Origin: Rhodothermales bacterium
GTDB lineage: Bacteria; Bacteroidota; Rhodothermia; Rhodothermales; VXPQ01
Assembly: GCA_951812335.1 (NCBI GenBank)
Contig: OX638293.1
Location: forward strand, 1,096,731-1,160,730
DNA length: 64,000 nt
Direction: 5' to 3'
In this document: in pieces, positions 1 to 64,000 of the stretch
Position numbering within the stretch: position 1 is the stretch's first letter
Layout: the number at the start of each line of letters is the position of its first letter
Position numbers and translations under genes: made by a program
The notes under the pieces: model-generated
Seen by the model: only the letters and a program-made list of their open reading frames with translations
Database searches by the model: none
What the model was told of the DNA's origin: nothing

Positions 1-3000
1 TGTTGATCTTTTTCAGGAAAGGCAACTTCATGCCGGATCTGGAATAATTGGCCGTCACCGTGATTTGACTGTTGTTGTTTTCCGAAACCTCGAAGTTGGT
101 GGTGCTCAGCACATACGAGGTGCTTTTTTCCCAGGCAATGTTTGTCTGGAAATTACCCTTGAAGGACAAGTCGAGCCCGATCAGCGGTTGGAAGCGTTCG
201 TTTACCCGGATGCTCCCGATCTCGTCTTCGGGAATGGTGAATACGATCTGTTGTCCACCGAGGGCAAAGGAACGGGTCGAGTCGTTCGAGATCACATTGC
301 GACGGTAATCCGTGGCGTAGTCCGAACTATAGCCATGCCGAATACTGGCATTGGTAACCAGGTTACGGATGATGGGCCATTGCCCGATTCCCGACCAGGT
401 AACTTGCCAGCCGGGCATCGGGAAAGGCAGGAATCCCCGCGTGTCCACTGTGCCCAGGCCGGACAGGAAGGTATCCTGAAAATCGGTGACGATGGATTCG
501 TTGGTGAGCACAATACGTCCATCTCCGTTTTCGTCGCCAATGCGCCGGGGGTCGTCCGCCCGGGCGTCGTCCTGCCGATACGTTTCCAGCTGCTTTGTAA
601 ACAGGTCCAGATATCCCGGGCCGAAGACCCAGACGGACGCCCTGTTCGATCCGGTGAATGTTTCCGTGGTCGTGACCGGGTTCGGACGGTACGTCCGGTT
701 GGTGTTGTTTGTCCAGTTGACATTCCAGTTCAGATTGATCTGGAGGGACTGGGTGGGGCTGAGCGTAGTACGTCCCTGTACCTGTTGCTGGGACGTCAAG
801 GCGTCTCGCACCTGTAGCCGATCACTGACGATACGCTGGTCGAGGGGCAGATCCCGCTCGAGCCCGAAGCGGTACCCTACGGGCGGCCCTGCGTCGTTGA
901 AGAGGGCGTCCACAAGACTATAGGGGGCATCTACGCCGAGGATGTTGTCGTTATCGTCCAGCACGAGTCGCCCCACGTTGCTGGAATTGCTGGTCTGGCT
1001 TGATCGGTACGTGATCGTCAACTCCCTGATGCCTGTGATCGCCAGGATAGTGCGGCGAGCCATCGAGGCCGGATTCGGCAACAGGGCGGTGAAGAAATTC
1101 GAGCCGCTTTGCTCTTCTTCGGTTTCCGTCTCGGCGTTTTCTTCATTCGGCGTCCCTTCTTCGGTTTCATCGGTAATTTCCAGCTCGCCAGCAGGCGGTG
1201 TGTCTTCTTCTTGTACAGGCAATACTTCGGGTATGGGCAGTACTTCCTGGTCTTCAACAGGTATCTCTTCGTTTACAGGCGATATGTCCTCGCTTTCCAC
1301 AGGCAATGCTTCCGGTGCGGGCAGTACGTTTTCCCCTTCGCCGGGAAGTTCTTCATCTTCTTGCACGGCATCGTCCTTTTCGCCTACCTCTCCTCCTTCT
1401 CGCTGTGCCGCTTCTGCAGCTGCCTTTTCCTGCTCCTTGCGTTCTTTTTCTTCGTGTTTCAGGCGTCTTTTTTCCTCACGCGCCGCCTCCCTGATACCCC
1501 TGCGTTCCTCTCTCGCGGCAGTGCGTTCCTGCTGGCGCTGCGCACGCTCGGCGTCCTTTTCTTGTCTGTATTGATCTTCTGCCTCCTCCATGGCTTCATA
1601 GAACGGTATCTTTCGGAAGAGGTCTTGCAAGTAGACGGTGTTGCTGCCGCTCACCTCGGACTGGTTGCTTGCAGAGGCGCCGGTGTTACGACCAACGGAG
1701 CCGTTTCTCCAGGTGAATTGCGAACTCCAGGTGATGTTCTGGAGACGAAACCACTCCAGGGCAGATGGCATCCTGGGGTTGAAGGTGGCCACGAATCTTT
1801 CGTTGTGCTGATCGGTCCGAACTCCTTTGTGTCCCGAGAAGATGCGGTTGAGGACCTGTCCCGCCCGGATCACGCGCAGTTCGCTGACTTCGAATCGTGT
1901 ATCGTTTTCGCCGATCAGTCCCGAAGCGAGCGCTTCCTTTTCCGTCGTGTTCGAAAAAAAGCTTTCGTTACCCAGGCTGTCCACCCGGATTACGCTAAAC
2001 ACGGTATCCACCCCTGCCGCATTCAGGCTCTGGCTGGTGCTGGCTGTGTACGAAAGGTTGAGGAACTGGAACGGATCGTACTGGATGCCACCGTTGCGCC
2101 GGTGCGAAAGGGCGTGCGACTGGCGCAGCGGAAATTCGACCAGTTCCGGCAAGGATTGTGCTGCCGTACCGGGAAGTTCCCGACGACGGTCTTGCGACAC
2201 AGTGAAGTTCCGTGCCGCTGTGCCTCCGGTCGTGATGGACCTGGGGACATAATTGAAGTTCAGCCCGCCGAGGGAACGCAGCACGGGGATATCGCCAAGA
2301 AACCAGAACGGGCGCACCGTACGCGGCCGCCGCACGTTAAGGCGGTAGTTTAGGGAGGAGTTCCATCGCTGGTTGTCCCGTTGCCGCTGGGATGGATTAC
2401 TTGCCGCCGCGTCCGAGGAGGAAAAACTGAACGAGATGCCGTCCAGCGTATTGCGTAGCACCCGCGAGTCGGATCCCGACTTTCCGACGCGTATGCTGTA
2501 GGAGCGCGTCACGGATCGGGTTTGGGCGGATTGGATGATCTCATTCTTTTTCTGCTCGCGTTCCGCCTCGGTCAGCGCATCGTTCCGATCGGCTTGTGCA
2601 ACGAGTTCCTCGAGGCGGATGTCTCCCCGGTTGGGCGAGAATCGAGGGGTTGTCGTCCGGTTGGACACCTGGACCGAAGCAGGAAGCGTCCAGCCGTATC
2701 GTTCCGGAATGAACTTGTCGAGATGGACATCGCTTGTGACGCTCCAGTTGGAAAATTTTACCTGCTCGCGATCGCCCAAGGTGCTTTCCAAGCCGCCGAA
2801 GCCATCGGTCCGATGTTGCCAACTGGCCTTTAGTGTGGCGAAATCGGCCAGCTTGAAGTCTGCATTCGCAATGGCGGCCCAGCCGTTCGTTTCGTCGTAG
2901 CCGGACACCCGCAGCTCGTTTACCCAGACCGTCACGTCTCCAAGAATATCTTCCGGTCGGATATTTCGAACACCGGCAATGGTCGAGTCCGCTCCGTTGC

Positions 3001-6000
3001 GAATACCGATCACGATCGTGTTGACGCCACCGAGAGAAGGTGTCCCCTTGACGCCGAGGCGGGCGCCCGGCGGGGCGAATTCGGCGATTTCGGGATTGAG
3101 CGGTGCATCGTGAATATCCGACCAGTAAACGCTGTCTGTGGCGAAGCCCTGATCGTCGCGCGATACCTTGAGCTGGTTCAGAGCGCCCAGTTTGATATTT
3201 ACCGAATTCAGATCGACGAGTTTGCCGCCTACCATGCGGTTGGTCTGCCAGAGTTCATCGGCATCGCCCGAGACGATCGAACTGGGAGACAGCGGCATTT
3301 CGTACTCGTAGTAATCGTTCGTTTCGTTGGCGCCGAGGCGCATGAAGAACCGGACATTGTCTCGTTCCTCTATGGGCGTACCGTCGCCCCGTTCACCGTG
3401 CATGTGCAAAAACATGCGCAGGTTCGAGTATTTCAGCAAATCGACTTCCTGCTGGTACGTCTTGAAAATGGCTTGCTGCTTGCCGGGCATAAGATTCTCG
3501 ACCCGCAGGGCCATAGCCTGTTCGCGCGCGTCCTGCTGTTCCCCTGAAGTGGTGCGGAGCTGGCTGATGATTGTGCCGTTGGGCGTGGCGTATGTGGTGC
3601 TGTTTTCCTCGTTGTTGATGCTTGAAACGGAGAGGCGTGTCTGATCCCGCAGGATATCGGTCGGAAGGCTTCGTTCGAATACGATCGCCTCGGATTTCTG
3701 CCACTGGGCCCCCACCAGTTCGAACGTCGGGAAGCGGAGAGTGATCGGGTTATCGTGCCCGGTGGTCCATACCCGGATCGATTCGATGAGGCTGAAGTCC
3801 TGTATATTGCCGACCCGGCGCGTGAAGTCCCGGACAGGAATGCGGATCTGATACCATCCGCCGCCCGGCGAAATCTCCGTTACGACATAGTCGTTCGTGT
3901 GCTCCGGTCTGGCAAGGGAGTCGAGCGCAGCAGGCGCCAGGGGCAGTTCGTACTGGAAGTAGCTGTTGTCAATGTCGACTGCCGAGTTGATGTTGAGATC
4001 CTCGGTGTCGGGAATGCGCGAATTACCCTTCCGACCGTATAGAGAGGGAGCCAGCTTGTTCTGGGCCTCGAACGAGTTGATCTCCGTGCTTGGGAAGTAA
4101 CGGGAGAAGCGTTCCTGCACACTGGCGCCGTTTGGATAATACGTCGGGTTTTTGAAATACTCGTTTGCGCCGAAGTAGAAAAAGTCGTCGCCCGAAGGGT
4201 CGAGCCGGGCTTTTGCTGCCTCGGCGCGGTAACGGGGGTCGGATACTCCGTCGTCGAGCGCATCGAGGAAGTCGCTGAAATGCGCTTGTTCGGTTACCAG
4301 ATCGTCGTAATCGGAAGGAGAGTAGGAAGCCAGCCCGTCCAGACCAAGATCTTCCGTGCGTTGCCCGTCCACGTCGATCGTAACATTCTGCGTACCGCTG
4401 GCGGTGCGACTCCATGAGTCCAGGTCGCGCACGCTGGCGCTGGCGAGCGTAAGACCGTCCTCCGTGTTCAGCAAGCCGTTGGGAATGACGTCTTCCGAAA
4501 TCGAGCCGAGATCCACGAACAACCTTGCATCCCGGTGAATACGTCCGCCGCTTTGGGGATACACCTTTACGATGAATTCGATAAACTCGATGTTCTTGGT
4601 CGAGAAATCGGTATAGCCTTCCGGCAATCGCTGCACCATGCCGCCCCATGTGTTCTTTGGTTCATCCAGAAAACCCTTGAGATCTCGCGTGTAGTTGTAC
4701 GGGCCGCGCTGGTGGGGCGTGAAGTAGACATCGAGCGGCTGGATAAACGGATGCGATTCCTTGCTGACATCCTTGTTCGGCAATACGTCATTGATACGGA
4801 CCGGGCAAATGGCCACGTCCACCGAATTGCACGGCGTGTTTTTTCCGATCAGATCCTCCAGCGTGTTCTGGTGCAGCGAGTACCAACCAAGCACGCCACG
4901 CCAGTTGGTGCGCAACGAATCCGCCGTGAAGTCCGCAAAGTCGGGGGGGTATAAGCCGATCGAGTCGGGGGCGGAGGCGAGGCGCCACCCGCCGGCTTGC
5001 CGCAACGAGTAGGTGTTTTCGAAGCCTTCGAAATCGTCGAGATAGGAAATGCCATTCAGTTCGTCTCCCTCGAAGTCCTGGCCCAGTTTTTTGAGATTCC
5101 TCCGTGACCGTTCGAAGGCCGTGGTAGGGTTTGCCCCCGGTCGGAGTTGCGCAAATTCCCCGGATATCCGGATATGGCTGGACGCCCGGGTCTGGATCAG
5201 CGGAATGGCGTCGATGGCGCGCGTCAACCAGAGAGGTTCTATGTTCAGTTGGCCGTCCAGCCCCCAGATGGTATTGGAAATCGGTTCCTCTCCGATGCGG
5301 TATTTATCGATAGGGGATTTCTGATTCAGGTTGAACAGCGTACCCCCGAATGCGAGTTCGTCGCTGACAAGATAGTCGAGGCGGGCGCCGAGCAACGTCT
5401 TTTTCTGGATATTGAAGTACGAATTCTGCTCGTAATCGATTTCGATGGCGCGTCCCCCGATCAGATGGGCGGGATTGGTGATGGTGACCGTGCCGCCCTG
5501 GTAGTCCACTACGAAATCGGTGCCCTCCGTCAGCCTGCTTCCCCCCGATGTGACGTTAACGGACCCTTCGATAAGTCCCGAAAAGGCCCGCAGGTCGTAG
5601 AAATCCTGTACGGCGCCTCTGTAAGATCCCCGGATACGGTACACGTCGAATTGCGACTGGCGAGCGGCCAGTACCTTCTTTTGCGTATAGAGACCGGAGT
5701 ATGCGTATTTGTTTTTGCGCGCCTGTTTTTGGCTCTCGGGGATGTTCAGGCCGTCAATAACGTGCTCGATATGACTCCCGAAGGGTTCGAGCGAGGGAAA
5801 GATGAGCTCGCCCTTTGACGGTTTGATTGTGAAGTTGACGAGATAATCGAACAGGTCGTCCGGGCGTTCCGCGCCATCCTGATTGAGGCGATCGAGACCG
5901 AGGAGTTGGAGGAGCGTTTGCCGTTTGTTGCCGTTCAGTTCGGGTATGACGGTGGCTGCCGGACTGCCCGGGGGTTGGTATTCCACTTGCAATTCGAAGT

Positions 6001-7759
6001 CGTTCGGGTTCAGTCCCCGCCCGGGTACGCGGTAAATGTTGCGCAACTCGAGGTACCATGCGGCCGGATTGAAGTCCCCTTCGGGATTGGGCTGACGCAA
6101 CTGCACGGGTTTGAGCAGCTTCAGCACGAGGCGGTCCGCATTTTGTCCTCCGGAAGCGCCGCCTGTTTCCGAGGAAAAATCTCCCACCTGAAACGTTTGT
6201 CCATTCGCCCGGAAACGAAAAGCCACGGCCAGCGCTTCGTTTTCCTGCATGCGCTGCCGCAAGGAGATATAGCCGAGCACACTGTCGAAGTCGAAGTCGC
6301 TCCCCGGCCGGAGTTTCTTGAATTTGCCCGCCTGAAAGTCGTCGTCTCCCAAGCCCAGCGAGGTCAGATAATCCTGTGGCTTGGCGTTACCGTCCCGGAC
6401 CTCCGCATCCAGCGCGGTTTGCGGATATCGCCAGACATCGGTGCCGGGAAGGACCTGCGCCGTGTAGCCGTTGGCCAGGCGCACGACGTCCTGGGGTTCT
6501 CCAAGGTCGACCAGCGCAACGGCCTGGCGCACATTTTCCTCTTCGGCGCTGGTTCGTTCGAGTTTCCAGACTTCAATGTCGGTGATGCTTTCGAAGCCGT
6601 TGGCGACAAACACCTGCGGAGGGCTTTGCAGGGCGTCTTCCCAGCGATTGCGGAAATAATAGGCAAGGAAATAGTGTGTATTCTCATCGTATCCCGTCGG
6701 CTTGATGTCGAACTCCGTGGTCTGGGCCCCGCCCTCGATGGACAGGCTGTTCGTCTGGCCTTCCTGCTGACTTGCCACCGTTGTCAGGCGCCAGCCGCCC
6801 AGTTGAAATTCGCTTTTGATGCCAAACAGGCTCTGGCCGCCGCGAATCAGGCGCGAGGGCGTCGAAAGATTGACGTTTCCGGCTTCGATATTCTGAATGA
6901 TTTCGTCTTCGTATCCCTGGTATTGCAGCCGGAGCTGGTTCTGAAATTCGAACTGATTCTGCGTATCCCAGTCCACGTCAATGTCGAGTTTATCGCCGAT
7001 CGAGCCCGTGATACCCAGGCGGATGTCCTGATTGAATTCCGGGGAAAGCCGCCCGGATCGTCCCGTAACGACCACCTGCTGGTCGCTTTTACGGTATTCG
7101 AAGCCGGCCTGGATGCTGGCCTGCCCGTTTACGCGAAGGCTCACGCTGGAGGCGCCGAATATAGTGCTGAAGGCGCTTTCCCGGCCGCCGGGTATGGAAA
7201 TATTGAATCCGAGACCGCCCCGGGATCGCTGTCGCCGTTGCTGGGCTTGCTTTTCGCTGACGATACGCCAGTTGTCGCTGAGCCAGGCGTTCAGGCGGCG
7301 TTGCCGGTAGCTTTCGAAGTCGATGACGAGCGGGTATCGTACTTCGCTCTCCCCGACGAATTCCCGGACGATGAATTCCTTCCGGGTGGAGTCGAGTTCG
7401 ACTTCATGCCGCCAGTAGTTGCCCAGTGCAGGGAAGAAGGGGCGGCGGGCTCGTTGGACCGGGGATGCCATCCGGCGGTCGGGCTGTGTGGATGGCAGGT
7501 AGAAATCCGCCCGGCGGAAGACTGTGGTATCGGTCGTGTCGGCGGTCCCGGTTTTATCGCCGAAAATAATATCGAAGGTGGGGGCGACCGTATTGAATTT
7601 ATTGCCAAAAATAATATCGAAGGTGGGGGCGTCCTGATCGGAAACAGTGTCTTCTTTCGGTGGCGGAGACACCTGTGCACTGCCGTAGTGCGCCGCTACG
7701 CCTTGCAACAGGAGCGCCATAATCATAGCGCCTGCCGCATGTATGCGCGGCGCATCCAT
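1..7759 (-). CDS. sprA: SprA, type IX secretion outer-membrane translocon (3' end outside window)
   Basis: SprA is the very large outer-membrane beta-barrel through which the type IX system exports its cargo. One minus-strand frame stays open from ATG at 7759 to the left edge (over 2,580 codons); stops in this frame were absent wherever I translated it. The N-terminus is a signal peptide ending near GSAQ (about residue 29). Family-typical stretches follow, such as LRVNGQASIQAGFEYRKS, DWDTQNQFEFQNQLRLQY and RGGQSLFGIKSEFQLGG, and the left edge reads TVTANYSRSGMKLPFLKKIN, close to the usual C-terminus. A Glu/Arg-rich low-complexity insert spans about residues 2050-2220 (plus coordinates 1097-1600). 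A 16-residue segment (APTFDIIFG...) is duplicated near residues 46-75. In many Bacteroidota ruvA precedes sprA; it is not here. Identity is very secure; the exact start is likely. Confidence 0.96.
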   Translation of the reverse strand, partial: MDAPRIHAAGAMIMALLLQGVAAHYGSAQVSPPPKEDTVSDQDAPTFDIIFGNKFNTVAPTFDIIFGDKTGTADTTDTTVFRRADFYLPSTQPDRRMASPVQRARRPFFPALGNYWRHEVELDSTRKEFIVREFVGESEVRYPLVIDFESYRQRRLNAWLSDNWRIVSEKQAQQRRQRSRGGLGFNISIPGGRESAFSTIFGASSVSLRVNGQASIQAGFEYRKSDQQVVVTGRSGRLSPEFNQDIRLGITGSIGDKLDIDVDWDTQNQFEFQNQLRLQYQGYEDEIIQNIEAGNVNLSTPSRLIRGGQSLFGIKSEFQLGGWRLTTVASQQEGQTNSLSIEGGAQTTEFDIKPTGYDENTHYFLAYYFRNRWEDALQSPPQVFVANGFESITDIEVWKLERTSAEEENVRQAVALVDLGEPQDVVRLANGYTAQVLPGTDVWRYPQTALDAEVRDGNAKPQDYLTSLGLGDDDFQAGKFKKLRPGSDFDFDSVLGYISLRQRMQENEALAVAFRFRANGQTFQVGDFSSETGGASGGQNADRLVLKLLKPVQLRQPNPEGDFNPAAWYLELRNIYRVPGRGLNPNDFELQVEYQPPGSPAATVIPELNGNKRQTLLQLLGLDRLNQDGAERPDDLFDYLVNFTIKPSKGELIFPSLEPFGSHIEHVIDGLNIPESQKQARKNKYAYSGLYTQKKVLAARQSQFDVYRIRGSYRGAVQDFYDLRAFSGLIEGSVNVTSGGSRLTEGTDFVVDYQGGTVTITNPAHLIGGRAIEIDYEQNSYFNIQKKTLLGARLDYLVSDELAFGGTLFNLNQKSPIDKYRIGEEPISNTIWGLDGQLNIEPLWLTRAIDAIPLIQTRASSHIRISGEFAQLRPGANPTTAFERSRRNLKKLGQDFEGDELNGISYLDDFEGFENTYSLRQAGGWRLASAPDSIGLYPPDFADFTADSLRTNWRGVLGWYSLHQNTLEDLIGKNTPCNSVDVAICPVRINDVLPNKDVSKESHPFIQPLDVYFTPHQRGPYNYTRDLKGFLDEPKNTWGGMVQRLPEGYTDFSTKNIEFIEFIVKVYPQSGGRIHRDARLFVDLGSISEDVIPNGLLNTEDGLTLASASVRDLDSWSRTASGTQNVTIDVDGQRTEDLGLDGLASYSPSDYDDLVTEQAHFSDFLDALDDGVSDPRYRAEAAKARLDPSGDDFFYFGANEYFKNPTYYPNGASVQERFSRYFPSTEINSFEAQNKLAPSLYGRKGNSRIPDTEDLNINSAVDIDNSYFQYELPLAPAALDSLARPEHTNDYVVTEISPGGGWYQIRIPVRDFTRRVGNIQDFSLIESIRVWTTGHDNPITLRFPTFELVGAQWQKSEAIVFERSLPTDILRDQTRLSVSSINNEENSTTYATPNGTIISQLRTTSGEQQDAREQAMALRVENLMPGKQQAIFKTYQQEVDLLKYSNLRMFLHMHGERGDGTPIEERDNVRFFMRLGANETNDYYEYEMPLSPSSIVSGDADELWQTNRMVGGKLVDLNSVNIKLGALNQLKVSRDDQGFATDSVYWSDIHDAPLNPEIAEFAPPGARLGVKGTPSLGGVNTIVIGIRNGADSTIAGVRNIRPEDILGDVTVWVNELRVSGYDETNGWAAIANADFKLADFATLKASWQHRTDGFGGLESTLGDREQVKFSNWSVTSDVHLDKFIPERYGWTLPASVQVSNRTTTPRFSPNRGDIRLEELVAQADRNDALTEAEREQKKNEIIQSAQTRSVTRSYSIRVGKSGSDSRVLRNTLDGISFSFSSSDAAASNPSQRQRDNQRWNSSLNYRLNVRRPRTVRPFWFLGDIPVLRSLGGLNFNYVPRSITTGGTAARNFTVSQDRRRELPGTAAQSLPELVEFPLRQSHALSHRRNGGIQYDPFQFLNLSYTASTSQSLNAAGVDTVFSVIRVDSLGNESFFSNTTEKEALASGLIGENDTRFEVSELRVIRAGQVLNRIFSGHKGVRTDQHNERFVATFNPRMPSALEWFRLQNITWSSQFTWRNGSVGRNTGASASNQSEVSGSNTVYLQDLFRKIPFYEAMEEAEDQYRQEKDAERAQRQQERTAAREERRGIREAAREEKRRLKHEEKERKEQEKAAAEAAQREGGEVGEKDDAVQEDEELPGEGENVLPAPEALPVESEDISPVNEEIPVEDQEVLPIPEVLPVQEEDTPPAGELEITDETEEGTPNEENAETETEEEQSGSNFFTALLPNPASMARRTILAITGIRELTITYRSSQTSNSSNVGRLVLDDNDNILGVDAPYSLVDALFNDAGPPVGYRFGLERDLPLDQRIVSDRLQVRDALTSQQQVQGRTTLSPTQSLQINLNWNVNWTNNTNRTYRPNPVTTTETFTGSNRASVWVFGPGYLDLFTKQLETYRQDDARADDPRRIGDENGDGRIVLTNESIVTDFQDTFLSGLGTVDTRGFLPFPMPGWQVTWSGIGQWPIIRNLVTNASIRHGYSSDYATDYRRNVISNDSTRSFALGGQQIVFTIPEDEIGSIRVNERFQPLIGLDLSFKGNFQTNIAWEKSTSYVLSTTNFEVSENNNSQITVTANYSRSGMKLPFLKKIN

Positions 7760-8220
7760 GCGATCGGGACGCTTTTGTCCCGTTATGCGTACGGCGTGCG
7801 AACTCACCCGACTTCTTCGCGATGATCGTGGATAACTACGATGTATGGACGATTCGATTACCCCGCGGATGTTTTTGCAGCACCCTTACGGGTGATGCCG
7901 ACAGCCCGCTGTGGTGCGTTTTATCGTCTGGCGGGGCATATGTCGACGCCCCTTTTTTACGAGAAACGGTAGTAGAAGTGCGCGCAGGCGGTAGCTGATT
8001 CGATCGAAGATCCGGGTGAGGGTGTCGAGCCGGCGGAGTGCCTGTTCAGAAAAGAAATTTTCAGAACAGGGAGAGGTCGGATTCGACAGGAGTTCTTTCC
8101 TACGAACCGGAGCGAAATAGTTCCCTGCGCACATCTCCGGCAGAAATCCGCGCAGCATGGCGTTGCTTCCGTGCGGTCTCCGGGAAGGCGGAGATTCAGG
8201 TTCCCGATTCGTTCCGGTTC
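7760..8220. other. Intergenic region between ABC permease and sprA
   Basis: These 460 bp hold no gene I can support. A 90-codon minus-strand frame (7886-8158) has no recognisable domain or convincing start. The sprA promoter must lie here for a minus-strand transcript, but I could not pick -35/-10 boxes with confidence. The one clear structure is the palindrome at 8041-8070. Confidence 0.5.
8041..8070. promoter_or_regulatory. 30-bp palindrome upstream of sprA
   Basis: CCTGTTC at 8041-8047 pairs with GAACAGG at 8064-8070, and GAAAA at 8049-8053 pairs with TTTTC at 8058-8062, with one A/A mismatch between the two stems. No T-run follows on either strand, so an intrinsic terminator is unlikely. 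It could be an operator or an RNA hairpin in the sprA leader; function is unknown. Confidence 0.4.
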
Positions 8221-9867
8221 CTACATCATGGATGCGCCCGACTTTCCCACAGCCACGGTGGCCAGTCCGATCAACAGCATCAGAAACACGCTATAGGCTG
8301 CTGCTGCGCCGAAGTCGTAGAGGCGCAACTGAGCCAGGATTTCCACGCTGATCGGGCGGTTGTCGAAGACATAGAGCATAATGGACGAAACGAACTCGCC
8401 CACCGATGCGACGAAGGTAAGCAGAGCGCCAGCCCAGATACCCGGCGAGATGGCCGGTAGCACGATACGGCGGAATGTGGTGGCGAATCGGGCCCCGAGA
8501 TCGGCGGAAGCCTCTGCAAGACGCTCGTCGAATTGTTCGAGGGCCGCTGTGGTCGAGCGCACGACGAAGGGGATGTGGCGGATGAAATACGCCAGCGGTA
8601 AAATCCAGAATCCTCCGACGAGTACCGTGTTCAGCGCAGGCAGGGCGGGTTCGTTGAAAGTGACGATCAGATTCACGGCGATCACGGTGCCCGGAATGGC
8701 GAACGGGAGGGCCGTGAGCAGTCGTGCCAGCCCGCGTCCTGGAATTTTTCCCTTGGCGATGTACAGGGCGGCCCCGACGCCGAACACGATATTTCCGGCG
8801 GTGGCGACAAGCGCCATGCGCAAGCTGTTCCAGACGGGATCGAGTACGTCCGGATCCCGGAAAAGCGCTGCATAGTTGTCGAAGGTATACGCCGTGGGAA
8901 AGATCTGCCAGGTCCAGCTTCCTTCCTGTGCGAACGAGATCAGCAAGACGGTCGCCACAGGCAAAAGCAGGAACGCCAGCATGGGCAGGGCTGCTGCGAC
9001 GGCAACGATGCGTCCGGTCCCGCTGCGAACGGGTACGGGTGGGGCGGCGACTCCTTTTGCCGCACCTTGCACACTGCGCCTGCGGCGGCTTTCCAGCAAG
9101 AAAAGAAACAACAGGCATATCGCAGTCAGCAGGACAGAGACAGCGGCCGACAGGGGGAGGTTGCCATTCGTCTTGTAGTTGTAAATCTGCAACGTCAGGA
9201 AACTCCTGGCGCCGGCGAAAAGGAGCGGCGCCGTAAAGGACGCCATCGAGATCATGAAAACGAGTAGAGCTGCTCCGGTAAGCGCCGGTCTCAGTTGCGG
9301 CAGAATAACACGCCGGAACGTCGTGAGTCCGGAGGCGCCCAGGTCTGCGGAAGCTTCGGGCAGGCTCTTGTCCACGTTGCCGAGGGCCGACAGCACGAAC
9401 AGGTAGAAGTAGACGTACATGGCGTAGACATGCACGAGCCAGACGGCGGATAGGCCCTCGAATGCAAACGGCGTTTCGGCGAGGCTGAACATATCCTGAA
9501 GCACTCGCGGGAGGATGCCGCTTTCGCCGTACAGGAAGAGAAAGGCAAGCACGCCTACGAGGGGAGGCAGTGCAAGAGGGAAGGCAGCGACCGCCATCAG
9601 TATGCCGCGCAACGGGAACCGGAAGCGATGAAAACACCAGGCCAGCGTCGTGCCCAGTATTCCGCCTCCGAGTACGGTCGCCACGGAGATGAATACGGAA
9701 TTGAAAAGAGCCCGTACGTTTGCGGACGACCAGGAAGAAAACAGTCGGGAGTAATTTTCTGCGGTCAGTCCCAATTCGAACGTACGCAGGCTCGGGTAGA
9801 GCACGTATGCTGCAAGTACGAGCAGGACGGGAACGGCAAGGAGCGCAGACCCTCGGCGCGTTAACAT
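8221..9867 (-). CDS. Iron-type ABC transporter permease (two fused permease domains)
   Basis: This 548-residue inner-membrane protein resembles the FbpB/AfuB class of permeases, which move ferric iron or related small substrates from a periplasmic binding protein. Two binding-protein-dependent permease domains lie in tandem, each with an EAA loop: EASADLGASGLTTFRRVILP near residue 178 and EASADLGARFATTFRRIVLP near residue 455. About twelve hydrophobic segments are visible. No ATPase or binding-protein gene is adjacent, so its partners lie elsewhere. The ATG at 9867 touches a copy of the dispersed repeat, and an in-frame TAA inside the repeat end fixes this as the earliest start. Any promoter must lie within or beyond that repeat. 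Substrate is inferred from family resemblance only. Confidence 0.85.
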   Translation of the reverse strand: MLTRRGSALLAVPVLLVLAAYVLYPSLRTFELGLTAENYSRLFSSWSSANVRALFNSVFISVATVLGGGILGTTLAWCFHRFRFPLRGILMAVAAFPLALPPLVGVLAFLFLYGESGILPRVLQDMFSLAETPFAFEGLSAVWLVHVYAMYVYFYLFVLSALGNVDKSLPEASADLGASGLTTFRRVILPQLRPALTGAALLVFMISMASFTAPLLFAGARSFLTLQIYNYKTNGNLPLSAAVSVLLTAICLLFLFLLESRRRRSVQGAAKGVAAPPVPVRSGTGRIVAVAAALPMLAFLLLPVATVLLISFAQEGSWTWQIFPTAYTFDNYAALFRDPDVLDPVWNSLRMALVATAGNIVFGVGAALYIAKGKIPGRGLARLLTALPFAIPGTVIAVNLIVTFNEPALPALNTVLVGGFWILPLAYFIRHIPFVVRSTTAALEQFDERLAEASADLGARFATTFRRIVLPAISPGIWAGALLTFVASVGEFVSSIMLYVFDNRPISVEILAQLRLYDFGAAAAYSVFLMLLIGLATVAVGKSGASMM

Positions 9868-10123
9868 GGGATACTCTGATTAAGCCCGCAAAGCTCAGAG
9901 GCTGAGAGGGGTGCGCTGGCAAGGAATGACGAAGCAGCTTGGTAGGCCCCAAGTAATGAGGAATGACACAGCCAGCGTGCGCCTCTCAGCCTCCCGAAGG
10001 GCACTTCACGGCCGCGACGACCCAAATCCGCAGTGTTTTCTGCTGATTTCAACGATGGAATCATGATGTCCTTTGCGCGCGAAAGTGAAGTGCTGAGCGA
10101 AGTGGACTTGATCAGAGTATCCC
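9868..10123 (+). repeat. Dispersed 256-bp structured element, copy A
   Basis: The ends GGGATACTCTGATTAA and TTGATCAGAGTATCCC are inverted repeats. Stem I pairs 9898-9920 with 9971-9993 (core CTGAGAGG/CCTCTCAG) and encloses hairpin CTTGG (9938-9942)/CCAAG (9949-9953). Stem II pairs GCACTTCAC (10001-10009) with GTGAAGTGC (10085-10093). The copy fills the gap between the recR stop and the ABC permease start. No transposase is encoded. Confidence 0.9.
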
Positions 10124-10131
10124 ATGGGCGA

Positions 10132-10821
10132 TCAGAGGGCGCCGCGGCCTTCGAGGGCGCGTGCCAGCGTGGCTTCGTCGGCATATTCGAGGTCTCCTCC
10201 TATGGGCAGACCCCGGGCAATGCGCGTCAGGCGCACGCCGGCGGGTTTAAGCAACTGCGAGAGGTAATAGACCGTGGTGTCTCCTTCCACCGTAGGATTC
10301 AATGCAAAAATAATTTCTTTTGGAGGGATATGCTCGTTCGGAACGGGTGCGTTGTCCTGGCCATCGCCGGCAGGTATCCGACCGTTTTGCGATGCCGGTG
10401 CGCCGGTCTGCTTGTGCGTCGGATCGATACGCTGCAGGAGCTCGTCGATGTGGAGATCTTCCGGGCCTACGCCGTCCAGCGGCGAGATGGCCCCTCCCAA
10501 TACATGATATACGCCCCGGTACTCGTTGAGGCGTTCGATCGCCAGGACATCATTGGCTTCTTCCACGAGGCAAATCACGGCATGGTCGCGTTGCGTCGAG
10601 CTGCAGATGGCGCAGGGGTCCGCATCGGTTACGTTGCAGCAAACGGAGCATTGCCTGACAGTATCCTTAACCCTGATCAGCGTGTGCGCCAGATCTGCGA
10701 TCTCGGCGCGAGACATTTTGAGCACATGGGCAGCCAGCCGCTGGGCCGTTTTTCGCCCGATGCCAGGCAGTTTGGCAAACTGCTCGACAAGCGCCTCAGC
10801 CGATTCGGAGGTGAATCCCAT
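10132..10821 (-). CDS. recR: Recombination mediator RecR
   Basis: RecR acts with RecF/RecO to load RecA at gapped or damaged DNA. The 229-residue protein has the N-terminal helix-hairpin-helix ([15 protein letters not shown], about 18-32), a four-cysteine zinc site (C58, C61, C70, C73) and a Toprim domain from about residue 80. The end [12 protein letters not shown] is typical. Most RecR proteins are near 200 residues; the excess is a hydrophilic Gly/Pro/Asn-rich insertion at about 134-166, inside the Toprim domain. It is the last gene of a dnaX-ybaB-recR group, the canonical order. Copy A of the dispersed repeat starts eight bases after its stop. Confidence 0.96.
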
Positions 10822-10889
10822 GCGCGCACGTACCGTTTCAGGGCGGGTTGCGTTCGGGCGATGCGGGCTGCTTTACCGCAAGTTTTCGT

Positions 10890-11219
10890 TTACAGGTTCA
10901 ATCCACCCAGGCCGGACAATCCCATGCCCGGAGGGAGCATGGCGCCCGCAATGCCGCCCATTTCCTTGTTCGCCATCTCCTCGGCTTCGTCAAGGGCCTT
11001 GTTTATTCCGGCTACGACAAGGTCTTCCAGTAATTCAACGTCTTCGGGATCGACTGCGCTTGGCTCAATACGAATATTCGTGATGCGACGAGCGCCGTTT
11101 GCGGTCACTTTGACCATGCCGCCGCCGGATTCGGCCGTTACCGTCTTTGAGGCAAGGTTCTCTTGCGCCTCCTTCATCTTCTTCTGCATTTCCATGACCA
11201 TGCCGAACATGTCGGCCAT
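10890..11219 (-). CDS. ybaB: YbaB/EbfC family nucleoid-associated protein
   Basis: YbaB/EbfC proteins are small DNA-binding dimers that usually lie between dnaX and recR, as here. I chose the ATG at 11219 (MADMFGMVMEMQKKMKEAQE), which gives 109 residues, the usual length; an in-frame ATG at 11237 adds six residues. The family core is visible in VTAESGGGMVKVTANG and the helical LVVAGINKALDEAEEMANKEM, followed by a Gly/Met-rich tail. The chosen start lies about 85 bp after the dnaX stop, and recR follows after a further 68 bp. Confidence 0.93.
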   Translation of the reverse strand: MADMFGMVMEMQKKMKEAQENLASKTVTAESGGGMVKVTANGARRITNIRIEPSAVDPEDVELLEDLVVAGINKALDEAEEMANKEMGGIAGAMLPPGMGLSGLGGLNL

Positions 11220-11304
11220 ATTTACGCCGTCAGGCATACGATTTACCGTTTTCTGAGGATCGAGAGCCTTTAGCACCCGATCATGGGTGCATACATTGCG
11301 GGTA

Positions 11305-13317
11305 TCACCAGGCGGGTTCACCACCGAACCGGTCGAAAATTTCGCGCACTACCGGATTTTCCTTGCGCTTGCGTTCCATGTACTCGTACGGATCGAAATC
11401 GGCGGCGGTTTCGGGAGCGCCGTCCGTTCCGGGGGTATTCATATCTTCGCGTACGACACATTGAATCGTGCGGATAGGCGCATTCGCCAGTGACTTCAGC
11501 TGCCCGGTTATGTAACCGGCGCGTTCGGTCAATACGCGGCGGTGAAAATCGTCCGGGACGGCGATGCGAATAATGCCATCGTCGTATCCTTCCGGCCGTG
11601 TACGATGCAGCATGGACCATATCTGTATTTTGTCCTTCTTGACGTGCTCCAGCAAATCGTTCCAGATGGTTGCAATGGGGTTTGCATTTTCGTCCGGAGT
11701 GGCGCTTGTGCCCGTTTCGACCGTTTCAAGGACGGCGGTGTCCACTTCGGCTACGAGGTCCTGCCCGCCAGCGGCGTTTAGTGTTTCTTCGGGCAGGGTG
11801 CTGTCGCGTTGAAGCAGGGGTTTGCCGAACAGCGTGTCGGCAATGGAGGGGGGAGTATCGGGTTGCCGGACAGGTCCGGGGGTTTCTGAAGGCGCGGCCG
11901 CGGGAGGGGGCGTTGCAGGCGGTACAGCTTTCGAAGGATACTCGTCTTCCTGGAGAGGCGGTGCTTTCGGCGCGGTCTTGTGTTCAGGATCACTTGGGGG
12001 CGTATGTGGGTCGGCGTCGCGAGGCGCCGGGGTATTTTGTTTTTTTAGGGTAGGCGAGGTCGGGGTTTTGCGCGTAGTCGATGTTGTCTTTCCCGGCGGG
12101 CGTTGGCCTGCCGGAGCCTTGGTGTCTGCGTTGCCGGGAGGTCGCCTGTCCGGTTCCGCCGCTTCCAGTCGATCTATTTTTGCAAGCGCCTCGCGCAGGT
12201 CTGCGCCCAGTGCGATCGTCGCCATGTTCAGCAGGATGGTCTCTACCTTCAGGCGCGGCTGGATACTATTCCTGAGCGTACTTTCCGCATTGGCGGCGAG
12301 TGTCAGAAGACGCAGCAGGTCCATTTCCGAAAAAGGCGCCACGGCCTCGGCATAGCGTTTTCGGGTTGCTTCCGCCGCCTCGATCAGTTCGGTATTCTCC
12401 ATCGTGCGCGCAACAAGAAGATTGCGCAGGTGCTCCGTTAGCCCGGCCAGAAACTCCTGAAGGTCATGCCCGGCCCGGATTGCGTTCTCGATGAGTTGCA
12501 ACATCCCTCCCATGTCGCGCGCAGCAACCCGGTCGGTCACCTCGAAATATCGATCGATGTCTACCACGCCAAGCGCCTTGACGAGGTTCGCGTACGCGAT
12601 GTCCGAGCCGCACAACGAAACGGCTTGATCGAATACCGACAGCGCATCCCGGAGCGCGCCATCCCCCTTGCGTGCAATGAGCAGCAGGGAGGCTTCGTCT
12701 GCACGGATGTTTTCCTCCTTGCAGATATCGCTTAACCGGGCAACGATTTCCGGTACGGCAATACGACGAAAATCGAACCGCTGGCAGCGGGACAGGATGG
12801 TGGGGAGCACCTTGTGCGGCTCGGTCGTTGCGAAAATGAAGAGGACATGGGGTGGCGGCTCTTCCAGGGTCTTCAGGAGCGCATTGAAGGCCGCTGTCGA
12901 GAGCATATGTACCTCGTCTACGATGTACACCTTCCGACGGGCGCCCTGCGGGGGAATACGCACCGTTTCCCTCAAGTCGCGAATATCGTCGACGCGGTTG
13001 TTCGAGGCGGCGTCGATCTCAATGACGTTCAGACTGCGTCCTTCTTCGAACGTGCGGCAGTGCTCGCAGGTCCGGCACGGTTCCGCTTGCCCGTCGCGTT
13101 CTTCCGGCGCGCTGGTGCAGTTGATGGCCTTTGCCAGAATGCGTGCTGCTGTGGTCTTGCCTACGCCGCGCGGTCCGCTGAAGAGATACGCGTGGGCCAG
13201 CCGGTCCAATCGAATCGCGTTACGGATGGTTTCCGTGACGTGCTCCTGCGCCACCAATTCGTCGAACCGCTGCGGGCGGTACTTGCGCGCGGTGACGAGA
13301 TACCTCTGTTCGGACAT
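11305..13317 (-). CDS. dnaX: DNA polymerase III subunits gamma/tau
   Basis: DnaX is the clamp-loader ATPase; the full-length tau form also links the loader to the polymerase and helicase. The 670-residue protein has Walker A GPRGVGKT (48-55), a zinc site (C67, C81, C84, C87), Walker B VYIVDEVHML, and SRC motif LSRCQRF. A Pro/Thr/Lys-rich linker follows at about 385-500, then a tau-type C-terminal region. In the linker the coding strand reads CT-A-AAA-AAA-C, a canonical slippery heptamer that would yield a 442-residue gamma (see separate entry). It is first in dnaX-ybaB-recR, with a strong promoter about 205 bp upstream. Confidence 0.97.
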   Translation of the reverse strand: MSEQRYLVTARKYRPQRFDELVAQEHVTETIRNAIRLDRLAHAYLFSGPRGVGKTTAARILAKAINCTSAPEERDGQAEPCRTCEHCRTFEEGRSLNVIEIDAASNNRVDDIRDLRETVRIPPQGARRKVYIVDEVHMLSTAAFNALLKTLEEPPPHVLFIFATTEPHKVLPTILSRCQRFDFRRIAVPEIVARLSDICKEENIRADEASLLLIARKGDGALRDALSVFDQAVSLCGSDIAYANLVKALGVVDIDRYFEVTDRVAARDMGGMLQLIENAIRAGHDLQEFLAGLTEHLRNLLVARTMENTELIEAAEATRKRYAEAVAPFSEMDLLRLLTLAANAESTLRNSIQPRLKVETILLNMATIALGADLREALAKIDRLEAAEPDRRPPGNADTKAPAGQRPPGKTTSTTRKTPTSPTLKKQNTPAPRDADPHTPPSDPEHKTAPKAPPLQEDEYPSKAVPPATPPPAAAPSETPGPVRQPDTPPSIADTLFGKPLLQRDSTLPEETLNAAGGQDLVAEVDTAVLETVETGTSATPDENANPIATIWNDLLEHVKKDKIQIWSMLHRTRPEGYDDGIIRIAVPDDFHRRVLTERAGYITGQLKSLANAPIRTIQCVVREDMNTPGTDGAPETAADFDPYEYMERKRKENPVVREIFDRFGGEPAW
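11990..12048 (-). other. dnaX: Predicted dnaX frameshift/slippage site producing gamma
   Basis: On the coding strand the codons CTA AAA AAA (plus 12048-12040) contain the slippery heptamer A AAA AAA in the register needed for -1 slippage. A -1 shift continues through 16 codons (TKYPGASRRRPTYAPK) to TGA at 11992-11990, ending after 442 residues, close to the size of E. coli gamma. Shortly downstream CGGCG pairs with CGCCG as a possible stimulatory hairpin. The A7 run could instead act by transcriptional slippage. Confidence 0.6.
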
Positions 13318-13521
13318 GTTGGCGAGACGGTTCTGTGGGGACCGGAGGGGATCGATAGCGCGTTTTTCAAGCGCCTCCGGCGGCGTTATCCCGAGGTCCT
13401 CAAATGTATTTCACACCTGCGAATATCCTGCGATGGCACGAAGGATTCGAGGCAATTTTTTCCTTGTATCCCTGTCACTGGAAACCATGCAGCCGCTCGA
13501 CGAAACCCCGAGGATTCACCG

Positions 13522-13558
13522 TGTGGATAAGTATAGTCCGTACGGGGCCGGTTGTCAA
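13522..13558 (-). promoter_or_regulatory. Promoter of dnaX-ybaB-recR overlapping a DnaA-box match
   Basis: Reading the minus strand, TTGACA (13558-13553) and TATACT (13535-13530) are separated by exactly 17 bp. The next bases form TTATCCACA (13530-13522), a perfect match to the DnaA-box consensus, at the expected start of transcription. The leader to dnaX would be about 205 nt. Control of dnaX by DnaA is an inference from the overlap. Confidence 0.65.
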
Positions 13559-13612
13559 TGCCTCGTTGTCCGTTTCGATTTGTACACACACGGACAAATC
13601 CGCCATGGCTCT

Positions 13613-16261
13613 TCAAATTTCGCCGTAGGAGCTGGTGGGAACCCAGCCCTGGACGCCGTTCGGCAGGCGCACTTCGCTCCAGGCGGCCCGGACCGTTACG
13701 ACCTTCACGACAGCGCCTTCGTGTACGGTCAGGTCTGTGGCTGCTCCGTCCGGACGATCCGTCAAGTCTGTTGCGTCTGCCAGCATGACAGCCTGCACCG
13801 TGTGCGTTTCTTCCCAGGATGCAACGAACCCGGACGTGACGAAAAAGGCGGCAAACACTACCCCAGTCAGTACTGTACGTCGCAACCATGGAGACCGGGT
13901 GCGACGGATGCGCAGTGCAATAGCTGCCGAGGCCATTCCATAGCCCAACAGCCCGAACAGGAAAATGCCGGTTGGTGACAGGGCGCCAACAAGACGGTTC
14001 CATGCAGGACGCCAGAAGGGGGCGGGCAGTTGCGAGAAACTATCGGCGGTCCGGTTCTGGACGATAGCGAGATTATGCGCCAGTTCTTCGCTTTCCGGCA
14101 TGTATCGCCGGGCCTTTTCGTAGAACCGGATGGCTTGTCCGATTTCGTCCAGTCGAAAATATGCATTCCCCATGTTGTAGTACAAGGCGCCGCTTGCATA
14201 TCCGGCTTCCAGAGCGTTCCGGTAGCTGGTCACGGCGTCTCTGTGGGCGCCCTCGCGGAAGAGGCGGTTTCCCTCGTCGAAATGACGCACGGCTTCCGGA
14301 ATGTCTTGCGCCTGTACGGGGAGCGCGCAGGGGAATAACAGGGTAATGATCAGCCCGAGTATTGCGGCCCTGTTTGCTCTGGCTGTTCTTCCGTTGCGGG
14401 TCGATGCGACGGCTTCGTCCACGGCGACAATCAGCGAAGCGGCCCGTTCCTGCGCACTTTCCATGGCTGTGCGGTCGGGCAGTATGGGTGCGAACCGGGC
14501 CTGATCGCATTCTTGGAGGAGTTCCCGCAACATACCGCGGACGCTGGTGACTACCCCGGCGGCGTGCAGGCAGGCGTCCAGTTGGTCGCGTGTCCATCCT
14601 GTTTCGGGAACGTTCAGCCGGTTGCCGATGAAACCGCTCAGCGCCCGCTCTATTTCTTCATAAAAAGCGATGGGCTGTGCGCTTTCCAGCAATTTCCCGG
14701 CTTGCCGCAGATGCTTGCGGGCCAGCGGGTGCGCTATTCTTCCGCGCGCATACTGCGTATCGCTCGACAGCCGATCGGCATGGCGCCGTCGGACATACAG
14801 AAAGAGCAGAAAGCCCGGCGGAAACAGGAGTGCGGCATACGGCCAGGCGCGTCGGTACAGGGGCGTTTCTTCGACCGGCCGCCAGTTGCCGGGGATCGTC
14901 AGGATACCCGCGATGTCGTCTATGGGGAAGCCCCCTGTCGTGGTCCCCGCTGCGAGCGCCTCCACCGAGCCGGTAACGCGAATAACGGGCAGTTCGGCCT
15001 GTTGCGTCACATAGCGCTCCTGCTCGGGATCGTACCAGGCGAAGGTAACGGGGGGTATATCGAACGATCCATTGGAGCGTGGAATCACGACATACTCGAA
15101 GGTTTTGCGGCCCTGTATGCGTCGTCCTACCCGGTTAATGGTGGTTTCGATATTCGGTTCGTATCGTTCGAAGGCCCCCGGGGGGGCGAATGCCGGTTCG
15201 TCCAGCGTGGCTACGTTGCCGGTTCCCTGGATAGTAACGACAATATGCAGCGGTTCGCCTACCTCCACATCCGTCTTGCTGACCGAAGCCGTTATATTCC
15301 ACGCGCCGACAGCTCCCGAAAAAGCAGGCGGCGCGCCTCCGGGTAGCGGCGTAATGCGCAGGCCAAGCGGTTCGGAGGCGATCTCGACAGGCTGGAATTG
15401 CCCGCGCAACGAAAAAAGCCGGTCGAACGGGCTGCTTCGCGTTCCGGACGGCAGGTGTACTTCGGATTCGACTTCAAGCGCATCGACCGTGAGCGTGCCG
15501 GGCCGGGTCGGGAAGATAGCAACCCGCTTCAGGGGAATGGTGTGATAAAGCAATCCATTCTCTACCACATTTTCGGGTAGGGGGCGCGTGTCGATCTCGA
15601 ATTCCTCGCGCCAGAATCCCTCGGCGTCCCAGGAACCCGCAAGGCGGCTGTGACGCAGTTGGACGCCGTCCCGGAAATACAGCAGGTACTCGACGATGAT
15701 TTGTTCGTTCTGGTATGCTGTGGTTGCGCTGGGCACGGCGCGGATGAACAAATCGTTCGGCTCGAGCGCCGCAGGGGCATCGTTGCCGCCGCTATCTTGG
15801 GGCCAGGTGGGCGAGGGCGCCCCGAATGGCCAGTTTGAAGCCTGGGGTTGTGGTTGCTGCGGGCGTTGGGCCTGATCCACCACGACGATTTCCAGGGGCT
15901 GTGTTTCCCAGGTCTTTCCGTCCACGGTCACGCTGGTGGCCAGGAGGCGGGCAGGGCCTTCCTGGAGCGGGCGATACCCCCAGCGGAACGTTACGCTTTG
16001 CTCCAATGCACCGTTCGTGAACGTCATGTTGCGATGTACGCTCGGGGTGCTTTGCAGGAGCGCCAGCCCCTCGGCCTCTGGTGGGGAAGGGGTTTCGACG
16101 CCAGAAAATCCGGCTCCTGCGATTTCTATGCTGAAAATCAGTTGCTCCTGAGCGCCGATGGTCGTTTCGTTGACCGTGGCGCGGACTTCGATATCCTGTC
16201 CATGCGCCGCCGGTATTCCGAACAACATCAGCACCCCGATATGCAACAAGATTTTTTTCAT
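13613..16261 (-). CDS. batD/batE: BatD-BatE fusion protein
   Basis: BatD and BatE belong to the Bat (Bacteroides aerotolerance) system, a set of periplasm-facing von Willebrand A and TPR proteins of unclear mechanism. This 882-residue protein joins both. The N-terminal signal peptide ends near AAHGQ, BatD Ig-like domains fill about 20-440, and a membrane helix lies at about 487-505. A hydrophobic segment ending LPVQAQ (about 640-662) looks like the old BatE signal peptide. TPR units (YYNMGNAYFRLDEIGQAIRF) and a C-terminal SH3-like domain (VQGWVPTSSYGEI) follow. No in-frame Met precedes the internal signal-like segment, so fusion rather than two starts is likely. batC lies 30 bp upstream. Confidence 0.88.
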   Translation of the reverse strand: MKKILLHIGVLMLFGIPAAHGQDIEVRATVNETTIGAQEQLIFSIEIAGAGFSGVETPSPPEAEGLALLQSTPSVHRNMTFTNGALEQSVTFRWGYRPLQEGPARLLATSVTVDGKTWETQPLEIVVVDQAQRPQQPQPQASNWPFGAPSPTWPQDSGGNDAPAALEPNDLFIRAVPSATTAYQNEQIIVEYLLYFRDGVQLRHSRLAGSWDAEGFWREEFEIDTRPLPENVVENGLLYHTIPLKRVAIFPTRPGTLTVDALEVESEVHLPSGTRSSPFDRLFSLRGQFQPVEIASEPLGLRITPLPGGAPPAFSGAVGAWNITASVSKTDVEVGEPLHIVVTIQGTGNVATLDEPAFAPPGAFERYEPNIETTINRVGRRIQGRKTFEYVVIPRSNGSFDIPPVTFAWYDPEQERYVTQQAELPVIRVTGSVEALAAGTTTGGFPIDDIAGILTIPGNWRPVEETPLYRRAWPYAALLFPPGFLLFLYVRRRHADRLSSDTQYARGRIAHPLARKHLRQAGKLLESAQPIAFYEEIERALSGFIGNRLNVPETGWTRDQLDACLHAAGVVTSVRGMLRELLQECDQARFAPILPDRTAMESAQERAASLIVAVDEAVASTRNGRTARANRAAILGLIITLLFPCALPVQAQDIPEAVRHFDEGNRLFREGAHRDAVTSYRNALEAGYASGALYYNMGNAYFRLDEIGQAIRFYEKARRYMPESEELAHNLAIVQNRTADSFSQLPAPFWRPAWNRLVGALSPTGIFLFGLLGYGMASAAIALRIRRTRSPWLRRTVLTGVVFAAFFVTSGFVASWEETHTVQAVMLADATDLTDRPDGAATDLTVHEGAVVKVVTVRAAWSEVRLPNGVQGWVPTSSYGEI

Positions 16262-16291
16262 TTCAGCGTATCCTTTACTTCCTGCCTTGTT

Positions 16292-17200
16292 CTACCAGTC
16301 TTTTTCCACTCGATGCGGGCGGCTCTCGGTACGCTGGATTTCCCGTAGCAGGTTGCCCTCTTCCTGTTCCAGGGCTTGCAGGATGCGCTCGGCCTGGGCC
16401 TGACTCAGTTGCTGTTCTCCGCCTTGTCTGTTCTGCGGTTCCTGTTCCTGCTGTTGCTCCTGTGGGGATTCGCTTTGTTGCTGTTCGTTCTCGCCCTGTT
16501 GCTCATTCTGTCCGTTCTGCTGTTGTTGCGACTCGTTTTCGTCCTGTTGCGGTTCGTTCTGGCCGTCGTCGCTGCTTTCGTTCCCGGATTCCTGTTGGTT
16601 CTGTTCCTGTTCCTGTTGCTGCCTGTTTTGCTGTTCCTGTTCCTCGATACGCCGTTTCACGAATTCGTAGTTGAACCGGGCATCCGCATTGTCCGGATTC
16701 CGGAGCAGGCTGTGGCGGTAGTATGTTAGTGCACCCTCGAGATCTTGCGCGGCAAAGGCAGCGTTGCCGGCATTGTAGGCCGATCGGGAAAGGTCGATTT
16801 CTTCACCGGTCTCGCCGGCTTCTGCGATGGCCTGATCGAAAGCCTGACGGGCGGATTCGGCGTTGCCCGACTTGAGGAGCGCTGCCCCGAGATTGTTACG
16901 CAGACCATAGCGCAGGCGTGGTTCGGCGTCGTTGGAAAGGATGGCGAGACCGCCGGCATAGGCCGCCGCGGCATCGGCGTACGCTTCCTGACCGTACAGA
17001 TCGTTACCGCGTCGTCCGTCCCGTTTGCCGCTTGGCGCCCACAGTCCGTCGGATGATGCTCCCGGTTCCTGCGCCTGTTCCACGGCAAGCGGGGTGGTTC
17101 CGGATGCTTCGTCTTGGGCGCTTTGTGCGACAGGGGGGGCAGCTGCGGATTGCAGCAAAAGCAGGATAGCGAAAACGGACATGATGCGGATGCTTTTCAA
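16292..17200 (-). CDS. batC: BatC, TPR protein with glutamine-rich tail
   Basis: This 302-residue protein has an N-terminal signal peptide, TPR units in the middle (SAYNAGNAAFAAQDLEGALT at about 130-150), and an extremely Gln/Glu/Asn-rich segment at about 190-275 before a helical C-terminus. This is the usual BatC architecture, thought to act as a periplasmic scaffold for the Bat VWA proteins. The longest frame starts at TTG (17200), overlapping the batB stop as TTGA; an internal ATG at 17182 (MSVFAILLLLQS) is the alternative. It lies between batB and batDE in a tightly packed minus-strand operon. Confidence 0.85.
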   Translation of the reverse strand: MKSIRIMSVFAILLLLQSAAAPPVAQSAQDEASGTTPLAVEQAQEPGASSDGLWAPSGKRDGRRGNDLYGQEAYADAAAAYAGGLAILSNDAEPRLRYGLRNNLGAALLKSGNAESARQAFDQAIAEAGETGEEIDLSRSAYNAGNAAFAAQDLEGALTYYRHSLLRNPDNADARFNYEFVKRRIEEQEQQNRQQQEQEQNQQESGNESSDDGQNEPQQDENESQQQQNGQNEQQGENEQQQSESPQEQQQEQEPQNRQGGEQQLSQAQAERILQALEQEEGNLLREIQRTESRPHRVEKDW

Positions 17201-18234
17201 GCGGATCCCGGGAGATCCGTGTTGCGGTTTGTACGCCGGTCCGGAATGGATCGTTCAATCAATAGCAGCAACAGGGCAAGCGCCAGCGGCCATTGAAATT
17301 TTTCTTCGTATTCCTCGAATTCTTCCTGAGCAAACTCGCTTTTTTCCAAACGTTCCAACGCCTCCGTTATTTTGGAAAGGGAGCTGGAAGTGCGGGCAAT
17401 GCGGAAATAGGCGCCTCCGTCGGACAGTTGACGCAGGCCGTTTTCTTCGAGGCGGGTGCTCACGATGTCCCCGTCCGCGTTTTCCCTGAACCCGATTCGT
17501 CGACCGTTCTGGTAGATGGGGATCGGGCTTCCGTCCGTTTCGCCCACGCCTGCAGCATACATGACAATGTTTTCGTTGCGGGCCATATCCGCCAGCTCTT
17601 CAACGTCCGCCACATGGTTTTCTCCATCCGACACGAAGAGCAGCGCGCGGCTGCGCGCGTCGTCCGGAGATTCTGCCGGTATGTCGAAGGCCTGTACCGC
17701 CATATGCAGGGCGGCTCCGAAGTCGGTGCCCGGTACGGCGATGGCTTCGGGGCCAGCTACGTCGAGGAAGAGACGCACTGCCGAGTAGTCTGTCGTGAGC
17801 GGGCACTGCAGAAAGGCATCCCCGGCGAAAATGACCAGGCCTATCCGGTCGCCGCGTAACTCGTCCAGCAATTTCCGGATTTCGTTTTTGGCGCGATCGA
17901 GGCGATTAGGGGCCACGTCTTCGGCCAGCATGGAAGTGGACACATCGAGTGCGATGACAAGATCGACCCCTTCACGCTTCACATCGCGGAGTTGCGTACC
18001 GAAGCGCGGTCCGGCCAGCGCAAGAGCAAGAAGGGCGATAGCGCATGTCACGATGGTTGCTTTCCATCGCCGGCGCCGTGGGCTGATCTCTGGCGTGAGG
18101 CGGATCACGGTATTCCGGAGACCGAACCGCCGTATCGCCTCGCGGCGTTTCTGTGCCGCCCACAGGAAAAGTACTACGGCCAGCGCAGGGCCTGCCGCCA
18201 CAGTCCAGAGATATGTAGGATGTAGCCAGTCCAT
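17197..18234 (-). CDS. batB: BatB, membrane-anchored VWA protein
   Basis: A 345-residue protein with two N-terminal membrane helices (about 8-25 and 58-75), a von Willebrand A domain and a C-terminal helix. The metal-ion-dependent adhesion site reads DVSTSM near residue 97, with the expected downstream threonine in TTDYSA and aspartate in SDGEN. BatA and BatB are thought to form a complex whose partners are brought together by the TPR protein BatC. Its start lies six bases after batA, and it overlaps batC by four bases. Confidence 0.93.
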   Translation of the reverse strand: MDWLHPTYLWTVAAGPALAVVLFLWAAQKRREAIRRFGLRNTVIRLTPEISPRRRRWKATIVTCAIALLALALAGPRFGTQLRDVKREGVDLVIALDVSTSMLAEDVAPNRLDRAKNEIRKLLDELRGDRIGLVIFAGDAFLQCPLTTDYSAVRLFLDVAGPEAIAVPGTDFGAALHMAVQAFDIPAESPDDARSRALLFVSDGENHVADVEELADMARNENIVMYAAGVGETDGSPIPIYQNGRRIGFRENADGDIVSTRLEENGLRQLSDGGAYFRIARTSSSLSKITEALERLEKSEFAQEEFEEYEEKFQWPLALALLLLLIERSIPDRRTNRNTDLPGSA

Positions 18235-18240
18235 GCAGGG

Positions 18241-19227
18241 TCAGGGGGTGCGCCGCAGACGCGTGCCGGAGAGCAGGAGTTCGAGCAGCAGCAAGGCAAA
18301 GGCGGGCCACAGAAATACCGCGTAGCGCTCTGTGTAGTCCGTGTAGAAGCGCTCCTCCACCTCCGTTTTTTCGAGTTCGCCGATTTCCGCGTAGATGTTT
18401 TGGAGCGTTTCCTTGTTTGTGGCGCGGAAATAGCGCCCGCCCGTTTTTTCCGCTACGGACGAGAGCATGTCCTCGTCGATCTCGACAGGGATCATCTGCC
18501 GCCGTTGGCCTCCGAAGGGATCGTCGAAGGGGAAGGGAGCTTCCCCGTGCGTGCCCACACCGATCGAGTAAATGCGCACGTTCATCGCTTGCGCCACTTC
18601 CGAGGCGGTTACGGGATCGATCTCGCCCCGGTTGTTTTGTCCGTCCGTGAGCAGGATCAGCACCTTGCTTTCGGCGGCGCTGTCCTTGAGTCGGTTTACG
18701 CCCATGGCAATGGCCGTGCCAATGGCGGTGCCATCTTCAATCACGCCTACCTCCGCTTCCTCGAGCATGCGCAGCAGGAAGTTGTAATCGAGCGACAGCG
18801 GCGTCTGCGTGTAGGCTTTCGCCGCGAACACAACGAGGCCCACGCGATCCGATGTGCGTGATTCGATGAACTCCGCCGCTACATCGCGGGCTGCCTCGAA
18901 ACGATTTGGGGAAAAATCCTCGGCCCGCATGGACGTGGATGTATCAAGCACAAGGACAATATCCACGCCTTCCGCATAACGTTCGAGGACCGTGTCCCTT
19001 TCCTGCGGACGGGCAAGAGCAAGTATGCCGAGCGTTACCGCACCGATCCTGAGTACGGCGGGCAGTTCGCGCATACGCACCCACAATGATTTGGGTGCGC
19101 TGCGTACCGGGTCGATGCCGCTGAAGCGCATACCTTTGCGCGTACGGAATTCGTGCCACCACGCCCATCCTCCTGCAAGGGGAACGAGCGCAAAGAGCCA
19201 GAACCACTCAGGTTGTGCGAACTGCAT
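18241..19227 (-). CDS. batA: BatA, membrane-anchored VWA protein
   Basis: This 328-residue paralogue of the next gene has the same layout: N-terminal membrane segments, a VWA domain with MIDAS motif DTSTSM near residue 93 and the LTDGQNNRGEID segment, and a C-terminal helix (YAVFLWPAFALLLLELLLSG). It is the first VWA gene of the Bat cluster. An 80-bp gap separates it from the BatD-like gene upstream; that gap holds decayed ends of the dispersed repeat, so transcription may be altered there. Confidence 0.93.
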   Translation of the reverse strand: MQFAQPEWFWLFALVPLAGGWAWWHEFRTRKGMRFSGIDPVRSAPKSLWVRMRELPAVLRIGAVTLGILALARPQERDTVLERYAEGVDIVLVLDTSTSMRAEDFSPNRFEAARDVAAEFIESRTSDRVGLVVFAAKAYTQTPLSLDYNFLLRMLEEAEVGVIEDGTAIGTAIAMGVNRLKDSAAESKVLILLTDGQNNRGEIDPVTASEVAQAMNVRIYSIGVGTHGEAPFPFDDPFGGQRRQMIPVEIDEDMLSSVAEKTGGRYFRATNKETLQNIYAEIGELEKTEVEERFYTDYTERYAVFLWPAFALLLLELLLSGTRLRRTP

Positions 19228-19261
19228 ATCATTCCGGGGAAATACGGTGAGAACGTTATAC

Positions 19262-19314
19262 GATCCTTAATCAGAAGAGTATCCTGTAATCAGGAAGTAT
19301 CCTGTAGTCAGGAT
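19262..19314. repeat. Decayed ends of the dispersed element
   Basis: The sequence TTAATCAG-AAG-AGTATCCT resembles the end of the dispersed repeat with a small insertion. It is followed by two tandem units of AGTATCCTGTARTCAGGA, the second reaching the stop of the upstream gene. No complete copy remains. Confidence 0.5.
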
Positions 19315-20447
19315 GCGGCGCCACGGTCGGTATCCGGGGTGTCCGTCTTCGGGGATTCCGGTTGCGCCGGTTGTACCGGCAGCCCGGTGAGCGCGTCGTT
19401 TGCATCCGCCGTTTCCGCCTCCGCTTGCTCCGCATCGCGCGCCTGCATTTCCATTGTTTCGATAATACTACGGGACGTACCAATCAGGTCTGCACCCTGC
19501 TTTTCGGGAGGGCGGGCATCGGCGAATTTGACGTAATCGCAGGCTACAAGTACATTCCGAAACCGGCTGATCGTCTGGCTGTCGGGTATGTCCTGTTCCC
19601 GGAGTTGGGCGACCGTTTCGCCGGTCGTCATTTCCAATGCTTGCACATCCAGGCGGCGGGCGACGTACGTCCTCAGGAGTCCCGATAATTCGTCGTAGAA
19701 AAACGGCATGTTTCGTCGATCCGACAGGTCTGTTTTTTCGAGGGCGTCCAGCCGATCATAGGCTTCCCGGTCGGGAGGGACCGGGGGGGTGCTTTCCGTT
19801 TCGTTCTCGCCGTTCCGGTTTCTGCGCCGGCGAATCCACCAGACGATACCTGCCGCAAGCAGTAGCAACAGAGCAATGCCCGCCACAATCCACCATACGG
19901 ATCGCGGAAACGTTACGAGCGGCGCAAGATCCCGGATGTCCTCAGCGTCTTGCGGTACGAAGGAGTGGACGGGAATCCATGTCGAATCCGTGCGGACGAT
20001 CAGCACATCGTCGCCTGCCGTGAACGTGACCGGGATCGGGGCGACGCGGGCGGTGTCGAGCGCAAAGGTAGTTACCAGGTAGACCGAACTGTCTACTTGC
20101 ATGCCGTCCGGGAGCAAGCGTTCATGCATTGCTGCGTCCAGTGCTTCCACGTCTCCGAAAGCGAGCACTTCTCTATTGTCCGGAAGCGGAAAAGAGACCG
20201 TCTCGGCCGTGTCGTGCCGAGCGGTCACCGCAAGAAAGAATCGTTCGCCGATGGCTACGCTGTCCGCGAGGACATGCAGTTGTACTTCCCGTTTTGTGTC
20301 CCCGGGAGATACATCTTGCGCAGCAGCCGGCCAGGTTATACAGACAAAAATCACCCAGAGCAAGCACATCCCAATCCCTTGTACCCAGGCTGTGCCCGTT
20401 CGAACGGAAGAAAACGCCCTCCGCGTCGGGGAAATGCACCGGATCAT
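19308..20447 (-). CDS. BatD-like / DUF4381-like membrane protein of the Bat operon
   Basis: A 379-residue protein with a signal peptide ending near AAAQ (about 45), a beta-rich extracytoplasmic domain, one membrane helix at about 187-208 (WWIVAGIALLLLLAAGIVWW) followed by a basic stretch, and a cytoplasmic helical domain. The tail is acidic and proline-rich. Proteins with this layout commonly lie between the DUF58 gene and batA. Its ATG overlaps the DUF58 stop as ATGA, indicating translational coupling. I place it by architecture and context; no catalytic motif is visible. Confidence 0.7.
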   Translation of the reverse strand: MIRCISPTRRAFSSVRTGTAWVQGIGMCLLWVIFVCITWPAAAQDVSPGDTKREVQLHVLADSVAIGERFFLAVTARHDTAETVSFPLPDNREVLAFGDVEALDAAMHERLLPDGMQVDSSVYLVTTFALDTARVAPIPVTFTAGDDVLIVRTDSTWIPVHSFVPQDAEDIRDLAPLVTFPRSVWWIVAGIALLLLLAAGIVWWIRRRRNRNGENETESTPPVPPDREAYDRLDALEKTDLSDRRNMPFFYDELSGLLRTYVARRLDVQALEMTTGETVAQLREQDIPDSQTISRFRNVLVACDYVKFADARPPEKQGADLIGTSRSIIETMEMQARDAEQAEAETADANDALTGLPVQPAQPESPKTDTPDTDRGAAS

Positions 20448-21322
20448 GCTCTTCTCCTGTTTCGTTGGCGGAAGAACCGGATCAGGGGTTCTACATACCC
20501 TTCGTCCATGCGGATGGTCACATGATCCATCCCGATGCGTCGGAACAGGTCGTCGAGTTGTGCCCGGCGCGTCCTGGCGGAGGCGGCGAATGCTTCGCGT
20601 ACCCGCCGGTCGTTCGTGTCCGCGACAACCGTTTCGCCGGTTTCCGCATCGGTCAACTCGACCAGTCCCATCCGCGGCAACGTCTGTTCGCGAGGATCCT
20701 CGAGCCGCACGCCGATGGTGTCGTGACGCCGGGCCACAACCCGCAACGCCTTCTCGAACCCCTCGTCCATAAAATCGCTGATGACGAGCACGATGGAGCG
20801 GCGATTGAGCATACGGGGCAGATAATTCAGAGCGGCTGCAAGGTCGGTTTTCCGGGATTCCGGTTCGTGGGCAAACAGGTCCCGGAGCAGGCGTAGTACA
20901 TGCCGGCGTCCCTTTTTCGGGGGCACGAAGAGTTCAACCTGGTCCGAGGTCAGCAGGAGCCCCACCTTGTCGTTGTTGGAAATGGCGCTGAACCCGACGA
21001 TCGCACAGATCTCTGCCGCTCCCTCTCGTTTGAACTGTGTTTGCGAGCCAAAATCCTCCGACCCGGATACGTCCACTACCAGCATGAGCGTTTGCTCGCG
21101 TTCCTCCTCGAACACCTTCACATAGGTTTCCCCGGTTCGAGCAGAAACGTTCCAGTCGATCGAACGGATATCGTCCCCCACCTGGTACGGGCGCACTTCC
21201 GAGAATTCGATACCCAGCCCCTTGAAAGCCGAGTGGTATTCGCCTCCGAAGAAATTATTGACGAGTCCTTTCGTGCGGATTTCGATCCGCCGAATTTTCC
21301 TGAACAGTTCCCGCGGGATCAT
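20444..21322 (-). CDS. DUF58 domain protein
   Basis: This 292-residue cytoplasmic protein has the DUF58 signature RPYQVGDDIRSIDWNVSART (about 45-64) and a VWA-like fold with VDVSGSEDFG. DUF58 proteins normally pair with a MoxR-type AAA ATPase in the Bat system. No moxR is adjacent; the next gene upstream is an aldo/keto reductase 20 bp away. The start MIPRELFRKIRRIEIRTKG matches the usual N-terminus, so I reject a longer frame (to 21418) that would overlap the upstream gene. Confidence 0.93.
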   Translation of the reverse strand: MIPRELFRKIRRIEIRTKGLVNNFFGGEYHSAFKGLGIEFSEVRPYQVGDDIRSIDWNVSARTGETYVKVFEEEREQTLMLVVDVSGSEDFGSQTQFKREGAAEICAIVGFSAISNNDKVGLLLTSDQVELFVPPKKGRRHVLRLLRDLFAHEPESRKTDLAAALNYLPRMLNRRSIVLVISDFMDEGFEKALRVVARRHDTIGVRLEDPREQTLPRMGLVELTDAETGETVVADTNDRRVREAFAASARTRRAQLDDLFRRIGMDHVTIRMDEGYVEPLIRFFRQRNRRRA

Positions 21323-21341
21323 GCGGCGTATAGGGCGGGCG

Positions 21342-22313
21342 TTAATGTGACCAGTCAGTGGGTTCCCGGTCCCAGCGATGCATCCGGAGTGCGTCCAGGA
21401 GATCGGCGTCCAGCGCACCCTTGTCGCTTGCGGCGATATTGGCCTCGACGTGACGAAGCTTTCTCATGCCGGGGATAATGGTCGACACGGCGTCGTGCGA
21501 GAGGATGAACCGCAACGCCATTTCCGGCAGGTTCATACCTTCGAGCAGTATTCTTTTCAGCGCGTCGGCGCGGTCGACAGTCCGGGCGAGATTCTCCGGG
21601 CCGAAGTAGATATTGCGCCAGTCGCCTTCCGGCCAGGTGGTGTCTTTGGCGAGGTTTCCTGTCAATCCGCCCTCGTCGAACGGGACTCGGGCAATAACAG
21701 CGACATCCATTTCCATACAGGCCGCGAACAATTCGTCTTCGGGCGCCTGGTCGAAGATGTTGTAGATGACTTGCACGGCATCTACCAGGCCGCTCCGGAC
21801 AGCTTGCACCCCGTTCCAGGCTTCCCACCGGTTCAGGCTGATACCTATCCCCCGGATAAGGCCCTGCCGCCGAAAGTCCTCCAGCGTACCGATCCACCGG
21901 TCGTCGTCGAGCCAGTCGTCTTCCCATACATGCAATTGCATGAGGTCGATATGGGGGAGTCCGGTGTTTTCGAGGCTTTGCTCGATGGACTCCTTCACAT
22001 AGTCGGGAGGGAACACCTCGTCAAGCGTGTATCCCCGCCGGCTGGGCCACTGGCGATTCTTCGGCGGCACCTTGGAAGCAGCGTACAGGGTCTTATCCGG
22101 GTACATAGCTACCAGTCTGGCCAGCAATTGCTCGCTGTGGCCTTCTCCGTAGGCCAGTGCCGTGTCAAAGAAGTTGCATCCCAGTTCAACGGCTCGGCTC
22201 ATGGAGTTCATGGATTCATCATCATCGGAATCCGACCATTCTCCCATGCCCCACATCCCGTATCCGATGTCACTGATTTTCCAGTCGAGACGTCCGAAAC
22301 GACGATAATTCAT
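21342..22313 (-). CDS. Aldo/keto reductase
   Basis: A 323-residue NAD(P)H-dependent oxidoreductase of the aldo/keto reductase superfamily with a TIM-barrel fold. The catalytic tetrad is visible as FFDTALAYGEGHSE (Asp and Tyr near 50-55), the Lys in AASKV near 80, and the His in LMQLHVW. The cofactor-binding end includes STIIPGMRKLRHVEAN. The start MNYRRFGRLDWKISDIGYG is a typical N-terminus; a much longer upstream reading is antisense to purQ and is rejected. The substrate cannot be told from sequence. It is divergent from purQ, and a repeat fragment lies between them. Confidence 0.92.
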   Translation of the reverse strand: MNYRRFGRLDWKISDIGYGMWGMGEWSDSDDDESMNSMSRAVELGCNFFDTALAYGEGHSEQLLARLVAMYPDKTLYAASKVPPKNRQWPSRRGYTLDEVFPPDYVKESIEQSLENTGLPHIDLMQLHVWEDDWLDDDRWIGTLEDFRRQGLIRGIGISLNRWEAWNGVQAVRSGLVDAVQVIYNIFDQAPEDELFAACMEMDVAVIARVPFDEGGLTGNLAKDTTWPEGDWRNIYFGPENLARTVDRADALKRILLEGMNLPEMALRFILSHDAVSTIIPGMRKLRHVEANIAASDKGALDADLLDALRMHRWDREPTDWSH

Positions 22314-22353
22314 ATGCGGTTCTTGCTCGTTTGCGTGGAAGGCGCTGCGTGCA

Positions 22354-22391
22354 GCGCTGATCGAAGCGGTTTTGATCAGAGTATCCTTTAG
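22354..22391 (+). repeat. Solo right end of the dispersed element
   Basis: The 38 bases end in GATCGAAGCGGTTTTGATCA followed by GAGTATCCTT, matching the right end of copy E almost exactly. The rest of the element is missing. It lies in the divergent region between the aldo/keto reductase and purQ. Confidence 0.75.
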
Positions 22392-22559
22392 TATATTGTA
22401 GTCTTGCACGGCATTCCCGTTCGGCACGGATGCTTTCCTGCGCCTGTATTCGGCAGATATTCGAACGCCTTGCCGGATATTCGTTCCCTGGTGCGATTTG
22501 CCGTGACGCTCGCGCTCTGCAGATCGTCCATTTTTCGTAAACCCTTTTGTGCACATTCC

Positions 22560-23267
22560 ATGGCCGTTCGATTCGGCATTATCGTTTTTCCGGGGTCCAA
22601 CTGCGATCACGACGCCTATCATGCCGCGAAGCATGTGTTCGGACAAGACGTTCGCTTTATCTGGCACAAGGAAAGCAGCGTCGGCGATGTGGATGCGGTC
22701 ATTCTGCCCGGCGGTTTTTCGTACGGAGATTACCTGCGCTCCGGAGCCATTGCCCAATTTTCGCCGGTGATGCAAGATGTGGTGCGCTTCGCCGCGAACG
22801 GAGGGCTGGTATTCGGTATATGCAACGGATTCCAGATGCTCTGCGAGATGGGTTTGCTGCCGGGCGTCCTGATGCGAAACGCTTCGCTTCGATTCGTATG
22901 CAAGCAAGTTTACTTGCTGGTCGAGAATACCCGTACGCCCTACACGACTCGTTTGCAGGAGGGGCAGGTTGTCCGTATTCCTGTTTCGCATGGCGAAGGA
23001 AATTATTTTGCCTCGGACGAGGTGCTGGACCGGCTTGAGGGCGAGGGGCGGATCGTGTTCCGATATTGCGACCAGGCAGGGCTGCTTGCGCCGGAGGCGA
23101 ACCCGAACGGGTCGGCCCGCCACATTGCAGGTATCGTGAACGAGGGGCGTAACGTACTGGGCATGATGCCGCATCCCGACCGCTGTGCGGAAGGGGTTCT
23201 TGGGAGCGCCGACGGAAGGTATCTGTTCGAATCCATCATGGACCACATCGCGGCGGCGCCGGCGTAG
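22560..23267 (+). CDS. purQ: Phosphoribosylformylglycinamidine synthase, glutaminase subunit
   Basis: PurQ supplies ammonia from glutamine to PurL in de novo purine synthesis. The 235-residue class I amidotransferase has the nucleophile Cys88 ([13 protein letters not shown]), an oxyanion-region [14 protein letters not shown] and the catalytic His205 (MMPHPDR). The triad Glu two residues after this His is Asp207 here (HPD instead of HPE), a conservative change worth noting. The start [16 protein letters not shown] is canonical. No purL or purS is adjacent. The rhomboid gene follows after five bases. Confidence 0.95.
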
Positions 23268-23272
23268 CACGC

Positions 23273-23899
23273 ATGTCCGCTTTTTCCGCTTCGCCGGTTA
23301 CGCTGTTTCTGCTTGTCGTCATCTTGCTGACGAGCGGTTATACGCTATTCTTTGATCGCTCCCTTATGGATCGCCTGGCGTTCAGGCCGTATCTGGTGCT
23401 GCGCCATCGGCAGTACGCTCGGCTTATTACGGCAGGGTTCGTGCATGTGAGCGGGGCGCATCTGCTGTTCAATACGATTACGCTGTACTTCTTCGGCCGA
23501 CCGATGGAGTATGTGTTGGGCCCGGGTTCTTTTCTGGTGCTGTACTTCGGATCCGAACTGGCGGCGCACGGGCTTTCGCTGGCGCTGCACAGGCGTTCCG
23601 TCACGTACGCAGCGGTAGGGGCTTCCGGCGCGATCAGCGGCGTTCTGTTCGGCTACTGTCTGTTTGCGCCGCTCCAGCCCATCTCCATTTTCTTTGTACC
23701 GATAGGCATTCCCGCAGCGCTCTTTGCTGTAGGGTATGTCGTCGTCTCGATGTATGCGATGCGGCGTTCGCATGGCGGCGCAGGAGGCGGCATTGCGCAC
23801 GAGGCGCATCTCGGCGGCGCTCTGGGTGGGTTGATACTCACGATTTTGCTGGAGCCGCGGGCGGTGGAAGTATTTCTGCAGCAGTTAGGGATACTCTGA
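23273..23899 (+). CDS. Rhomboid family intramembrane serine protease
   Basis: A 208-residue membrane protein of the rhomboid family, which cleaves within or near the membrane. The catalytic pair is visible as Ser118 in GASGAISG and His179 in AHEAHLGGALGG, with the supporting HLLFN motif (His63, Asn67). About six membrane segments fit. It is probably co-transcribed with purQ. The last codons (GIL and TGA) lie inside copy B of the dispersed repeat: GGG ATA CTC TGA is the repeat end itself, so insertion may have trimmed the original C-terminus by a few residues. Confidence 0.93.
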   Translation: MSAFSASPVTLFLLVVILLTSGYTLFFDRSLMDRLAFRPYLVLRHRQYARLITAGFVHVSGAHLLFNTITLYFFGRPMEYVLGPGSFLVLYFGSELAAHGLSLALHRRSVTYAAVGASGAISGVLFGYCLFAPLQPISIFFVPIGIPAALFAVGYVVVSMYAMRRSHGGAGGGIAHEAHLGGALGGLILTILLEPRAVEVFLQQLGIL

Positions 23900-24143
23900 T
23901 TAAATCCACTTTGATCAGCGCTTCACGCTCGGGCGTAAAAGATATTGTATTTGCATCGTTGAAATCAGCGGGAAACGCTGCGGATTCGGAACGTCGCGGG
24001 CGTGAAGCGCCCTTCGGGAGACAGAGAGGGGCACGCTGGCCGCGTCATTCCTCATTATGTGGGGCCTGCCACATTGCTTCGTCATTCCTTGCCAGCGCAC
24101 CCCTTTCAGCCTCTGAACTTTGCGGATTTAATCAGAGTATCCC
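23888..24143 (-). repeat. Dispersed structured element, copy B (inverted)
   Basis: Bounded by GGGATACTCTGATTAA and TTTAATCAGAGTATCCC and inverted relative to copy A. Stem II here is GCGCTTCACGC/GCGTGAAGCGC, an 11-bp perfect match. The inner hairpin is TGTGG/CCACA. TA flanks each side outside the GGG/CCC ends. It supplies the stop codon of the rhomboid gene. Confidence 0.9.
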
Positions 24144-24510
24144 TAGGAATGATCGGGGGGTAGGGATCGCTCCGGCACGCCGATCCGTCGTCCGGCCTGA
24201 TGTTTATGCAACGTAAACGTGCGGCGCACTGCCTGCATATTCGCAGTCGTTTCACGGATCGTTCTCTGAATATATCCGACTCCATTTTTTACCTTGCGAC
24301 TTGGGTACTTCGAATTACATCCGTTATTTTTGAGGCCCTATAGAGGGGTATTCTTCCGGTATTTCAAAAAATATCCGTTATTGTTTGCTTTATTCATTGC
24401 TATGTCTTACCTTAATTATACCTCATGCGCTGGAGACCTCATCCGGCCCGATTATTTCCTCCTGTTAACCGGGCTAAGGGGTATCAGTCGCGTTTTAGTG
24501 GGCACCGGGG

Positions 24511-24545
24511 GCCCGGCCTGTGCGTCAGGCCGGGCTTTTCGTTTT
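24511..24545 (+). terminator. Strong intrinsic terminator, possibly of a small RNA
   Basis: GCCCGGCCT (24511-24519) pairs perfectly with AGGCCGGGC (24527-24535), followed by TTTTCGTTTT. Upstream, from about 24435, is a second hairpin (CCCG...CGGG) whose loop carries TTTCCTCCTG, an anti-Shine-Dalgarno-like sequence. No protein gene precedes the terminator, so it probably ends a short RNA starting in the AT-rich stretch near 24400. I could not identify that promoter. Confidence 0.7.
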
Positions 24546-24701
24546 CAGGAGAATCAGGTACTGACTACAGAGGGAAGACGTACGCAGTTGGGGAAACCGC
24601 CTTGCGCAACGCATGTTTGTTCGCGGCAGCCTTTATCCACGTCTTTTTTCAAGCGGCGCACACTTTGTTAATAAATTGTGAAATAAAATTTTCACAGGGT
24701 C

Positions 24702-24730
24702 TTGACGTAGCCGAGAAGGGCGCTTATAAT
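24702..24730 (+). promoter_or_regulatory. Near-consensus promoter of the structured RNA
   Basis: TTGACG (24702-24707) and TATAAT (24725-24730) are separated by 17 bp. Predicted transcription starts near 24737, one base before the first UUCG hairpin. Confidence 0.75.
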
Positions 24731-24736
24731 GAATTC

Positions 24737-25282
24737 AGTGCCTTCGGGCACCGTTCCTTGAAGCGACTGAGTACTCTGGCTGCATGAGGCGCCCGCGCAT
24801 CCGTTCCCTCCACTTCGGTGAAGGGTGTGCATAGCTTGATGAAGCGGTTGGCAAAACCGGTTTTCCGGAGCGCAAGCACTCGGTGAAGCGACGGCAGAAA
24901 TGTTTGCGTGGAGCGTGTAAGCGCGGTGAAAGAAACCGGGGGAAGCTGGTTGTGGAGAGTGTGTGGATACAGGAAGCACGGGTAACCGGAAGGCCTGTGG
25001 CGCTTGAACCGTCTGCCCATGCGGTTCAGCTGTCCAGCAACCGGGAAACCGGTAATTGGGCATGCGTCACCATGTCGGCGTCGACACTGGCTTCGGTCAG
25101 CGTGCGGCGACGCGGGAGTCAGGCCTCCCGAATCCCGGTTTCGGAATATCGCTTCGGCGATGCGTCGGAATCGCGGGAGGCCAGTTGCGGATAGGAATAC
25201 CAGTGAACATGTATGTCCGTGGGTTTTTCTCACATCCAGGCAGCGGAAGCGCCGGTTGTTTCAACAACCGGCGTTTTTGTTT
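24737..25282 (+). ncRNA. Candidate 545-nt structured non-coding RNA
   Basis: The stretch is bounded by a strong promoter and a perfect intrinsic terminator. It contains four hairpins closed by TTCG tetraloops: 24738-24751 (GTGCC/GGCAC), 24806-24825 (CCCT-CAC/GTG-AGGG), 25087-25100 (CTGGC/GTCAG) and 25148-25161 (ATCGC/GCGAT). It also has a GAAA tetraloop hairpin at 25040-25053, a TGAACCG/CGGTTCA stem (25005-25011 with 25022-25028), and a 9-bp helix GGCCTCCCG/CGGGAGGCC (25122-25130 with 25174-25182) enclosing the last TTCG hairpin. The motif CGGTGAAG recurs. It lacks the signature sequences of RNase P RNA, tmRNA and SRP RNA that I know. A 103-codon frame inside (24883-25194) has no recognisable domain. 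Function is unknown. Confidence 0.65.
25250..25282 (+). terminator. Intrinsic terminator of the structured RNA
   Basis: CGCCGGTTGTT (25250-25260) and AACAACCGGCG (25263-25273) form a perfect 11-bp stem followed by TTTTTGTTT. Confidence 0.85.
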
Positions 25283-25602
25283 AATTTAAGCTTTTATGGG
25301 GGCATTTTCGCTCTTTTTCAGCTCATTTTGCACCCTTTTTGTCCAAAAATGAATGATTATTGTCAATTTTTGTCTTTTTATGCATAAAAATTGCAAAATA
25401 TAGAGCTTAATACTCCTTTTTTAGCAGATTGTGGCCTTTTTGGAGGTGATTATAGATGGAAGTTTCCAAGCTTGATCGGGAGGAAAAGACCTTGTTGAAG
25501 TAGTTCATTACTTATCCGACAGTTCGCCCAAAACGCGGGCGGACACCGGGGTCTCCCGTAGATTGGGTTTTTTACAGGAACCAATCCAATAAAGAGATAT
25601 CC
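25283..25602. other. AT-rich gap with a short ribosome-binding-site-led frame
   Basis: This stretch is clearly more AT-rich than its surroundings. At 25442-25449 there is a strong Shine-Dalgarno sequence (GGAGGTGA), followed by a 15-codon frame at 25456-25503 (MEVSKLDREEKTLLK). It may be the 5' end of a truncated gene or a leader peptide. Nothing else is recognisable. Confidence 0.4.
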
Positions 25603-25808
25603 GATGCACGCTATTACAGAAAGCACGAAGCACAAACTGTCGTTGCTTCAACTCGCCGAGGAGCTCGGCAACGTATCGAAGGCGTTCCGGATCATGGGCT
25701 ACCGGCGCGACACGTTCTACGAGATGCGCTGAGCCTACCGTGCAGGAGGCGTTGCAGCCCTCGCAGAGAAGAAACGCGGTTCGAGGAGTCCGCATCCGAA
25801 CCAGGTGA
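25603..25808 (+). pseudogene. IS481-type transposase, N-terminal fragment
   Basis: Translation from ATG gives a helix-turn-helix segment, KLSLLQLAEELGNVSKAFRI then MGYRRDTFYEMR, characteristic of the N-terminus of IS481-family transposases. A TGA stop interrupts it after 42 codons, the frame continues recognisably (AYRAGGVAALAEKKRG), and homology ends near HPNQVTP at about 25808. The integrase catalytic domain is absent, so this is a dead remnant. It abuts another gene fragment in the opposite orientation. Confidence 0.7.
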
Positions 25809-25970
25809 CCCCACGCCACAGGTTGCGGCGCGATCACCAGGGCGGACTACCTCGAAGGCGTTGGAATCGATCTCGAAAACCAGTTCCCGCAGCGCTTGCG
25901 CAATGGGACGCAAGGGCTCTTCCGTGATCCGGAGCAAGTCGTCGAACGTTCCGATTCTGGCCTTGGACAT
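25809..25970 (-). pseudogene. DUF1801-type protein, N-terminal fragment
   Basis: From ATG at 25970, preceded by a strong Shine-Dalgarno (AAGGAGATAG), the frame reads MSKARIGTFDDLLRITEEPL and AFEVVRPGDRAATCGVG, matching the start of DUF1801 family proteins of about 115 residues. Recognisable sequence stops after 54 residues, at the junction with the IS481 fragment, so the C-terminal half is lost. The junction looks like an insertion-associated deletion. Confidence 0.65.
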
Positions 25971-26058
25971 GTCTTGCTATCTCCTTTTTATGGAGATCAT
26001 ATACGCAAGTGTCGGAGGGTATATTCCGTCCGGCCTATAGAGCAACCGCCATGCCGAT

Positions 26059-27201
26059 CTACGTCAGGGCCTTCTCCATCATCGCATATTCCTTGTCGAT
26101 GACGCCGCCGAAAGAAATGAGCGCATTCCGCTGGCGCGCATTGGAATCGAGGACCCAGCTCATTTCGCCCGCGTCGTAGCCGCGCTTCTCTCCGTCGCAG
26201 ATCGCCGCAAGGTTAAGAATAGCGTCCAGGCCACGTCCGTGATACTTTTTCCGGACGCCAAGAATGGGGGTGCGGATTTCCGTGACCCCGCCGAATTTTT
26301 CCCGGATCAGCAACTGGAACACTCCGAAGGGAAGTAGCCGCCCGTTGCGCACATGCCGGAGCAGCTGGTTGATGTTGGGCAACGATACCGAAAAACCCAC
26401 GGGCACTCCGTCGTCCTCAACAAAGTAAATGATGTTCGGATCGACGATTTGCTTCATCTGCCGGGCAAGCTGGGCAAATTCCCCCTCCGTCATCGGAACA
26501 TGCCCCCAGTTGTTTTCCCAGGCATCGTTGTAGATATCGAGGATGATCTGCGCTTCTTCGTCGAATCGCTTCATGTCCAGCGTGCGCAGCGTAACACCCG
26601 GGTTGCGTTTTTTTACGATCTCGACGCCGCGTTCGAGCTTGGCGGTCTTTACGTACTTCTTGTGGATATAATACCCCCACATGGTCATCACGCGCTCGAA
26701 GCCGTACCGTTCAAGAAAGGATTCGTAGTACGTAGGGTTATACGGCATGAGAACCCCCGGCTCCTTATTGAACCCATCCACCAGCAGGCCGCAGGTATCG
26801 TTGATGGAGGGATTCGCAGGTCCGCGCGCACCCGTGAGGCCCTCTTCCCGGAGACGAGCGGAAGCGGCGTCGAGGAGTGCCTCCGCTACTGCATAGTCCT
26901 CGATCGTTTCGAAGAACCCGAAATAGCCCAGTTTATCTTCGTAGGTCTTGAGATGCATGCCGTTTACGATGGCGGCGATACGTCCGGTGACGGTTCCGGA
27001 AGCATCGCGGGCAAGAAACGGATAGATGGCGCCGTGCTCGAAGAAAGCATTTTTCTTCGGGTGCAGCGTGTGGCGAATATCCTGTCGGAGAGGGGGTACC
27101 CAAGCCGGATAGTTTCGGTACAGGCGGTACGGGAAATCAATGAATGCCTTAAGATCGCTCCGGGAGCGGACGGGACGAATAGTCACGGAGCGTGTAGTCA
27201 T
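26059..27201 (-). CDS. GNAT-fold acyltransferase-like protein beside spt
   Basis: A 380-residue soluble protein of the YghO-like group, with a GNAT-type fold in its C-terminal half (FVEDDGVPVGFSVSLPNINQ, LGVRKKYHGRGLDAILN, DSNARQRNALISFGGVIDKE). The N-terminal part begins VTIRPVRSRSDLKAFIDFPY. Proteins of this type often lie beside serine palmitoyltransferase genes in Bacteroidota, suggesting a role in sphingolipid N-acylation or a related step. That role is inference from context. It is 39 bp downstream of spt on the same strand and probably in its operon. Confidence 0.75.
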   Translation of the reverse strand: MTTRSVTIRPVRSRSDLKAFIDFPYRLYRNYPAWVPPLRQDIRHTLHPKKNAFFEHGAIYPFLARDASGTVTGRIAAIVNGMHLKTYEDKLGYFGFFETIEDYAVAEALLDAASARLREEGLTGARGPANPSINDTCGLLVDGFNKEPGVLMPYNPTYYESFLERYGFERVMTMWGYYIHKKYVKTAKLERGVEIVKKRNPGVTLRTLDMKRFDEEAQIILDIYNDAWENNWGHVPMTEGEFAQLARQMKQIVDPNIIYFVEDDGVPVGFSVSLPNINQLLRHVRNGRLLPFGVFQLLIREKFGGVTEIRTPILGVRKKYHGRGLDAILNLAAICDGEKRGYDAGEMSWVLDSNARQRNALISFGGVIDKEYAMMEKALT

Positions 27202-27240
27202 GCGAGCAGAGGGATGGAAGGCACGGGTACGGGCACGGCT

Positions 27241-28590
27241 TTATGGCTGGGCATCGATCTGTACCGCCTCCGCCAGGTATTTTTCGTGTTCTTCCAGAGT
27301 TGCTGAACCGTTTCTGTTGACGATACCATGTTTTATCCCTACCCGGGTGAATTTTTCAAGGATAAAATCCAATTCGTCGTTTGAGTGCGTCGCCATGAAG
27401 GAAGTGCGCATGAGGGACTGACCCGGCGGCACGGCAGGCGGGGCGACAGCATTGGCGAAGACGCCTTCTTCGAGCAGGTCGTGCCAGAATTTGAAACAGG
27501 TCAGCATGTCGCCGATAACGACCGGAATGACCGGGGATTGGCTGGTCCAGATATTGAAACCGAAATTCCGGAAGCCGTTGCGCATGTAGTCCGAAATTTC
27601 CCAGAGGCGCTGGAGGCGCTCAGGTTCGCCTTCCAGGATGTCCAGACACTTAAGCACCGTAGCCACACTGGGCGGTGGCATGGAGGCGCTGAACATGTGC
27701 GTGGAACTGCGATGGCGAATGAATTCGACAATATCCCTGGTCGCCACACAGAATCCTCCCAGTGAGGCGAAGCTTTTCGAGAACGTCCCCGTGGTCAGGG
27801 GCACCCGGTCGCTGAGGCCGAAATGCGCTGCCGATCCGCGTCCGCCCGGTCCGATAACGCCGCAGGCATGCGCATCGTCAAGCAATAGCGCTGCCCCGAA
27901 TTCTTCGGCGAGTTCAACCAGTTCCGGTACCTTCGCGATGACGCCGCTCATGGAGAACACCCCGTCCGTAACGATCAACTTGCCTGCTTCCGGATGGATC
28001 CTGCGGGTCTTGGCAAGTAATCTCCGCAAGTGATCCATGTCGTTGTGCCGAAAACGGATCGTCTCCCCCATGCTGGCGCGCGTACCCGCGGTGATGGAGG
28101 CATGGTTATCCTTGTCGGAGAAAATAAAATCCCCCTTGCCTGCGAGGGCCTGAATCACCCCCTCGTTCGCCATATATCCTGTCGAAAACACTACACAGCC
28201 CGGCGCTTTCATAAAGGTGGCAAGCCGCTCTTCCAATTGGATATGCAGATCGAGCGTGCCATTGAGGAACCGACTTCCGGTGCAGCCGGTGCCGTACTTC
28301 TTGATAGCCCTGGCGGCGGCTTCCTGTACGCGGGCATCGGACGTGAATCCCAGGTAATTATTGGAGCCGGCCATAATGACCTCGCGCCCGTTCAGGATAG
28401 CACGGGTGCCCTCGTTTCGTTCGATCATGCGGAAGTACGGGTACAGGCCAGCTTTTTTGGCCCGTCCGTAATCTGTCGATTCGTCAAAGAATCGGTGGCA
28501 CTTTTCGAACAGTGTCGGTTCTACCGCCGCGCAGGCATCCACTGACACACCGTCATGGCGCTCTGACCGGGAATCAAGGGGCGTCGTCAT
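27241..28590 (-). CDS. spt: Serine palmitoyltransferase (alpha-oxoamine synthase family)
   Basis: Spt condenses serine with an acyl thioester to 3-ketosphinganine, the first step of sphingolipid synthesis, a Bacteroidota trait. The 449-residue PLP enzyme has GSNNYLGFTSDARV, the family-typical YGTGCTGSRFLNGTLDLHIQ, the PLP-phosphate region DDAHACGVIG and the Schiff-base lysine in GTFSKSFASLGG. The signature GSRFLNGTLDLH favours Spt over BioF or Kbl, though substrate must be tested. I chose ATG at 28590 (MTTPLDSRSERHDG); a longer frame to 28680 lacks family resemblance. Confidence 0.88.
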   Translation of the reverse strand: MTTPLDSRSERHDGVSVDACAAVEPTLFEKCHRFFDESTDYGRAKKAGLYPYFRMIERNEGTRAILNGREVIMAGSNNYLGFTSDARVQEAAARAIKKYGTGCTGSRFLNGTLDLHIQLEERLATFMKAPGCVVFSTGYMANEGVIQALAGKGDFIFSDKDNHASITAGTRASMGETIRFRHNDMDHLRRLLAKTRRIHPEAGKLIVTDGVFSMSGVIAKVPELVELAEEFGAALLLDDAHACGVIGPGGRGSAAHFGLSDRVPLTTGTFSKSFASLGGFCVATRDIVEFIRHRSSTHMFSASMPPPSVATVLKCLDILEGEPERLQRLWEISDYMRNGFRNFGFNIWTSQSPVIPVVIGDMLTCFKFWHDLLEEGVFANAVAPPAVPPGQSLMRTSFMATHSNDELDFILEKFTRVGIKHGIVNRNGSATLEEHEKYLAEAVQIDAQP

Positions 28591-28722
28591 ATTGTCGTGA
28601 TTCGTCTCGGGCGGTATGGCCAGGGAACAGGCCCCTGTCGAAGCAGGCAGACGGAATGCGTGTAAAATATCTCCACACAATGCATTAACGCGTTAACAAG
28701 CTAAAATAAGCAATTTTCCACA

Positions 28723-29388
28723 TTAATATCCGCATAGCTTCTTTACCGGGCCGCATCTTCGGTTTTGCCCTGGTCCGGCAACAGTGTTTTGGCGCCTGAA
28801 TCGCCATGTGGCCGAAATGCCTGCGGGCTGGAGGGAAAATGCCAGATTCTCGCCTACATCGAAATCGAGCAGCTGCGCGTGGACGTACGCGTCGAGGATC
28901 GAAAGCCCGTAGAACACGCCGGCGCCGATATACAGCATGTCGCGATTCCTCCGGAGAGCATCGCGTTGCTGGCGGAACAAGCCGGACAGCCTGTTCCGGA
29001 AGGCGTCCGACGCGGCTTGCTCGGGGGTGATACCCAATTCGTTGAGCAGGCTCAAGTAGTCTTGCTCGTAGCTTGGGGGAACGTTTGCCGTGGAGATATC
29101 CCGGATGACCCACAGGTAACCATGGCCATACGTCCGGTATCGTCGATTCGTATGAATGATTGCTCCGGTAAAACTTGCCAGACCGCCCCATACAACGGCT
29201 GCCTTAACGTATTGGCGATTGCGGAGCTGGCCCCAACCGGGTACGGCGGCTCGCCAAAGTACAGTGCGGGGGGCAAGGTCATGCGCCGCAACGGTTGTAT
29301 CAGGTTGCGCCGCTATGGGACGCGTTGCCGGGAAGCCGGCCATACATGCCATCAGGACGACCACGCCGTAACCGATCCGGCTATCCAC
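28723..29388 (-). CDS. DUF5683 domain membrane protein
   Basis: A 221-residue protein with an N-terminal signal or membrane segment ending near PIAAQ, then the DUF5683 motif RAAVPGWGQLRNRQYVKAAV, a second hydrophobic segment and a C-terminal helix containing YGLSILDAYVHAQL. Small membrane proteins of this type commonly sit immediately after parB in Bacteroidota. Its start lies two bases before the parB stop on the same strand, so translational coupling is likely. Function is unknown. Confidence 0.85.
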   Translation of the reverse strand: MDSRIGYGVVVLMACMAGFPATRPIAAQPDTTVAAHDLAPRTVLWRAAVPGWGQLRNRQYVKAAVVWGGLASFTGAIIHTNRRYRTYGHGYLWVIRDISTANVPPSYEQDYLSLLNELGITPEQAASDAFRNRLSGLFRQQRDALRRNRDMLYIGAGVFYGLSILDAYVHAQLLDFDVGENLAFSLQPAGISATWRFRRQNTVAGPGQNRRCGPVKKLCGY

Positions 29389-29390
29389 GA

Positions 29391-30290
29391 TTATTTTCCT
29401 GTTATCAATTCGAGAAGCCGCTCCAGGTCGTCGCCGGAATAGTAATCGATTTCGATCCGTCCGCCATCGCCCTGGCGCCGGATACCGACCCGGGTGCCCA
29501 AGCGGTTGCGAAGTTGTACCGTGTATTGCTCAAGTTGCAGGGCGTCCCGTTTCGGTACGCCTGTTCCAGGACTGCTCGCTTTTTTGTTTTTTCCACCATC
29601 CGTCCGGCGGTTTTCCCGTACCCGCCGCTCGATTTCGCGTACGGACAGTCCCTCTGCCTTGATAGCGTTGAAGAGCGCTATCTGCGTTTTTTCGTTCTCT
29701 ATGTTGATCAGGACGCGGGCATGCCCCACGGACACGTCACCGTCGCGGAGGCCGGCCTGGACGATTGGCGGCAGTCGGAGCAGGCGCAACATGTTGGTTA
29801 CGGCGGATCGGCTTTTGGCGACGCTGCGGGCCACGTCTTCGTGGGTCATCGCGCATTCTTCCATCAGGCGCCGGTAGGCCAGCGCTTCCTCGATCGGATT
29901 GAGGTTCTCTCGCTGGATGTTCTCGACGATAGCCATTTGCAACATGCTGTCCGCGTCCACCTCCCGAACATAGGCGGGTATGCGTTCGAGGCCGGCGCGC
30001 TGCGCCGCGCGCAGCCGTCGTTCTCCAGCGATGAGTTCATAACCGTTTCCCCCCGTTCGCACCGTGACGGGCTGAATCAGCCCGAGTTGTTCGATCGAAT
30101 GCGCCAGTGCGATGAGTGCGTCTTCATCGAAATCCTTTCGGGGCTGAAAGGGATTTGGCCGAATGAGCGCGATGTCGATCTCACTGATCTGACGGATTCG
30201 TTGGGTCGGGCGGTCGGGCGCAAGAGGCTCCTCGTTCGATTCCAGGATGGCGCTCAGTCCGCGTCCCAGCGCTTCTTTCCGTGGTGCCAT
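29391..30290 (-). CDS. parB: Chromosome-partitioning protein ParB
   Basis: ParB is a CTP-dependent clamp that loads at parS and spreads to help segregate the origin region. The 299-residue protein has the expected order: N-terminal ParA-interacting segment (KEALGRGLSAILES), the CTP-binding box GERRLRAAQRAGL, the helix-turn-helix (MTHEDVARSVAKSRSAVTNM) and a C-terminal dimerisation domain. A basic linker lies at about 225-250. parA is upstream on the same strand but 290 bp away, separated by copy C of the dispersed repeat rather than being tightly linked. I saw no parS palindrome in the window. Confidence 0.96.
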   Translation of the reverse strand: MAPRKEALGRGLSAILESNEEPLAPDRPTQRIRQISEIDIALIRPNPFQPRKDFDEDALIALAHSIEQLGLIQPVTVRTGGNGYELIAGERRLRAAQRAGLERIPAYVREVDADSMLQMAIVENIQRENLNPIEEALAYRRLMEECAMTHEDVARSVAKSRSAVTNMLRLLRLPPIVQAGLRDGDVSVGHARVLINIENEKTQIALFNAIKAEGLSVREIERRVRENRRTDGGKNKKASSPGTGVPKRDALQLEQYTVQLRNRLGTRVGIRRQGDGGRIEIDYYSGDDLERLLELITGK

Positions 30291-30325
30291 GGTGTAATAG
30301 GGGATACGTGAGGCTTATAGGTTAT

Positions 30326-30581
30326 AGGATACTCTGATTAAGTTCGCAAAGCTCAGAAGCTGCGAGGGATGCGCTGGCAAGGAATTACGAAGCAATGTGG
30401 CAGGCCCCACATAATGAGGAATGACACGGCCAGCGCACCCCGCACAGCCTCCCGAGGGGCGCTTCCCGCCCTCGATGCCCCGAATACGCAGTGTTTCTCG
30501 CTGATTTCAACGATGGAATCATGATGTCCTGTACTTGCGAACGTGAAGTGCCGGGCGAAGTGGTCTTGATCGGAGTATCCT
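30326..30581 (+). repeat. Dispersed structured element, copy C (between parA and parB)
   Basis: The ends AGGATACTCTGATTAA and TTGATCGGAGTATCCT bound a 256-bp copy in the same orientation as copy A. It carries both long stems and the inner hairpin TGTGG/CCACA. The last bases overlap the parA stop codon. Flanks read AT on both sides. Confidence 0.9.
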
Positions 30582-31413
30582 ATTGTACGTATTCGACCGA
30601 CGGCGTATCCGAACTGGCAAAGTTTGCGTCGTTTTCTTCGGGTGCAGCAACAGGATTGTTTTGTACAATCTCGCGGGCCAGAGCGATATAGTTGCGTGCA
30701 CCTGTGGAAACCGCGTCGTAGAGCAACGCGGGTTTTCCAAAGCCGGGCGCTTCCGAAAGTCGGACGTTGCGCTGGACGATCGTTTTGAACACTTTGTCGC
30801 CGAAGTATTGCCGCACCTCGTTCACTACCTGGTTTGCCAGACGGAGTCGAGTATCGAACATTGTGAGCAGCACTCCTTCTATTTCAAGGGTCGGATTGAG
30901 GCGCTGCTGGACGATCCGGATGGTATTCAGGAGTTGCCCCAGTCCCTCGAGGGCAAAGTATTCGGTTTGCAGAGGGATTACTACCGAGTTCGATGCTGTG
31001 AGCGCATTGACTGTGAGTAGGCCGAGAGAAGGTGGGCAGTCGATTACGATGAATGCGTAGTCCTGCCGGATGGCGTCGAAGGCTCGTTTGAGGCGGTACT
31101 CCCGTTTGGGGAGCTCCGCGATTTCGATTTCGGCGCCGACCAGGTTAATGTGACTCGGCACGACATGGAGCGATGCAATCTCCGTCTTTTGTACGATAGC
31201 CCGGATTTCGACGTTGCCGATAAGCGCCTCGTAGATGGAATGACCGCGCGTTCCGTCCTGGATGCCGGTTCCGGAGGTGGTGTTAGCCTGGGGGTCAATG
31301 TCCACGAGAAGGACAGAATGCTCCATCGCTGCCAGCGATGCAGCAAGATTGATAGCCGTCGTTGTTTTGCCCACGCCGCCTTTCTGGTTCGCAACCGAAA
31401 TGATTTTTCCCAT
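30580..31413 (-). CDS. parA: Chromosome-partitioning ATPase ParA
   Basis: ParA (Soj type) is the Walker ATPase that moves ParB-parS complexes over the nucleoid. The 277-residue protein has the deviant Walker A KGGVGKTT at 10-17, Walker A' DIDPQANTTSG near 40, and Walker B FIVIDCPPSLG near 115. The TAG stop shares bases with the end of copy C, and copy D in the opposite orientation lies 93 bp upstream of the start. parA is therefore bracketed by inverted copies of the element. The C-terminal extension (about 255-277, VAAPEENDANFASSD) is acidic. Confidence 0.96.
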   Translation of the reverse strand: MGKIISVANQKGGVGKTTTAINLAASLAAMEHSVLLVDIDPQANTTSGTGIQDGTRGHSIYEALIGNVEIRAIVQKTEIASLHVVPSHINLVGAEIEIAELPKREYRLKRAFDAIRQDYAFIVIDCPPSLGLLTVNALTASNSVVIPLQTEYFALEGLGQLLNTIRIVQQRLNPTLEIEGVLLTMFDTRLRLANQVVNEVRQYFGDKVFKTIVQRNVRLSEAPGFGKPALLYDAVSTGARNYIALAREIVQNNPVAAPEENDANFASSDTPSVEYVQ

Positions 31414-31505
31414 AAATAGCGGTTAGGGTCGTAGTACCCGGTTAGAGATTCGTATCTTCGATATTCGCTGGATCGTTCCGTGTTCCGGATCGACGAGTGG
31501 TTTTC

Positions 31506-31749
31506 AGGATACTCCGATCAAAACCGCTTCGCCCGGCACTTCGCTTTCGCGCGTAAATGACGTCATGATTTCATCGTTGAACACTGCGGATTCGGTGCAT
31601 CGCGGACGTGACGCGCCCTTCGGGAGGCTGCGAGGGGTGCGCTGGCCGTGTCATTCCTCATTATGTGGGGCCTGCCACACTGCTTCGTCATTTCTTGCCG
31701 GCGCATTCCTCGCAGCCTCCGAGCTTTGCGGACTTAATCAGAGTATCCT
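31506..31749 (-). repeat. Dispersed structured element, copy D (inverted)
   Basis: A 244-bp copy bounded by AGGATACTCCGATCA and TTAATCAGAGTATCCT, opposite in orientation to copy C. Stem I arms are present (GAGGCTGCGAGG at about 31627 and CCTCGCAGCCTC at about 31709), but stem II is partly degraded. It lies between parA and rpiA, which are divergent. Confidence 0.9.
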
Positions 31750-31791
31750 TTATCTTTTCCGGCGGCCTCAGAGACTGTTCAGGTAGACGAA

Positions 31792-32487
31792 GTGAATCGA
31801 GATCATGCAAAGCGCGCCGCAGGGGAATGTGCGGCTTCACGGGTGCAAGAAGGCATGCGTGTCGGTCTGGGCACGGGGACCACGATGTCGTACGCACTGG
31901 AAGCGTTAGGTCGCCGTGTACGCGAAGAAGGGTTGGCTTTTGCGGGTGTTGCCACCTCGATGGCCACGGAGCGGACGGCTCGCCGGCTTGGCCTGCCGCT
32001 GGTTACGCTTGCCGAGGCGGGTCGGCTGGATATGGCGATCGACGGCGCAGATGAGATTGATTCGAAGTGGCGTCTTATCAAGGGTGGCGGTGGAGCGCAT
32101 ACGCGCGAAAAGATTGTGGCGGCGCAAGCCGACCGTTTCTTGGTGCTGGTGGACGAATCCAAGGTCGTGCGTCGGCTCGGCTCTGCTTTTCCCGTACCCG
32201 TGGAAGTGGCGCCTTTTGCAGTGCATCCTGTCACGGAGACGCTACGACGTCTCGGAGCGATACCCACACTACGCACCGACGCGGAAAGGACACCGGTACA
32301 TACCGATCAGAATTTTCACATCCTGGATGCATTCTTTGAGGGGGGGATCGAAAACCCCGAAGCGCTCGGACGGGCGATCAAGAACATACCGGGCGTTCTC
32401 GAACACGGTATCTTTGCAGGATATACCACCGATGTACTCGTCGGAGACGAGACCGGGGATGTGCGTACGTTGGCGAAAAGCACGTAA
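31792..32487 (+). CDS. rpiA: Ribose-5-phosphate isomerase A
   Basis: RpiA interconverts ribose-5-phosphate and ribulose-5-phosphate in the pentose phosphate pathway. The 231-residue protein shows the phosphate-binding GLGTGTTMSYA, the active-site DGADEID, and the KGGGGAHTREKIVA loop with the catalytic glutamate equivalent. The start is GTG at 31792 (NRDHAKRAAGECAASRVQEG), aligning with the usual N-terminus and lying 42 bp after copy D. A strong hairpin between rpiA and the convergent tonB gene serves as terminator. Confidence 0.94.
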   Translation: MNRDHAKRAAGECAASRVQEGMRVGLGTGTTMSYALEALGRRVREEGLAFAGVATSMATERTARRLGLPLVTLAEAGRLDMAIDGADEIDSKWRLIKGGGGAHTREKIVAAQADRFLVLVDESKVVRRLGSAFPVPVEVAPFAVHPVTETLRRLGAIPTLRTDAERTPVHTDQNFHILDAFFEGGIENPEALGRAIKNIPGVLEHGIFAGYTTDVLVGDETGDVRTLAKST

Positions 32488-32493
32488 AAACGA

Positions 32494-32522
32494 CGACGCC
32501 CGGACGTTTTGTCCGGGCGTCG
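32494..32522. terminator. Terminator shared by rpiA and tonB copy 1
   Basis: CGACGCCCGGAC (32494-32505) pairs perfectly with GTCCGGGCGTCG (32511-32522) around a GTTTT loop. The T-run is better on the minus strand (TCGTTTTTACG), so it mainly terminates the tonB transcript, but it lies between convergent genes and may serve both. Confidence 0.8.
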
Positions 32523-32534
32523 GTCTTCGCGCGT

Positions 32535-33191
32535 TTATTTCAGCTTGAAGGTGACCGGGAGCGACATTCGCACCGGGACTGCTTTGCCACGCTGCTTGCC
32601 TGGCGTGAATTTCATCTGCTCCACGACGCGCTTGGCTTCCTCGTCGCAGCCGGCCCCAATGCCCCGGGAAACAACCACGTCCCGTACGTTGCCCTGCTCA
32701 TCGACCACGAACTGCAGGAATACGCGTCCTTCCACGCCGGCCTTGCGAGCGATCTCGGGGTATTTTATTTGGTTATAGATGGCGGCTTGCCCACCGATCA
32801 ACTCGGGCATCTGCTCCACGATAAAAAATATCTCAGGTTCATCTTCTTCTTCCTCCGCCGGGGGCGGAGGCGGGGGCAGGGCAACAGGGGCATCGAGGTC
32901 CAGCGAAGCATCGAGGTCGAGGGCATCGTCCTCAAGGATTTCATCGTTCGGCACCTCTACAGGGACGGGCGGCTTGGGTGGAGGCGGCGGTTGCTCGATT
33001 TGCTCCGTTTGCTGGATTTCCTCCATGGTGATCTGTTCCTGCTCCGGGAGCACGATCTCGAAATCGCTCCGGTTGGACCAGTCGGCGCGGAAGGCAACAA
33101 TGAGAATGCCCAGCGTGACGATCAGACCCGCTTCCATATAAAGCGTGTATTTGTTCTTCAGGTTGAATTTGTCTTCCTTGTGCAAAGCCAT
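32535..33191 (-). CDS. Energy transducer TonB, copy 1
   Basis: TonB passes energy from the inner membrane to outer-membrane receptors. The 218-residue protein has a short cytoplasmic start (MALHKEDKFNLKNKY), one membrane helix (about 18-35), a Glu-rich and proline-rich periplasmic linker (IEQPPPPPKPPVPVEVP and PPPPPPAEEEEDEPE), and the TonB C-terminal domain (YPEIARKAGVEGRVFLQFVV, MKFTPGKQRGKAVPVRM). It is a near twin of the gene at 33632-34291, and the similarity continues upstream into non-coding DNA. No exbB or exbD lies in the window. Confidence 0.93.
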   Translation of the reverse strand: MALHKEDKFNLKNKYTLYMEAGLIVTLGILIVAFRADWSNRSDFEIVLPEQEQITMEEIQQTEQIEQPPPPPKPPVPVEVPNDEILEDDALDLDASLDLDAPVALPPPPPPAEEEEDEPEIFFIVEQMPELIGGQAAIYNQIKYPEIARKAGVEGRVFLQFVVDEQGNVRDVVVSRGIGAGCDEEAKRVVEQMKFTPGKQRGKAVPVRMSLPVTFKLK

Positions 33192-33434
33192 GTCGCTGTT
33201 CCCGGATAGTTTGGGATACGGATCGGGGGTCGGAAAAATTACCGTACCTTCAAGCGCCCATACAATGGTTTGAAGCGCGTTCGATGTATTTTTCGGTTGA
33301 AAACGTACATAAATCCAGCCCGAAAACAAACGCACATTATTTCTAACATACGTAAAAACGCCCGGTTCCGTGAATTCGTGTTATGAATTTCGCCGGTTTT
33401 CCCGAACGTGCTACACCGTTTTCCCTCCTGTGTG

Positions 33435-33557
33435 CTACCCCGTGCCGAGGCGTTCTTTCATCGCGAACGGCAATTCGTCGAGGAGGTCGGCGGCTCGCAG
33501 CGAGCGCCCCGCCCGCTTTGCGGCGTACCGGTCTGCAGCGGCACCTCCGAGGTGCAC
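33435..33557 (-). pseudogene. Duplicated 3' fragment of nnr
   Basis: On the minus strand this reads HLGGAAADRYAAKRAGRSLR, then AADLLDELPFAMKERLGTG and a stop. That is almost identical to the last 40 residues of nnr at 34535. The match breaks at about 33557. It was carried along when the tonB region was duplicated, with no start or upstream coding sequence. Confidence 0.88.
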
Positions 33558-33631
33558 GAACGCTTTCGAAAGGCGCGTAAAACAATTGCCCGTACTGACA
33601 TTTAGTCCGGGGACCGCGCGTTCGATGCCGT

Positions 33632-34291
33632 TTATCTCAACTTGAAGGCGATCGCCGTCTGCATACTTACCTTAACGGCCTTGCCGCGCTGCTTTCCGGG
33701 GATAAATTTCATCTTGCTTATTGCACGGATGGCTTCCTCGTCGCAGCCGGCCCCAATGCCCCGCGTTACTTCCGGGTTTTGTACGTTGCCTTGTTCATCG
33801 ACGACGAATTTCAGGAATACGCGTCCTTCTACGCCAGCTTTCCGGGCAATCTCGGGAAACCTGATTTCGCCGTAGAGGGCGGCGATGCCACCGATCATTT
33901 CCGGATATTGCTCCACGATCATGAAGATTTCAGGCTCTTCTTCCTCTTCCTTCTCTGGAAGCGGGGGTGGGGGAAGGGCAGCCGCAGGGGCATCGAGGTC
34001 CAGCGAAGCGTCGAGGTCAAGGATATCGTCCTCAAGGATTTCATCGTTCGGGACCTCTACAGGGACGGGCGGCTTCGGCGGCGGAGGGGGTTCCTCAATT
34101 TGCTCCGTTTGCTGGATTTCCTCCATGGCGATCTGCTCCTGTTCCGGAAGCACGATCTCGAAATCGCTCCGGTTGGACCAGTCGGCGCGGAAGGCAACAA
34201 TGAGAATGCCCAGCGTGACGATCAGGCCCACCTCCATATAGAGCGTGTACTTGTTCTTCAGGTTGTTCTTGTTTTCCTTGCGCAAAGCCAT
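33632..34291 (-). CDS. Energy transducer TonB, copy 2
   Basis: A 219-residue paralogue of copy 1 with the same layout: membrane helix, the linker IEEPPPPPKPPVPVEVP, and a C-terminal domain containing FPEIARKAGVEGRVFLKFVV. The two differ mainly in the C-terminal domain (for example MIGGIAALYGEIR against LIGGQAAIYNQIK), the part that contacts receptors, so they may serve different receptor sets. The upstream 160 bp also match copy 1, so the promoters are probably duplicated. This copy is nearest the intact nnr gene and is likely the parental position. Confidence 0.93.
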   Translation of the reverse strand: MALRKENKNNLKNKYTLYMEVGLIVTLGILIVAFRADWSNRSDFEIVLPEQEQIAMEEIQQTEQIEEPPPPPKPPVPVEVPNDEILEDDILDLDASLDLDAPAAALPPPPLPEKEEEEEPEIFMIVEQYPEMIGGIAALYGEIRFPEIARKAGVEGRVFLKFVVDEQGNVQNPEVTRGIGAGCDEEAIRAISKMKFIPGKQRGKAVKVSMQTAIAFKLR

Positions 34292-34534
34292 ATCGCTGTT
34301 CCCGGATAGTTTGGAATACGGATCAGGTGGTCGAACAAATTACCGTACCTTAGACGCCCATACAATGGTTTCAAGCGAGTTTAATTCATTTTCGGGCTGG
34401 CCATTCGTAAAAACCCGGACCGAAAACAAACCCTAATAATCGCCTAACATCCATAAAATAACGCCCGATTCTGTGAATTCGTATTATGAATTTCGCCGGT
34501 TTTCCCGAACGGGCTATGCCGTTTTTTTTGCGTA

Positions 34535-36163
34535 CTATCCGACACCGAGGCGTTCTTTCATCGCGAACGGCAATTCGTCGAGGAGGTCGGTGGCTCGCAG
34601 CGAGCGCCCCGCCCGCTTTGCAGCGTACCGGTCTGCGGCGGCGCCTCCGAGGTGCAGACCTGATACGGCGGCTTGTTCCGCCGACAATCCCTGCGCCAGC
34701 AGGCCGCCACATATGCCGGCCAGCACGTCCCCCGTGCCTGCCGCCGCCAGCGCCGGTCCGCCGGTGGCATTGATCCAGGTTCTGCCGCTGGGAGCTGCCG
34801 CGAGAGCGGGGTATCCCTTGAGTATCAGTACGCAATTGTACGTGTCCGCCACGTACCGGGCCGCCGCCATCCGGTCGGCGGGATCGATGCCCGCCTCGTC
34901 GAGTTCGCTGCCGAACAATCGACGAAATTCTCCCTCATGGGGCGTCAGAATCCAGTGCCCGCATGCCCGGCTTCGCAGGAGGTTCGTCTGCCCGATCAGG
35001 GCATGGAGCGCATCGGCGTCCACCACAACCGGGGACGCTGTGGTTTCCAGTAGTCGGAGGACAAATGCCCGGGTACCCGGCGCCCGGCCCAGTCCGCATC
35101 CTGTCACAACGGCCCCGGATTTATCCAGTCGTTCCGAAAGCGCGTCCAACGCGCCTTCGGTTTCTATACCGTCGCCGGAAGCCGGGAGCGAAATGGTAGC
35201 GACATCTGTGAGTTGCATTTCCATGGAGTCCCGGATGCGGCGATCGCATCCGCATACCACATAGCCGGCCCCGGCGCGTGCTGCCCCCTCTGCGGCCATG
35301 ACCGCCGCGCCGGTCATTTCTTCCGAGCCGGCCACAATAAGAGCCAGCCCGACGGAGTACTTGTGCGCGTTGGCGTTGCGCACGGGCATCCACCCGCGCA
35401 CAAGGTCGTCGGAGGCGCGGTACGCGGATCCGACCGGGTCCCCGTCGACAGCGTCACGGAGTGCGATATCCGGGATCCCGATGTCGATGACCACGCGCTG
35501 TCCGGCGTATGCGGGTCCCTCGTGCAGGCAGAGTCCTGTTTTGAGCGCGCCCATGGTGCAGGTCAGGTCTGCCCGGAAAGCGGCGCCCAGAGGTTTGCCG
35601 AGATCGGCGTGGAGGCCGGTTGGGATGTCTATAGCCATTTTCAGGCCGGGCGCCGCGTTGAGTCGCTCGACCAGCGTGCGTACCGGTTCGCGCAGGTCGC
35701 AATCCGGTCCAATACCCAGCAGGGCGTCCACATGAACGGCTGCATGGGGCCATGCGACGCCAGGTTCGTACGGGGAAATATGGAGCCGGTCGTCGGGATC
35801 TGTTTCCGCCAGCTTGCTGAGGGTGGCAAGGTGTGCGGCGACATCTCCGGTCAGTACCCCGTCGGCCGATCCGTCTTCGCTACAATGCAGATGGAGCACC
35901 TGCACCGTGGCGCCTGCTTCGTAGAGGTATCTCGCCACCACGAACCCGTCTCCTCCGTTGTGCCCCTTTCCGCAGTATACGCGCCATACGCCGGGGGCGC
36001 TTTTCGGCTGTATTTGCTGCAAGAGGCGCATGGCGGCGCCTTTTCCGGCCGACTCCATCAGGGTGTGGGCCGGTATGCCGAAATCGCGGATGGTGCGTTC
36101 GTCGGCGCGGCGCATGGCCGCGGCGCTCAGAACCGGTTCGGGGCGCATGGCAGGCATGGTCAT
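34535..36163 (-). CDS. nnr: Bifunctional NAD(P)H-hydrate repair enzyme (epimerase and dehydratase)
   Basis: This 542-residue protein repairs hydrated NAD(P)H. The N-terminal YjeF-type epimerase domain has the GKGHNGGDGFVVARYL motif and DIPTGLHADLGK; the C-terminal dehydratase domain has the ribokinase-like GAVVTGCGLGR, ILTPHEGEFRRLFG and AGTGDVLAGICGGLLAQG. The ATG at 36163 overlaps the stop of the upstream gene as ATGA, supporting this start over a longer frame. The last 120 bp are duplicated at 33435-33557. Confidence 0.95.
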   Translation of the reverse strand: MTMPAMRPEPVLSAAAMRRADERTIRDFGIPAHTLMESAGKGAAMRLLQQIQPKSAPGVWRVYCGKGHNGGDGFVVARYLYEAGATVQVLHLHCSEDGSADGVLTGDVAAHLATLSKLAETDPDDRLHISPYEPGVAWPHAAVHVDALLGIGPDCDLREPVRTLVERLNAAPGLKMAIDIPTGLHADLGKPLGAAFRADLTCTMGALKTGLCLHEGPAYAGQRVVIDIGIPDIALRDAVDGDPVGSAYRASDDLVRGWMPVRNANAHKYSVGLALIVAGSEEMTGAAVMAAEGAARAGAGYVVCGCDRRIRDSMEMQLTDVATISLPASGDGIETEGALDALSERLDKSGAVVTGCGLGRAPGTRAFVLRLLETTASPVVVDADALHALIGQTNLLRSRACGHWILTPHEGEFRRLFGSELDEAGIDPADRMAAARYVADTYNCVLILKGYPALAAAPSGRTWINATGGPALAAAGTGDVLAGICGGLLAQGLSAEQAAVSGLHLGGAAADRYAAKRAGRSLRATDLLDELPFAMKERLGVG

Positions 36164-37386
36164 GGAATGGAAACGGCCGCTGGAATACGAAGCGTGTCCG
36201 GCAAGGTTGTTTCCCATCGGGCGCGGACGCGCACCGGTTCCGTCATAAAATACGCCGGTTCCGGCGAGCGGTACGGAATCAGTACGCCCTTGTCCCATCG
36301 ACCGTTTTCGTTCCGGTCGAGCCAGGCGCGGAGCTGGTACGTTCCGGCGGGCAACTGCGGCAATAGAAAAGAGCCGGCAGAGTCGGCGGTTGCTTGATAG
36401 GGCGGGGGGGCATGCCGGATATCCAGCGTGTCCGGCCAGGATTCGACGACGACAGGGTGGGGCTCGCCGGATACGACAACGCCGCGGATTTCTCCGGTTT
36501 CTTCGAGGGGAATGGTTTCGGGGACGGTATCGGCTTCCGTTTCCGGATCTTCAGGGGGCACACTCGGGGAATCGGAGCGCATGGTGTCGATCCGGGTCAG
36601 CATCCAGGGAATTTCCAGAGTGGCTTGTACCGTATCCGCGAGCAAAACGGGGACCGGCGGCGGTGCAAAGGATTCTCCCGGATCGGGCCGGGCATTGTAA
36701 TTTGCATCTTCGAGCGCTGCCACGAACCATTGTCGCTCCGTCATGTATTCGAACCGGAATACGCCGTCGGGGTCGGTCTGGGTGCGGTACGCCGGGCGAA
36801 CGGGAAGCGAGTCGGGCGGGGTGTTGTCGTGTGCTGCATACGCCAGCACGTCTATGCCGGAGGCGGGAGCACCGTCATGACTTTGCACGACCCGCCCGGT
36901 CAGGATACCGGCATTCAGGATCGGCCCCGTCGAGAAAGCAAGGGTAACGGGTGCGGCGAGCGCGATACCGCGCAAGTCCCGCAAACCGGTATCGAGCGTG
37001 AAAACATAGGTGGTGCTGTCGCGCAACGGGTCGGCAAGCCGGATATCGACGCGGGGGCCTCTCCAGTCCAGTTCCGGGGGCGTTTCCGGTTCCGGGATGA
37101 TGGACAGGGCCCTGCGGAAGGAGGTCTCGTTGATATGTTCCGAAAAGACGATGCGGAGGGACGCCTCGGATACGTTCGTTGCGCCGCCGGCGGGGATACT
37201 CTCGACGATGTGCGGCGCGGTATCGTCCGGTGGGCCTCCCTCTGGCGGAAGGGGGGTAGCGCAGGCTGCCCACAGGGTGGCGCACCATAGCGGGGCGGCG
37301 CATCGCGCCACCTGCCTCATGCGCTGCCCGGTCGGTGTCCATCGCCTTTCCGCGATGCACCGCCATGCCTTGGCGCGGGCGCTCAT
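36160..37386 (-). CDS. Big_5 (SbsA-like Ig) domain lipoprotein
   Basis: A 408-residue probable lipoprotein. The lipobox is LWAAC near residue 41, followed by the typical CATPLPPEGGPPDDTAPHIV and a bacterial Ig-like Big_5 domain (ATNVSEASLRIVFSEHINET). A carboxypeptidase-regulatory-like segment (RTQTDPDGVFRFEYMTERQW) and a second (DSAGSFLLPQLPAGTYQLRA) follow. Such proteins are widespread in Bacteroidota at the cell envelope; their function is unknown. Both ends are coupled by 4-bp ATGA overlaps to the neighbouring genes. An internal ATG at 37320 (MRQVARCAAPLW) is an alternative start. Confidence 0.82.
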   Translation of the reverse strand: MSARAKAWRCIAERRWTPTGQRMRQVARCAAPLWCATLWAACATPLPPEGGPPDDTAPHIVESIPAGGATNVSEASLRIVFSEHINETSFRRALSIIPEPETPPELDWRGPRVDIRLADPLRDSTTYVFTLDTGLRDLRGIALAAPVTLAFSTGPILNAGILTGRVVQSHDGAPASGIDVLAYAAHDNTPPDSLPVRPAYRTQTDPDGVFRFEYMTERQWFVAALEDANYNARPDPGESFAPPPVPVLLADTVQATLEIPWMLTRIDTMRSDSPSVPPEDPETEADTVPETIPLEETGEIRGVVVSGEPHPVVVESWPDTLDIRHAPPPYQATADSAGSFLLPQLPAGTYQLRAWLDRNENGRWDKGVLIPYRSPEPAYFMTEPVRVRARWETTLPDTLRIPAAVSIP

Positions 37387-38027
37387 GAAGAATCCTCTCC
37401 GGGTGAACGGAGCGAGAAAAACAGCCAGGCCGTGATGGTCATGGCCGCGGTGAGGACGACGGGTTCCAGCATGCGGCGGGCCCGGCTTCTGCGCGGCGGC
37501 GCGCCCTGCGTTTCGGGCCAGGCTTCGGTTTCCACAGCGGTGCGTTGTGCCCGCGCGATGATATCCGAGCGCACGAGGGCGCAGCGCTCGTCGGCAAGTA
37601 CGCGGCCGTCCTGGTCCGCAATGTCGTAGCGGAGTACGAGGCGCACTTCGCGGGCGAGTTGTTTCCGGCGTCTTTTTTCATAATGTACGTCGGCTTCTTC
37701 GATGGCGTAGGCAATACGGAGGCCGGCCTTTGTCGAGTCCGGCAGAAATATGGTGCGCCCATCGGCCTGCCATGCGGCCACGAGCACCGCGCGCACGTAC
37801 GGCATCTCCTCGGAAGCGTGCAAGATCAGGTCGCCCTCCGTTTCGGGAAGCGTCCCGAGGCAATCGACCGCCATTTCTTCGAACAGGACCCGGTTGAGTG
37901 GTTGCGCAATACCTGGGCGGGCGGATACGCACACGCCGAGTATAGCGAATGTCACAAGGAGTACAGGGGCTGCGGCGGCACAGCGCGCCGGGGGCGAGGG
38001 AGTCGATTGCGGGAAAGGGTCGGGCAT
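37383..38027 (-). CDS. Unrecognised exported protein with C-terminal membrane helix
   Basis: I do not recognise this 214-residue protein. From ATG at 38027 it has a Pro-rich start (MPDPFPQSTPSPPARCAA), a signal peptide ending near PGIAQ, a mixed globular domain (NRVLFEEMAVDCLGTLPETE, LILHASEEMPYVRAVLVAAW) and a C-terminal membrane helix (MLEPVVLTAAMTITAWLFFS). It is coupled to the Big_5 lipoprotein by an ATGA overlap, so the two may work together at the envelope. A longer frame to 38201 would overlap the epimerase gene and is less likely. Confidence 0.7.
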   Translation of the reverse strand: MPDPFPQSTPSPPARCAAAAPVLLVTFAILGVCVSARPGIAQPLNRVLFEEMAVDCLGTLPETEGDLILHASEEMPYVRAVLVAAWQADGRTIFLPDSTKAGLRIAYAIEEADVHYEKRRRKQLAREVRLVLRYDIADQDGRVLADERCALVRSDIIARAQRTAVETEAWPETQGAPPRRSRARRMLEPVVLTAAMTITAWLFFSLRSPGEDSS

Positions 38028-38136
38028 CGTACTGCGTAGCGGTTCGTGCGGCCGAATGCGCTTGAAAATACGCAACGAGGCATCGAAACGTTCGATCTGC
38101 GGGCTTCCGACGTGCATATCCCCAATTCTCTCTCTG

Positions 38137-39336
38137 TCAGGAATGCCAGGCAGGTTGTTCGTCCAGCAGGCGCAGGCAAAGCCACAGCGCGCGGGGCACA
38201 TGGAAGCATCCCTTGTACGGGGCGCCCTTGAAGCGATGCGTCACGGCGCCCTGCCTGTCCAGATACCCGAACCATTCCCCGTATTCGGGATCGGCGAACC
38301 GCTCGAAACTATACCGATCCACAGCCTCGAAGGCGGCAAGATCGCCGGCGTCGCCGGTCAGAAAATAACCCAGAAGATGGGCATAGAGCGCCTCGCAATG
38401 CGGCCACCACAACTTCATGGACCATTCGAGCGGAACGGGAGAATATCCTTCCGCATCCACAAAATAGAATATCCCTTCGTGCTCCTTGTCCCAGCCGTTT
38501 TCGAAAGACCACCGCACCATGTCGAGGGCCTGCTTCTGCACATCCGGGCGGCCCAATCGCTGTGCCCAGTGCTGTAAAAACCACCCTGCCTCGATGGCAT
38601 GTCCCGGCGTCGTCAAACGGCCTTCCGGGCCGTCCAGGCAACTTCCATCCGGGGCCACGATCTCGTACACACGCTGCGTATCGGCATGCACATGCAGGGC
38701 CGTTCGGCGGATACATTCGTCCACCTCGGCTCGGTACGTTCCGAAATCGTCGCCAGCCACCTCCTCGATCAGATTAAGCATTAGCATCGGCACGGCCAGT
38801 GCTTGCGAAGGAGTTTGCCCCTCGTATGCCGGGCGTCCTACCTTCGTCCAGTCCCAGGCCCATTTCCACATCGTTTCGAGCAATTCATACGCCTCCCGAA
38901 GGAGTTCCGACTCCTCTGCCGCCCGGGCATACTCTGCAAGGGCCATGATGTAAAAACACTCCGTGAATATCTTGCGCTGGAGATACACGGGCCGCCCATC
39001 CGCCGTCATCGAAAAACAGACCCTGCCGTCCGGCCGTACGGCATGCTTGCGCATGAAGTCCATACCGCTGCGAGCCATGGCAAGCCAGGAAGGTCTGGCC
39101 TCGACCGTGCGATAGAATTTGCTGAACATCCATACCAGGCGGCCCTGCATCCACAGGTGCTTGGTCGTGTCGTATACGGCCCCGCCCCGATCCAGATTGT
39201 TGAAATGGCCGCCGTGCTCGGGATCGGGAGCATGGCGTTCCCAGAACGGGATCACGCTTTCGAACAGTTCGTGCTCGTACCGGTCTCGGTAACGGGTGCG
39301 GAGAGCGGCAAAATCGGCGACAGTGCTTGACGCCAT
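38137..39336 (-). CDS. N-acylglucosamine 2-epimerase family protein
   Basis: This 399-residue alpha/alpha-barrel protein belongs to the AGE family, which interconverts N-acetylmannosamine and N-acetylglucosamine or epimerises related sugars. Recognisable segments are HGGHFNNLDRGG, KHLWMQGRLVWMFSKFYR, TTPGHAIEAGWFLQHW, MKLWWPHCEALYAHL and YGEWFGYLDRQG. It is divergent from a sodium symporter and close to SIS and ROK genes, so an amino-sugar role is plausible. The family also contains cellobiose and mannose epimerases, so the substrate is not settled. Copy E of the dispersed repeat lies in its upstream region. Confidence 0.88.
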   Translation of the reverse strand: MASSTVADFAALRTRYRDRYEHELFESVIPFWERHAPDPEHGGHFNNLDRGGAVYDTTKHLWMQGRLVWMFSKFYRTVEARPSWLAMARSGMDFMRKHAVRPDGRVCFSMTADGRPVYLQRKIFTECFYIMALAEYARAAEESELLREAYELLETMWKWAWDWTKVGRPAYEGQTPSQALAVPMLMLNLIEEVAGDDFGTYRAEVDECIRRTALHVHADTQRVYEIVAPDGSCLDGPEGRLTTPGHAIEAGWFLQHWAQRLGRPDVQKQALDMVRWSFENGWDKEHEGIFYFVDAEGYSPVPLEWSMKLWWPHCEALYAHLLGYFLTGDAGDLAAFEAVDRYSFERFADPEYGEWFGYLDRQGAVTHRFKGAPYKGCFHVPRALWLCLRLLDEQPAWHS

Positions 39337-39411
39337 GATGCTTTTCGGGGATTTTTGGAGATAGTTCGGGGCTATTGAACAGTTTAACCCGAAACTTGTC
39401 TCGTTTTCTTA

Positions 39412-39669
39412 AGAATACTCTGATTAAGTCCGCGAAGTTCAGAGGCTGCGAGGGGTGTGCCGGCAAGGAATGACGAAGCAGTGTTGCAGGCCCCGCATAA
39501 TGAGGAATGACGCGGCCAGCACACCCCTCGCAGCCTCCCGAAGGGCGCTTCACGCCCGCTCTGCCCCGAATCCGCAGTTTTTCCCGCTAATTCCGACGAT
39601 GCAATTATGATATCCTTAATACACACGAACGTGAAGCGCCGGTCGAGGCGGTTTTGATCAGAGTATCCT
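39412..39669 (+). repeat. Dispersed structured element, copy E
   Basis: A 258-bp copy bounded by AGAATACTCTGATTAA and TTTGATCAGAGTATCCT. Stem I core is CTGCGAGGGG/CCCCTCGCAG, and stem II is GGCGCTTCACG/CGTGAAGCGCC (11 bp). TA flanks both sides. It lies between the divergent epimerase and symporter genes and is followed by a partial tandem copy of its right end. Confidence 0.9.
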
Positions 39670-39749
39670 TAATTCCGACGATGAAATCATGGCGTCCTTT
39701 ACGCGTGAAAGTAAAGTGCCGGTCGAAGTGGTTTTGATCAGAGTATCCT
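39670..39749 (+). repeat. Tandem partial copy of the element's right end
   Basis: About 80 bp repeat the right-hand third of copy E (ATTCCGACGATGAAATCATG through GATCAGAGTATCCT) with small differences, directly after copy E ends. The left end and stem I are absent. Confidence 0.85.
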
Positions 39750-39851
39750 TATGTTTCTGCATGTTTCTGCGGCGACAGATCCAACCTGGGTCGTTTAATT
39801 TTGAACGGGACGATTTTGCCGTTACGCGATATCCGGTCGTCGGTTAACCCC

Positions 39852-39877
39852 GGCCCGTCCGTAATTTCGGGCGGGCC
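39852..39877 (+). other. GC-rich hairpin upstream of the symporter gene
   Basis: GGCCCGTCCG (39852-39861) pairs with CGGGCGGGCC (39868-39877), with one G-T wobble. It lies about 70 bp before the symporter start. The downstream T-content is poor (TTGCCTTT), so it may be an attenuator or leader hairpin rather than a full terminator. Confidence 0.4.
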
Positions 39878-39947
39878 TTGCCTTTCCCCATGAAAGAGCG
39901 TATCGTGGAAGCGCTTCGCCGTTTCGCAGGGATTTCCCCCGGCCTTC

Positions 39948-41549
39948 ATGAACGTTCTGTTTACCTGGCTCGACTGGCTCTGGGTGGGAGCCTTTCTGCT
40001 GCTGATGATCGGCAGCGGCGTGCTGTTCTACCGTCTTGGCAAGCGTTCCCAGTCCGATTTCTTCTTGGCGGGGCGGGGGTTGCCCTGGTGGTTGCCCGCC
40101 TCTTCGGTGTATGCCACCCACACAGCCACCGACACCCCCATGTGGATTACGGGGGTCATCTACAAATACGGGCTGGCAGGTATCTGGTACACCTTCTTCT
40201 CGGCGTGGGCCGCTATCAGCGCCTTTGTTTCGACGCGCATTTTCCGCCGGTCGCTGGCCTACACCCAGGCTGAATGGAACGTGGTGCGGTTCACCGGCCT
40301 CGGCGCGGAAATGCTGCGCGGCTGGATGGCCGGATGGCAGGTCTTCATGAACATGTTCGTGCTGGGCTGGGTGGGCATTGCGATGGGCAAGGTGTGCGCC
40401 TTCCTGTTCGGCTGGCCGCTGTGGGTCGGGCTTGTGTCGTTCTCGTCCGGATGCGCCATTTATGTGCTGGCGGCGGGGTACTGGGGCGTCGTCATGGCCG
40501 ATTTTCAACAGGGCGTGATTGCCTTTCTGGTCATTATGATCGTGTCGATCTGGGGCATCATGGTGGCGGGCGGTCCCACAGGCATCGTCGAAAAACTCAT
40601 AATACTGGGCGAGACGGACCGCATGAATCCGTTTGCGTTTACCGGGTGGTGGACCGGAGAATTTCCCGCGGCCTGGTTCGTCACGATGATGGTGATCGCC
40701 ATTCTCGGGGGATTCGGCATGGGGACGAGTATAGACTGGTATCCCGAGGCGCAACGTATCCAGTCGGCCCGCACCGTACGAGATTCCACCTACAGCATCT
40801 GGTGGGGGACGCTGGTCGGGCTGGTGCGCAATTCGGTATGGGCCATAGCCATTCTCGGATTTTTCGTACTTTTTCCGGGCATGACGGAAACGTCCGAGTA
40901 CGAGATGGGGTGGTTCCGGCTGGGCTTCGATTATCTGCCCGTGGGCATGGTGGGCTTTTTCTTTGCCGCCATCCTCGCCATCCATCTCTCGACCATTTCG
41001 TCGCACCTGAATCTCGGCGCGCTGTACGCCACCCGCGATTTGTACCAGCACTACTGGAATCCCGAGGCGTCCGAACGTACGTTGGTATGGGTGGGGCGCT
41101 GGTCCACGCTGATTCTGCTTCTCGGTTCGTTCGTGTACGGGCTGATGATGGAGAACATTACGGAGTGGCTCATTTTCGCGCTCTGGATCATGACCGCCGG
41201 GATCTGGTTGCCGAACATCCTCCAGGTGGTGTGGTGGCGGTTCAATGCCTGGGGCTATCTGTCGGCCTGGATCGCCAACCTCGGCTTCAGCTGGCTGGTG
41301 GTGTGGGTATTGCCCGAGTTCGGCGTGATTCCGGACCTGGCCGATTACCAGCAGTTCTGGTTGCTCATGCTGCTGGGCGCGTGCGTGTTCATTCCCACCA
41401 CGTTTTTGACGAAGCCGGAAAGCATGGATCATCTCGTCAAGTACTATGTGCAGGCGCGGCCCCTCGGATGGTGGGGGCCGGTCCGCCGCGAAGCCGAGCG
41501 GCGCGGGCTGATTCAAGAGGACTCCCCCAAGCCTCCCAAGGTTGTTTGA
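39948..41549 (+). CDS. Sodium:solute symporter (SSS family)
   Basis: A 533-residue inner-membrane transporter with about 13-14 membrane helices, of the SSS family that couples sodium to uptake of sugars, sialic acid or other organic solutes. The N-terminal part FYRLGKRSQSDFFLAGRGLP is typical of the family's first helices, and LAIHLSTISSHLNLGALYAT fits the sodium-site helix 8 region. Context (AGE epimerase, SIS, ROK, lactonase) suggests a sugar or amino sugar; the substrate is not determined by sequence. Three short membrane-protein genes follow on the same strand. Confidence 0.92.
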   Translation: MNVLFTWLDWLWVGAFLLLMIGSGVLFYRLGKRSQSDFFLAGRGLPWWLPASSVYATHTATDTPMWITGVIYKYGLAGIWYTFFSAWAAISAFVSTRIFRRSLAYTQAEWNVVRFTGLGAEMLRGWMAGWQVFMNMFVLGWVGIAMGKVCAFLFGWPLWVGLVSFSSGCAIYVLAAGYWGVVMADFQQGVIAFLVIMIVSIWGIMVAGGPTGIVEKLIILGETDRMNPFAFTGWWTGEFPAAWFVTMMVIAILGGFGMGTSIDWYPEAQRIQSARTVRDSTYSIWWGTLVGLVRNSVWAIAILGFFVLFPGMTETSEYEMGWFRLGFDYLPVGMVGFFFAAILAIHLSTISSHLNLGALYATRDLYQHYWNPEASERTLVWVGRWSTLILLLGSFVYGLMMENITEWLIFALWIMTAGIWLPNILQVVWWRFNAWGYLSAWIANLGFSWLVVWVLPEFGVIPDLADYQQFWLLMLLGACVFIPTTFLTKPESMDHLVKYYVQARPLGWWGPVRREAERRGLIQEDSPKPPKVV

Positions 41550-41579
41550 GATACTTACCGCTAATCTTCTCGTTGCATC

Positions 41580-41888
41580 ATGCCCCTCATTCGACGTACA
41601 TGGACGGCTGCAGAAGCCGACAAATGGACCAGGGAAGACTGGTTCGTCATCGTTCTCTCGCCGATATGCTACTTTGCGCTGACCCTGGGCGTGGCCTTGT
41701 CCTTTCTCCTGATTTGGGAAGGGTTCGCGATCACTGCCGTCAGCATAGTTCTCGTCGTATGGATGCACTGGATCATCGATCCGAAGCTGAAGGCCATTTC
41801 GGAGGAGTACGAGAAGAACCAGCAGGAGTACCTGCGCGAACTGGAAGATGCCGTCCGCTGGAAACAACACGAACAGGCTGCGCCATGA
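41580..41888 (+). CDS. Small two-helix membrane protein beside the symporter
   Basis: I do not recognise this 102-residue protein as a named family. It has a charged N-terminus (MPLIRRTWTAAEADKWTRED), two membrane helices (about 22-45 and 50-66) and an acidic amphipathic tail (KAISEEYEKNQQEYLRELED). It starts 30 bp after the symporter and overlaps the next small gene as ATGA, so it is probably translated with them. An accessory role for the symporter is inference. Confidence 0.7.
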   Translation: MPLIRRTWTAAEADKWTREDWFVIVLSPICYFALTLGVALSFLLIWEGFAITAVSIVLVVWMHWIIDPKLKAISEEYEKNQQEYLRELEDAVRWKQHEQAAP

Positions 41889-41992
41889 CGGAAAGTCTGA
41901 CTACGGTTATCGGAATGACCATTGCGTACGCGGCCTCGCTGCTGGGGCTGCTGCTGGCGTGGCGTTCCTGGCGCAAGCATCACAAGAAGTGA
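41885..41992 (+). CDS. 35-residue single-helix membrane peptide
   Basis: The ATG overlaps the preceding stop as ATGA. The product starts MTESLTTVIGMTIAYAASLL, one membrane helix followed by a short basic tail (RSWRKHHKK) that would lie in the cytoplasm. It lies between two other small membrane-protein genes. It is too short for family assignment; the coupling and clean helix-plus-basic-tail layout support a real gene. Confidence 0.6.
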   Translation: MTESLTTVIGMTIAYAASLLGLLLAWRSWRKHHKK

Positions 41993-41997
41993 CTGCC

Positions 41998-42141
41998 ATG
42001 TCTTTGTCTCTGCTCATGCAAGCCGCCACACCGCAGATCACGTGGGTGGGCGTTGTCATTCCCGGCGCGATTTTTATCGTAGCCTTCGCCGTTACGTGGC
42101 TGCTCTACAAGCACTTTACTAAGCAGCTGGAAGATCGATGA
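41998..42141 (+). CDS. 47-residue single-helix membrane peptide
   Basis: It starts five bases after the preceding small gene and reads MSLSLLMQAATPQITWVGVV, continuing in a single membrane helix to the charged end YKHFTKQLEDR. It is the third consecutive small membrane gene after the symporter. Downstream the sequence decays into insertion-sequence remnants, so the cluster may have been cut short. Confidence 0.6.
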   Translation: MSLSLLMQAATPQITWVGVVIPGAIFIVAFAVTWLLYKHFTKQLEDR

Positions 42142-42224
42142 CCGGCCTTGCGTCCGGATCGGGTGTTCCGGCTGGCGCCCATCCCCGAAGCCCTCGATCA
42201 TGCTGCGGGCGCCGATTGTGCGGC

Positions 42225-42271
42225 GTATCTCGACCTTTCGGCGTCAATCGGGCATTCTTGTGAATCTTCAT
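42225..42271 (-). pseudogene. Tiny IS481 transposase remnant
   Basis: From ATG at 42271 the minus strand reads MKIHKNARLTPKGRD, the usual start of many IS481-family transposases, then diverges. Only about 15 codons remain. Confidence 0.55.
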
Positions 42272-42357
42272 GCGGCTCTCTCGTTGGTTTTCAGTTCGAA
42301 TATCCCTAATAGATTCGGGTATCAGGATCAAATGAACAACCTATTGAGAGATCACAG

Positions 42358-42641
42358 CTAACGGTCGTGTCCGAGCGCCTTCGATAAAAAATCCTCCCCA
42401 TGGACAACTCCCCGATCTTCGCCCGGAGCGCTTAGATCTTCCTGTCGCGTTCGTCGGGAACGTTGCGGCTTCGTACGAACGCCTCCTCGGTGCTCTCTGT
42501 GAGCTGCTTCCTCCAGGACTGTATCTGGTTCGGATGCACTTCGAAACGTTCTGCGAGTTCGGCCAGCGTGCTATCGCCTCGCATAAGAGCTACCTTCGCC
42601 TCGGACGAAGGACTGTGGGTTCTGCGTGTGCGTCTTGACAT
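42358..42641 (-). pseudogene. IS3-type OrfA, disabled
   Basis: From ATG at 42641 the product reads MSRRTRRTHSPSSEAKVALM and continues through a helix-turn-helix (LAELAERFEVHPNQIQSWRK), typical of IS3-family OrfA. A TAA interrupts the frame after ERDRKI; recognisable sequence resumes (ALRAKIGELSMG) and, after a frameshift, ends FLSKALGHDR with TAG at 42358. The length, about 95 codons, is normal, but the stop and frameshift kill it, and OrfB is absent. Confidence 0.7.
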
Positions 42642-42666
42642 GGGTCTCGTCTGGTTGATTGGATCG

Positions 42667-42769
42667 AAACAAGGTCGCAACATTACACCTTACATTCCGC
42701 CGAAATCTGTCCAATCAACCCGAACCACCTGTGATTGCATTGAAACAAACTCGCAACAGTACACCTTTA
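42667..42769. repeat. Direct repeats at the end of the IS3 remnant
   Basis: GAAACAAGGTCGCAACATTA at 42667 and GAAACAAACTCGCAACAGTA at 42743 are near-identical starts of a 27-bp repeat lying 76 bp apart. A second pair (AAATCTGTCCARTCAA...CGAACC) occurs near 42703 and again near 43037, on either side of copy F. They mark nested insertion or duplication in this patch. Confidence 0.6.
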
Positions 42770-43024
42770 GGATACTCTGATTAATTCTGCAAAGTTCAGA
42801 GGCTTCGAGAAGCGCGCTGGCAAGGAATGACGAAGCAATGTGGCAGGCCCCACATAATGAGGAATGACACAGCCAGCGCGCTTCTCGAAGCCTACCGAAG
42901 GGCGCTTCATGTACGCCATGCACCGAATCACAGCGTTTTTCGCTGATTTCAATGACATCGTCATGATGTCCTGTGCGCACAAACATGAAGCGCTGATCGA
43001 AGTTAGAATTAATCAGAGTATCCT
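42769..43024 (+). repeat. Dispersed structured element, copy F
   Basis: A 256-bp copy bounded by AGGATACTCTGATTAA and TTAATCAGAGTATCCT. Its stem I core is CTTCGAGAAG/CTTCTCGAAG, different from the other copies but perfectly paired, and stem II is GCGCTTCATGT/ACATGAAGCGC. These paired changes are the clearest evidence that the fold is maintained. A short hairpin CAGCG-TTTTT-CGCTG lies inside stem II. It precedes the SIS gene. Confidence 0.92.
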
Positions 43025-43106
43025 TAAATTTCACCAAAATCTGTCCAGTCAAACCGAACCGCCCCTGCCCGCCCGCAGCTGTCACCCTTTTTCCCCACCA
43101 AAGCAC

Positions 43107-43898
43107 ATGGTATCCGCACAAACCTACTACGACAAAACCATCGACTTGCTGGAACGTCTGCGGGATACGCAGATGCCCCACATCGATCAGGCCGCCGAGT
43201 TGTGCGCCGAGCGCATCGCCAAGGGAGGGCTCGTGTTTCTCTTCGGCGCCGGGCACTCTAGGATGATGTGCGAGGAAATGACTCCGAGGCAAGGCGGTTT
43301 CGTGGGCTTCGTGGCGCTCGTGGAGCATGCCATTTCGAATCATTCCTCTATTGTGGGGACGAATGGGCTCCGCGGTCCGCTTTTTCTCGAGAAATACGAG
43401 GGCTACGCAGAGGAAATTCTGAAAGGATTCCGTTTCGGTCCGTATGACGCGTTCATTATCGTTTCGACATCCGGAATTCGCCCGCTCATCGTGGAAATGG
43501 CGCTGGGCGCCCGACGCCGAGGCATGCCGGTGATCGGTATTTTGTCCCGGGAGCATTGCGAGCAATCGCCGCCGGCCCATTCCTCCGGCAAGAAGCTTGT
43601 CGATATCGCCGATGTAGTGCTGGACAATCATTCTCCTCCGGGAGATTGCGTGCTGGAGCTGGAGGGGATGGAGTGGCGCACGGGCCCCGTGTCCACCGTC
43701 ACGGGCGGTATGCTGATCAACATGCTGCGCGTGGAAGTGGCGGAGCGGCTCCTTGCAAAGGGTATTTGCCCGGAGGTTCTTCCAAGTCACCAGTTCGTTG
43801 GCAACACGAGCGCCGAGGAACAACTGGATCGTTTTTACGAGGCCTATCGCAAGAGCCTTGCGCACATGTATGCCGGGAATAACTCGGAGTATGCCTGA
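43107..43898 (+). CDS. SIS domain phosphosugar-binding protein (UPF0309/COG4821 type)
   Basis: A 263-residue protein with one sugar-isomerase (SIS) domain. The phosphosugar-binding motifs are GGLVFLFGAGHSRMMCEEM and IIVSTSGIRPLIVEMALGAR, and the C-terminus NTSAEEQLDRFYEAYR is typical of this group. Members bind or isomerise phosphorylated sugars, often amino sugars. The stop overlaps the ROK gene start by eight bases, so the two are coupled. ATG at 43107 (MVSAQTYYDKTIDLLERL) is the natural start. Confidence 0.88.
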   Translation: MVSAQTYYDKTIDLLERLRDTQMPHIDQAAELCAERIAKGGLVFLFGAGHSRMMCEEMTPRQGGFVGFVALVEHAISNHSSIVGTNGLRGPLFLEKYEGYAEEILKGFRFGPYDAFIIVSTSGIRPLIVEMALGARRRGMPVIGILSREHCEQSPPAHSSGKKLVDIADVVLDNHSPPGDCVLELEGMEWRTGPVSTVTGGMLINMLRVEVAERLLAKGICPEVLPSHQFVGNTSAEEQLDRFYEAYRKSLAHMYAGNNSEYA

Positions 43899-44889
43899 GG
43901 AATACGTCATAGGATTCGATGTCGGCGGGACCCGTATCAAGAGCGGGGCCGTGTCGGCCTCCGGCGAACTGACGGAGCCGGGCATCCGGCCGTCGGGGTT
44001 TTCCTTGCCGCCGGAGGGGATTCTTGGGGCTATGGCGGAAGAGACGGATCGGATTTCGGAAGTCATCGGGCGTCGGCCTGCGTCGATCGGGCTGGGATTT
44101 CCCGGCGCCGTCGATCCGGAATTCGGAAGCGTACTCTTGCCCGGCAAACTGAAAGTGGAGGGATTCCCCATTGTGCCACGTCTGATGGAGGCCATGGGTA
44201 TCCCGGTCATTGCGGACAACGATGGGCGCTTGTGTATTCTTGCGGAAGCCCGCTACGGGCTGGCGAAAGGTCGCAAGTGGGTCGTCACGATCACGCTGGG
44301 AACCGGTGTGGGATCGGGGGTGATGCTTGACGGCAAGGTGCTCCGCGATCCCCATCTTATGTTCGGCACGCAGGCGAGCCACATCGTTCAGGATGCGCAT
44401 AGCGACCGGCGCTGCATTACGCGGGGGATGGGTACCGCCAATATCCTGTGCGCGGCGGCGAGTCTCGCCATGATGGCGCGGGATGGCCTTCAGCGCGGCT
44501 TGCCGTCGGTGCTCAACGACTTGTATTTCGAGAACCCTCATGCCGTCGATTTCGCTGCGGTCATCCGCGGGGTGGAGCAGGAAGACGCCTTGTGTCTGGA
44601 TGTATTGGATCGGTGGACGACGGCCCTCGGATGGTTCCTGGTGAGCGTGGTGCATATGTATGCCCCCGAAATCATTATCCTCGGAGGCGGGGGCGCAAAC
44701 GCCGCCGAACATTTTCTGGACCGGGTGCAGACGCACATCGACGAGCATGTTTTTCGATATCCTCGTGGAAGTTCGGTCCCCGTCGTGCTTTCGGAATTGG
44801 GGAATCATGCCGGGGTTCTCGGTGCGGCGGCGCTTGCCTGGGAACGGGCGGAACGTGCGGGTTCGTGCGAGCAGGGAGACGCAGGGTGA
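43891..44889 (+). CDS. ROK family sugar kinase-like protein
   Basis: ROK proteins phosphorylate sugars such as glucose, N-acetylmannosamine or N-acetylglucosamine, or act as repressors. This 332-residue member has the ATP-binding FDVGGTRIKSGAV at the start, the catalytic region VIADNDGRLCILAEARYG and the phosphate-2 motif TLGTGVGSGVML. There is no DNA-binding extension, so a kinase is more likely. The usual zinc-binding cluster (CxCGxxGCxE) is absent: the region reads HSDRRCITRGMGTANILC. With the SIS gene and the epimerase it suggests amino-sugar catabolism. Confidence 0.88.
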   Translation: MPEEYVIGFDVGGTRIKSGAVSASGELTEPGIRPSGFSLPPEGILGAMAEETDRISEVIGRRPASIGLGFPGAVDPEFGSVLLPGKLKVEGFPIVPRLMEAMGIPVIADNDGRLCILAEARYGLAKGRKWVVTITLGTGVGSGVMLDGKVLRDPHLMFGTQASHIVQDAHSDRRCITRGMGTANILCAAASLAMMARDGLQRGLPSVLNDLYFENPHAVDFAAVIRGVEQEDALCLDVLDRWTTALGWFLVSVVHMYAPEIIILGGGGANAAEHFLDRVQTHIDEHVFRYPRGSSVPVVLSELGNHAGVLGAAALAWERAERAGSCEQGDAG

Positions 44890-44904
44890 TCGGGAGGTCC
44901 AGGG

Positions 44905-45042
44905 CGAATGGCGGCCGGGTGCGGTGCGGATGCAGGGCGGCAAAACGCAGGGGTAGCAGGGGCGCCAGGCGCTTCCCGGCCCAGGTGCGGTGCGGGTGCA
45001 GCCCGGCAATGGGCGAATGGCGGCTCGGGTGCGGTGCGGGAT
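44905..45042 (+). repeat. GC-rich degenerate tandem repeats
   Basis: GCGAATGGCGGC followed by CGGGTGCGGTGCGG occurs at about 44905 and again at about 45011, and GGTGCGGTGCGGGTGCAG occurs between them. It lies between the ROK gene and the amidohydrolase and looks like slippage-derived repeats. Confidence 0.5.
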
Positions 45043-45073
45043 TAGAAAAAGAGGGCGAAATTACAAAGAAACA

Positions 45074-46555
45074 ATGAAGTCACATTTCGTAACATCTTCG
45101 TGTCTGATAGCCTGTTCGCTCCTTTTCGTGCCGGGAAGCGTTGCCGGGCAGGACAGGGCGGCGCAGCAGCGTAGTGATATATCCCGTGACGCTCCTGTGA
45201 TATCCCGCGTTGTTCCCTTTATGTCTCACGATACGCCCTTTATGTCTCAGAACATCTCTCCGATGTCCCAGGACACCCCCTTGACGCCTCATGACGTTCC
45301 CCTGATATCCCGCGATGCTCCCGTGATATCCCGCGATGCTCCCGTGACATCCCGCGACGCTTCCTTGATGCTCCCTGACACCCTGGACCTGCTGATTTCG
45401 GGCGGCCATGTCATCGATCCGAAAAACGGCGTGGACGGCGTACGCGATGTGGGAATCGTCGCCGGGCGGATCGCCGAGGTGGCCGAGCATATCGATCCCG
45501 CGCGTGCGAAGCAGGTGGTGGATGCCTCCGGCCTCTATGTAGCGCCGGGTTTTATCGACATGCACGCTCATGTATTTCACGGCACGACGCCGGACAACTA
45601 TCTGGCGAACAGCTACGGCAGCCTGCCGCCGGACGGCTTCGCTTTCCGGTCCGGCGTGACGACGATCGTGGATACGGGCGGGGCGGGCTGGCGCACCATC
45701 CGCACGTTTATCGAACAAACGGTGGGTCATGCGGAAACCCGTGTGCTGGCGTTCCTGAATATCGTCGGCCAGGGCATGAAGGGAGAGCCCATCGAGCAGG
45801 ACCTGTCCGACATGGACCCCAAACTGACGGCCATGGCGGCCGGGCTGCACGCGGATGTCGTTGTAGGCGTGAAACTGGCTCATTACCTCGGACGGGACTG
45901 GACTCCCGTGGAGCGGGCTGTGGAGGCGGGGCGGCAAGCCGGCATTCCCGTAATGATCGATTTCGGGAGAGCCGATCCCCCGTTGCCGCTGCGCGAGCTT
46001 TTCCTGGATCGCCTTCGCCCCGGCGACATTTTTACCCATGCGTATGCGGCGGTATCGCGCCGCGAAGCCATTGTGGAGGACGGAGTGCTGCGGCCTTTTG
46101 TTCTTGAAGCGGCGGAGCGCGGCATTGTGTTCGATGTGGGGCACGGCGGCGGCAGTTTCGTCTATTCCGTAGCCGTTCCTGCAACGGAGGCGGGTCTCTG
46201 GCCGCACACGATCAGCACGGACCTGCATACCGGCAGCATGAATCATGGCATGAAGGACATGGCGAACGTCATGTCCAGGTTTCTCAATCTCGGTATGCCG
46301 CTCGAAGAAGTGATTCGCGCTTCGACCTGGTCCCCGGCGCAAGTGATCCGGCGGGACGAACTGGGGCATCTGGATGAGGGGGCAGAGGCGGATGTGACTG
46401 TGTTTCGGGTCCGTGCAGGGACTTTCGGATTTTGGGATGTGGAGGGGTATCGGATGGACGGCGCCCATAAAATCGAGGCCGAACTCACATTGCGGGCAGG
46501 CCGCGTCGTGTGGGATCTGAATGGTATTTCCAAAGAAGCATGGGTACAGGAATGA
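45074..46555 (+). CDS. Exported amidohydrolase family protein
   Basis: A 493-residue metal-dependent hydrolase of the amidohydrolase superfamily, close to the amidohydrolase/deacetylase group. After a signal peptide (MKSHFVTSSCLIACSLLFVP) there is a repetitive segment, residues 36-103, made of heptads such as ISRDAPV. The TIM-barrel domain then shows the metal ligands in FIDMHAHVF, the Lys in GVKLAH, a His in THAYAA and ISTDLHTGSMNHG. Substrate is unknown, but the context suggests deacetylation or ring opening in sugar catabolism. Its TGA overlaps the next ATG (ATGA). The heptad segment is encoded by tandem 21-bp repeats also found near 48890. Confidence 0.82.
   Translation: MKSHFVTSSCLIACSLLFVPGSVAGQDRAAQQRSDISRDAPVISRVVPFMSHDTPFMSQNISPMSQDTPLTPHDVPLISRDAPVISRDAPVTSRDASLMLPDTLDLLISGGHVIDPKNGVDGVRDVGIVAGRIAEVAEHIDPARAKQVVDASGLYVAPGFIDMHAHVFHGTTPDNYLANSYGSLPPDGFAFRSGVTTIVDTGGAGWRTIRTFIEQTVGHAETRVLAFLNIVGQGMKGEPIEQDLSDMDPKLTAMAAGLHADVVVGVKLAHYLGRDWTPVERAVEAGRQAGIPVMIDFGRADPPLPLRELFLDRLRPGDIFTHAYAAVSRREAIVEDGVLRPFVLEAAERGIVFDVGHGGGSFVYSVAVPATEAGLWPHTISTDLHTGSMNHGMKDMANVMSRFLNLGMPLEEVIRASTWSPAQVIRRDELGHLDEGAEADVTVFRVRAGTFGFWDVEGYRMDGAHKIEAELTLRAGRVVWDLNGISKEAWVQE
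45176..45385 (+). repeat. Tandem 21-bp repeats coding a heptad array
   Basis: About ten units of 21 bp, best preserved at 45312-45375 (ATATCCCGCGATGCTCCCGT plus G), encode degenerate ISRDAPV heptads in the amidohydrolase. Divergent units (ATGTCTCACGATACGCCCTT and similar) lie upstream. The same unit occurs in antisense at 48890-48952. Confidence 0.85.
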
Positions 46556-47592
46556 CTTTTTACGCAGGGACGTATTCGGAGCGGGGAAGCAAGGGGATAT
46601 ACACCGGACAATTCGATCTGCAAACCGGTGCGATGCAGATCACCGGCCATGTCGGAGGCATGCAGAATCCTTCCTTCCTGACGCTCGACGCCTCCGGGAA
46701 GGTTTTATATGCGGTCAGCGAGACGCACGAGTTCGAGGGGGTGTTCGGCGGCGGGCTGCATGCGTTCGGCATCGACAACGGCTTGCACCCGATCAATGCA
46801 GTGCCCACGCACGGCACGGACCCGTGCTACGTGGCGCTTACGCCGGACGGGCGGTTCGTCCTCGTTTCCAATTACAGCAGCGGGAGCCTCGCCGTGTTTG
46901 CGGTGCGCGAGGATGGCGGGGTAAGCGAGGCAGTTACCTTTGTGCAGCACGAGGGGGCTTCCGGCGTGAATCCTGCGCGGCAGGAAGGGCCTCACGCGCA
47001 TTGCATCGTACCCGATGCGACGGGCCGCCATGCAGTCGTAGCCGACCTGGGACAGGACCGGGTGATGGTGTACCGGCTTGGCGAGGACGGCGGGTTGCAT
47101 TCTGTAGATCAGTCCCCGGTCGATCTGGCGCCGGGCGCCGGGCCCCGGCATTTCGTATTCCATCCCGACGGCGCGCGCGCCTTCGTGATCAACGAGTTGG
47201 GTTCCACGGTAACGGCCTTCGATTGGGATGCTGCGCAGGGCAGGCTCACGGAAACACAGACGATCACCACCTTGCCAAAGGATGTTGTCGAACGAAACGA
47301 TTCGGCGGATCTGCATGTGCATCCGAACGGGCGGTTCCTGTACGGGTCGAACCGGGGCCACGACAGCATTGCGGTATTCGAAATCGCTTCGGATGGACTG
47401 CGGCCCGTGCAGCACATCCATACCGGCGGACACTGGCCGCGCAATTTCTGCATATACGATCGTTTCCTGCTGGTAGCCAACCGGCATACGGACCGTATTG
47501 CCGTTTTCGAGATCGACGAGGCTACCGGGAGATTGTCCGCGACCGGCCAGGGGCTCGATATCCCTTCCCCTGTGTGCATTTGCTTCGACTGA
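46552..47592 (+). CDS. Lactonase family beta-propeller (6-phosphogluconolactonase type)
   Basis: This 346-residue protein is a seven-bladed beta-propeller of the lactonase family, whose best-known member hydrolyses 6-phosphogluconolactone. It begins MTFYAGTYSERGSKGIYTGQ and shows blade motifs such as NPSFLTLDASGKVLYAVSE, GTDPCYVALTPDGRFVLVSN, GAGPRHFVFHPDGARAFVIN and the C-terminal GHWPRNFCIYDRFLLVANRH. There is no signal peptide. The ATG overlaps the amidohydrolase stop, so they are coupled. It would suit lactone opening in sugar oxidation; the exact substrate is open. Confidence 0.88.
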   Translation: MTFYAGTYSERGSKGIYTGQFDLQTGAMQITGHVGGMQNPSFLTLDASGKVLYAVSETHEFEGVFGGGLHAFGIDNGLHPINAVPTHGTDPCYVALTPDGRFVLVSNYSSGSLAVFAVREDGGVSEAVTFVQHEGASGVNPARQEGPHAHCIVPDATGRHAVVADLGQDRVMVYRLGEDGGLHSVDQSPVDLAPGAGPRHFVFHPDGARAFVINELGSTVTAFDWDAAQGRLTETQTITTLPKDVVERNDSADLHVHPNGRFLYGSNRGHDSIAVFEIASDGLRPVQHIHTGGHWPRNFCIYDRFLLVANRHTDRIAVFEIDEATGRLSATGQGLDIPSPVCICFD

Positions 47593-47669
47593 AGGAGTTA
47601 TGTTTGCGGGGGGCAAGTGTGTATATGCGCCTGCGCCGCAGCCCCTATGCATTCGAATCCACTCCGCAC

Positions 47670-48117
47670 ATGCATATTTCTTCCGTATTCCCTACTGCTT
47701 CTGCCGGATGTGGTGTCGCTTTGGTAATCCGTATTGCTTCAATGCTCCTCTTGACCGGGTGCGCCCGACAGACCGATCCGGATGCAACGGGTAGTCCGAC
47801 AGAAGAAGCTACTCCCGTGCTGCACAGTTCGCTGGAAACGATCGACATCGAAACAGGAGAACGCAACGTCGTGCTCAGGCTTCCTGTGCATTTCGAGGCG
47901 CCCAACTGATCGCCCGACGGTACGCATTAACTGTTCAACTCGGGAGGCAGGATATTCCGGCTGCCGGTGGAAGGAGGTGAGCCCGGACGGGTCGACGCCG
48001 GATTCGCGGTGTGATCGAATAACGATCACGGCGTCTCGCCGGATGGCGAGACGCTCAGTATCATCGGCAGCGCGGAAGAGGGGGTGTCGATCGTCTACAC
48101 GCTGCCCATCGAAGGGG
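47670..48117 (+). pseudogene. TolB-like beta-propeller lipoprotein, decayed
   Basis: From ATG at 47670 the frame starts with a lipoprotein signal (lipobox LTGC), then ETIDIETGERNVVLRLPVHF. The PD40-type repeats HFEAPN-stop-SPDGTH-stop-LFNSGGRIFRLPVEGGEP, then DAGFAV-stop-SNNDHGVSPDGETLSIIG, are interrupted by three stops. The stops lie at positions where the family usually has Trp or other residues, consistent with point mutation. The gene ends abruptly at TLPIEGV where an end of the dispersed element begins, so most of the propeller is lost. Confidence 0.8.
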
Positions 48118-48135
48118 TCTTAATCAGAGTATCCT
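48112..48135 (+). repeat. Solo end of the dispersed element
   Basis: GGTCTTAATCAGAGTATCCT matches the terminal inverted repeat. It truncates the tolB-like pseudogene on its left, and the TAG stop of the convergent DUF547 gene shares its last bases. Confidence 0.75.
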
Positions 48136-48976
48136 AATAAATATTCAAGGTCCAGTCGTAGTCGGTGAACCGGATCCGGGCCGTGCCGGAGGCGAGGAAC
48201 GTACGTTCGGGGCCGGGCGGGAAAAAGCGCGCCAGATACCGGACGATTTCGGTGTCGTTTTTTCCGAAATCCCTTGCATACCAGTCAAATACCTTAGTAA
48301 GGTATACGGTGTTGTTGGCAATGTCTACGCGGTTTTTTTCCGGGGAATGCAGCAAGAACCGTCGCGACTGATCGTTCAGCTGTTCGTTGAGATGCGTGCC
48401 GATATACGCTTCCCGCCGTAGAGGCGGGCACGATACGGCTGCGCAGACCAGCGCGAAATGAATGCGCGGGTCGTCGAATTCCTTCCGGATGATTCCGTGC
48501 TCGATGTCGTCGAGCGTGTACGTGACCCCGCCCACCGTTGCCAGAGGCTGGGTCCAGGGGCCCTTTATTGCAAGGCCCAGCGTCTTGTTGATGTTGCGGA
48601 TGCTTTCGCGCTCGTTGTGCAGGTTGATGAGCTCGATGGTCCAGGCGTTATAGGCGTTGAGCCAGAGCGCCAGTTGGCTGTTCCGGGATAGTGCTGTCGG
48701 ATCGACTTGATCCAGCAGGTCGAGATACTCGTCGAATGCTTCCGAAGCGGCGAAGGCGTCGTAATCGACCAGGCCTTCGTCGGTCACATGGTTTTGCAGG
48801 AGCGTAGTGAAGAGCGAATGATCGACTCCTTGCGCCTGCGCCGGCTGTGGCGCGGCATACGCGAGGAGGAATGCGAAGAGAAGGAGATATATCCCGCTTC
48901 GCTCCCGTGATATCCCGCGTTGCTCCCGTAATATCCCGCGATGCTCCCTTGATGATAACGATCCGGTGTGCTTCAT
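48134..48976 (-). CDS. DUF547 domain exported protein
   Basis: A 280-residue protein with an N-terminal signal peptide (hydrophobic core LLLFAFLLAYAAPQPAQAQ, about 31-49) and a DUF547 domain: LALWLNAYNAWTIELIN, KGPWTQPLATVGGVTYTLDD, DPRIHFALVCAAVSCPPLRR. The conserved Cys and His residues suggest an enzyme, but no activity is known for the family. The first 30 residues (three heptads, REHRGIL, REQRGIS, RERSGIY) are coded by the antisense of the 21-bp repeat found in the amidohydrolase gene, so the true start may lie after them. The stop overlaps a repeat end. Confidence 0.85.
   Translation of the reverse strand: MKHTGSLSSREHRGILREQRGISRERSGIYLLLFAFLLAYAAPQPAQAQGVDHSLFTTLLQNHVTDEGLVDYDAFAASEAFDEYLDLLDQVDPTALSRNSQLALWLNAYNAWTIELINLHNERESIRNINKTLGLAIKGPWTQPLATVGGVTYTLDDIEHGIIRKEFDDPRIHFALVCAAVSCPPLRREAYIGTHLNEQLNDQSRRFLLHSPEKNRVDIANNTVYLTKVFDWYARDFGKNDTEIVRYLARFFPPGPERTFLASGTARIRFTDYDWTLNIY
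48890..48952 (+). repeat. Three 21-bp repeat units, antisense to DUF547
   Basis: Three consecutive units related to GATATCCCGCGATGCTCCCG lie here on the plus strand. They match the array in the amidohydrolase gene about 3.6 kb away but are translated from the opposite strand, as REQRGIS-type heptads. Confidence 0.8.
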
Positions 48977-49051
48977 GACATGTTGGCGGCAATGCCTGTC
49001 TTCGGTTTTAGAATGGACTATGTTGGACTATGTGATGCGGGGTGTCCGGTC

Positions 49052-50809
49052 TCAGAATCCGAGCGCATTTCCGTCTTTACGCATATCGGCGCCTCCGTGA
49101 TACACTCCTTGCTCGGAAGCCCAGAGGATGGCCTGGTACCCCCCGAAGTAATCGGTAGGGGAAAGAATATGTCCCCGTCGGGCCAACTCCTCCCGTACTT
49201 CCGGCGCGACGCCGCTTTCGAGCGCCAGGCGTCCGCCGTCCGTCATGGTTCCGCCCGTAGGCTGGAGCGCGCTGGAATGACTGAACCGGGCGGCGTCTCC
49301 GGCCTCCTGTACATTCATGCCGAATTCAATCATGTTCAGCAGTACCTGTACTTGTCCCTGCGGCTGGAACGGTCCTCCCATGACCCCGAAGGCCATAACC
49401 GGCTGCCCGTCGCGCATCACGAAACCGGGAATGATGGTATGGAAGGGGCGCTTGCCGGGAGCGTACACGTTCGGGTGCTCCGGGTCGAGGGAGAACTGGG
49501 ACCCCCGGCTTTGCAGCGCAAAACCGAGGCTGTCCGGGGTCATGCCGCTGCCGAACTCGAAGAAGTTGCTCTGGATGAGCGATACCATGTTTCCGTCCGC
49601 ATCCGCAACGGTCAGGTAGACGGTATCCCCGTGTTCGAGATCGCCGGTCGCGATGCGATGCATCGCCTGCGTCATGTCGATGCGCCCGCGTTGTTCGGCG
49701 GCGTATTCTTCCGAAAGCAGGCGTTCGAGCGGGATGTCCGCAAAGGCCGGATCGGCGTAATGCCGGGCGCGGTCCGCGAAGGCGAGTTTCTTCGCTTCTA
49801 CAAGGACATGGAGGTAATCGGCGGTATTATGTCCCAGCGCCGCGAGGTCGAAGCCTTCGAGGATACGGAGCATCTGCAGCACCGCGATTCCCTGTCCATT
49901 GGGAGGCAGTTCATACACCTCAACATCCCGGTAGGGGACGGATACCGGGTCTACCCATGTGCTTGTGTGCGCCTCGAAATCGGCCTTCCGAAGCGGCGTA
50001 TTCGTGCGGCGGGCCCATGCGTCGATGGCGTCCGCAATGGCGCCCTCGTAGAATACGTCGCGTCCCTCTGCGGCAATCCGTTCGTACGTAGCGGCAAGAT
50101 CGGGATTGCGGAAAATTTTACCTTCGGGCGGCATGTGCCCATCCACGAAATAGGTATTTTCAAAGCTGCTGAGATCGCCGATTTCGTGAATATGATCCCT
50201 TAGCCGCCGGTGGGCCTGTGCCCACGAAAAGCCCACGACCTGTGTGATGGGCGATCCCTCGCGGGCGTACCGGATAGCGGGCGCCAGCACGTCCTGCATC
50301 GAAAGCGCGCCGAAGCGCTCGTGCAACGTGAACCATCCGTCTACGGCGCCCGGCACGGAAACGGCAAGCGGTCCGTGCAGCGGAATTCCGTCGGCCCCGT
50401 CCAGGCGAGCCATGAGGTCGTCCAGCGATTGCCCGAGGGGTGCGCGTCCGCTCGCATTCAACCCATGGAGTTGTCCCGATGCCTGGTCCCACACGATCGC
50501 GAACAGGTCTCCGCCGATTCCGCAGTTGTTTGCCTCGACGAAACCCAGTACGGCGTTCGCGGCAATGGCTGCATCTACCGCCGAGCCGCCCTGTTTCAGA
50601 ATATCGATGGCCGTTTGCGTAGCCAACGGATGGCTGGTCGAAGCCATGCCGTTTTGGCCGATCGCAGGGCTGCGTGTGGCAAAGGCGGCTCCGGTCAAGC
50701 GGTCCCCCCGCCCCGTAGGCGGTGCGCTTTGGTCGGAGACGGGTTGGCAAGCCGTTTGCCAGACGAGCGCCGGAAGGAGAAGGAGCATGAGCCAGCCGGT
50801 CGATCGCAT
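49052..50809 (-). CDS. ggt: Gamma-glutamyltransferase
   Basis: Ggt hydrolyses or transfers the gamma-glutamyl group of glutathione and related compounds in the periplasm, after cutting itself into two chains. The 585-residue protein has a lipoprotein-like signal (lipobox QTAC near residue 21), the N-terminal segment ATQTAIDILKQGGSAVDAAI, NNCGIGGDLFAIVW, and the self-cleavage site before the nucleophile Thr near residue 396 (HGDTVYLTVADADGN). The C-terminal GVMGGPFQPQGQVQVLLNMI is typical. The gene ends near DFGGYQAILW and GADMRKDG. It lies four bases downstream of infA on the same strand. Confidence 0.94.
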   Translation of the reverse strand: MRSTGWLMLLLLPALVWQTACQPVSDQSAPPTGRGDRLTGAAFATRSPAIGQNGMASTSHPLATQTAIDILKQGGSAVDAAIAANAVLGFVEANNCGIGGDLFAIVWDQASGQLHGLNASGRAPLGQSLDDLMARLDGADGIPLHGPLAVSVPGAVDGWFTLHERFGALSMQDVLAPAIRYAREGSPITQVVGFSWAQAHRRLRDHIHEIGDLSSFENTYFVDGHMPPEGKIFRNPDLAATYERIAAEGRDVFYEGAIADAIDAWARRTNTPLRKADFEAHTSTWVDPVSVPYRDVEVYELPPNGQGIAVLQMLRILEGFDLAALGHNTADYLHVLVEAKKLAFADRARHYADPAFADIPLERLLSEEYAAEQRGRIDMTQAMHRIATGDLEHGDTVYLTVADADGNMVSLIQSNFFEFGSGMTPDSLGFALQSRGSQFSLDPEHPNVYAPGKRPFHTIIPGFVMRDGQPVMAFGVMGGPFQPQGQVQVLLNMIEFGMNVQEAGDAARFSHSSALQPTGGTMTDGGRLALESGVAPEVREELARRGHILSPTDYFGGYQAILWASEQGVYHGGADMRKDGNALGF

Positions 50810-50813
50810 GATT

Positions 50814-51035
50814 TCAACCCTTGTAGCGGAACACGATGCGCCCTTTGGAAAGGTCGTACGGAGAAATTTCGATGTCTACCCGGTCCCCGGGAATGATGCG
50901 GATATAGTGTTTGCGCATCTTGCCGGAGAGCAGCCCGAGAATTTCGTGCCCGTTGTCTAGCCGGACGCGGAACTGTGCGTTCGGCAGCGCCTCCGTCACG
51001 ACGCCCTCCTGTTTGATTGCTTCCTGTTTCGCCAT
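50814..51035 (-). CDS. infA: Translation initiation factor IF-1
   Basis: IF-1 binds the A site of the small ribosomal subunit during initiation. The 73-residue OB-fold protein is clear: [60 protein letters not shown]. It is usually found in the ribosomal-protein cluster (near secY and rpmJ); here it is alone, upstream of ggt. A second infA elsewhere in the genome would be worth checking. Confidence 0.97.
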
Positions 51036-51185
51036 ATAAAAGGTATGTTTGCGGAATGCCGAATTCCGAGTAATACGGCATGGCGGTTCGAAAGTGCCTT
51101 GCGGTCACAATTCGTTACATTTTAGAGTGTTGCGGGTGCGGATTCGGGATGCTTGCGGAACTGTGTGTCTTCAGGGAAATTCCAG

Positions 51186-51221
51186 TAACAGAGTATCCTG
51201 TTAGAATGTGCGCCTTAAGGC
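51186..51221. other. Two small palindromes between infA and the type IX substrate
   Basis: TAACAG-AGTATC-CTGTTA (51186-51203) contains CAGAGTATCCT, eleven bases of the dispersed element end, and CGCCTTAAGGCG (51210-51221) is a perfect palindrome. The region between the divergent genes is 260 bp; no other structure was seen. Confidence 0.35.
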
Positions 51222-51295
51222 GTATTAAAAAATTTAACCGGCTCCCTCAACCTCTTGTCTTTCCCATTCGCTAACGAATAAACGGAGAAGCGAAA

Positions 51296-53086
51296 ATGTA
51301 TCACGCGCGCATGCGGTATACCATGGACATCTGCCGGCTTCTCTTTTGTGCAATCCCGGTGCTTCGCTCCACCGGAATCTTTGCAAAAGCGGTATGGAGG
51401 AATGTTTTCCCCGGGCATTCTACCCGCTTCGCAGGGTGCGCCCTTGCCGGTCTTGTGCTTCTGTTCGTCGTTTCCACCGCAGAAGCTTCTTCAGGTCGAT
51501 CTTTTCAACAACAGGCCGGGGACGGCAAGGCCGCGTCGGTTAGCGCGGAAGACGCGCACGACAGAGTTTCCCAAACGGCGCGCATCGCAGGGCGGGCGCC
51601 CTGTGCGGATGGAGAAGCCGCCGGCTATCCCTGCAAGGATATCGATTTGCTGGCTTTTGTGCCCGAAGAAGAGATGGTTGGGTTCCCTTGCACCGCCTCT
51701 TTTTGTTTCAATGATATCTGGGGCTGGACCGATCCGGTTACGGGGGTAGAGTATGCGCTCCTCGGTCGGGTCGACGGTGTTGCATTCTTCGATCTGAGCG
51801 ATCCGGAAAAGCCCTTGTTCGTCGGAATGTTACCGATGACGCCCGGAAGCCGGGCCAGTTGGTGGCGGGACATAAAGGTCGTGAACGATCATGCCGTCAT
51901 TGTAGCCGATGCTGCCCTCCAGCACGGCATGCAGGTGTTCGATCTTTCGCAACTTCGGGATGTAACCGATGCTCCGGCGACCTTCGAGCCCACCGCCCTG
52001 TACGACGCCTTCGTTTCGGCGCATAATGTGGTTGTGAACGATATGTCGGATCATGTATATATCGTGGGCATACAGGGTGCTCAGCAGGTGCCGTCCGGAT
52101 TCTCCTGCGGTGCGGGGCCGCATATCGTGGACATGAGCAATCCGGCGCAGCCCGCGTTCGCAGGGTGCTACAATTCCTCCGTGAGAGGTCGCACAGCCAG
52201 TAGTTACACGCACGATGCACAATGCGTTCGGTACAGCGGGCCGGATACGAGATACGCCGGGAAAGATATTTGCTTCACTTCCGACGAGAAGGGCGGAGCC
52301 ATTACGGACGTGACGGATCCGGCCTCGCCGCAAGAACTCGGCGTGTTCGAATACCCGAATGTTGCCTACACGCACCAGGGGTGGTTGACGGAGGATCATC
52401 GCTATCTTTTGGTGAACGACGAACTGGACGAGCGCGATAGTGGAGGTATTTCTTCAACCCGAACCCTGATCTTCGATGTGCAGCAGCTGGACGATCCCGT
52501 TTTTGCGGGCGCCTGGCATGGACCGACTACCGCTATAGATCATAACCTGTATATCCGCGGGGACAAATTGTACGAAGCGAACTATACGGCCGGATTGCGT
52601 GTCATGGATATTTCCTACGACGGCGAGTTGTCGCCCGACGCCATCCGCGAAGTGGCGTACTTCGATGTCTATCCCGGATCGGATGCAGTAGGCTTTGTGG
52701 GCTCCTGGAGCAGTTATCCCTGGTTCGAGAGCGGAATCATTGCGGTGTCCAGCATGCAGGACGGGTTGTTTATTCTTGCGCCGTCCTTATCGGTCGTAAG
52801 CGCAGAGAGCGAGGAGTTGCCCGTTGAAGTCATGCTTTTGGGTAACTATCCGAATCCGTTCAATCCGGAGACGACGATCCGCTACGCGTTGCCGCAGGCC
52901 GGTAAAGTTCGTCTTGCAGTGTACGATCTGCTCGGGCACGAAGTGGCGGTGCTCGTCGACGGTTCCCGGCCCGCGGGCCATTACACGTTGCAGTTCGACG
53001 GGGAGGATTTGCCGAGCGGTTCGTACGTGTACCGTTTACAGGTTGGAGAGGATATCGTGGCCCGCACGATGACGCTGGTCAAATAG
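51296..53086 (+). CDS. Choice-of-anchor B protein with type IX sorting domain
   Basis: A 596-residue secreted protein. After a long N-terminus and a hydrophobic segment (GCALAGLVLLFVVSTAEA, about 49-66) come LVIVD-type repeats as in choice-of-anchor B proteins (LGRVDGVAFFDLSDPEKPLF, DVTDPASPQELGVFEYPNVA, TAIDHNLYIRGDKLYEANYT). The C-terminus is a type IX sorting domain: LLGNYPNPFNPETTIRYALP, VRLAVYDLLGHEVAVLVDG, GSYVYRLQVGEDIVARTMTL. It is thus a likely cargo of the system whose SprA lies at the left edge. ATG at 51296 follows GGAGAAG at a suitable distance. Function on the cell surface is unknown. Confidence 0.9.
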   Translation: MYHARMRYTMDICRLLFCAIPVLRSTGIFAKAVWRNVFPGHSTRFAGCALAGLVLLFVVSTAEASSGRSFQQQAGDGKAASVSAEDAHDRVSQTARIAGRAPCADGEAAGYPCKDIDLLAFVPEEEMVGFPCTASFCFNDIWGWTDPVTGVEYALLGRVDGVAFFDLSDPEKPLFVGMLPMTPGSRASWWRDIKVVNDHAVIVADAALQHGMQVFDLSQLRDVTDAPATFEPTALYDAFVSAHNVVVNDMSDHVYIVGIQGAQQVPSGFSCGAGPHIVDMSNPAQPAFAGCYNSSVRGRTASSYTHDAQCVRYSGPDTRYAGKDICFTSDEKGGAITDVTDPASPQELGVFEYPNVAYTHQGWLTEDHRYLLVNDELDERDSGGISSTRTLIFDVQQLDDPVFAGAWHGPTTAIDHNLYIRGDKLYEANYTAGLRVMDISYDGELSPDAIREVAYFDVYPGSDAVGFVGSWSSYPWFESGIIAVSSMQDGLFILAPSLSVVSAESEELPVEVMLLGNYPNPFNPETTIRYALPQAGKVRLAVYDLLGHEVAVLVDGSRPAGHYTLQFDGEDLPSGSYVYRLQVGEDIVARTMTLVK

Positions 53087-53285
53087 GCGTGGTTGGCTGT
53101 TTTTCCGCAGGCATCCGCTCAGGCAATGTTTTTTATGATGCGGGACGTTTTCTTTATCGTCCCTGCGCTTGCATAGTGTACGTTGGCGGGGTATTCTCTG
53201 AAGTGGATCGAACACGATTACGCCTGATGCGGCAGTTCTCGATCATGTTCGCCGTCTGTATCCCATCCACCGATTCTCGACCGGA

Positions 53286-54773
53286 ATGCGCTTTGCCCGA
53301 AGACAACGTTTCGCTGCCTTTTATCTTACACTCTGTACGCTGGCGGTCGTGTGGGCGGCCTGCGGCGGTTCCGAACAAGCGGCTCCGCCGCCCAACATCG
53401 TCGTCATTCTTGCGGACGATATGGGCTATGGCGATCCAGGCGCCTGGAATCCGGATTCAAAAATACCGACGCCCCACATCGATCGCCTGGCGGCGGAGGG
53501 CATGCGTTTCACGGACGCCCATTCGCCGTCTGCCGTGTGCACGCCCACGCGCTACGGGCTGCTTACCGGACGGTACGCCTGGCGGACGCGCCTTACGCAA
53601 GGTGTGCTGGCAGGCTATTCTCCGAACCTGATCGATACGACCCGCCTTACGCTTCCCGGAATGTTGCGACAAGCCGGTTATGCGACGGCGGGCATCGGTA
53701 AATGGCATCTGGGGCTGGGAGACGCCGAACGGACCGACTATGCCCGGCCGCTGCGTCCGGGACCGGTTTCGCTGGGGTTCGATTATTACTTCGGCATTCC
53801 GTCCTCGCTCGACTTCGAACCGTATGTATGGTTCGAGAACGACCGGGTCGAACAGCTTCCTACGGATTCCATAGAGGCTTCCCGGCCCTGTTGCAAGGAA
53901 GATTTTTACCGGGGAGGCGCCATCGCGCCGGATTTCCGGCATGTGGACGTGCTGCCCCGAACGGTCGAGAAATCCGTGGAATACGTGATGCAAGCGGGCG
54001 CCAAGCCGTTCTTCCTGTATGTTCCCTTCTCCGCCCCTCATACGCCCTGGTTGCCGATCGAGCCGTTCCAGGGGAGTAGCGGCGCCGGGACGTACGGCGA
54101 TTTCGCGGTGCAAGTGGATGCCGGTGTCGGGGATATCCTCAACGCACTGGACGAAGCGGGCGTCGCGGAAAATACGCTGGTCGTGTTCACCAGCGACAAT
54201 GGCGCCCACTGGCTTCCGTACGAAATCGAAATGTTCGACCACCGGGCAAACCTGAACTGGCGTGGGATGAAGGCGGACATTCACGAAGGCGGGCACCGCG
54301 TACCCTTTGTCGCCCGCTGGCCGGGCAGGATCGAGGAAGGCTCGGTGAGCCATGAACTGATCTCACTCGTCGATCTGATGGCGACATTCGCGTCCGTTAC
54401 CGGGCAGACGCTGCCCGACGATGCGGGCGAAGACAGCTACGACCTGACGCCTGTGCTATTCGGCGAATCCCTGGAAGGCCCCATCCGCGAGGCTGCCGTG
54501 CACCACTCGTCCAACGGCACATTCGCCATCCGACAGGGCTCCTGGAAACTGATCGAGGGGCTTGGTTCGGGCGGCTTTACGCCTCCTCGATCCATAAAGC
54601 CGGGTCCGGGGGATCCAACAGGGCAGTTGTACCATATCGAGGACGATCCGGGCGAGACGAACAATCTGTATGCGGAGCGTCCGGAAGTTGTCGCAAGGCT
54701 ATCCGCCTTGCTGGACCGGTACCGGGAACAGGGATATAGTCGCCCAATGACCGAGGCATCGGGTCGAAACTGA
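53286..54773 (+). CDS. Sulfatase lipoprotein (arylsulfatase type)
   Basis: A 495-residue sulfatase. The signal ends in a lipobox (VWAAC, residue 25). The metal-binding start NIVVILADDMGYGDPGAW and the formylglycine motif CTPTRYGLLTGRYAW (Cys to be modified, CxPxR) are present, as are IGKWHLG, VVFTSDNGAHW and the C-terminal RQGSWKLIEG. The formylglycine is made by an external enzyme not seen here. Substrate is probably a sulfated glycan, inferred from the neighbouring second sulfatase, oxidoreductase and transport genes. Confidence 0.92.
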   Translation: MRFARRQRFAAFYLTLCTLAVVWAACGGSEQAAPPPNIVVILADDMGYGDPGAWNPDSKIPTPHIDRLAAEGMRFTDAHSPSAVCTPTRYGLLTGRYAWRTRLTQGVLAGYSPNLIDTTRLTLPGMLRQAGYATAGIGKWHLGLGDAERTDYARPLRPGPVSLGFDYYFGIPSSLDFEPYVWFENDRVEQLPTDSIEASRPCCKEDFYRGGAIAPDFRHVDVLPRTVEKSVEYVMQAGAKPFFLYVPFSAPHTPWLPIEPFQGSSGAGTYGDFAVQVDAGVGDILNALDEAGVAENTLVVFTSDNGAHWLPYEIEMFDHRANLNWRGMKADIHEGGHRVPFVARWPGRIEEGSVSHELISLVDLMATFASVTGQTLPDDAGEDSYDLTPVLFGESLEGPIREAAVHHSSNGTFAIRQGSWKLIEGLGSGGFTPPRSIKPGPGDPTGQLYHIEDDPGETNNLYAERPEVVARLSALLDRYREQGYSRPMTEASGRN

Positions 54774-55142
54774 TATTTTGTCGCGAGACCGAGTCGCCAG
54801 GATCCGCGATGGTCGGTCTTAATGGAATATGCGACTCGCTTACCTCGCGGGCCTCGATCCGAATCGTGACTGCGGGGTTGATCCCACTCCTTTTCGTCTT
54901 CGAATTTTCCGAAATACCCGTTCCACCGGACGTTGAGCCCCACTGTGCATACGGTGCTGACACGGTAGTCCAGCCCGGCAAGCGCCTGATAGCCGAACGG
55001 GGTATCCTTTTCGTTTTATATTCCCTACGGATTTTGAACGAATCCGCGACGTAGTACGTGCTGATATGCGAGGCATGCTTCTGGTCCTGCGTGTCCATAC
55101 TGCGTTGCTCGTAATCCTTCGCATATCTTACAGGGATAGGCA
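54768..55142 (-). pseudogene. Outer-membrane beta-barrel protein, frameshifted 3' remnant
   Basis: The minus strand carries sequence like the end of an OMP-type beta-barrel: DTQDQKHASHISTYYVADSF, then after a frameshift near 55003 the strands FGYQALAGLDYRVSTVCTVG, LNVRWNGYFGKFEDEKEWDQ and WRLGLATKYQF. The final aromatic residue is a normal barrel end but is followed by sense codons, and the N-terminal part is missing. It is squeezed between the sulfatase and the beta-lactamase-family gene. Confidence 0.6.
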
Positions 55143-55226
55143 ATGAACGCATACTATGTCGGACAGACCCCGAACACCACGCCCGCTCAGCATCGGGCCG
55201 GCAGCAAAACAACACGGGTCGAGTCC

Positions 55227-56516
55227 ATGCGGTCGATACGACGCTTTCGCTCTGTGCTTGCGTTGCTTGTGGCGTTGCTCTTCTGTGCGCTCGCTACGCC
55301 GCAGGTTTTCTCGCAGCCTTTTGCACCGGCCAGCCCGGAGGAAGCAGGCGTTTCCTCCGAACGGCTTGCGCGTATCGATGCGGTGCTTGAAGAGTATATC
55401 GAGCAGGAACGGCTACCGGGCGCCGCACTCGTGATAGGCCGGCGCGGGCATGTCGTCTACGCCAGGGCGTTCGGATACCGGGACCGCGAGGCGGAGGAAC
55501 CGCTCGATGTCACGGATCTTTTCCGTATCGCTTCGCAGACCAAGGCGGTCATTTCCGTAGGGGTGATGATTTTGCAGGAACAGGGGCGCCTGCTGATCGA
55601 TCAGAACCTGAGCGATTTTATTCCCGAATTCGACAGCACCACGGTTGCCGTGCCGAAAGAAGAAGGGAGCTACGAGATAGTTCCCGCCCATCGCAGCATC
55701 ACGGTGCGCGATCTGCTCACCCACACCGCCGGTATTGGGTACGGTTGGGGCCCCGGCGCCGAGCACTGGGTAGAGGCCGGCATACAGGGATGGTATTTCG
55801 CGGATCGTGACGAACCGATTGCCGAGACGGTCGAGCGTATGGGAAATTTGCCCATGGCTGCTCAACCGGGCGAGGAGTTCGTATACGGCTACGCCACGGA
55901 TATTCTGGGCGTCGTTATCGAGCGGGCTTCCGGCATGTCGCTGGACAAATTTCTGCAGGTTGAAATTTTCGAGCCGTTGGGCATGGTGGATACGCACTTC
56001 TACGTGCCTCCGGAAAAAGCGGACCGCCTCGCCGTGGTGTATTCGGTGACGGAAAGGAACGGGATGGCGCGCGCGCCCGATCCGGGCCGCATGATCGGAC
56101 AGGGCATGTATCTCGAGGGACCGCGCAAAAGCTTCTCGGGAGGCGCCGGTCTCGTTTCCACGCCGGGCGATTACGCCCGCTTTCTCGAGGCGCTTCGGCG
56201 GGGAGGCATACTTGACGGCGCGCGCATCCTGTCCCCCAAGACGGTGCAGTTGATGACCGTCGATCATGCCCACGATGCATGGCAGGGAGACGGCGGCGGG
56301 TTTGGCCTGGGCTTCGGCATTACGGAGGAAATCGGCTGGAACGGATTGCCGGGTTCTCCGGGGGCATACACCTGGGGAGGGGCCTATCATTCTACGTACT
56401 GGGTCGATCCTTCAGAAGAGCTGGTCGTTTCCTACATGACGCAGGTTATCCCCGCCTGGGGCCTTGACGACCATCAGCGGCTCCGGGCGCTCGTTTACCA
56501 GGCGCTGGTGGACTGA
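55227..56516 (+). CDS. Serine hydrolase, beta-lactamase family
   Basis: A 429-residue exported protein of the class C beta-lactamase/DD-peptidase/esterase family. The signal peptide ends near VFSQ. The nucleophile motif SQTK (IASQTKAVISVGVM) and a tyrosine motif (FVYGYATDILGVVIE, with YGY where YxN is usual) are present, and the third motif region is WGGAYHSTYWVDP. Such proteins are often esterases or peptidases rather than drug-resistance enzymes. I chose ATG at 55227 (MRSIRRFRSVLALLVALL), which starts a normal signal peptide. Confidence 0.88.
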   Translation: MRSIRRFRSVLALLVALLFCALATPQVFSQPFAPASPEEAGVSSERLARIDAVLEEYIEQERLPGAALVIGRRGHVVYARAFGYRDREAEEPLDVTDLFRIASQTKAVISVGVMILQEQGRLLIDQNLSDFIPEFDSTTVAVPKEEGSYEIVPAHRSITVRDLLTHTAGIGYGWGPGAEHWVEAGIQGWYFADRDEPIAETVERMGNLPMAAQPGEEFVYGYATDILGVVIERASGMSLDKFLQVEIFEPLGMVDTHFYVPPEKADRLAVVYSVTERNGMARAPDPGRMIGQGMYLEGPRKSFSGGAGLVSTPGDYARFLEALRRGGILDGARILSPKTVQLMTVDHAHDAWQGDGGGFGLGFGITEEIGWNGLPGSPGAYTWGGAYHSTYWVDPSEELVVSYMTQVIPAWGLDDHQRLRALVYQALVD

Positions 56517-56741
56517 ATCGGGCGTAAAGGATGCTGTCGTAAGAACAGTCATGCTCCCTGAGGATGTACGGATTTGTCGGCGTATGTCGGGAAGGCTTGA
56601 AAGCGCCCGGAAAATTTGTACATTCAACAGAAATTCACAGGCGCGATAACTTGTCGGGGGTATTAGTAGGTGCGATAGCCTCCATAGCCTGAGGAAGATG
56701 TACTCATCCCATTCAACTACTCGCGAAGACGCAACACGCTG

Positions 56742-58244
56742 ATGGAAGAATCGAAAAAGGGTTTTTCACGCAGAAAATTTATCGGGGGTATGGCGGCTGC
56801 GTCGGCTCTCTCTATAGTTCCTCGTCATGTACTGGGCGGTGCGGGTTTTGTAGCTCCCGGCGACAAGATCAATATCGCGCAGATCGGCGCCGGCACGCAG
56901 GCGCTTCGCCAGTTGAACGGCAGTACGATGCAGCGCGACGACGTTCGGATTACGAGTGTCACCGACCCCAACCGGGAGACGCAGGATTATGTGGATTGGG
57001 GCCGGTTCGTCACACGACGCAGTATCCGCCGGTTGCTGGAAGACGATTCCTGGGGCGAGGGCGATACGGGTACGCGTGGGGGACGCGACTATGCCAAGCG
57101 CGTTATTGACACGTATTATGCCGAGTCCGGCGAGTCCGATGGGGTACGAACGTACGAGGATTACCGGGAGATGCTGGCCGCTGAAGACGACGCGGATGCC
57201 GTGGTAATTATTGTGCCGGATCACCTCCATGCGCATATTTCCATTGCGGCCATGAAGGCGGGCAAGGCCGTCGTCATGCACAAGCCGGTCGGGCTTTCGC
57301 CGCATGAGGTGCGCCGTGTTCTTGAAACGGAAAAAGAAACCGGCGCCGTGACGCACCTGCTGGCCTACAGCGCGCCGGAGAACCACGGGCGCCTGAAGGC
57401 CTGGCTGGAAATTGGCGCCATAGGGCAGGTCCTTGAAGTGCACAACTGGACGAACCGGCCCGTGTGGCCCCAGGCATGGCCTGATTATCCCCGGGAGCAG
57501 GTGGCGATTCCCGACGGATTCAATTGGGATCTGTGGCAAGGGCCCGTCCTGCATCAGCAGTACCATCCGCTCCTGACGCATACGCTATACCGCGGCTGGT
57601 ATAACTACGGGGCAGGCTGCCTCGGCGACATGGGAAATTACAGCCTGTGGCAGCCGCATCGTTTCCTGAAGCTCGGGGCGCCGGATATGGTGGAAGCGTA
57701 TACGAGCAAGAGCGTTATTCTGGGCGACGATCTGGTATGCAAGACGCGTCATTATTCACCGGTCGCTTTTCCGAGCGCCAGCCAGATTCATTTTCGGCAT
57801 CCCGCCACGGAAGATCGCCGCGAAGTGGATGTCTACTGGTATAGCGGCTCCATGAAACCGCAAACGCCGGATGAATTGTTGATGGTCGATGGACAACTCC
57901 CGGGCGAGGGCATGTTGTTCGTCGGTTCGAATGGCAAAATCCTTTGCGGCTTCCGGGGAGAGAATCCGCGATTGCTTCCGGAGCATCGGATGGCGTCCAT
58001 GAATATCGAGGAAGAGGAAGTCCGCGAAATGGATCAGGACGACGAGTGGACCGAGGCCGTTCTCGCGAAGGGGCACTCGCGCGGGTCGTTCGGCGAGGCA
58101 GCCAGCCTTGCAGAGACGACCGCACTGGGCATCGCCGCCGTGCAAAATCCGGCAACGCGTCTGCTCTGGGATACGGAGAACATGGCGTTTACGAACGCCG
58201 ATGTCCCGGCGCACCGTACGTACCGGGAAGGCTGGGAATTGTAG
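56742..58244 (+). CDS. Tat-exported Gfo/Idh/MocA oxidoreductase
   Basis: A 500-residue NAD(P)-dependent sugar oxidoreductase. It starts with a twin-arginine signal (FSRRKFIGGMAAASALS), then the Rossmann segment KINIAQIGAGTQALRQLNG, the catalytic-type motif MHKPVGLSPHEVRR (EKP-like Lys-Pro) and LGDMGNYSLWQPHRFLKLG. Export through Tat fits folding with cofactor before transport. Related Bacteroidota proteins act on glycans outside the cytoplasm, as in glycoside oxidation. Substrate unknown. It follows the beta-lactamase-family gene after 225 bp. Confidence 0.9.
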   Translation: MEESKKGFSRRKFIGGMAAASALSIVPRHVLGGAGFVAPGDKINIAQIGAGTQALRQLNGSTMQRDDVRITSVTDPNRETQDYVDWGRFVTRRSIRRLLEDDSWGEGDTGTRGGRDYAKRVIDTYYAESGESDGVRTYEDYREMLAAEDDADAVVIIVPDHLHAHISIAAMKAGKAVVMHKPVGLSPHEVRRVLETEKETGAVTHLLAYSAPENHGRLKAWLEIGAIGQVLEVHNWTNRPVWPQAWPDYPREQVAIPDGFNWDLWQGPVLHQQYHPLLTHTLYRGWYNYGAGCLGDMGNYSLWQPHRFLKLGAPDMVEAYTSKSVILGDDLVCKTRHYSPVAFPSASQIHFRHPATEDRREVDVYWYSGSMKPQTPDELLMVDGQLPGEGMLFVGSNGKILCGFRGENPRLLPEHRMASMNIEEEEVREMDQDDEWTEAVLAKGHSRGSFGEAASLAETTALGIAAVQNPATRLLWDTENMAFTNADVPAHRTYREGWEL

Positions 58245-58337
58245 CCGTAATGATCATTCCACAGGGCGCCGCACACGGTTTGCGAACCAGATATTTTTGC
58301 TGAAATGTAAACCATGCGCGGGGTATGTCCCCTGCTC

Positions 58338-59642
58338 TTACGCCAGGAACACGTAGCGTACCAGAAAAAGGGCCGCGAGCACGTGTACCAGCCAGGAGAC
58401 CTGGCCTGCGCGCCCCCGCAATATCTTGAGGGCGGAAAAGGCGATCAGTCCCATGGCCAGTCCGTCTGCAATACTGAACGTGAGCGGCATACCCGCCATG
58501 ATCAGGATTGCGGGGACCGCCGTGTCGATGCTATCCCAGTCGATTTCTCGCGCCAGCCCGACCGTGGTTGCGCCAATGATGATCAGCGCCGCCGCAACGA
58601 CCGCTGCGGGAATGGAGGCCGCAAAGAATGCGGCCGGCAGGGCTATGAGAAACAATACGCCTGTGACGACGGCGGTCAACCCGGATCTTCCGCCTGCGGC
58701 GATTCCGGCAGCGCTTTCGATATACGTCGTTACCGTGGACGTGCCGGCCAGCGCACCTCCTATCGTCGCCGCGCCGTCTATCCCCAGCATACGTCCGAGG
58801 CGGGGTACCTCTCCTTTGGTATTTTCGAGCCCTGCTTTTTTGACCAGACCGATCACGGTGCCGAGGGAATCGAAGAAATCCACGAAAAGCATGGCGAAAA
58901 CGATATCCAGCAGCCCGACAGACAAGGCGCCTTGCAGGTCGAGCGCAAAGAACGCATCCAGTGCGCCCCCTTCCTGGGAGCCACCGCCTCCAAGCATGCC
59001 CAGCGGGATGGCTGCCAGTGTGGCTACCACGATACCGATAAGGATGCCGGCCCGTATGCCCCGCGACAGTAGCGTCGCAATGAGAAAAAGCGTTCCGATC
59101 GCCAGCAGGGCCTGCGGCGAGGCCAGGTCGCCGCGCGTCACGAGCGTGGCCGGATGCGCCTGGATCAGCCCGGCGTTATTCAGGCCGATCATCATCAGAA
59201 AAAGTCCGATGCCTGCCCCGATGGCGGGAAGCAATTCCCGGGGCATCATGCGCACGATGGCTTGCCGTACGCCTACGACGGTAAGCAGGACGAAAACCAC
59301 CCCCGAAAGAAATACGACGCCGAGCGCCTCTTGCCAACCGAGGCCCATGCCTTGCACGATCGTGTAGGTAAAGAACGCGTTCAGTCCCATGCCGGGCGCC
59401 ACCGCGAGCGGCAAGCGGGCCCACAATCCCATGGCGATCGTACCGATCCCGCTCAGCAGGCAAGTCGCAAACGCTGCGGCCGCCGGAGGAATACCCGCAT
59501 CGGCAAGAATGGCGGGATTGACGGCGATGATGTAGCTCATCGCCAGGAAGGTCGTTGCACCCGCGAGTACCTCTGTGCGCACCGATGTGCCGAGGGCGGG
59601 CAGATCGAAGTATCGTTCGAGGCGGTTCAACAGGGAAGACAT
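58338..59642 (-). CDS. NCS2 purine permease (adenine/guanine/hypoxanthine type)
   Basis: A 434-residue inner-membrane transporter of the AzgA/PbuG branch of the NCS2 family. It begins MSSLLNRLERYFDLPALGTS and shows the family motifs RTEVLAGATTFLAMSYIIAV, NPAILADAG, AVAPGMGLNAFFTYTIVQGM, and VDFFDSLGTVIGLVKKAGL. About 12-14 helices are visible. It would take up purine bases. No purine riboswitch was recognised upstream. It is convergent with the oxidoreductase gene. Confidence 0.93.
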   Translation of the reverse strand: MSSLLNRLERYFDLPALGTSVRTEVLAGATTFLAMSYIIAVNPAILADAGIPPAAAAFATCLLSGIGTIAMGLWARLPLAVAPGMGLNAFFTYTIVQGMGLGWQEALGVVFLSGVVFVLLTVVGVRQAIVRMMPRELLPAIGAGIGLFLMMIGLNNAGLIQAHPATLVTRGDLASPQALLAIGTLFLIATLLSRGIRAGILIGIVVATLAAIPLGMLGGGGSQEGGALDAFFALDLQGALSVGLLDIVFAMLFVDFFDSLGTVIGLVKKAGLENTKGEVPRLGRMLGIDGAATIGGALAGTSTVTTYIESAAGIAAGGRSGLTAVVTGVLFLIALPAAFFAASIPAAVVAAALIIIGATTVGLAREIDWDSIDTAVPAILIMAGMPLTFSIADGLAMGLIAFSALKILRGRAGQVSWLVHVLAALFLVRYVFLA

Positions 59643-59884
59643 GGTGTTGCGCTGGGGGTGTTAAGGCGTGCAAGGCTACTTTCGACCGTCTGTTGGTTCC
59701 GGGTAGGGAACCTGCATCGAGAAATTAGCTAAATTTCCACAAACAAAGTTGAGAGAACGTATCTTTTTCGTACGTTATGCGCCCGGTTTGCTAAATCTCT
59801 TCCAAATCATAGCCCCTTCTTTTCATAGACAGACGTTCCTTATTGCAAAGCACAGGCGAGCTTGTAGTCGGCGGATTGGCCGGG

Positions 59885-60247
59885 AGCCGTACAGGCTACG
59901 CTGCGCTTGCTTCCGCCGCCGGCCATCTCTAGCGCATTGACGTGCACTTGTACACGCTGCGTAGCATGCTCGATGACGATTTTGACGGCCGCGTAGATTT
60001 TCCGGCTATTTTCACCAAGGCGGAGCAGGCCGGATTGCACTACGGCATTGTCGAGCACGACCGCCCCGGCGACGATCCGGTGGCAAGTATTGCCGCAAGC
60101 TATGCGTACCGCGACCGGCTCATCGAATTGTACGGCGAGGAGAAGGGGCGTGCGATCGTCTACGCCGAAGCGTTCGAGATTTCTGAGTACGGACGTCGTC
60201 CCAGCGAGGAAGAACTCCGGGCGCTGTTTCCCACCTTCGAAGAGTAG
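59885..60247 (+). pseudogene. Sugar phosphate isomerase/epimerase with internal deletion
   Basis: The frame reads an N-terminal piece (AALASAAGHL, stop, then RIDVHLYTLRSMLDDDFDG), resembling the first strand of xylose-isomerase-like TIM-barrel proteins. It continues directly into a C-terminal piece (VDFPAIFTKAEQAGLHYGIV then EHDRPGDDPVASIAASYAY). About 200 central residues are missing. The tail (LIELYGEEKGRAIVYAEAFE and beyond) does not match that family and may be fused foreign sequence. The 101-codon frame from GTG at 59942 could be translated, but the barrel cannot fold. Confidence 0.55.
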
Positions 60248-60372
60248 ATCGCGCTCTGCTCGCTGTGCCTGCAAGAAGTGTGCTTACCCCTGGTGCAGCG
60301 TGTCCGGTCGAACGTCGATTCTACCTGGTCGTTTCGTGGGGTAGGCGGAGAATAGGCCTTTTGCCTGGAAAG

Positions 60373-61875
60373 TCACTCGGTTGCGTTTTCCGGATTCTCC
60401 AAGGCGTTTTCCTGTGTAGGCGGCATGCGCTCGAGGGTGTGATTCGGGAGGGCGTCGCCGGTTTCCCGGTCGGAGTTGTCCGGAGTGCGTTCCGCCGGGG
60501 CTGTGTCGCCCGTTGCTTCCAACCATGTTTCCAGAACCCCCCGCAGGCGCTCAAGAGCTTCGGCGTGCGCGGGGTCCTTCGACACGTCGTGCAGTTCCTG
60601 CGGATCGTCTGCGACGAGATACAATTCTTCTTCCGGGCGAGGCGTGTCGAACACAATGTGTTGTTGCGGAGTCAGGGCTCCTTCATCCCGGAGCGCCCGC
60701 ATTTTCCGGAACGTGTCTCCCCGAATGACGTCCGCAGGCGGGCTGTTGGGAATATCCGTGTAGAAGTTCCGGATGTACTTGTAGCGGCTGTCGCGGACGG
60801 CGCGCACACGGTCGTCGAAGTTGTGCCAGTTTCTCTCGGCAAAGATGTGATCGCGTACGACGGCGGACGGGTCGTTGAGGATGGGTACGATGCTTTGCCC
60901 CTCGAACGCGGAGGGGCTTTCTACGCCGGCAAGGTCCAGAAGCGTGGGGGCAAGGTCCACGGCGCTCACCAGACTCGCCGTCGTGGAACCGGCCTTTACG
61001 CCGGCCGGAAAACGCACGATCCACGGGGTGCGAACGCCGCTGTCGTACACCGTAGTCTTGGCGCGCGGGAACGGAGCTCCGTTGTCGCTTATGAACAGCA
61101 CGAATGTGTTTTCCGCGACCTGTTGCCGGTCCAGTTCGTCCAGCACGCTGCCGACATAGTGGTCCAGCCGGGCAATCTCGTCATAGTACAATGCAAGGTC
61201 TTTTCGCACTTCCGGCGTGTCGGGCAGATAGGCGGGGACGATCACATCCTCGAGGGCATGCGGGGTGTCGAGGATACCCTCCTGGTATGGACGATGGGGG
61301 TCGAACGATGAAAGCCATGCAAGGAAGGGCTGGTTTTCGGGCCGCTGTTTCAGGGCGTCCACCCATGCTCCGGCGCCGCTGGCGTATCCTCCGCCCGGCA
61401 TGAGTTCGTTTTCGTTCGTTTCGTCCGTGGTGCGTTCGCCGCCCCCCTGGATAACCAGATCGAACCGTGCTACGGCAGCATCGCCCAGATGCCATTTTCC
61501 TGCCGATGCGGCCCAGTATCCGGCCTCTCGAAGCAGTTCTACGAAAGTGGTCTGATCTTCAGGCAAGGGCCAGTGCAATTGTTCGGCGCCGGTCTGATGC
61601 GGATATTTCCCGGTCAGGATGGAAGCCCGGCTGGGGCTGCATGAACTGGTGGTGACGAACGCATGGTCGAAACGCATGCCGTGGTCGGCCAGTCGCCGGA
61701 GATTCGGCGTCCGGATAGAAGGATGGCCGTATGGCGTCGCGTCTTCCCATCCCATATCGTCTGCTACGAGAATGACGAAGTTGGGCGGGTCGACGGAGGC
61801 AGGTGCTTCGCCGCAGGCGACAACGCCTATGCCTGTTGCAAGAAACAGGACGCCGAGAAGAAAATTGCGGGGCAT
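60373..61875 (-). CDS. Sulfatase lipoprotein
   Basis: A 500-residue sulfatase with a lipoprotein signal (lipobox VVAC near residue 21 after MPRNFLLGVLFLATGIG). Metal-binding NFVILVADDMGWEDATPYG and the formylglycine motif SCSPSRASILTGKYPHQTGA (CxPSR) are intact, with SAGKWHLGDAAV, FVLFISDNGAPFP and an Asp/Glu-rich end. I place the start at ATG 61875; a longer frame to 62115 overlaps the divergent TRAP operon. It is divergent from the TRAP transporter genes, so both may respond to the same substrate. Confidence 0.92.
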   Translation of the reverse strand: MPRNFLLGVLFLATGIGVVACGEAPASVDPPNFVILVADDMGWEDATPYGHPSIRTPNLRRLADHGMRFDHAFVTTSSCSPSRASILTGKYPHQTGAEQLHWPLPEDQTTFVELLREAGYWAASAGKWHLGDAAVARFDLVIQGGGERTTDETNENELMPGGGYASGAGAWVDALKQRPENQPFLAWLSSFDPHRPYQEGILDTPHALEDVIVPAYLPDTPEVRKDLALYYDEIARLDHYVGSVLDELDRQQVAENTFVLFISDNGAPFPRAKTTVYDSGVRTPWIVRFPAGVKAGSTTASLVSAVDLAPTLLDLAGVESPSAFEGQSIVPILNDPSAVVRDHIFAERNWHNFDDRVRAVRDSRYKYIRNFYTDIPNSPPADVIRGDTFRKMRALRDEGALTPQQHIVFDTPRPEEELYLVADDPQELHDVSKDPAHAEALERLRGVLETWLEATGDTAPAERTPDNSDRETGDALPNHTLERMPPTQENALENPENATE

Positions 61876-61978
61876 GTATCGGGATGAAAAAAAAATTAAG
61901 GGGCAGATCTGTTTGTGTCTCGCGTATGCCGTACTTTCGTCTAGCCGCTTGCAAGGGTACGGTACAGGGTACTGGATT

Positions 61979-63013
61979 ATGTCGGGCGGTACGACTCCCA
62001 CAAGATACTGCATCACTCGTTTACGATTCGAATCCGTGCGATTTGGAAAAACGTTGTGCCTGATCGTGGCATTATGCCTGTCGGCGTGTACTTCCGGGTC
62101 CGACGTAGTCGTCATTAAAATGGGGCACGGCCTCGATGCTTCGCATTCCGTGCATCAGGCCATGCTGTACCTCGGCGAACGCCTTGTCGCAAAGTCCGAT
62201 TCGACGATGCGGGTGGACGTATATCCCAGCCAGCAACTTGGCACCGAGCGCGAATTGCTGGAGCTTCTGCAGATCGGCAGCGTGGGCATGACCAAGGTGT
62301 CGTCGGCGGTGCTGGAAGGATTCGTTCCGGAGTACCAGGTGCTGGGGTTGCCATATCTCTTCCGGGACGAACGACATCGTTTCGATGTGTTCTGGGGCAG
62401 TGAAGTCGGGCAGGATATTCTTGCCAGTGGACAGGAGTTCGGGTTGCGTGGCTTGACCTACTACGATGCCGGCACGCGCAGTTTCTACACGAAGACGCGG
62501 CCGGTGCAGACGCCTGCCGATTTGCAAGGACTCAAGATTCGGGTACAGCAAAGCCCGGTCGCCGTGCGTATGGTGCAGGCGCTGGGCGGTTCGCCTACGC
62601 CGATCGCATGGGGCGAACTGTATACGGCCCTTCAGCAGGGGGTGGTGGACGGTGCGGAGAACAATCCGCCTTCGTTTTACTTGTCCGGGCATTATGAAGT
62701 GTGTAAATACTACACGCTGGATGCGCACACCGCGGTGCCCGATGTGGTGCTTGTCAGCATGACGCTCTGGAACGATCTGACAGAGCAGCAACGGGGGTGG
62801 CTCCAGGAAGCCGCGTTCGAATCGGCGGGGCGCCAGCGCGAGCTGTGGGCCGAATCCGTGAACGAGTCGCTGGCGGCGGTGCGTGAGGCGGGCGTTGAAA
62901 TCATCGAGCCCGATATTGAGCCATTTGCGGAGGAAGTTGCGTCGATGTACGAAGAGTATCGGGACGACCCGGTCATCCATACACTGATTGAACGCATCCG
63001 GGAGGTCAGGTAG
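61979..63013 (+). CDS. TRAP transporter substrate-binding protein (DctP family), lipoprotein-like
   Basis: A 344-residue DctP-type binding protein. TRAP transporters take up carboxylates such as uronates or sialic acid with sodium. Motifs include IKMGHGLDASHSVHQAMLYL, VYPSQQLGTERELLELLQIG, GLKIRVQQSPVAVRMVQALG (with the Arg that binds the carboxylate) and GVVDGAENNPPSFY. The signal ends LSAC, a lipobox, so the protein is probably lipid-anchored, unusual for this family in Gram-negative bacteria. ATG at 61979 is the earliest; GTG at 62036 is possible. dctQ overlaps by one base. Confidence 0.92.
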   Translation: MSGGTTPTRYCITRLRFESVRFGKTLCLIVALCLSACTSGSDVVVIKMGHGLDASHSVHQAMLYLGERLVAKSDSTMRVDVYPSQQLGTERELLELLQIGSVGMTKVSSAVLEGFVPEYQVLGLPYLFRDERHRFDVFWGSEVGQDILASGQEFGLRGLTYYDAGTRSFYTKTRPVQTPADLQGLKIRVQQSPVAVRMVQALGGSPTPIAWGELYTALQQGVVDGAENNPPSFYLSGHYEVCKYYTLDAHTAVPDVVLVSMTLWNDLTEQQRGWLQEAAFESAGRQRELWAESVNESLAAVREAGVEIIEPDIEPFAEEVASMYEEYRDDPVIHTLIERIREVR

Positions 63014-63555
63014 TGGATACGCTGCGCCGCATCGTGGACAAAAGTCTTGCGTGGTTTCTGGTTGCGCTGATGGCGCTTGCCATCGTCAATGTGCTGTGGC
63101 AGGTATTTACGCGCTGGGTGCTCAACGATCCCAGCGCATGGACGGAAGAATTGGCGCGCTATCTACTGATCTGGATCGGACTGATCGGTGCGGGATACGC
63201 CGCAGGCAAGAAATTGCACCTTGCTATCGACCTGCTGCCGAGCGTGTTGCACGGACGCAGGCGCCGTGTCCTCGAGTTTCTCATCGACGCCATCGTGTTG
63301 TTGTTCGCCGTGTTTGTGATGATGATTGGCGGAGTTCGGCTCATGAGCCTGACCTTGCTCATGGATCAGACTTCTGCCGCGCTGGGCATCCGGCTGGGCT
63401 ATGTGTATCTGGCTATCCCGCTGAGCGGTGCGGTGATTGCGTTTTATGCTGTGGTTTCGATCATGGACCGCGTACGCGACGGGATGTCTTCCGAAGCGGG
63501 TGAGGCAGGCGCCTCCGACACGGGGCATTCTCCGACCGAATACACCATCGACTGA
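63013..63555 (+). CDS. TRAP transporter small permease (DctQ type)
   Basis: A 180-residue membrane protein with four helices and the DctQ motif TEELARYLLIWIGLIGAGYA. It forms the small membrane subunit with DctM. The start is GTG at 63013 (VDTLRRIVDKSLAWFL), sharing one base with the dctP stop, which indicates coupling. The C-terminal tail (about 160-180) is hydrophilic and acidic. dctM follows after three bases. Confidence 0.92.
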   Translation: MDTLRRIVDKSLAWFLVALMALAIVNVLWQVFTRWVLNDPSAWTEELARYLLIWIGLIGAGYAAGKKLHLAIDLLPSVLHGRRRRVLEFLIDAIVLLFAVFVMMIGGVRLMSLTLLMDQTSAALGIRLGYVYLAIPLSGAVIAFYAVVSIMDRVRDGMSSEAGEAGASDTGHSPTEYTID

Positions 63556-63558
63556 AGC

Positions 63559-64000
63559 ATGGAACTCGCAGGTGTATTCATACTCGTGGTTGTGTTCCTG
63601 GCATTGCTCCTGGTTGGTGTGCCTGTAGCGTTCAGTATCGGGGTGGCTACTGTGTGTACGCTGCTTCTGAGCATCCATCCCGGTCCAGCCCTGACGACGG
63701 CTGCCCAGCGTATGGCCACAGGACTCGACAGTTTTGCGCTGCTCGCTATTCCTTTCTTTATTCTTGCAGGGCAGATCATGAATCAGGGAGGAATCGCTCG
63801 CCGGTTGATCGATTTCGCCAAGAGCCTGGTGGGCATGCTGCCCGGGGCGCTCGCCCATGTGAATATCGTGGCGTCCATGTTTTTCGGGGCTATTTCCGGC
63901 TCGGCGGTGGCGGCGGCGTCCGCCGTGGGTGGCGTCATGGCGCCGCGCATGGAAGAAGAAGGGTACGATAAGGGCTACGGCGCCGCTGTGAACATTACCG
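63559..64000 (+). CDS. TRAP transporter large permease (DctM type), partial
   Basis: The gene starts at ATG 63559 and runs off the right edge; 147 residues are visible. They contain the first helices (MELAGVFILVVVFLALLLVG, VPVAFSIGVA) and family motifs FALLAIPFFILAGQIMNQGG and ASMFFGAISGSAVAAASAVG, which mark the DctM/SiaM-type large subunit. It completes a dctPQM operon. Confidence 0.94.
   Translation, partial: MELAGVFILVVVFLALLLVGVPVAFSIGVATVCTLLLSIHPGPALTTAAQRMATGLDSFALLAIPFFILAGQIMNQGGIARRLIDFAKSLVGMLPGALAHVNIVASMFFGAISGSAVAAASAVGGVMAPRMEEEGYDKGYGAAVNIT

Follow-up and report, generated by a model that had tools for sequence, protein, structure and literature searches.

A small RNA and a large structured RNA of Rhodothermales that appear to form an RNA pair not described before

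A stretch of 64,000 nucleotides from a Rhodothermales bacterium (contig OX638293.1; hereafter the window) carries a large structured RNA, L, and a small RNA, S, encoded upstream of it. Together they appear to be an RNA pair that had not been described, the small member of which can prise open the large one. Comparative sequence analysis supports both RNA genes, their co-occurrence, the S–L pairing, closing helices of L that compete with it, an array of DnaA boxes and the phasing of a repeat pair; the promoters and terminators of S and L are predictions, and no transcript has been seen. The original prediction dealt with L and had missed the upstream partner and the pairing in trans, as well as the phased operators and the DnaA boxes.

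The large RNA

L occupies positions 24736–25278 of the window (+ strand; ~543 nt) and has its own predicted promoter and terminator, whereby the latter place homologues at ~540 to ~1,075 nt. The promoter assigned at the outset, TTGACG-17-TATAAT (24702–24730, +), held up well: 11 of its 12 bases agree with the consensus, it is the sole sigma-70-type match within 23–27 kb, and its -35 and -10 elements are kept in relatives. A hairpin, GUGCC-UUCG-GGCAC (24738–24751, +), does begin at the predicted transcription start as claimed, and the GAAA-capped hairpin was recovered as well, with a stem of 5 bp. Other structural claims required adjustment. Four UUCG hairpins had been counted; three have stems of at least 4 bp, exceeding chance (first-order Markov null, mean 0.11, with three never reached in 5000 simulations), but the fourth has only 3 bp. 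The number in L is matched by only 1 of 117 window tiles. Likewise, the intrinsic terminator (25250–25278, +; stem CGCCGGUUGU / ACAACCGGCG at 25250–25273, followed by T5) is present, but the perfect 11 bp ascribed to it would need a 2-nt loop, and 10 bp with the loop UUCA are realistic. The 9-bp helix GGCCUCCCG / CGGGAGGCC also exists, but it closes a hairpin of the 3′ domain (P3, 25122–25182, +) and not the whole molecule. The predicted minimum free energy of L is -239.9 kcal/mol (z = -3.2), a value as low being found in none of 100 dinucleotide shuffles.

A BLASTN comparison, which had been suggested as a check, yielded homologues across Rhodothermales. Among 60 relatives, each of the five further members of the genus has a long homologue, and across the order 18 of 32 genera were matched, mostly in the strongly conserved first ~65 nt of L. 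Weak matches to the 3′ domain in two genomes, G017 and G021, were taken as chance, the L of G017 lying elsewhere. A covariance model of the L 5′ domain (R1, threshold E ≤ 0.001) identified L in 56 of 114 Rhodothermales genomes and 11 of 15 families, as a single copy each; carriers include many Rhodothermales MAGs and the culturable Roseithermus sacchariphilus, in whose complete genome (CP030158.1) the locus lies near 193.4 kb, with predicted lengths of roughly 830 nt for L and ~90 nt for S. With the same model, L was detected in 0 of 131 other genomes of the class, and nowhere outside Rhodothermales among 395 sampled genomes of the phylum.

Compensatory changes were found at 77 of 204 pairs predicted by RNAalifold from eight homologues of one family, and the gap lengths in this set are not multiples of three. 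The presence of overlapping open frames, the longest of 169 aa, could be read as a sign that L, or its complement, encodes protein. However, none of the L frames tested matched Pfam, the homologue gaps do not respect codons, and it is the RNA pairing that is conserved, so that coding can practically be discounted; the original view that no convincing protein is present stands. Its assignment to a structured non-coding RNA of no known class is supported by the compensatory pairs and by Rfam 15, which at the gathering cut-off gave 0 matches for the window and 14 relatives (OLE, ROOL, GOLLD, 6S, RNase P and tmRNA included). Sub-threshold Rfam matches fell mostly on the L terminator hairpin. RNase P RNA and tmRNA were ruled out as identities of L, since the genome's copies of both lie elsewhere, and a mobile-element origin was rejected for want of a match in the plasmid, phage and viral collections searched. 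A literature search limited to open-access papers found nothing on the L RNA. We regard it as nearly certain that L is a conserved structured RNA, its transcription being predicted, and its class is undescribed as far as the searched libraries and the open-access literature show.

OLE, ROOL and GOLLD are large ornate bacterial RNAs, the cited structures of which are homo-oligomers (PMC12286853). L resembles them as a ~0.5–1 kb bacterial non-coding RNA with extensive conserved secondary structure, its own transcription unit and a function that is unknown or poorly known. It differs in that Rfam gives it no match to any of them, in that a search of phage, plasmid and viral collections gave no match, and in that its partner is a different RNA. 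As a separate observation, the L of L009 and relatives (family f5) contains, at L nt ~330–345, a hairpin with covarying stems and an invariant loop UCCCGG, within which the self-complementary CCGG could permit L–L kissing.

The small RNA and its pairing with L

S (24421–24539, +) is 119 nt long here and ~86–120 nt elsewhere. It is encoded on the same strand as L and ~315 nt upstream of it, between a rhomboid gene and the L promoter, and is laid out from 5′ to 3′ as CCUCAUGC, a variable hairpin, CUCAGUCGC, AUGGGCA and an intrinsic terminator (24511–24535 plus a T run, +). A putative -10/-7-like promoter element, TACCTTAA (24409–24416, +; family consensus TA(T/C)CTTTG), is conserved just 5′ of CCTCATGC; it is a consensus reading and untested. 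A covariance model of S (R2) matched upstream of L in 53 of 53 L loci with upstream sequence, although in a few diverged families a lax threshold was applied, on the short locus only. The S-to-L gap measures 98–473 nt; exceptions are G002 and G005, with an insertion of ~2.1 kb between the two RNAs that in G002 comprises an ATPase and a second ORF. Both RNAs nevertheless retain their own control regions there, and S and L are thus separate transcription units. In L150 (3040–4880), two genes are inserted between S and L, one for an AAA-type ATPase of 405 aa and the other an ORF of 208 aa; together these two genes have the look of an accessory, possibly defence-type, module.

Each of the three motifs of L that are best conserved has a complementary segment in S. 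S2, CCUCAUGC (24421–24428, +), is predicted to pair with M2, GCAUGAGG (24782–24789, +); S1, AUCAGUCGC (24483–24491, +), with M1, GCGACUGAG (24763–24771, +), which can alternatively pair with L's own 3′ part; and S3, GUGGGCA (24498–24504, +), with M3 (UGCCCAU), an apical 10-nt hairpin loop, UCUGCCCAUG (25012–25021, +). When the segments were concatenated into one alignment with 33 distinct rows, 90.7% of cells were paired, vs 22–41% in slid controls. Double-sided changes were seen at 9 pairs in 22 cells, a number reached in 0 of 500 shuffles, and each of the three helices contains clear cases. In helix 2, L GCAUGAGG with S CCUCAUGC becomes GCAUGAAG with CUUCAUGC in family f14, and ACAUGAGG with CCUCAUGU in two f2 genomes. 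The M3 helix changes from GCCCAU/AUGGGC to GCUCAU/AUGAGC in f9 and to GUCCAU/AUGGAC in f14, and a U-A pair of M1 is G-C in L020. S3 and M3 are both lost in families f10 and f13. Covarying intermolecular pairs are the criterion for a trans-acting sRNA and its target, which S–L meets; S3 lies opposite a hairpin loop, which satisfies that for loop pairing between two RNAs, here on sequence evidence only. Pairing of M2 with M3 inside L had been the initial idea, and was dropped for pairing of both with S.

The pairing segments were anchored partly by hand, and a few rows by eye. M3 was found independently of S in most genomes, as an apical 9–10-nt hairpin loop, while some required a relaxed search, and in f14 the search used the expected letters. 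Terminal S–L pairs are often broken, and some changes in L019/L084 and L016 are uncompensated. When S was swapped among genomes, pairing dropped significantly for helix 1 only (6/20000), because helices 2 and 3, taken singly, are nearly invariant. Unconstrained co-folding of whole S with whole L placed S on L nt ~17–54 in 8 of 8 genomes. The energy gain was moderate, the S of other families usually bound equally well, and shuffled S approached or surpassed real S in L001 and L020.

The complementarity could, in principle, be a mere relic of an inverted duplication without functional pairing, since S1 and S2 correspond to the reverse complement of a single L stretch. Still, S3 matches a separate hairpin loop of L hundreds of nt off, 9 pairs show compensatory change, and the loss of S3 in f10 and f13 is accompanied by that of M3, observations that make a relic very improbable. 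On this comparative basis, it appears highly likely that S and L are a pairing couple.

Closing helices that compete with S

The entire L is predicted to be closed by two helices that join its ends. UCGCGUC-AGGAA and AGAGAC are common to the 3′ ends of L; P1 forms between UUCCUUGACGCGA near the 5′ end and UCGCGUC-AGGAA, and P2 between GUCUCU and AGAGAC. In the window, P1 consists of UUCCU/AGGAA plus GCGACU/AGUUGC, with its 3′ strand (CAGUUGC ... AGGAA) at 25182–25197 (+). Over 20 rows, which were hand-anchored and from which one bulged base was omitted in L016, 91.9% of cells were paired, with double-sided changes at 6 pairs in 12 cells (0 of 500 shuffles). M1 overlaps inner P1, and P2 abuts or overlaps M1; consequently, full S1–M1 pairing and full P1/P2 cannot coexist. 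As judged from these alignments, L can be either closed on itself or invaded by S, but never both in full, and from this mutual exclusion the following switch model derives.

In free L, P1 and P2 would join the 5′ and 3′ parts, with M3 exposed in a hairpin loop of 10 nt and M2 mostly in another loop. S may then dock on M2 via its 5′ end, CCUCAUGC, and on M3 via AUGGGCA, followed by strand exchange into M1 (GCGACUGAG). This would displace inner P1 and P2 and alter the shape of L, so that S switches, or loads, the large RNA. The order of these steps, which of the states is active and any downstream target are inferred. Our confidence that S is a dedicated trans-acting partner that remodels a large, autonomous structured L in this manner is evenly balanced.

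A fixed arrangement is the first alternative. S and L might form a stable two-subunit particle, a scaffold or RNP in which S is a constant structural subunit as in a split RNA. The three conserved contacts, one of them a loop contact, would suit such an assembly, as would the fact that the two RNAs always occur together with one copy each per genome. However, P1/P2 covary independently and M1 must pair within L too, so that no one fixed structure could contain all of the helices simultaneously, and the control regions of S and L are separate and differently built. A stable particle is for these reasons rather unlikely.

Alternatively, the pairing might serve only to remove one of the RNAs, S being an ordinary regulator and L its decoy, or the reverse. 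The complementarity of ~25–30 bp speaks for this reading, and R1 found one M1/M2 site per genome, which leaves L as the only strong S partner detected. Several hundred nt of conserved structure with many compensatory changes would be needless in a sponge, as would covarying P1/P2, and we consider this explanation improbable. In trans-acting sRNA and sponge systems, a conserved seed-like 5′ end of a small RNA pairs with a second non-coding RNA. S and L share the small RNA, the seed-like 5′ end and the non-coding partner with such systems, but L is large and structured, the genes form a conserved two-gene cassette, and there are three covarying contacts and a competing closing helix. The competition that the switch model invokes has a counterpart in the U4/U6 snRNAs, where intermolecular helices compete with intramolecular helices of one partner; S/L is, however, bacterial, without splicing context and without sequence relation to these.

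Control elements, distribution and meaning

The control regions of the two genes are of different kinds. A conserved array upstream of the L promoter includes, in the window, the DnaA-box-like sites TTATCCACG (24633–24641) and TGTTAATAA (24666–24674). Over 54 such upstream regions (6.0 kb), 24 exact TTATNCACA boxes were found vs ~0.1 expected, and 91 within one mismatch vs 2.5 expected, the expectation being derived from the window; 50 of the 54 regions have at least one box within one mismatch. A cluster of TTATNCACA at the promoter is one of the criteria for a DnaA-regulated promoter, and the array satisfies this one. Transcription of L is thus probably tied to DnaA, and hence to replication or the cell cycle, although DnaA as the binder is inferred. 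The box array would, in the model, link L synthesis to DnaA. The boxes raised the idea that the locus is the chromosomal origin, which was rejected for this genome, as the GC/TA skew switches near 0.55 Mb and the locus lies at 1.12 Mb. For a fixed locus–origin distance in four complete genomes, a square-wave skew fit lacked the necessary resolution, and one of the four seems to be rearranged. The genome that contains the window has two distinct genes encoding a DnaA C-terminal domain, at G000:C1 416480 and 611127.

Upstream of S, a direct repeat pair with the consensus CCGTTATTG occurs in nearly all L-positive genomes, here as a distal operator, CCGTTATTT (24321–24329, +), and a proximal operator, CCGTTATTG (24375–24383, +), ~46 bp upstream of the S start. 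The exact pair was present in 31 of 33 L-positive vs 0 of 6 L-negative genomes tested. The copies are spaced by 52–55, 62–65, 72–76 or 84–85 bp, a period of ~10–10.5 bp that corresponds to whole helical turns (R = 0.78 at 10.5 bp for family-collapsed spacings, p ~4e-8; 0/20000 under a uniform null). The phased spacing and the near-confinement of the pair to this locus suggest that one factor binds both sites on the same face of the DNA. S would accordingly be governed by an unidentified factor at two in-phase sites. No known regulator was matched to CCGTTATTG, a literature text search returning unrelated papers only. Four further sites with the pair were found beyond the locus (G027:C131, G041:C46, G023:C49 and G001:C2), and these might reveal the regulon of the binding factor.

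In ColE1, the ~100-nt RNA I pairs with the ~550-nt structured RNA II via loop contacts and alters its folding, in a replication-linked system. A small RNA, a large structured RNA and a loop contact recur in S/L, as do DnaA boxes at the L locus. Here, however, S comes from a gene of its own, upstream of L and on the same strand, and is not antisense to L at one locus, it pairs at three split sites, and the locus is neither a GC-skew origin nor on a plasmid. An unprecedented bacterial two-RNA machine, in which S docks on two displayed loops and opens the 5′/3′ closing helices of L while L synthesis is timed by DnaA and so coupled to the replication cycle, is conceivable but on balance doubtful.

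At the rhomboid loci read in families f3, f4, f11 and f15, and in genera g14 and g28 of f14, a different gene comes next after the rhomboid gene, and neither S nor L nor the repeats are present; the cassette behaves as a unit. In the window, the rhomboid–S interval contains an inverted repeat (23886–24145; 33-nt arms, 85% complementary, 194 nt between them), which looks like a small MITE-like insertion, given its absence from the corresponding place in L003. Downstream of L, at 25604–25970, short frames resemble remnants of transposase or related genes.

To our knowledge, new classes of large structured bacterial RNA are rare, and most come without a partner that hints at their role. For S and L, the comparative data supply the partner, the exact contact sites, the competing helices and control elements of both genes, which renders the function of L directly testable, and lineages in which this gene neighbourhood is without the cassette are natural knock-outs. 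If the DnaA link is true, the pair would add an RNA component to the control of replication or the cell cycle in a phylum that has received little study.
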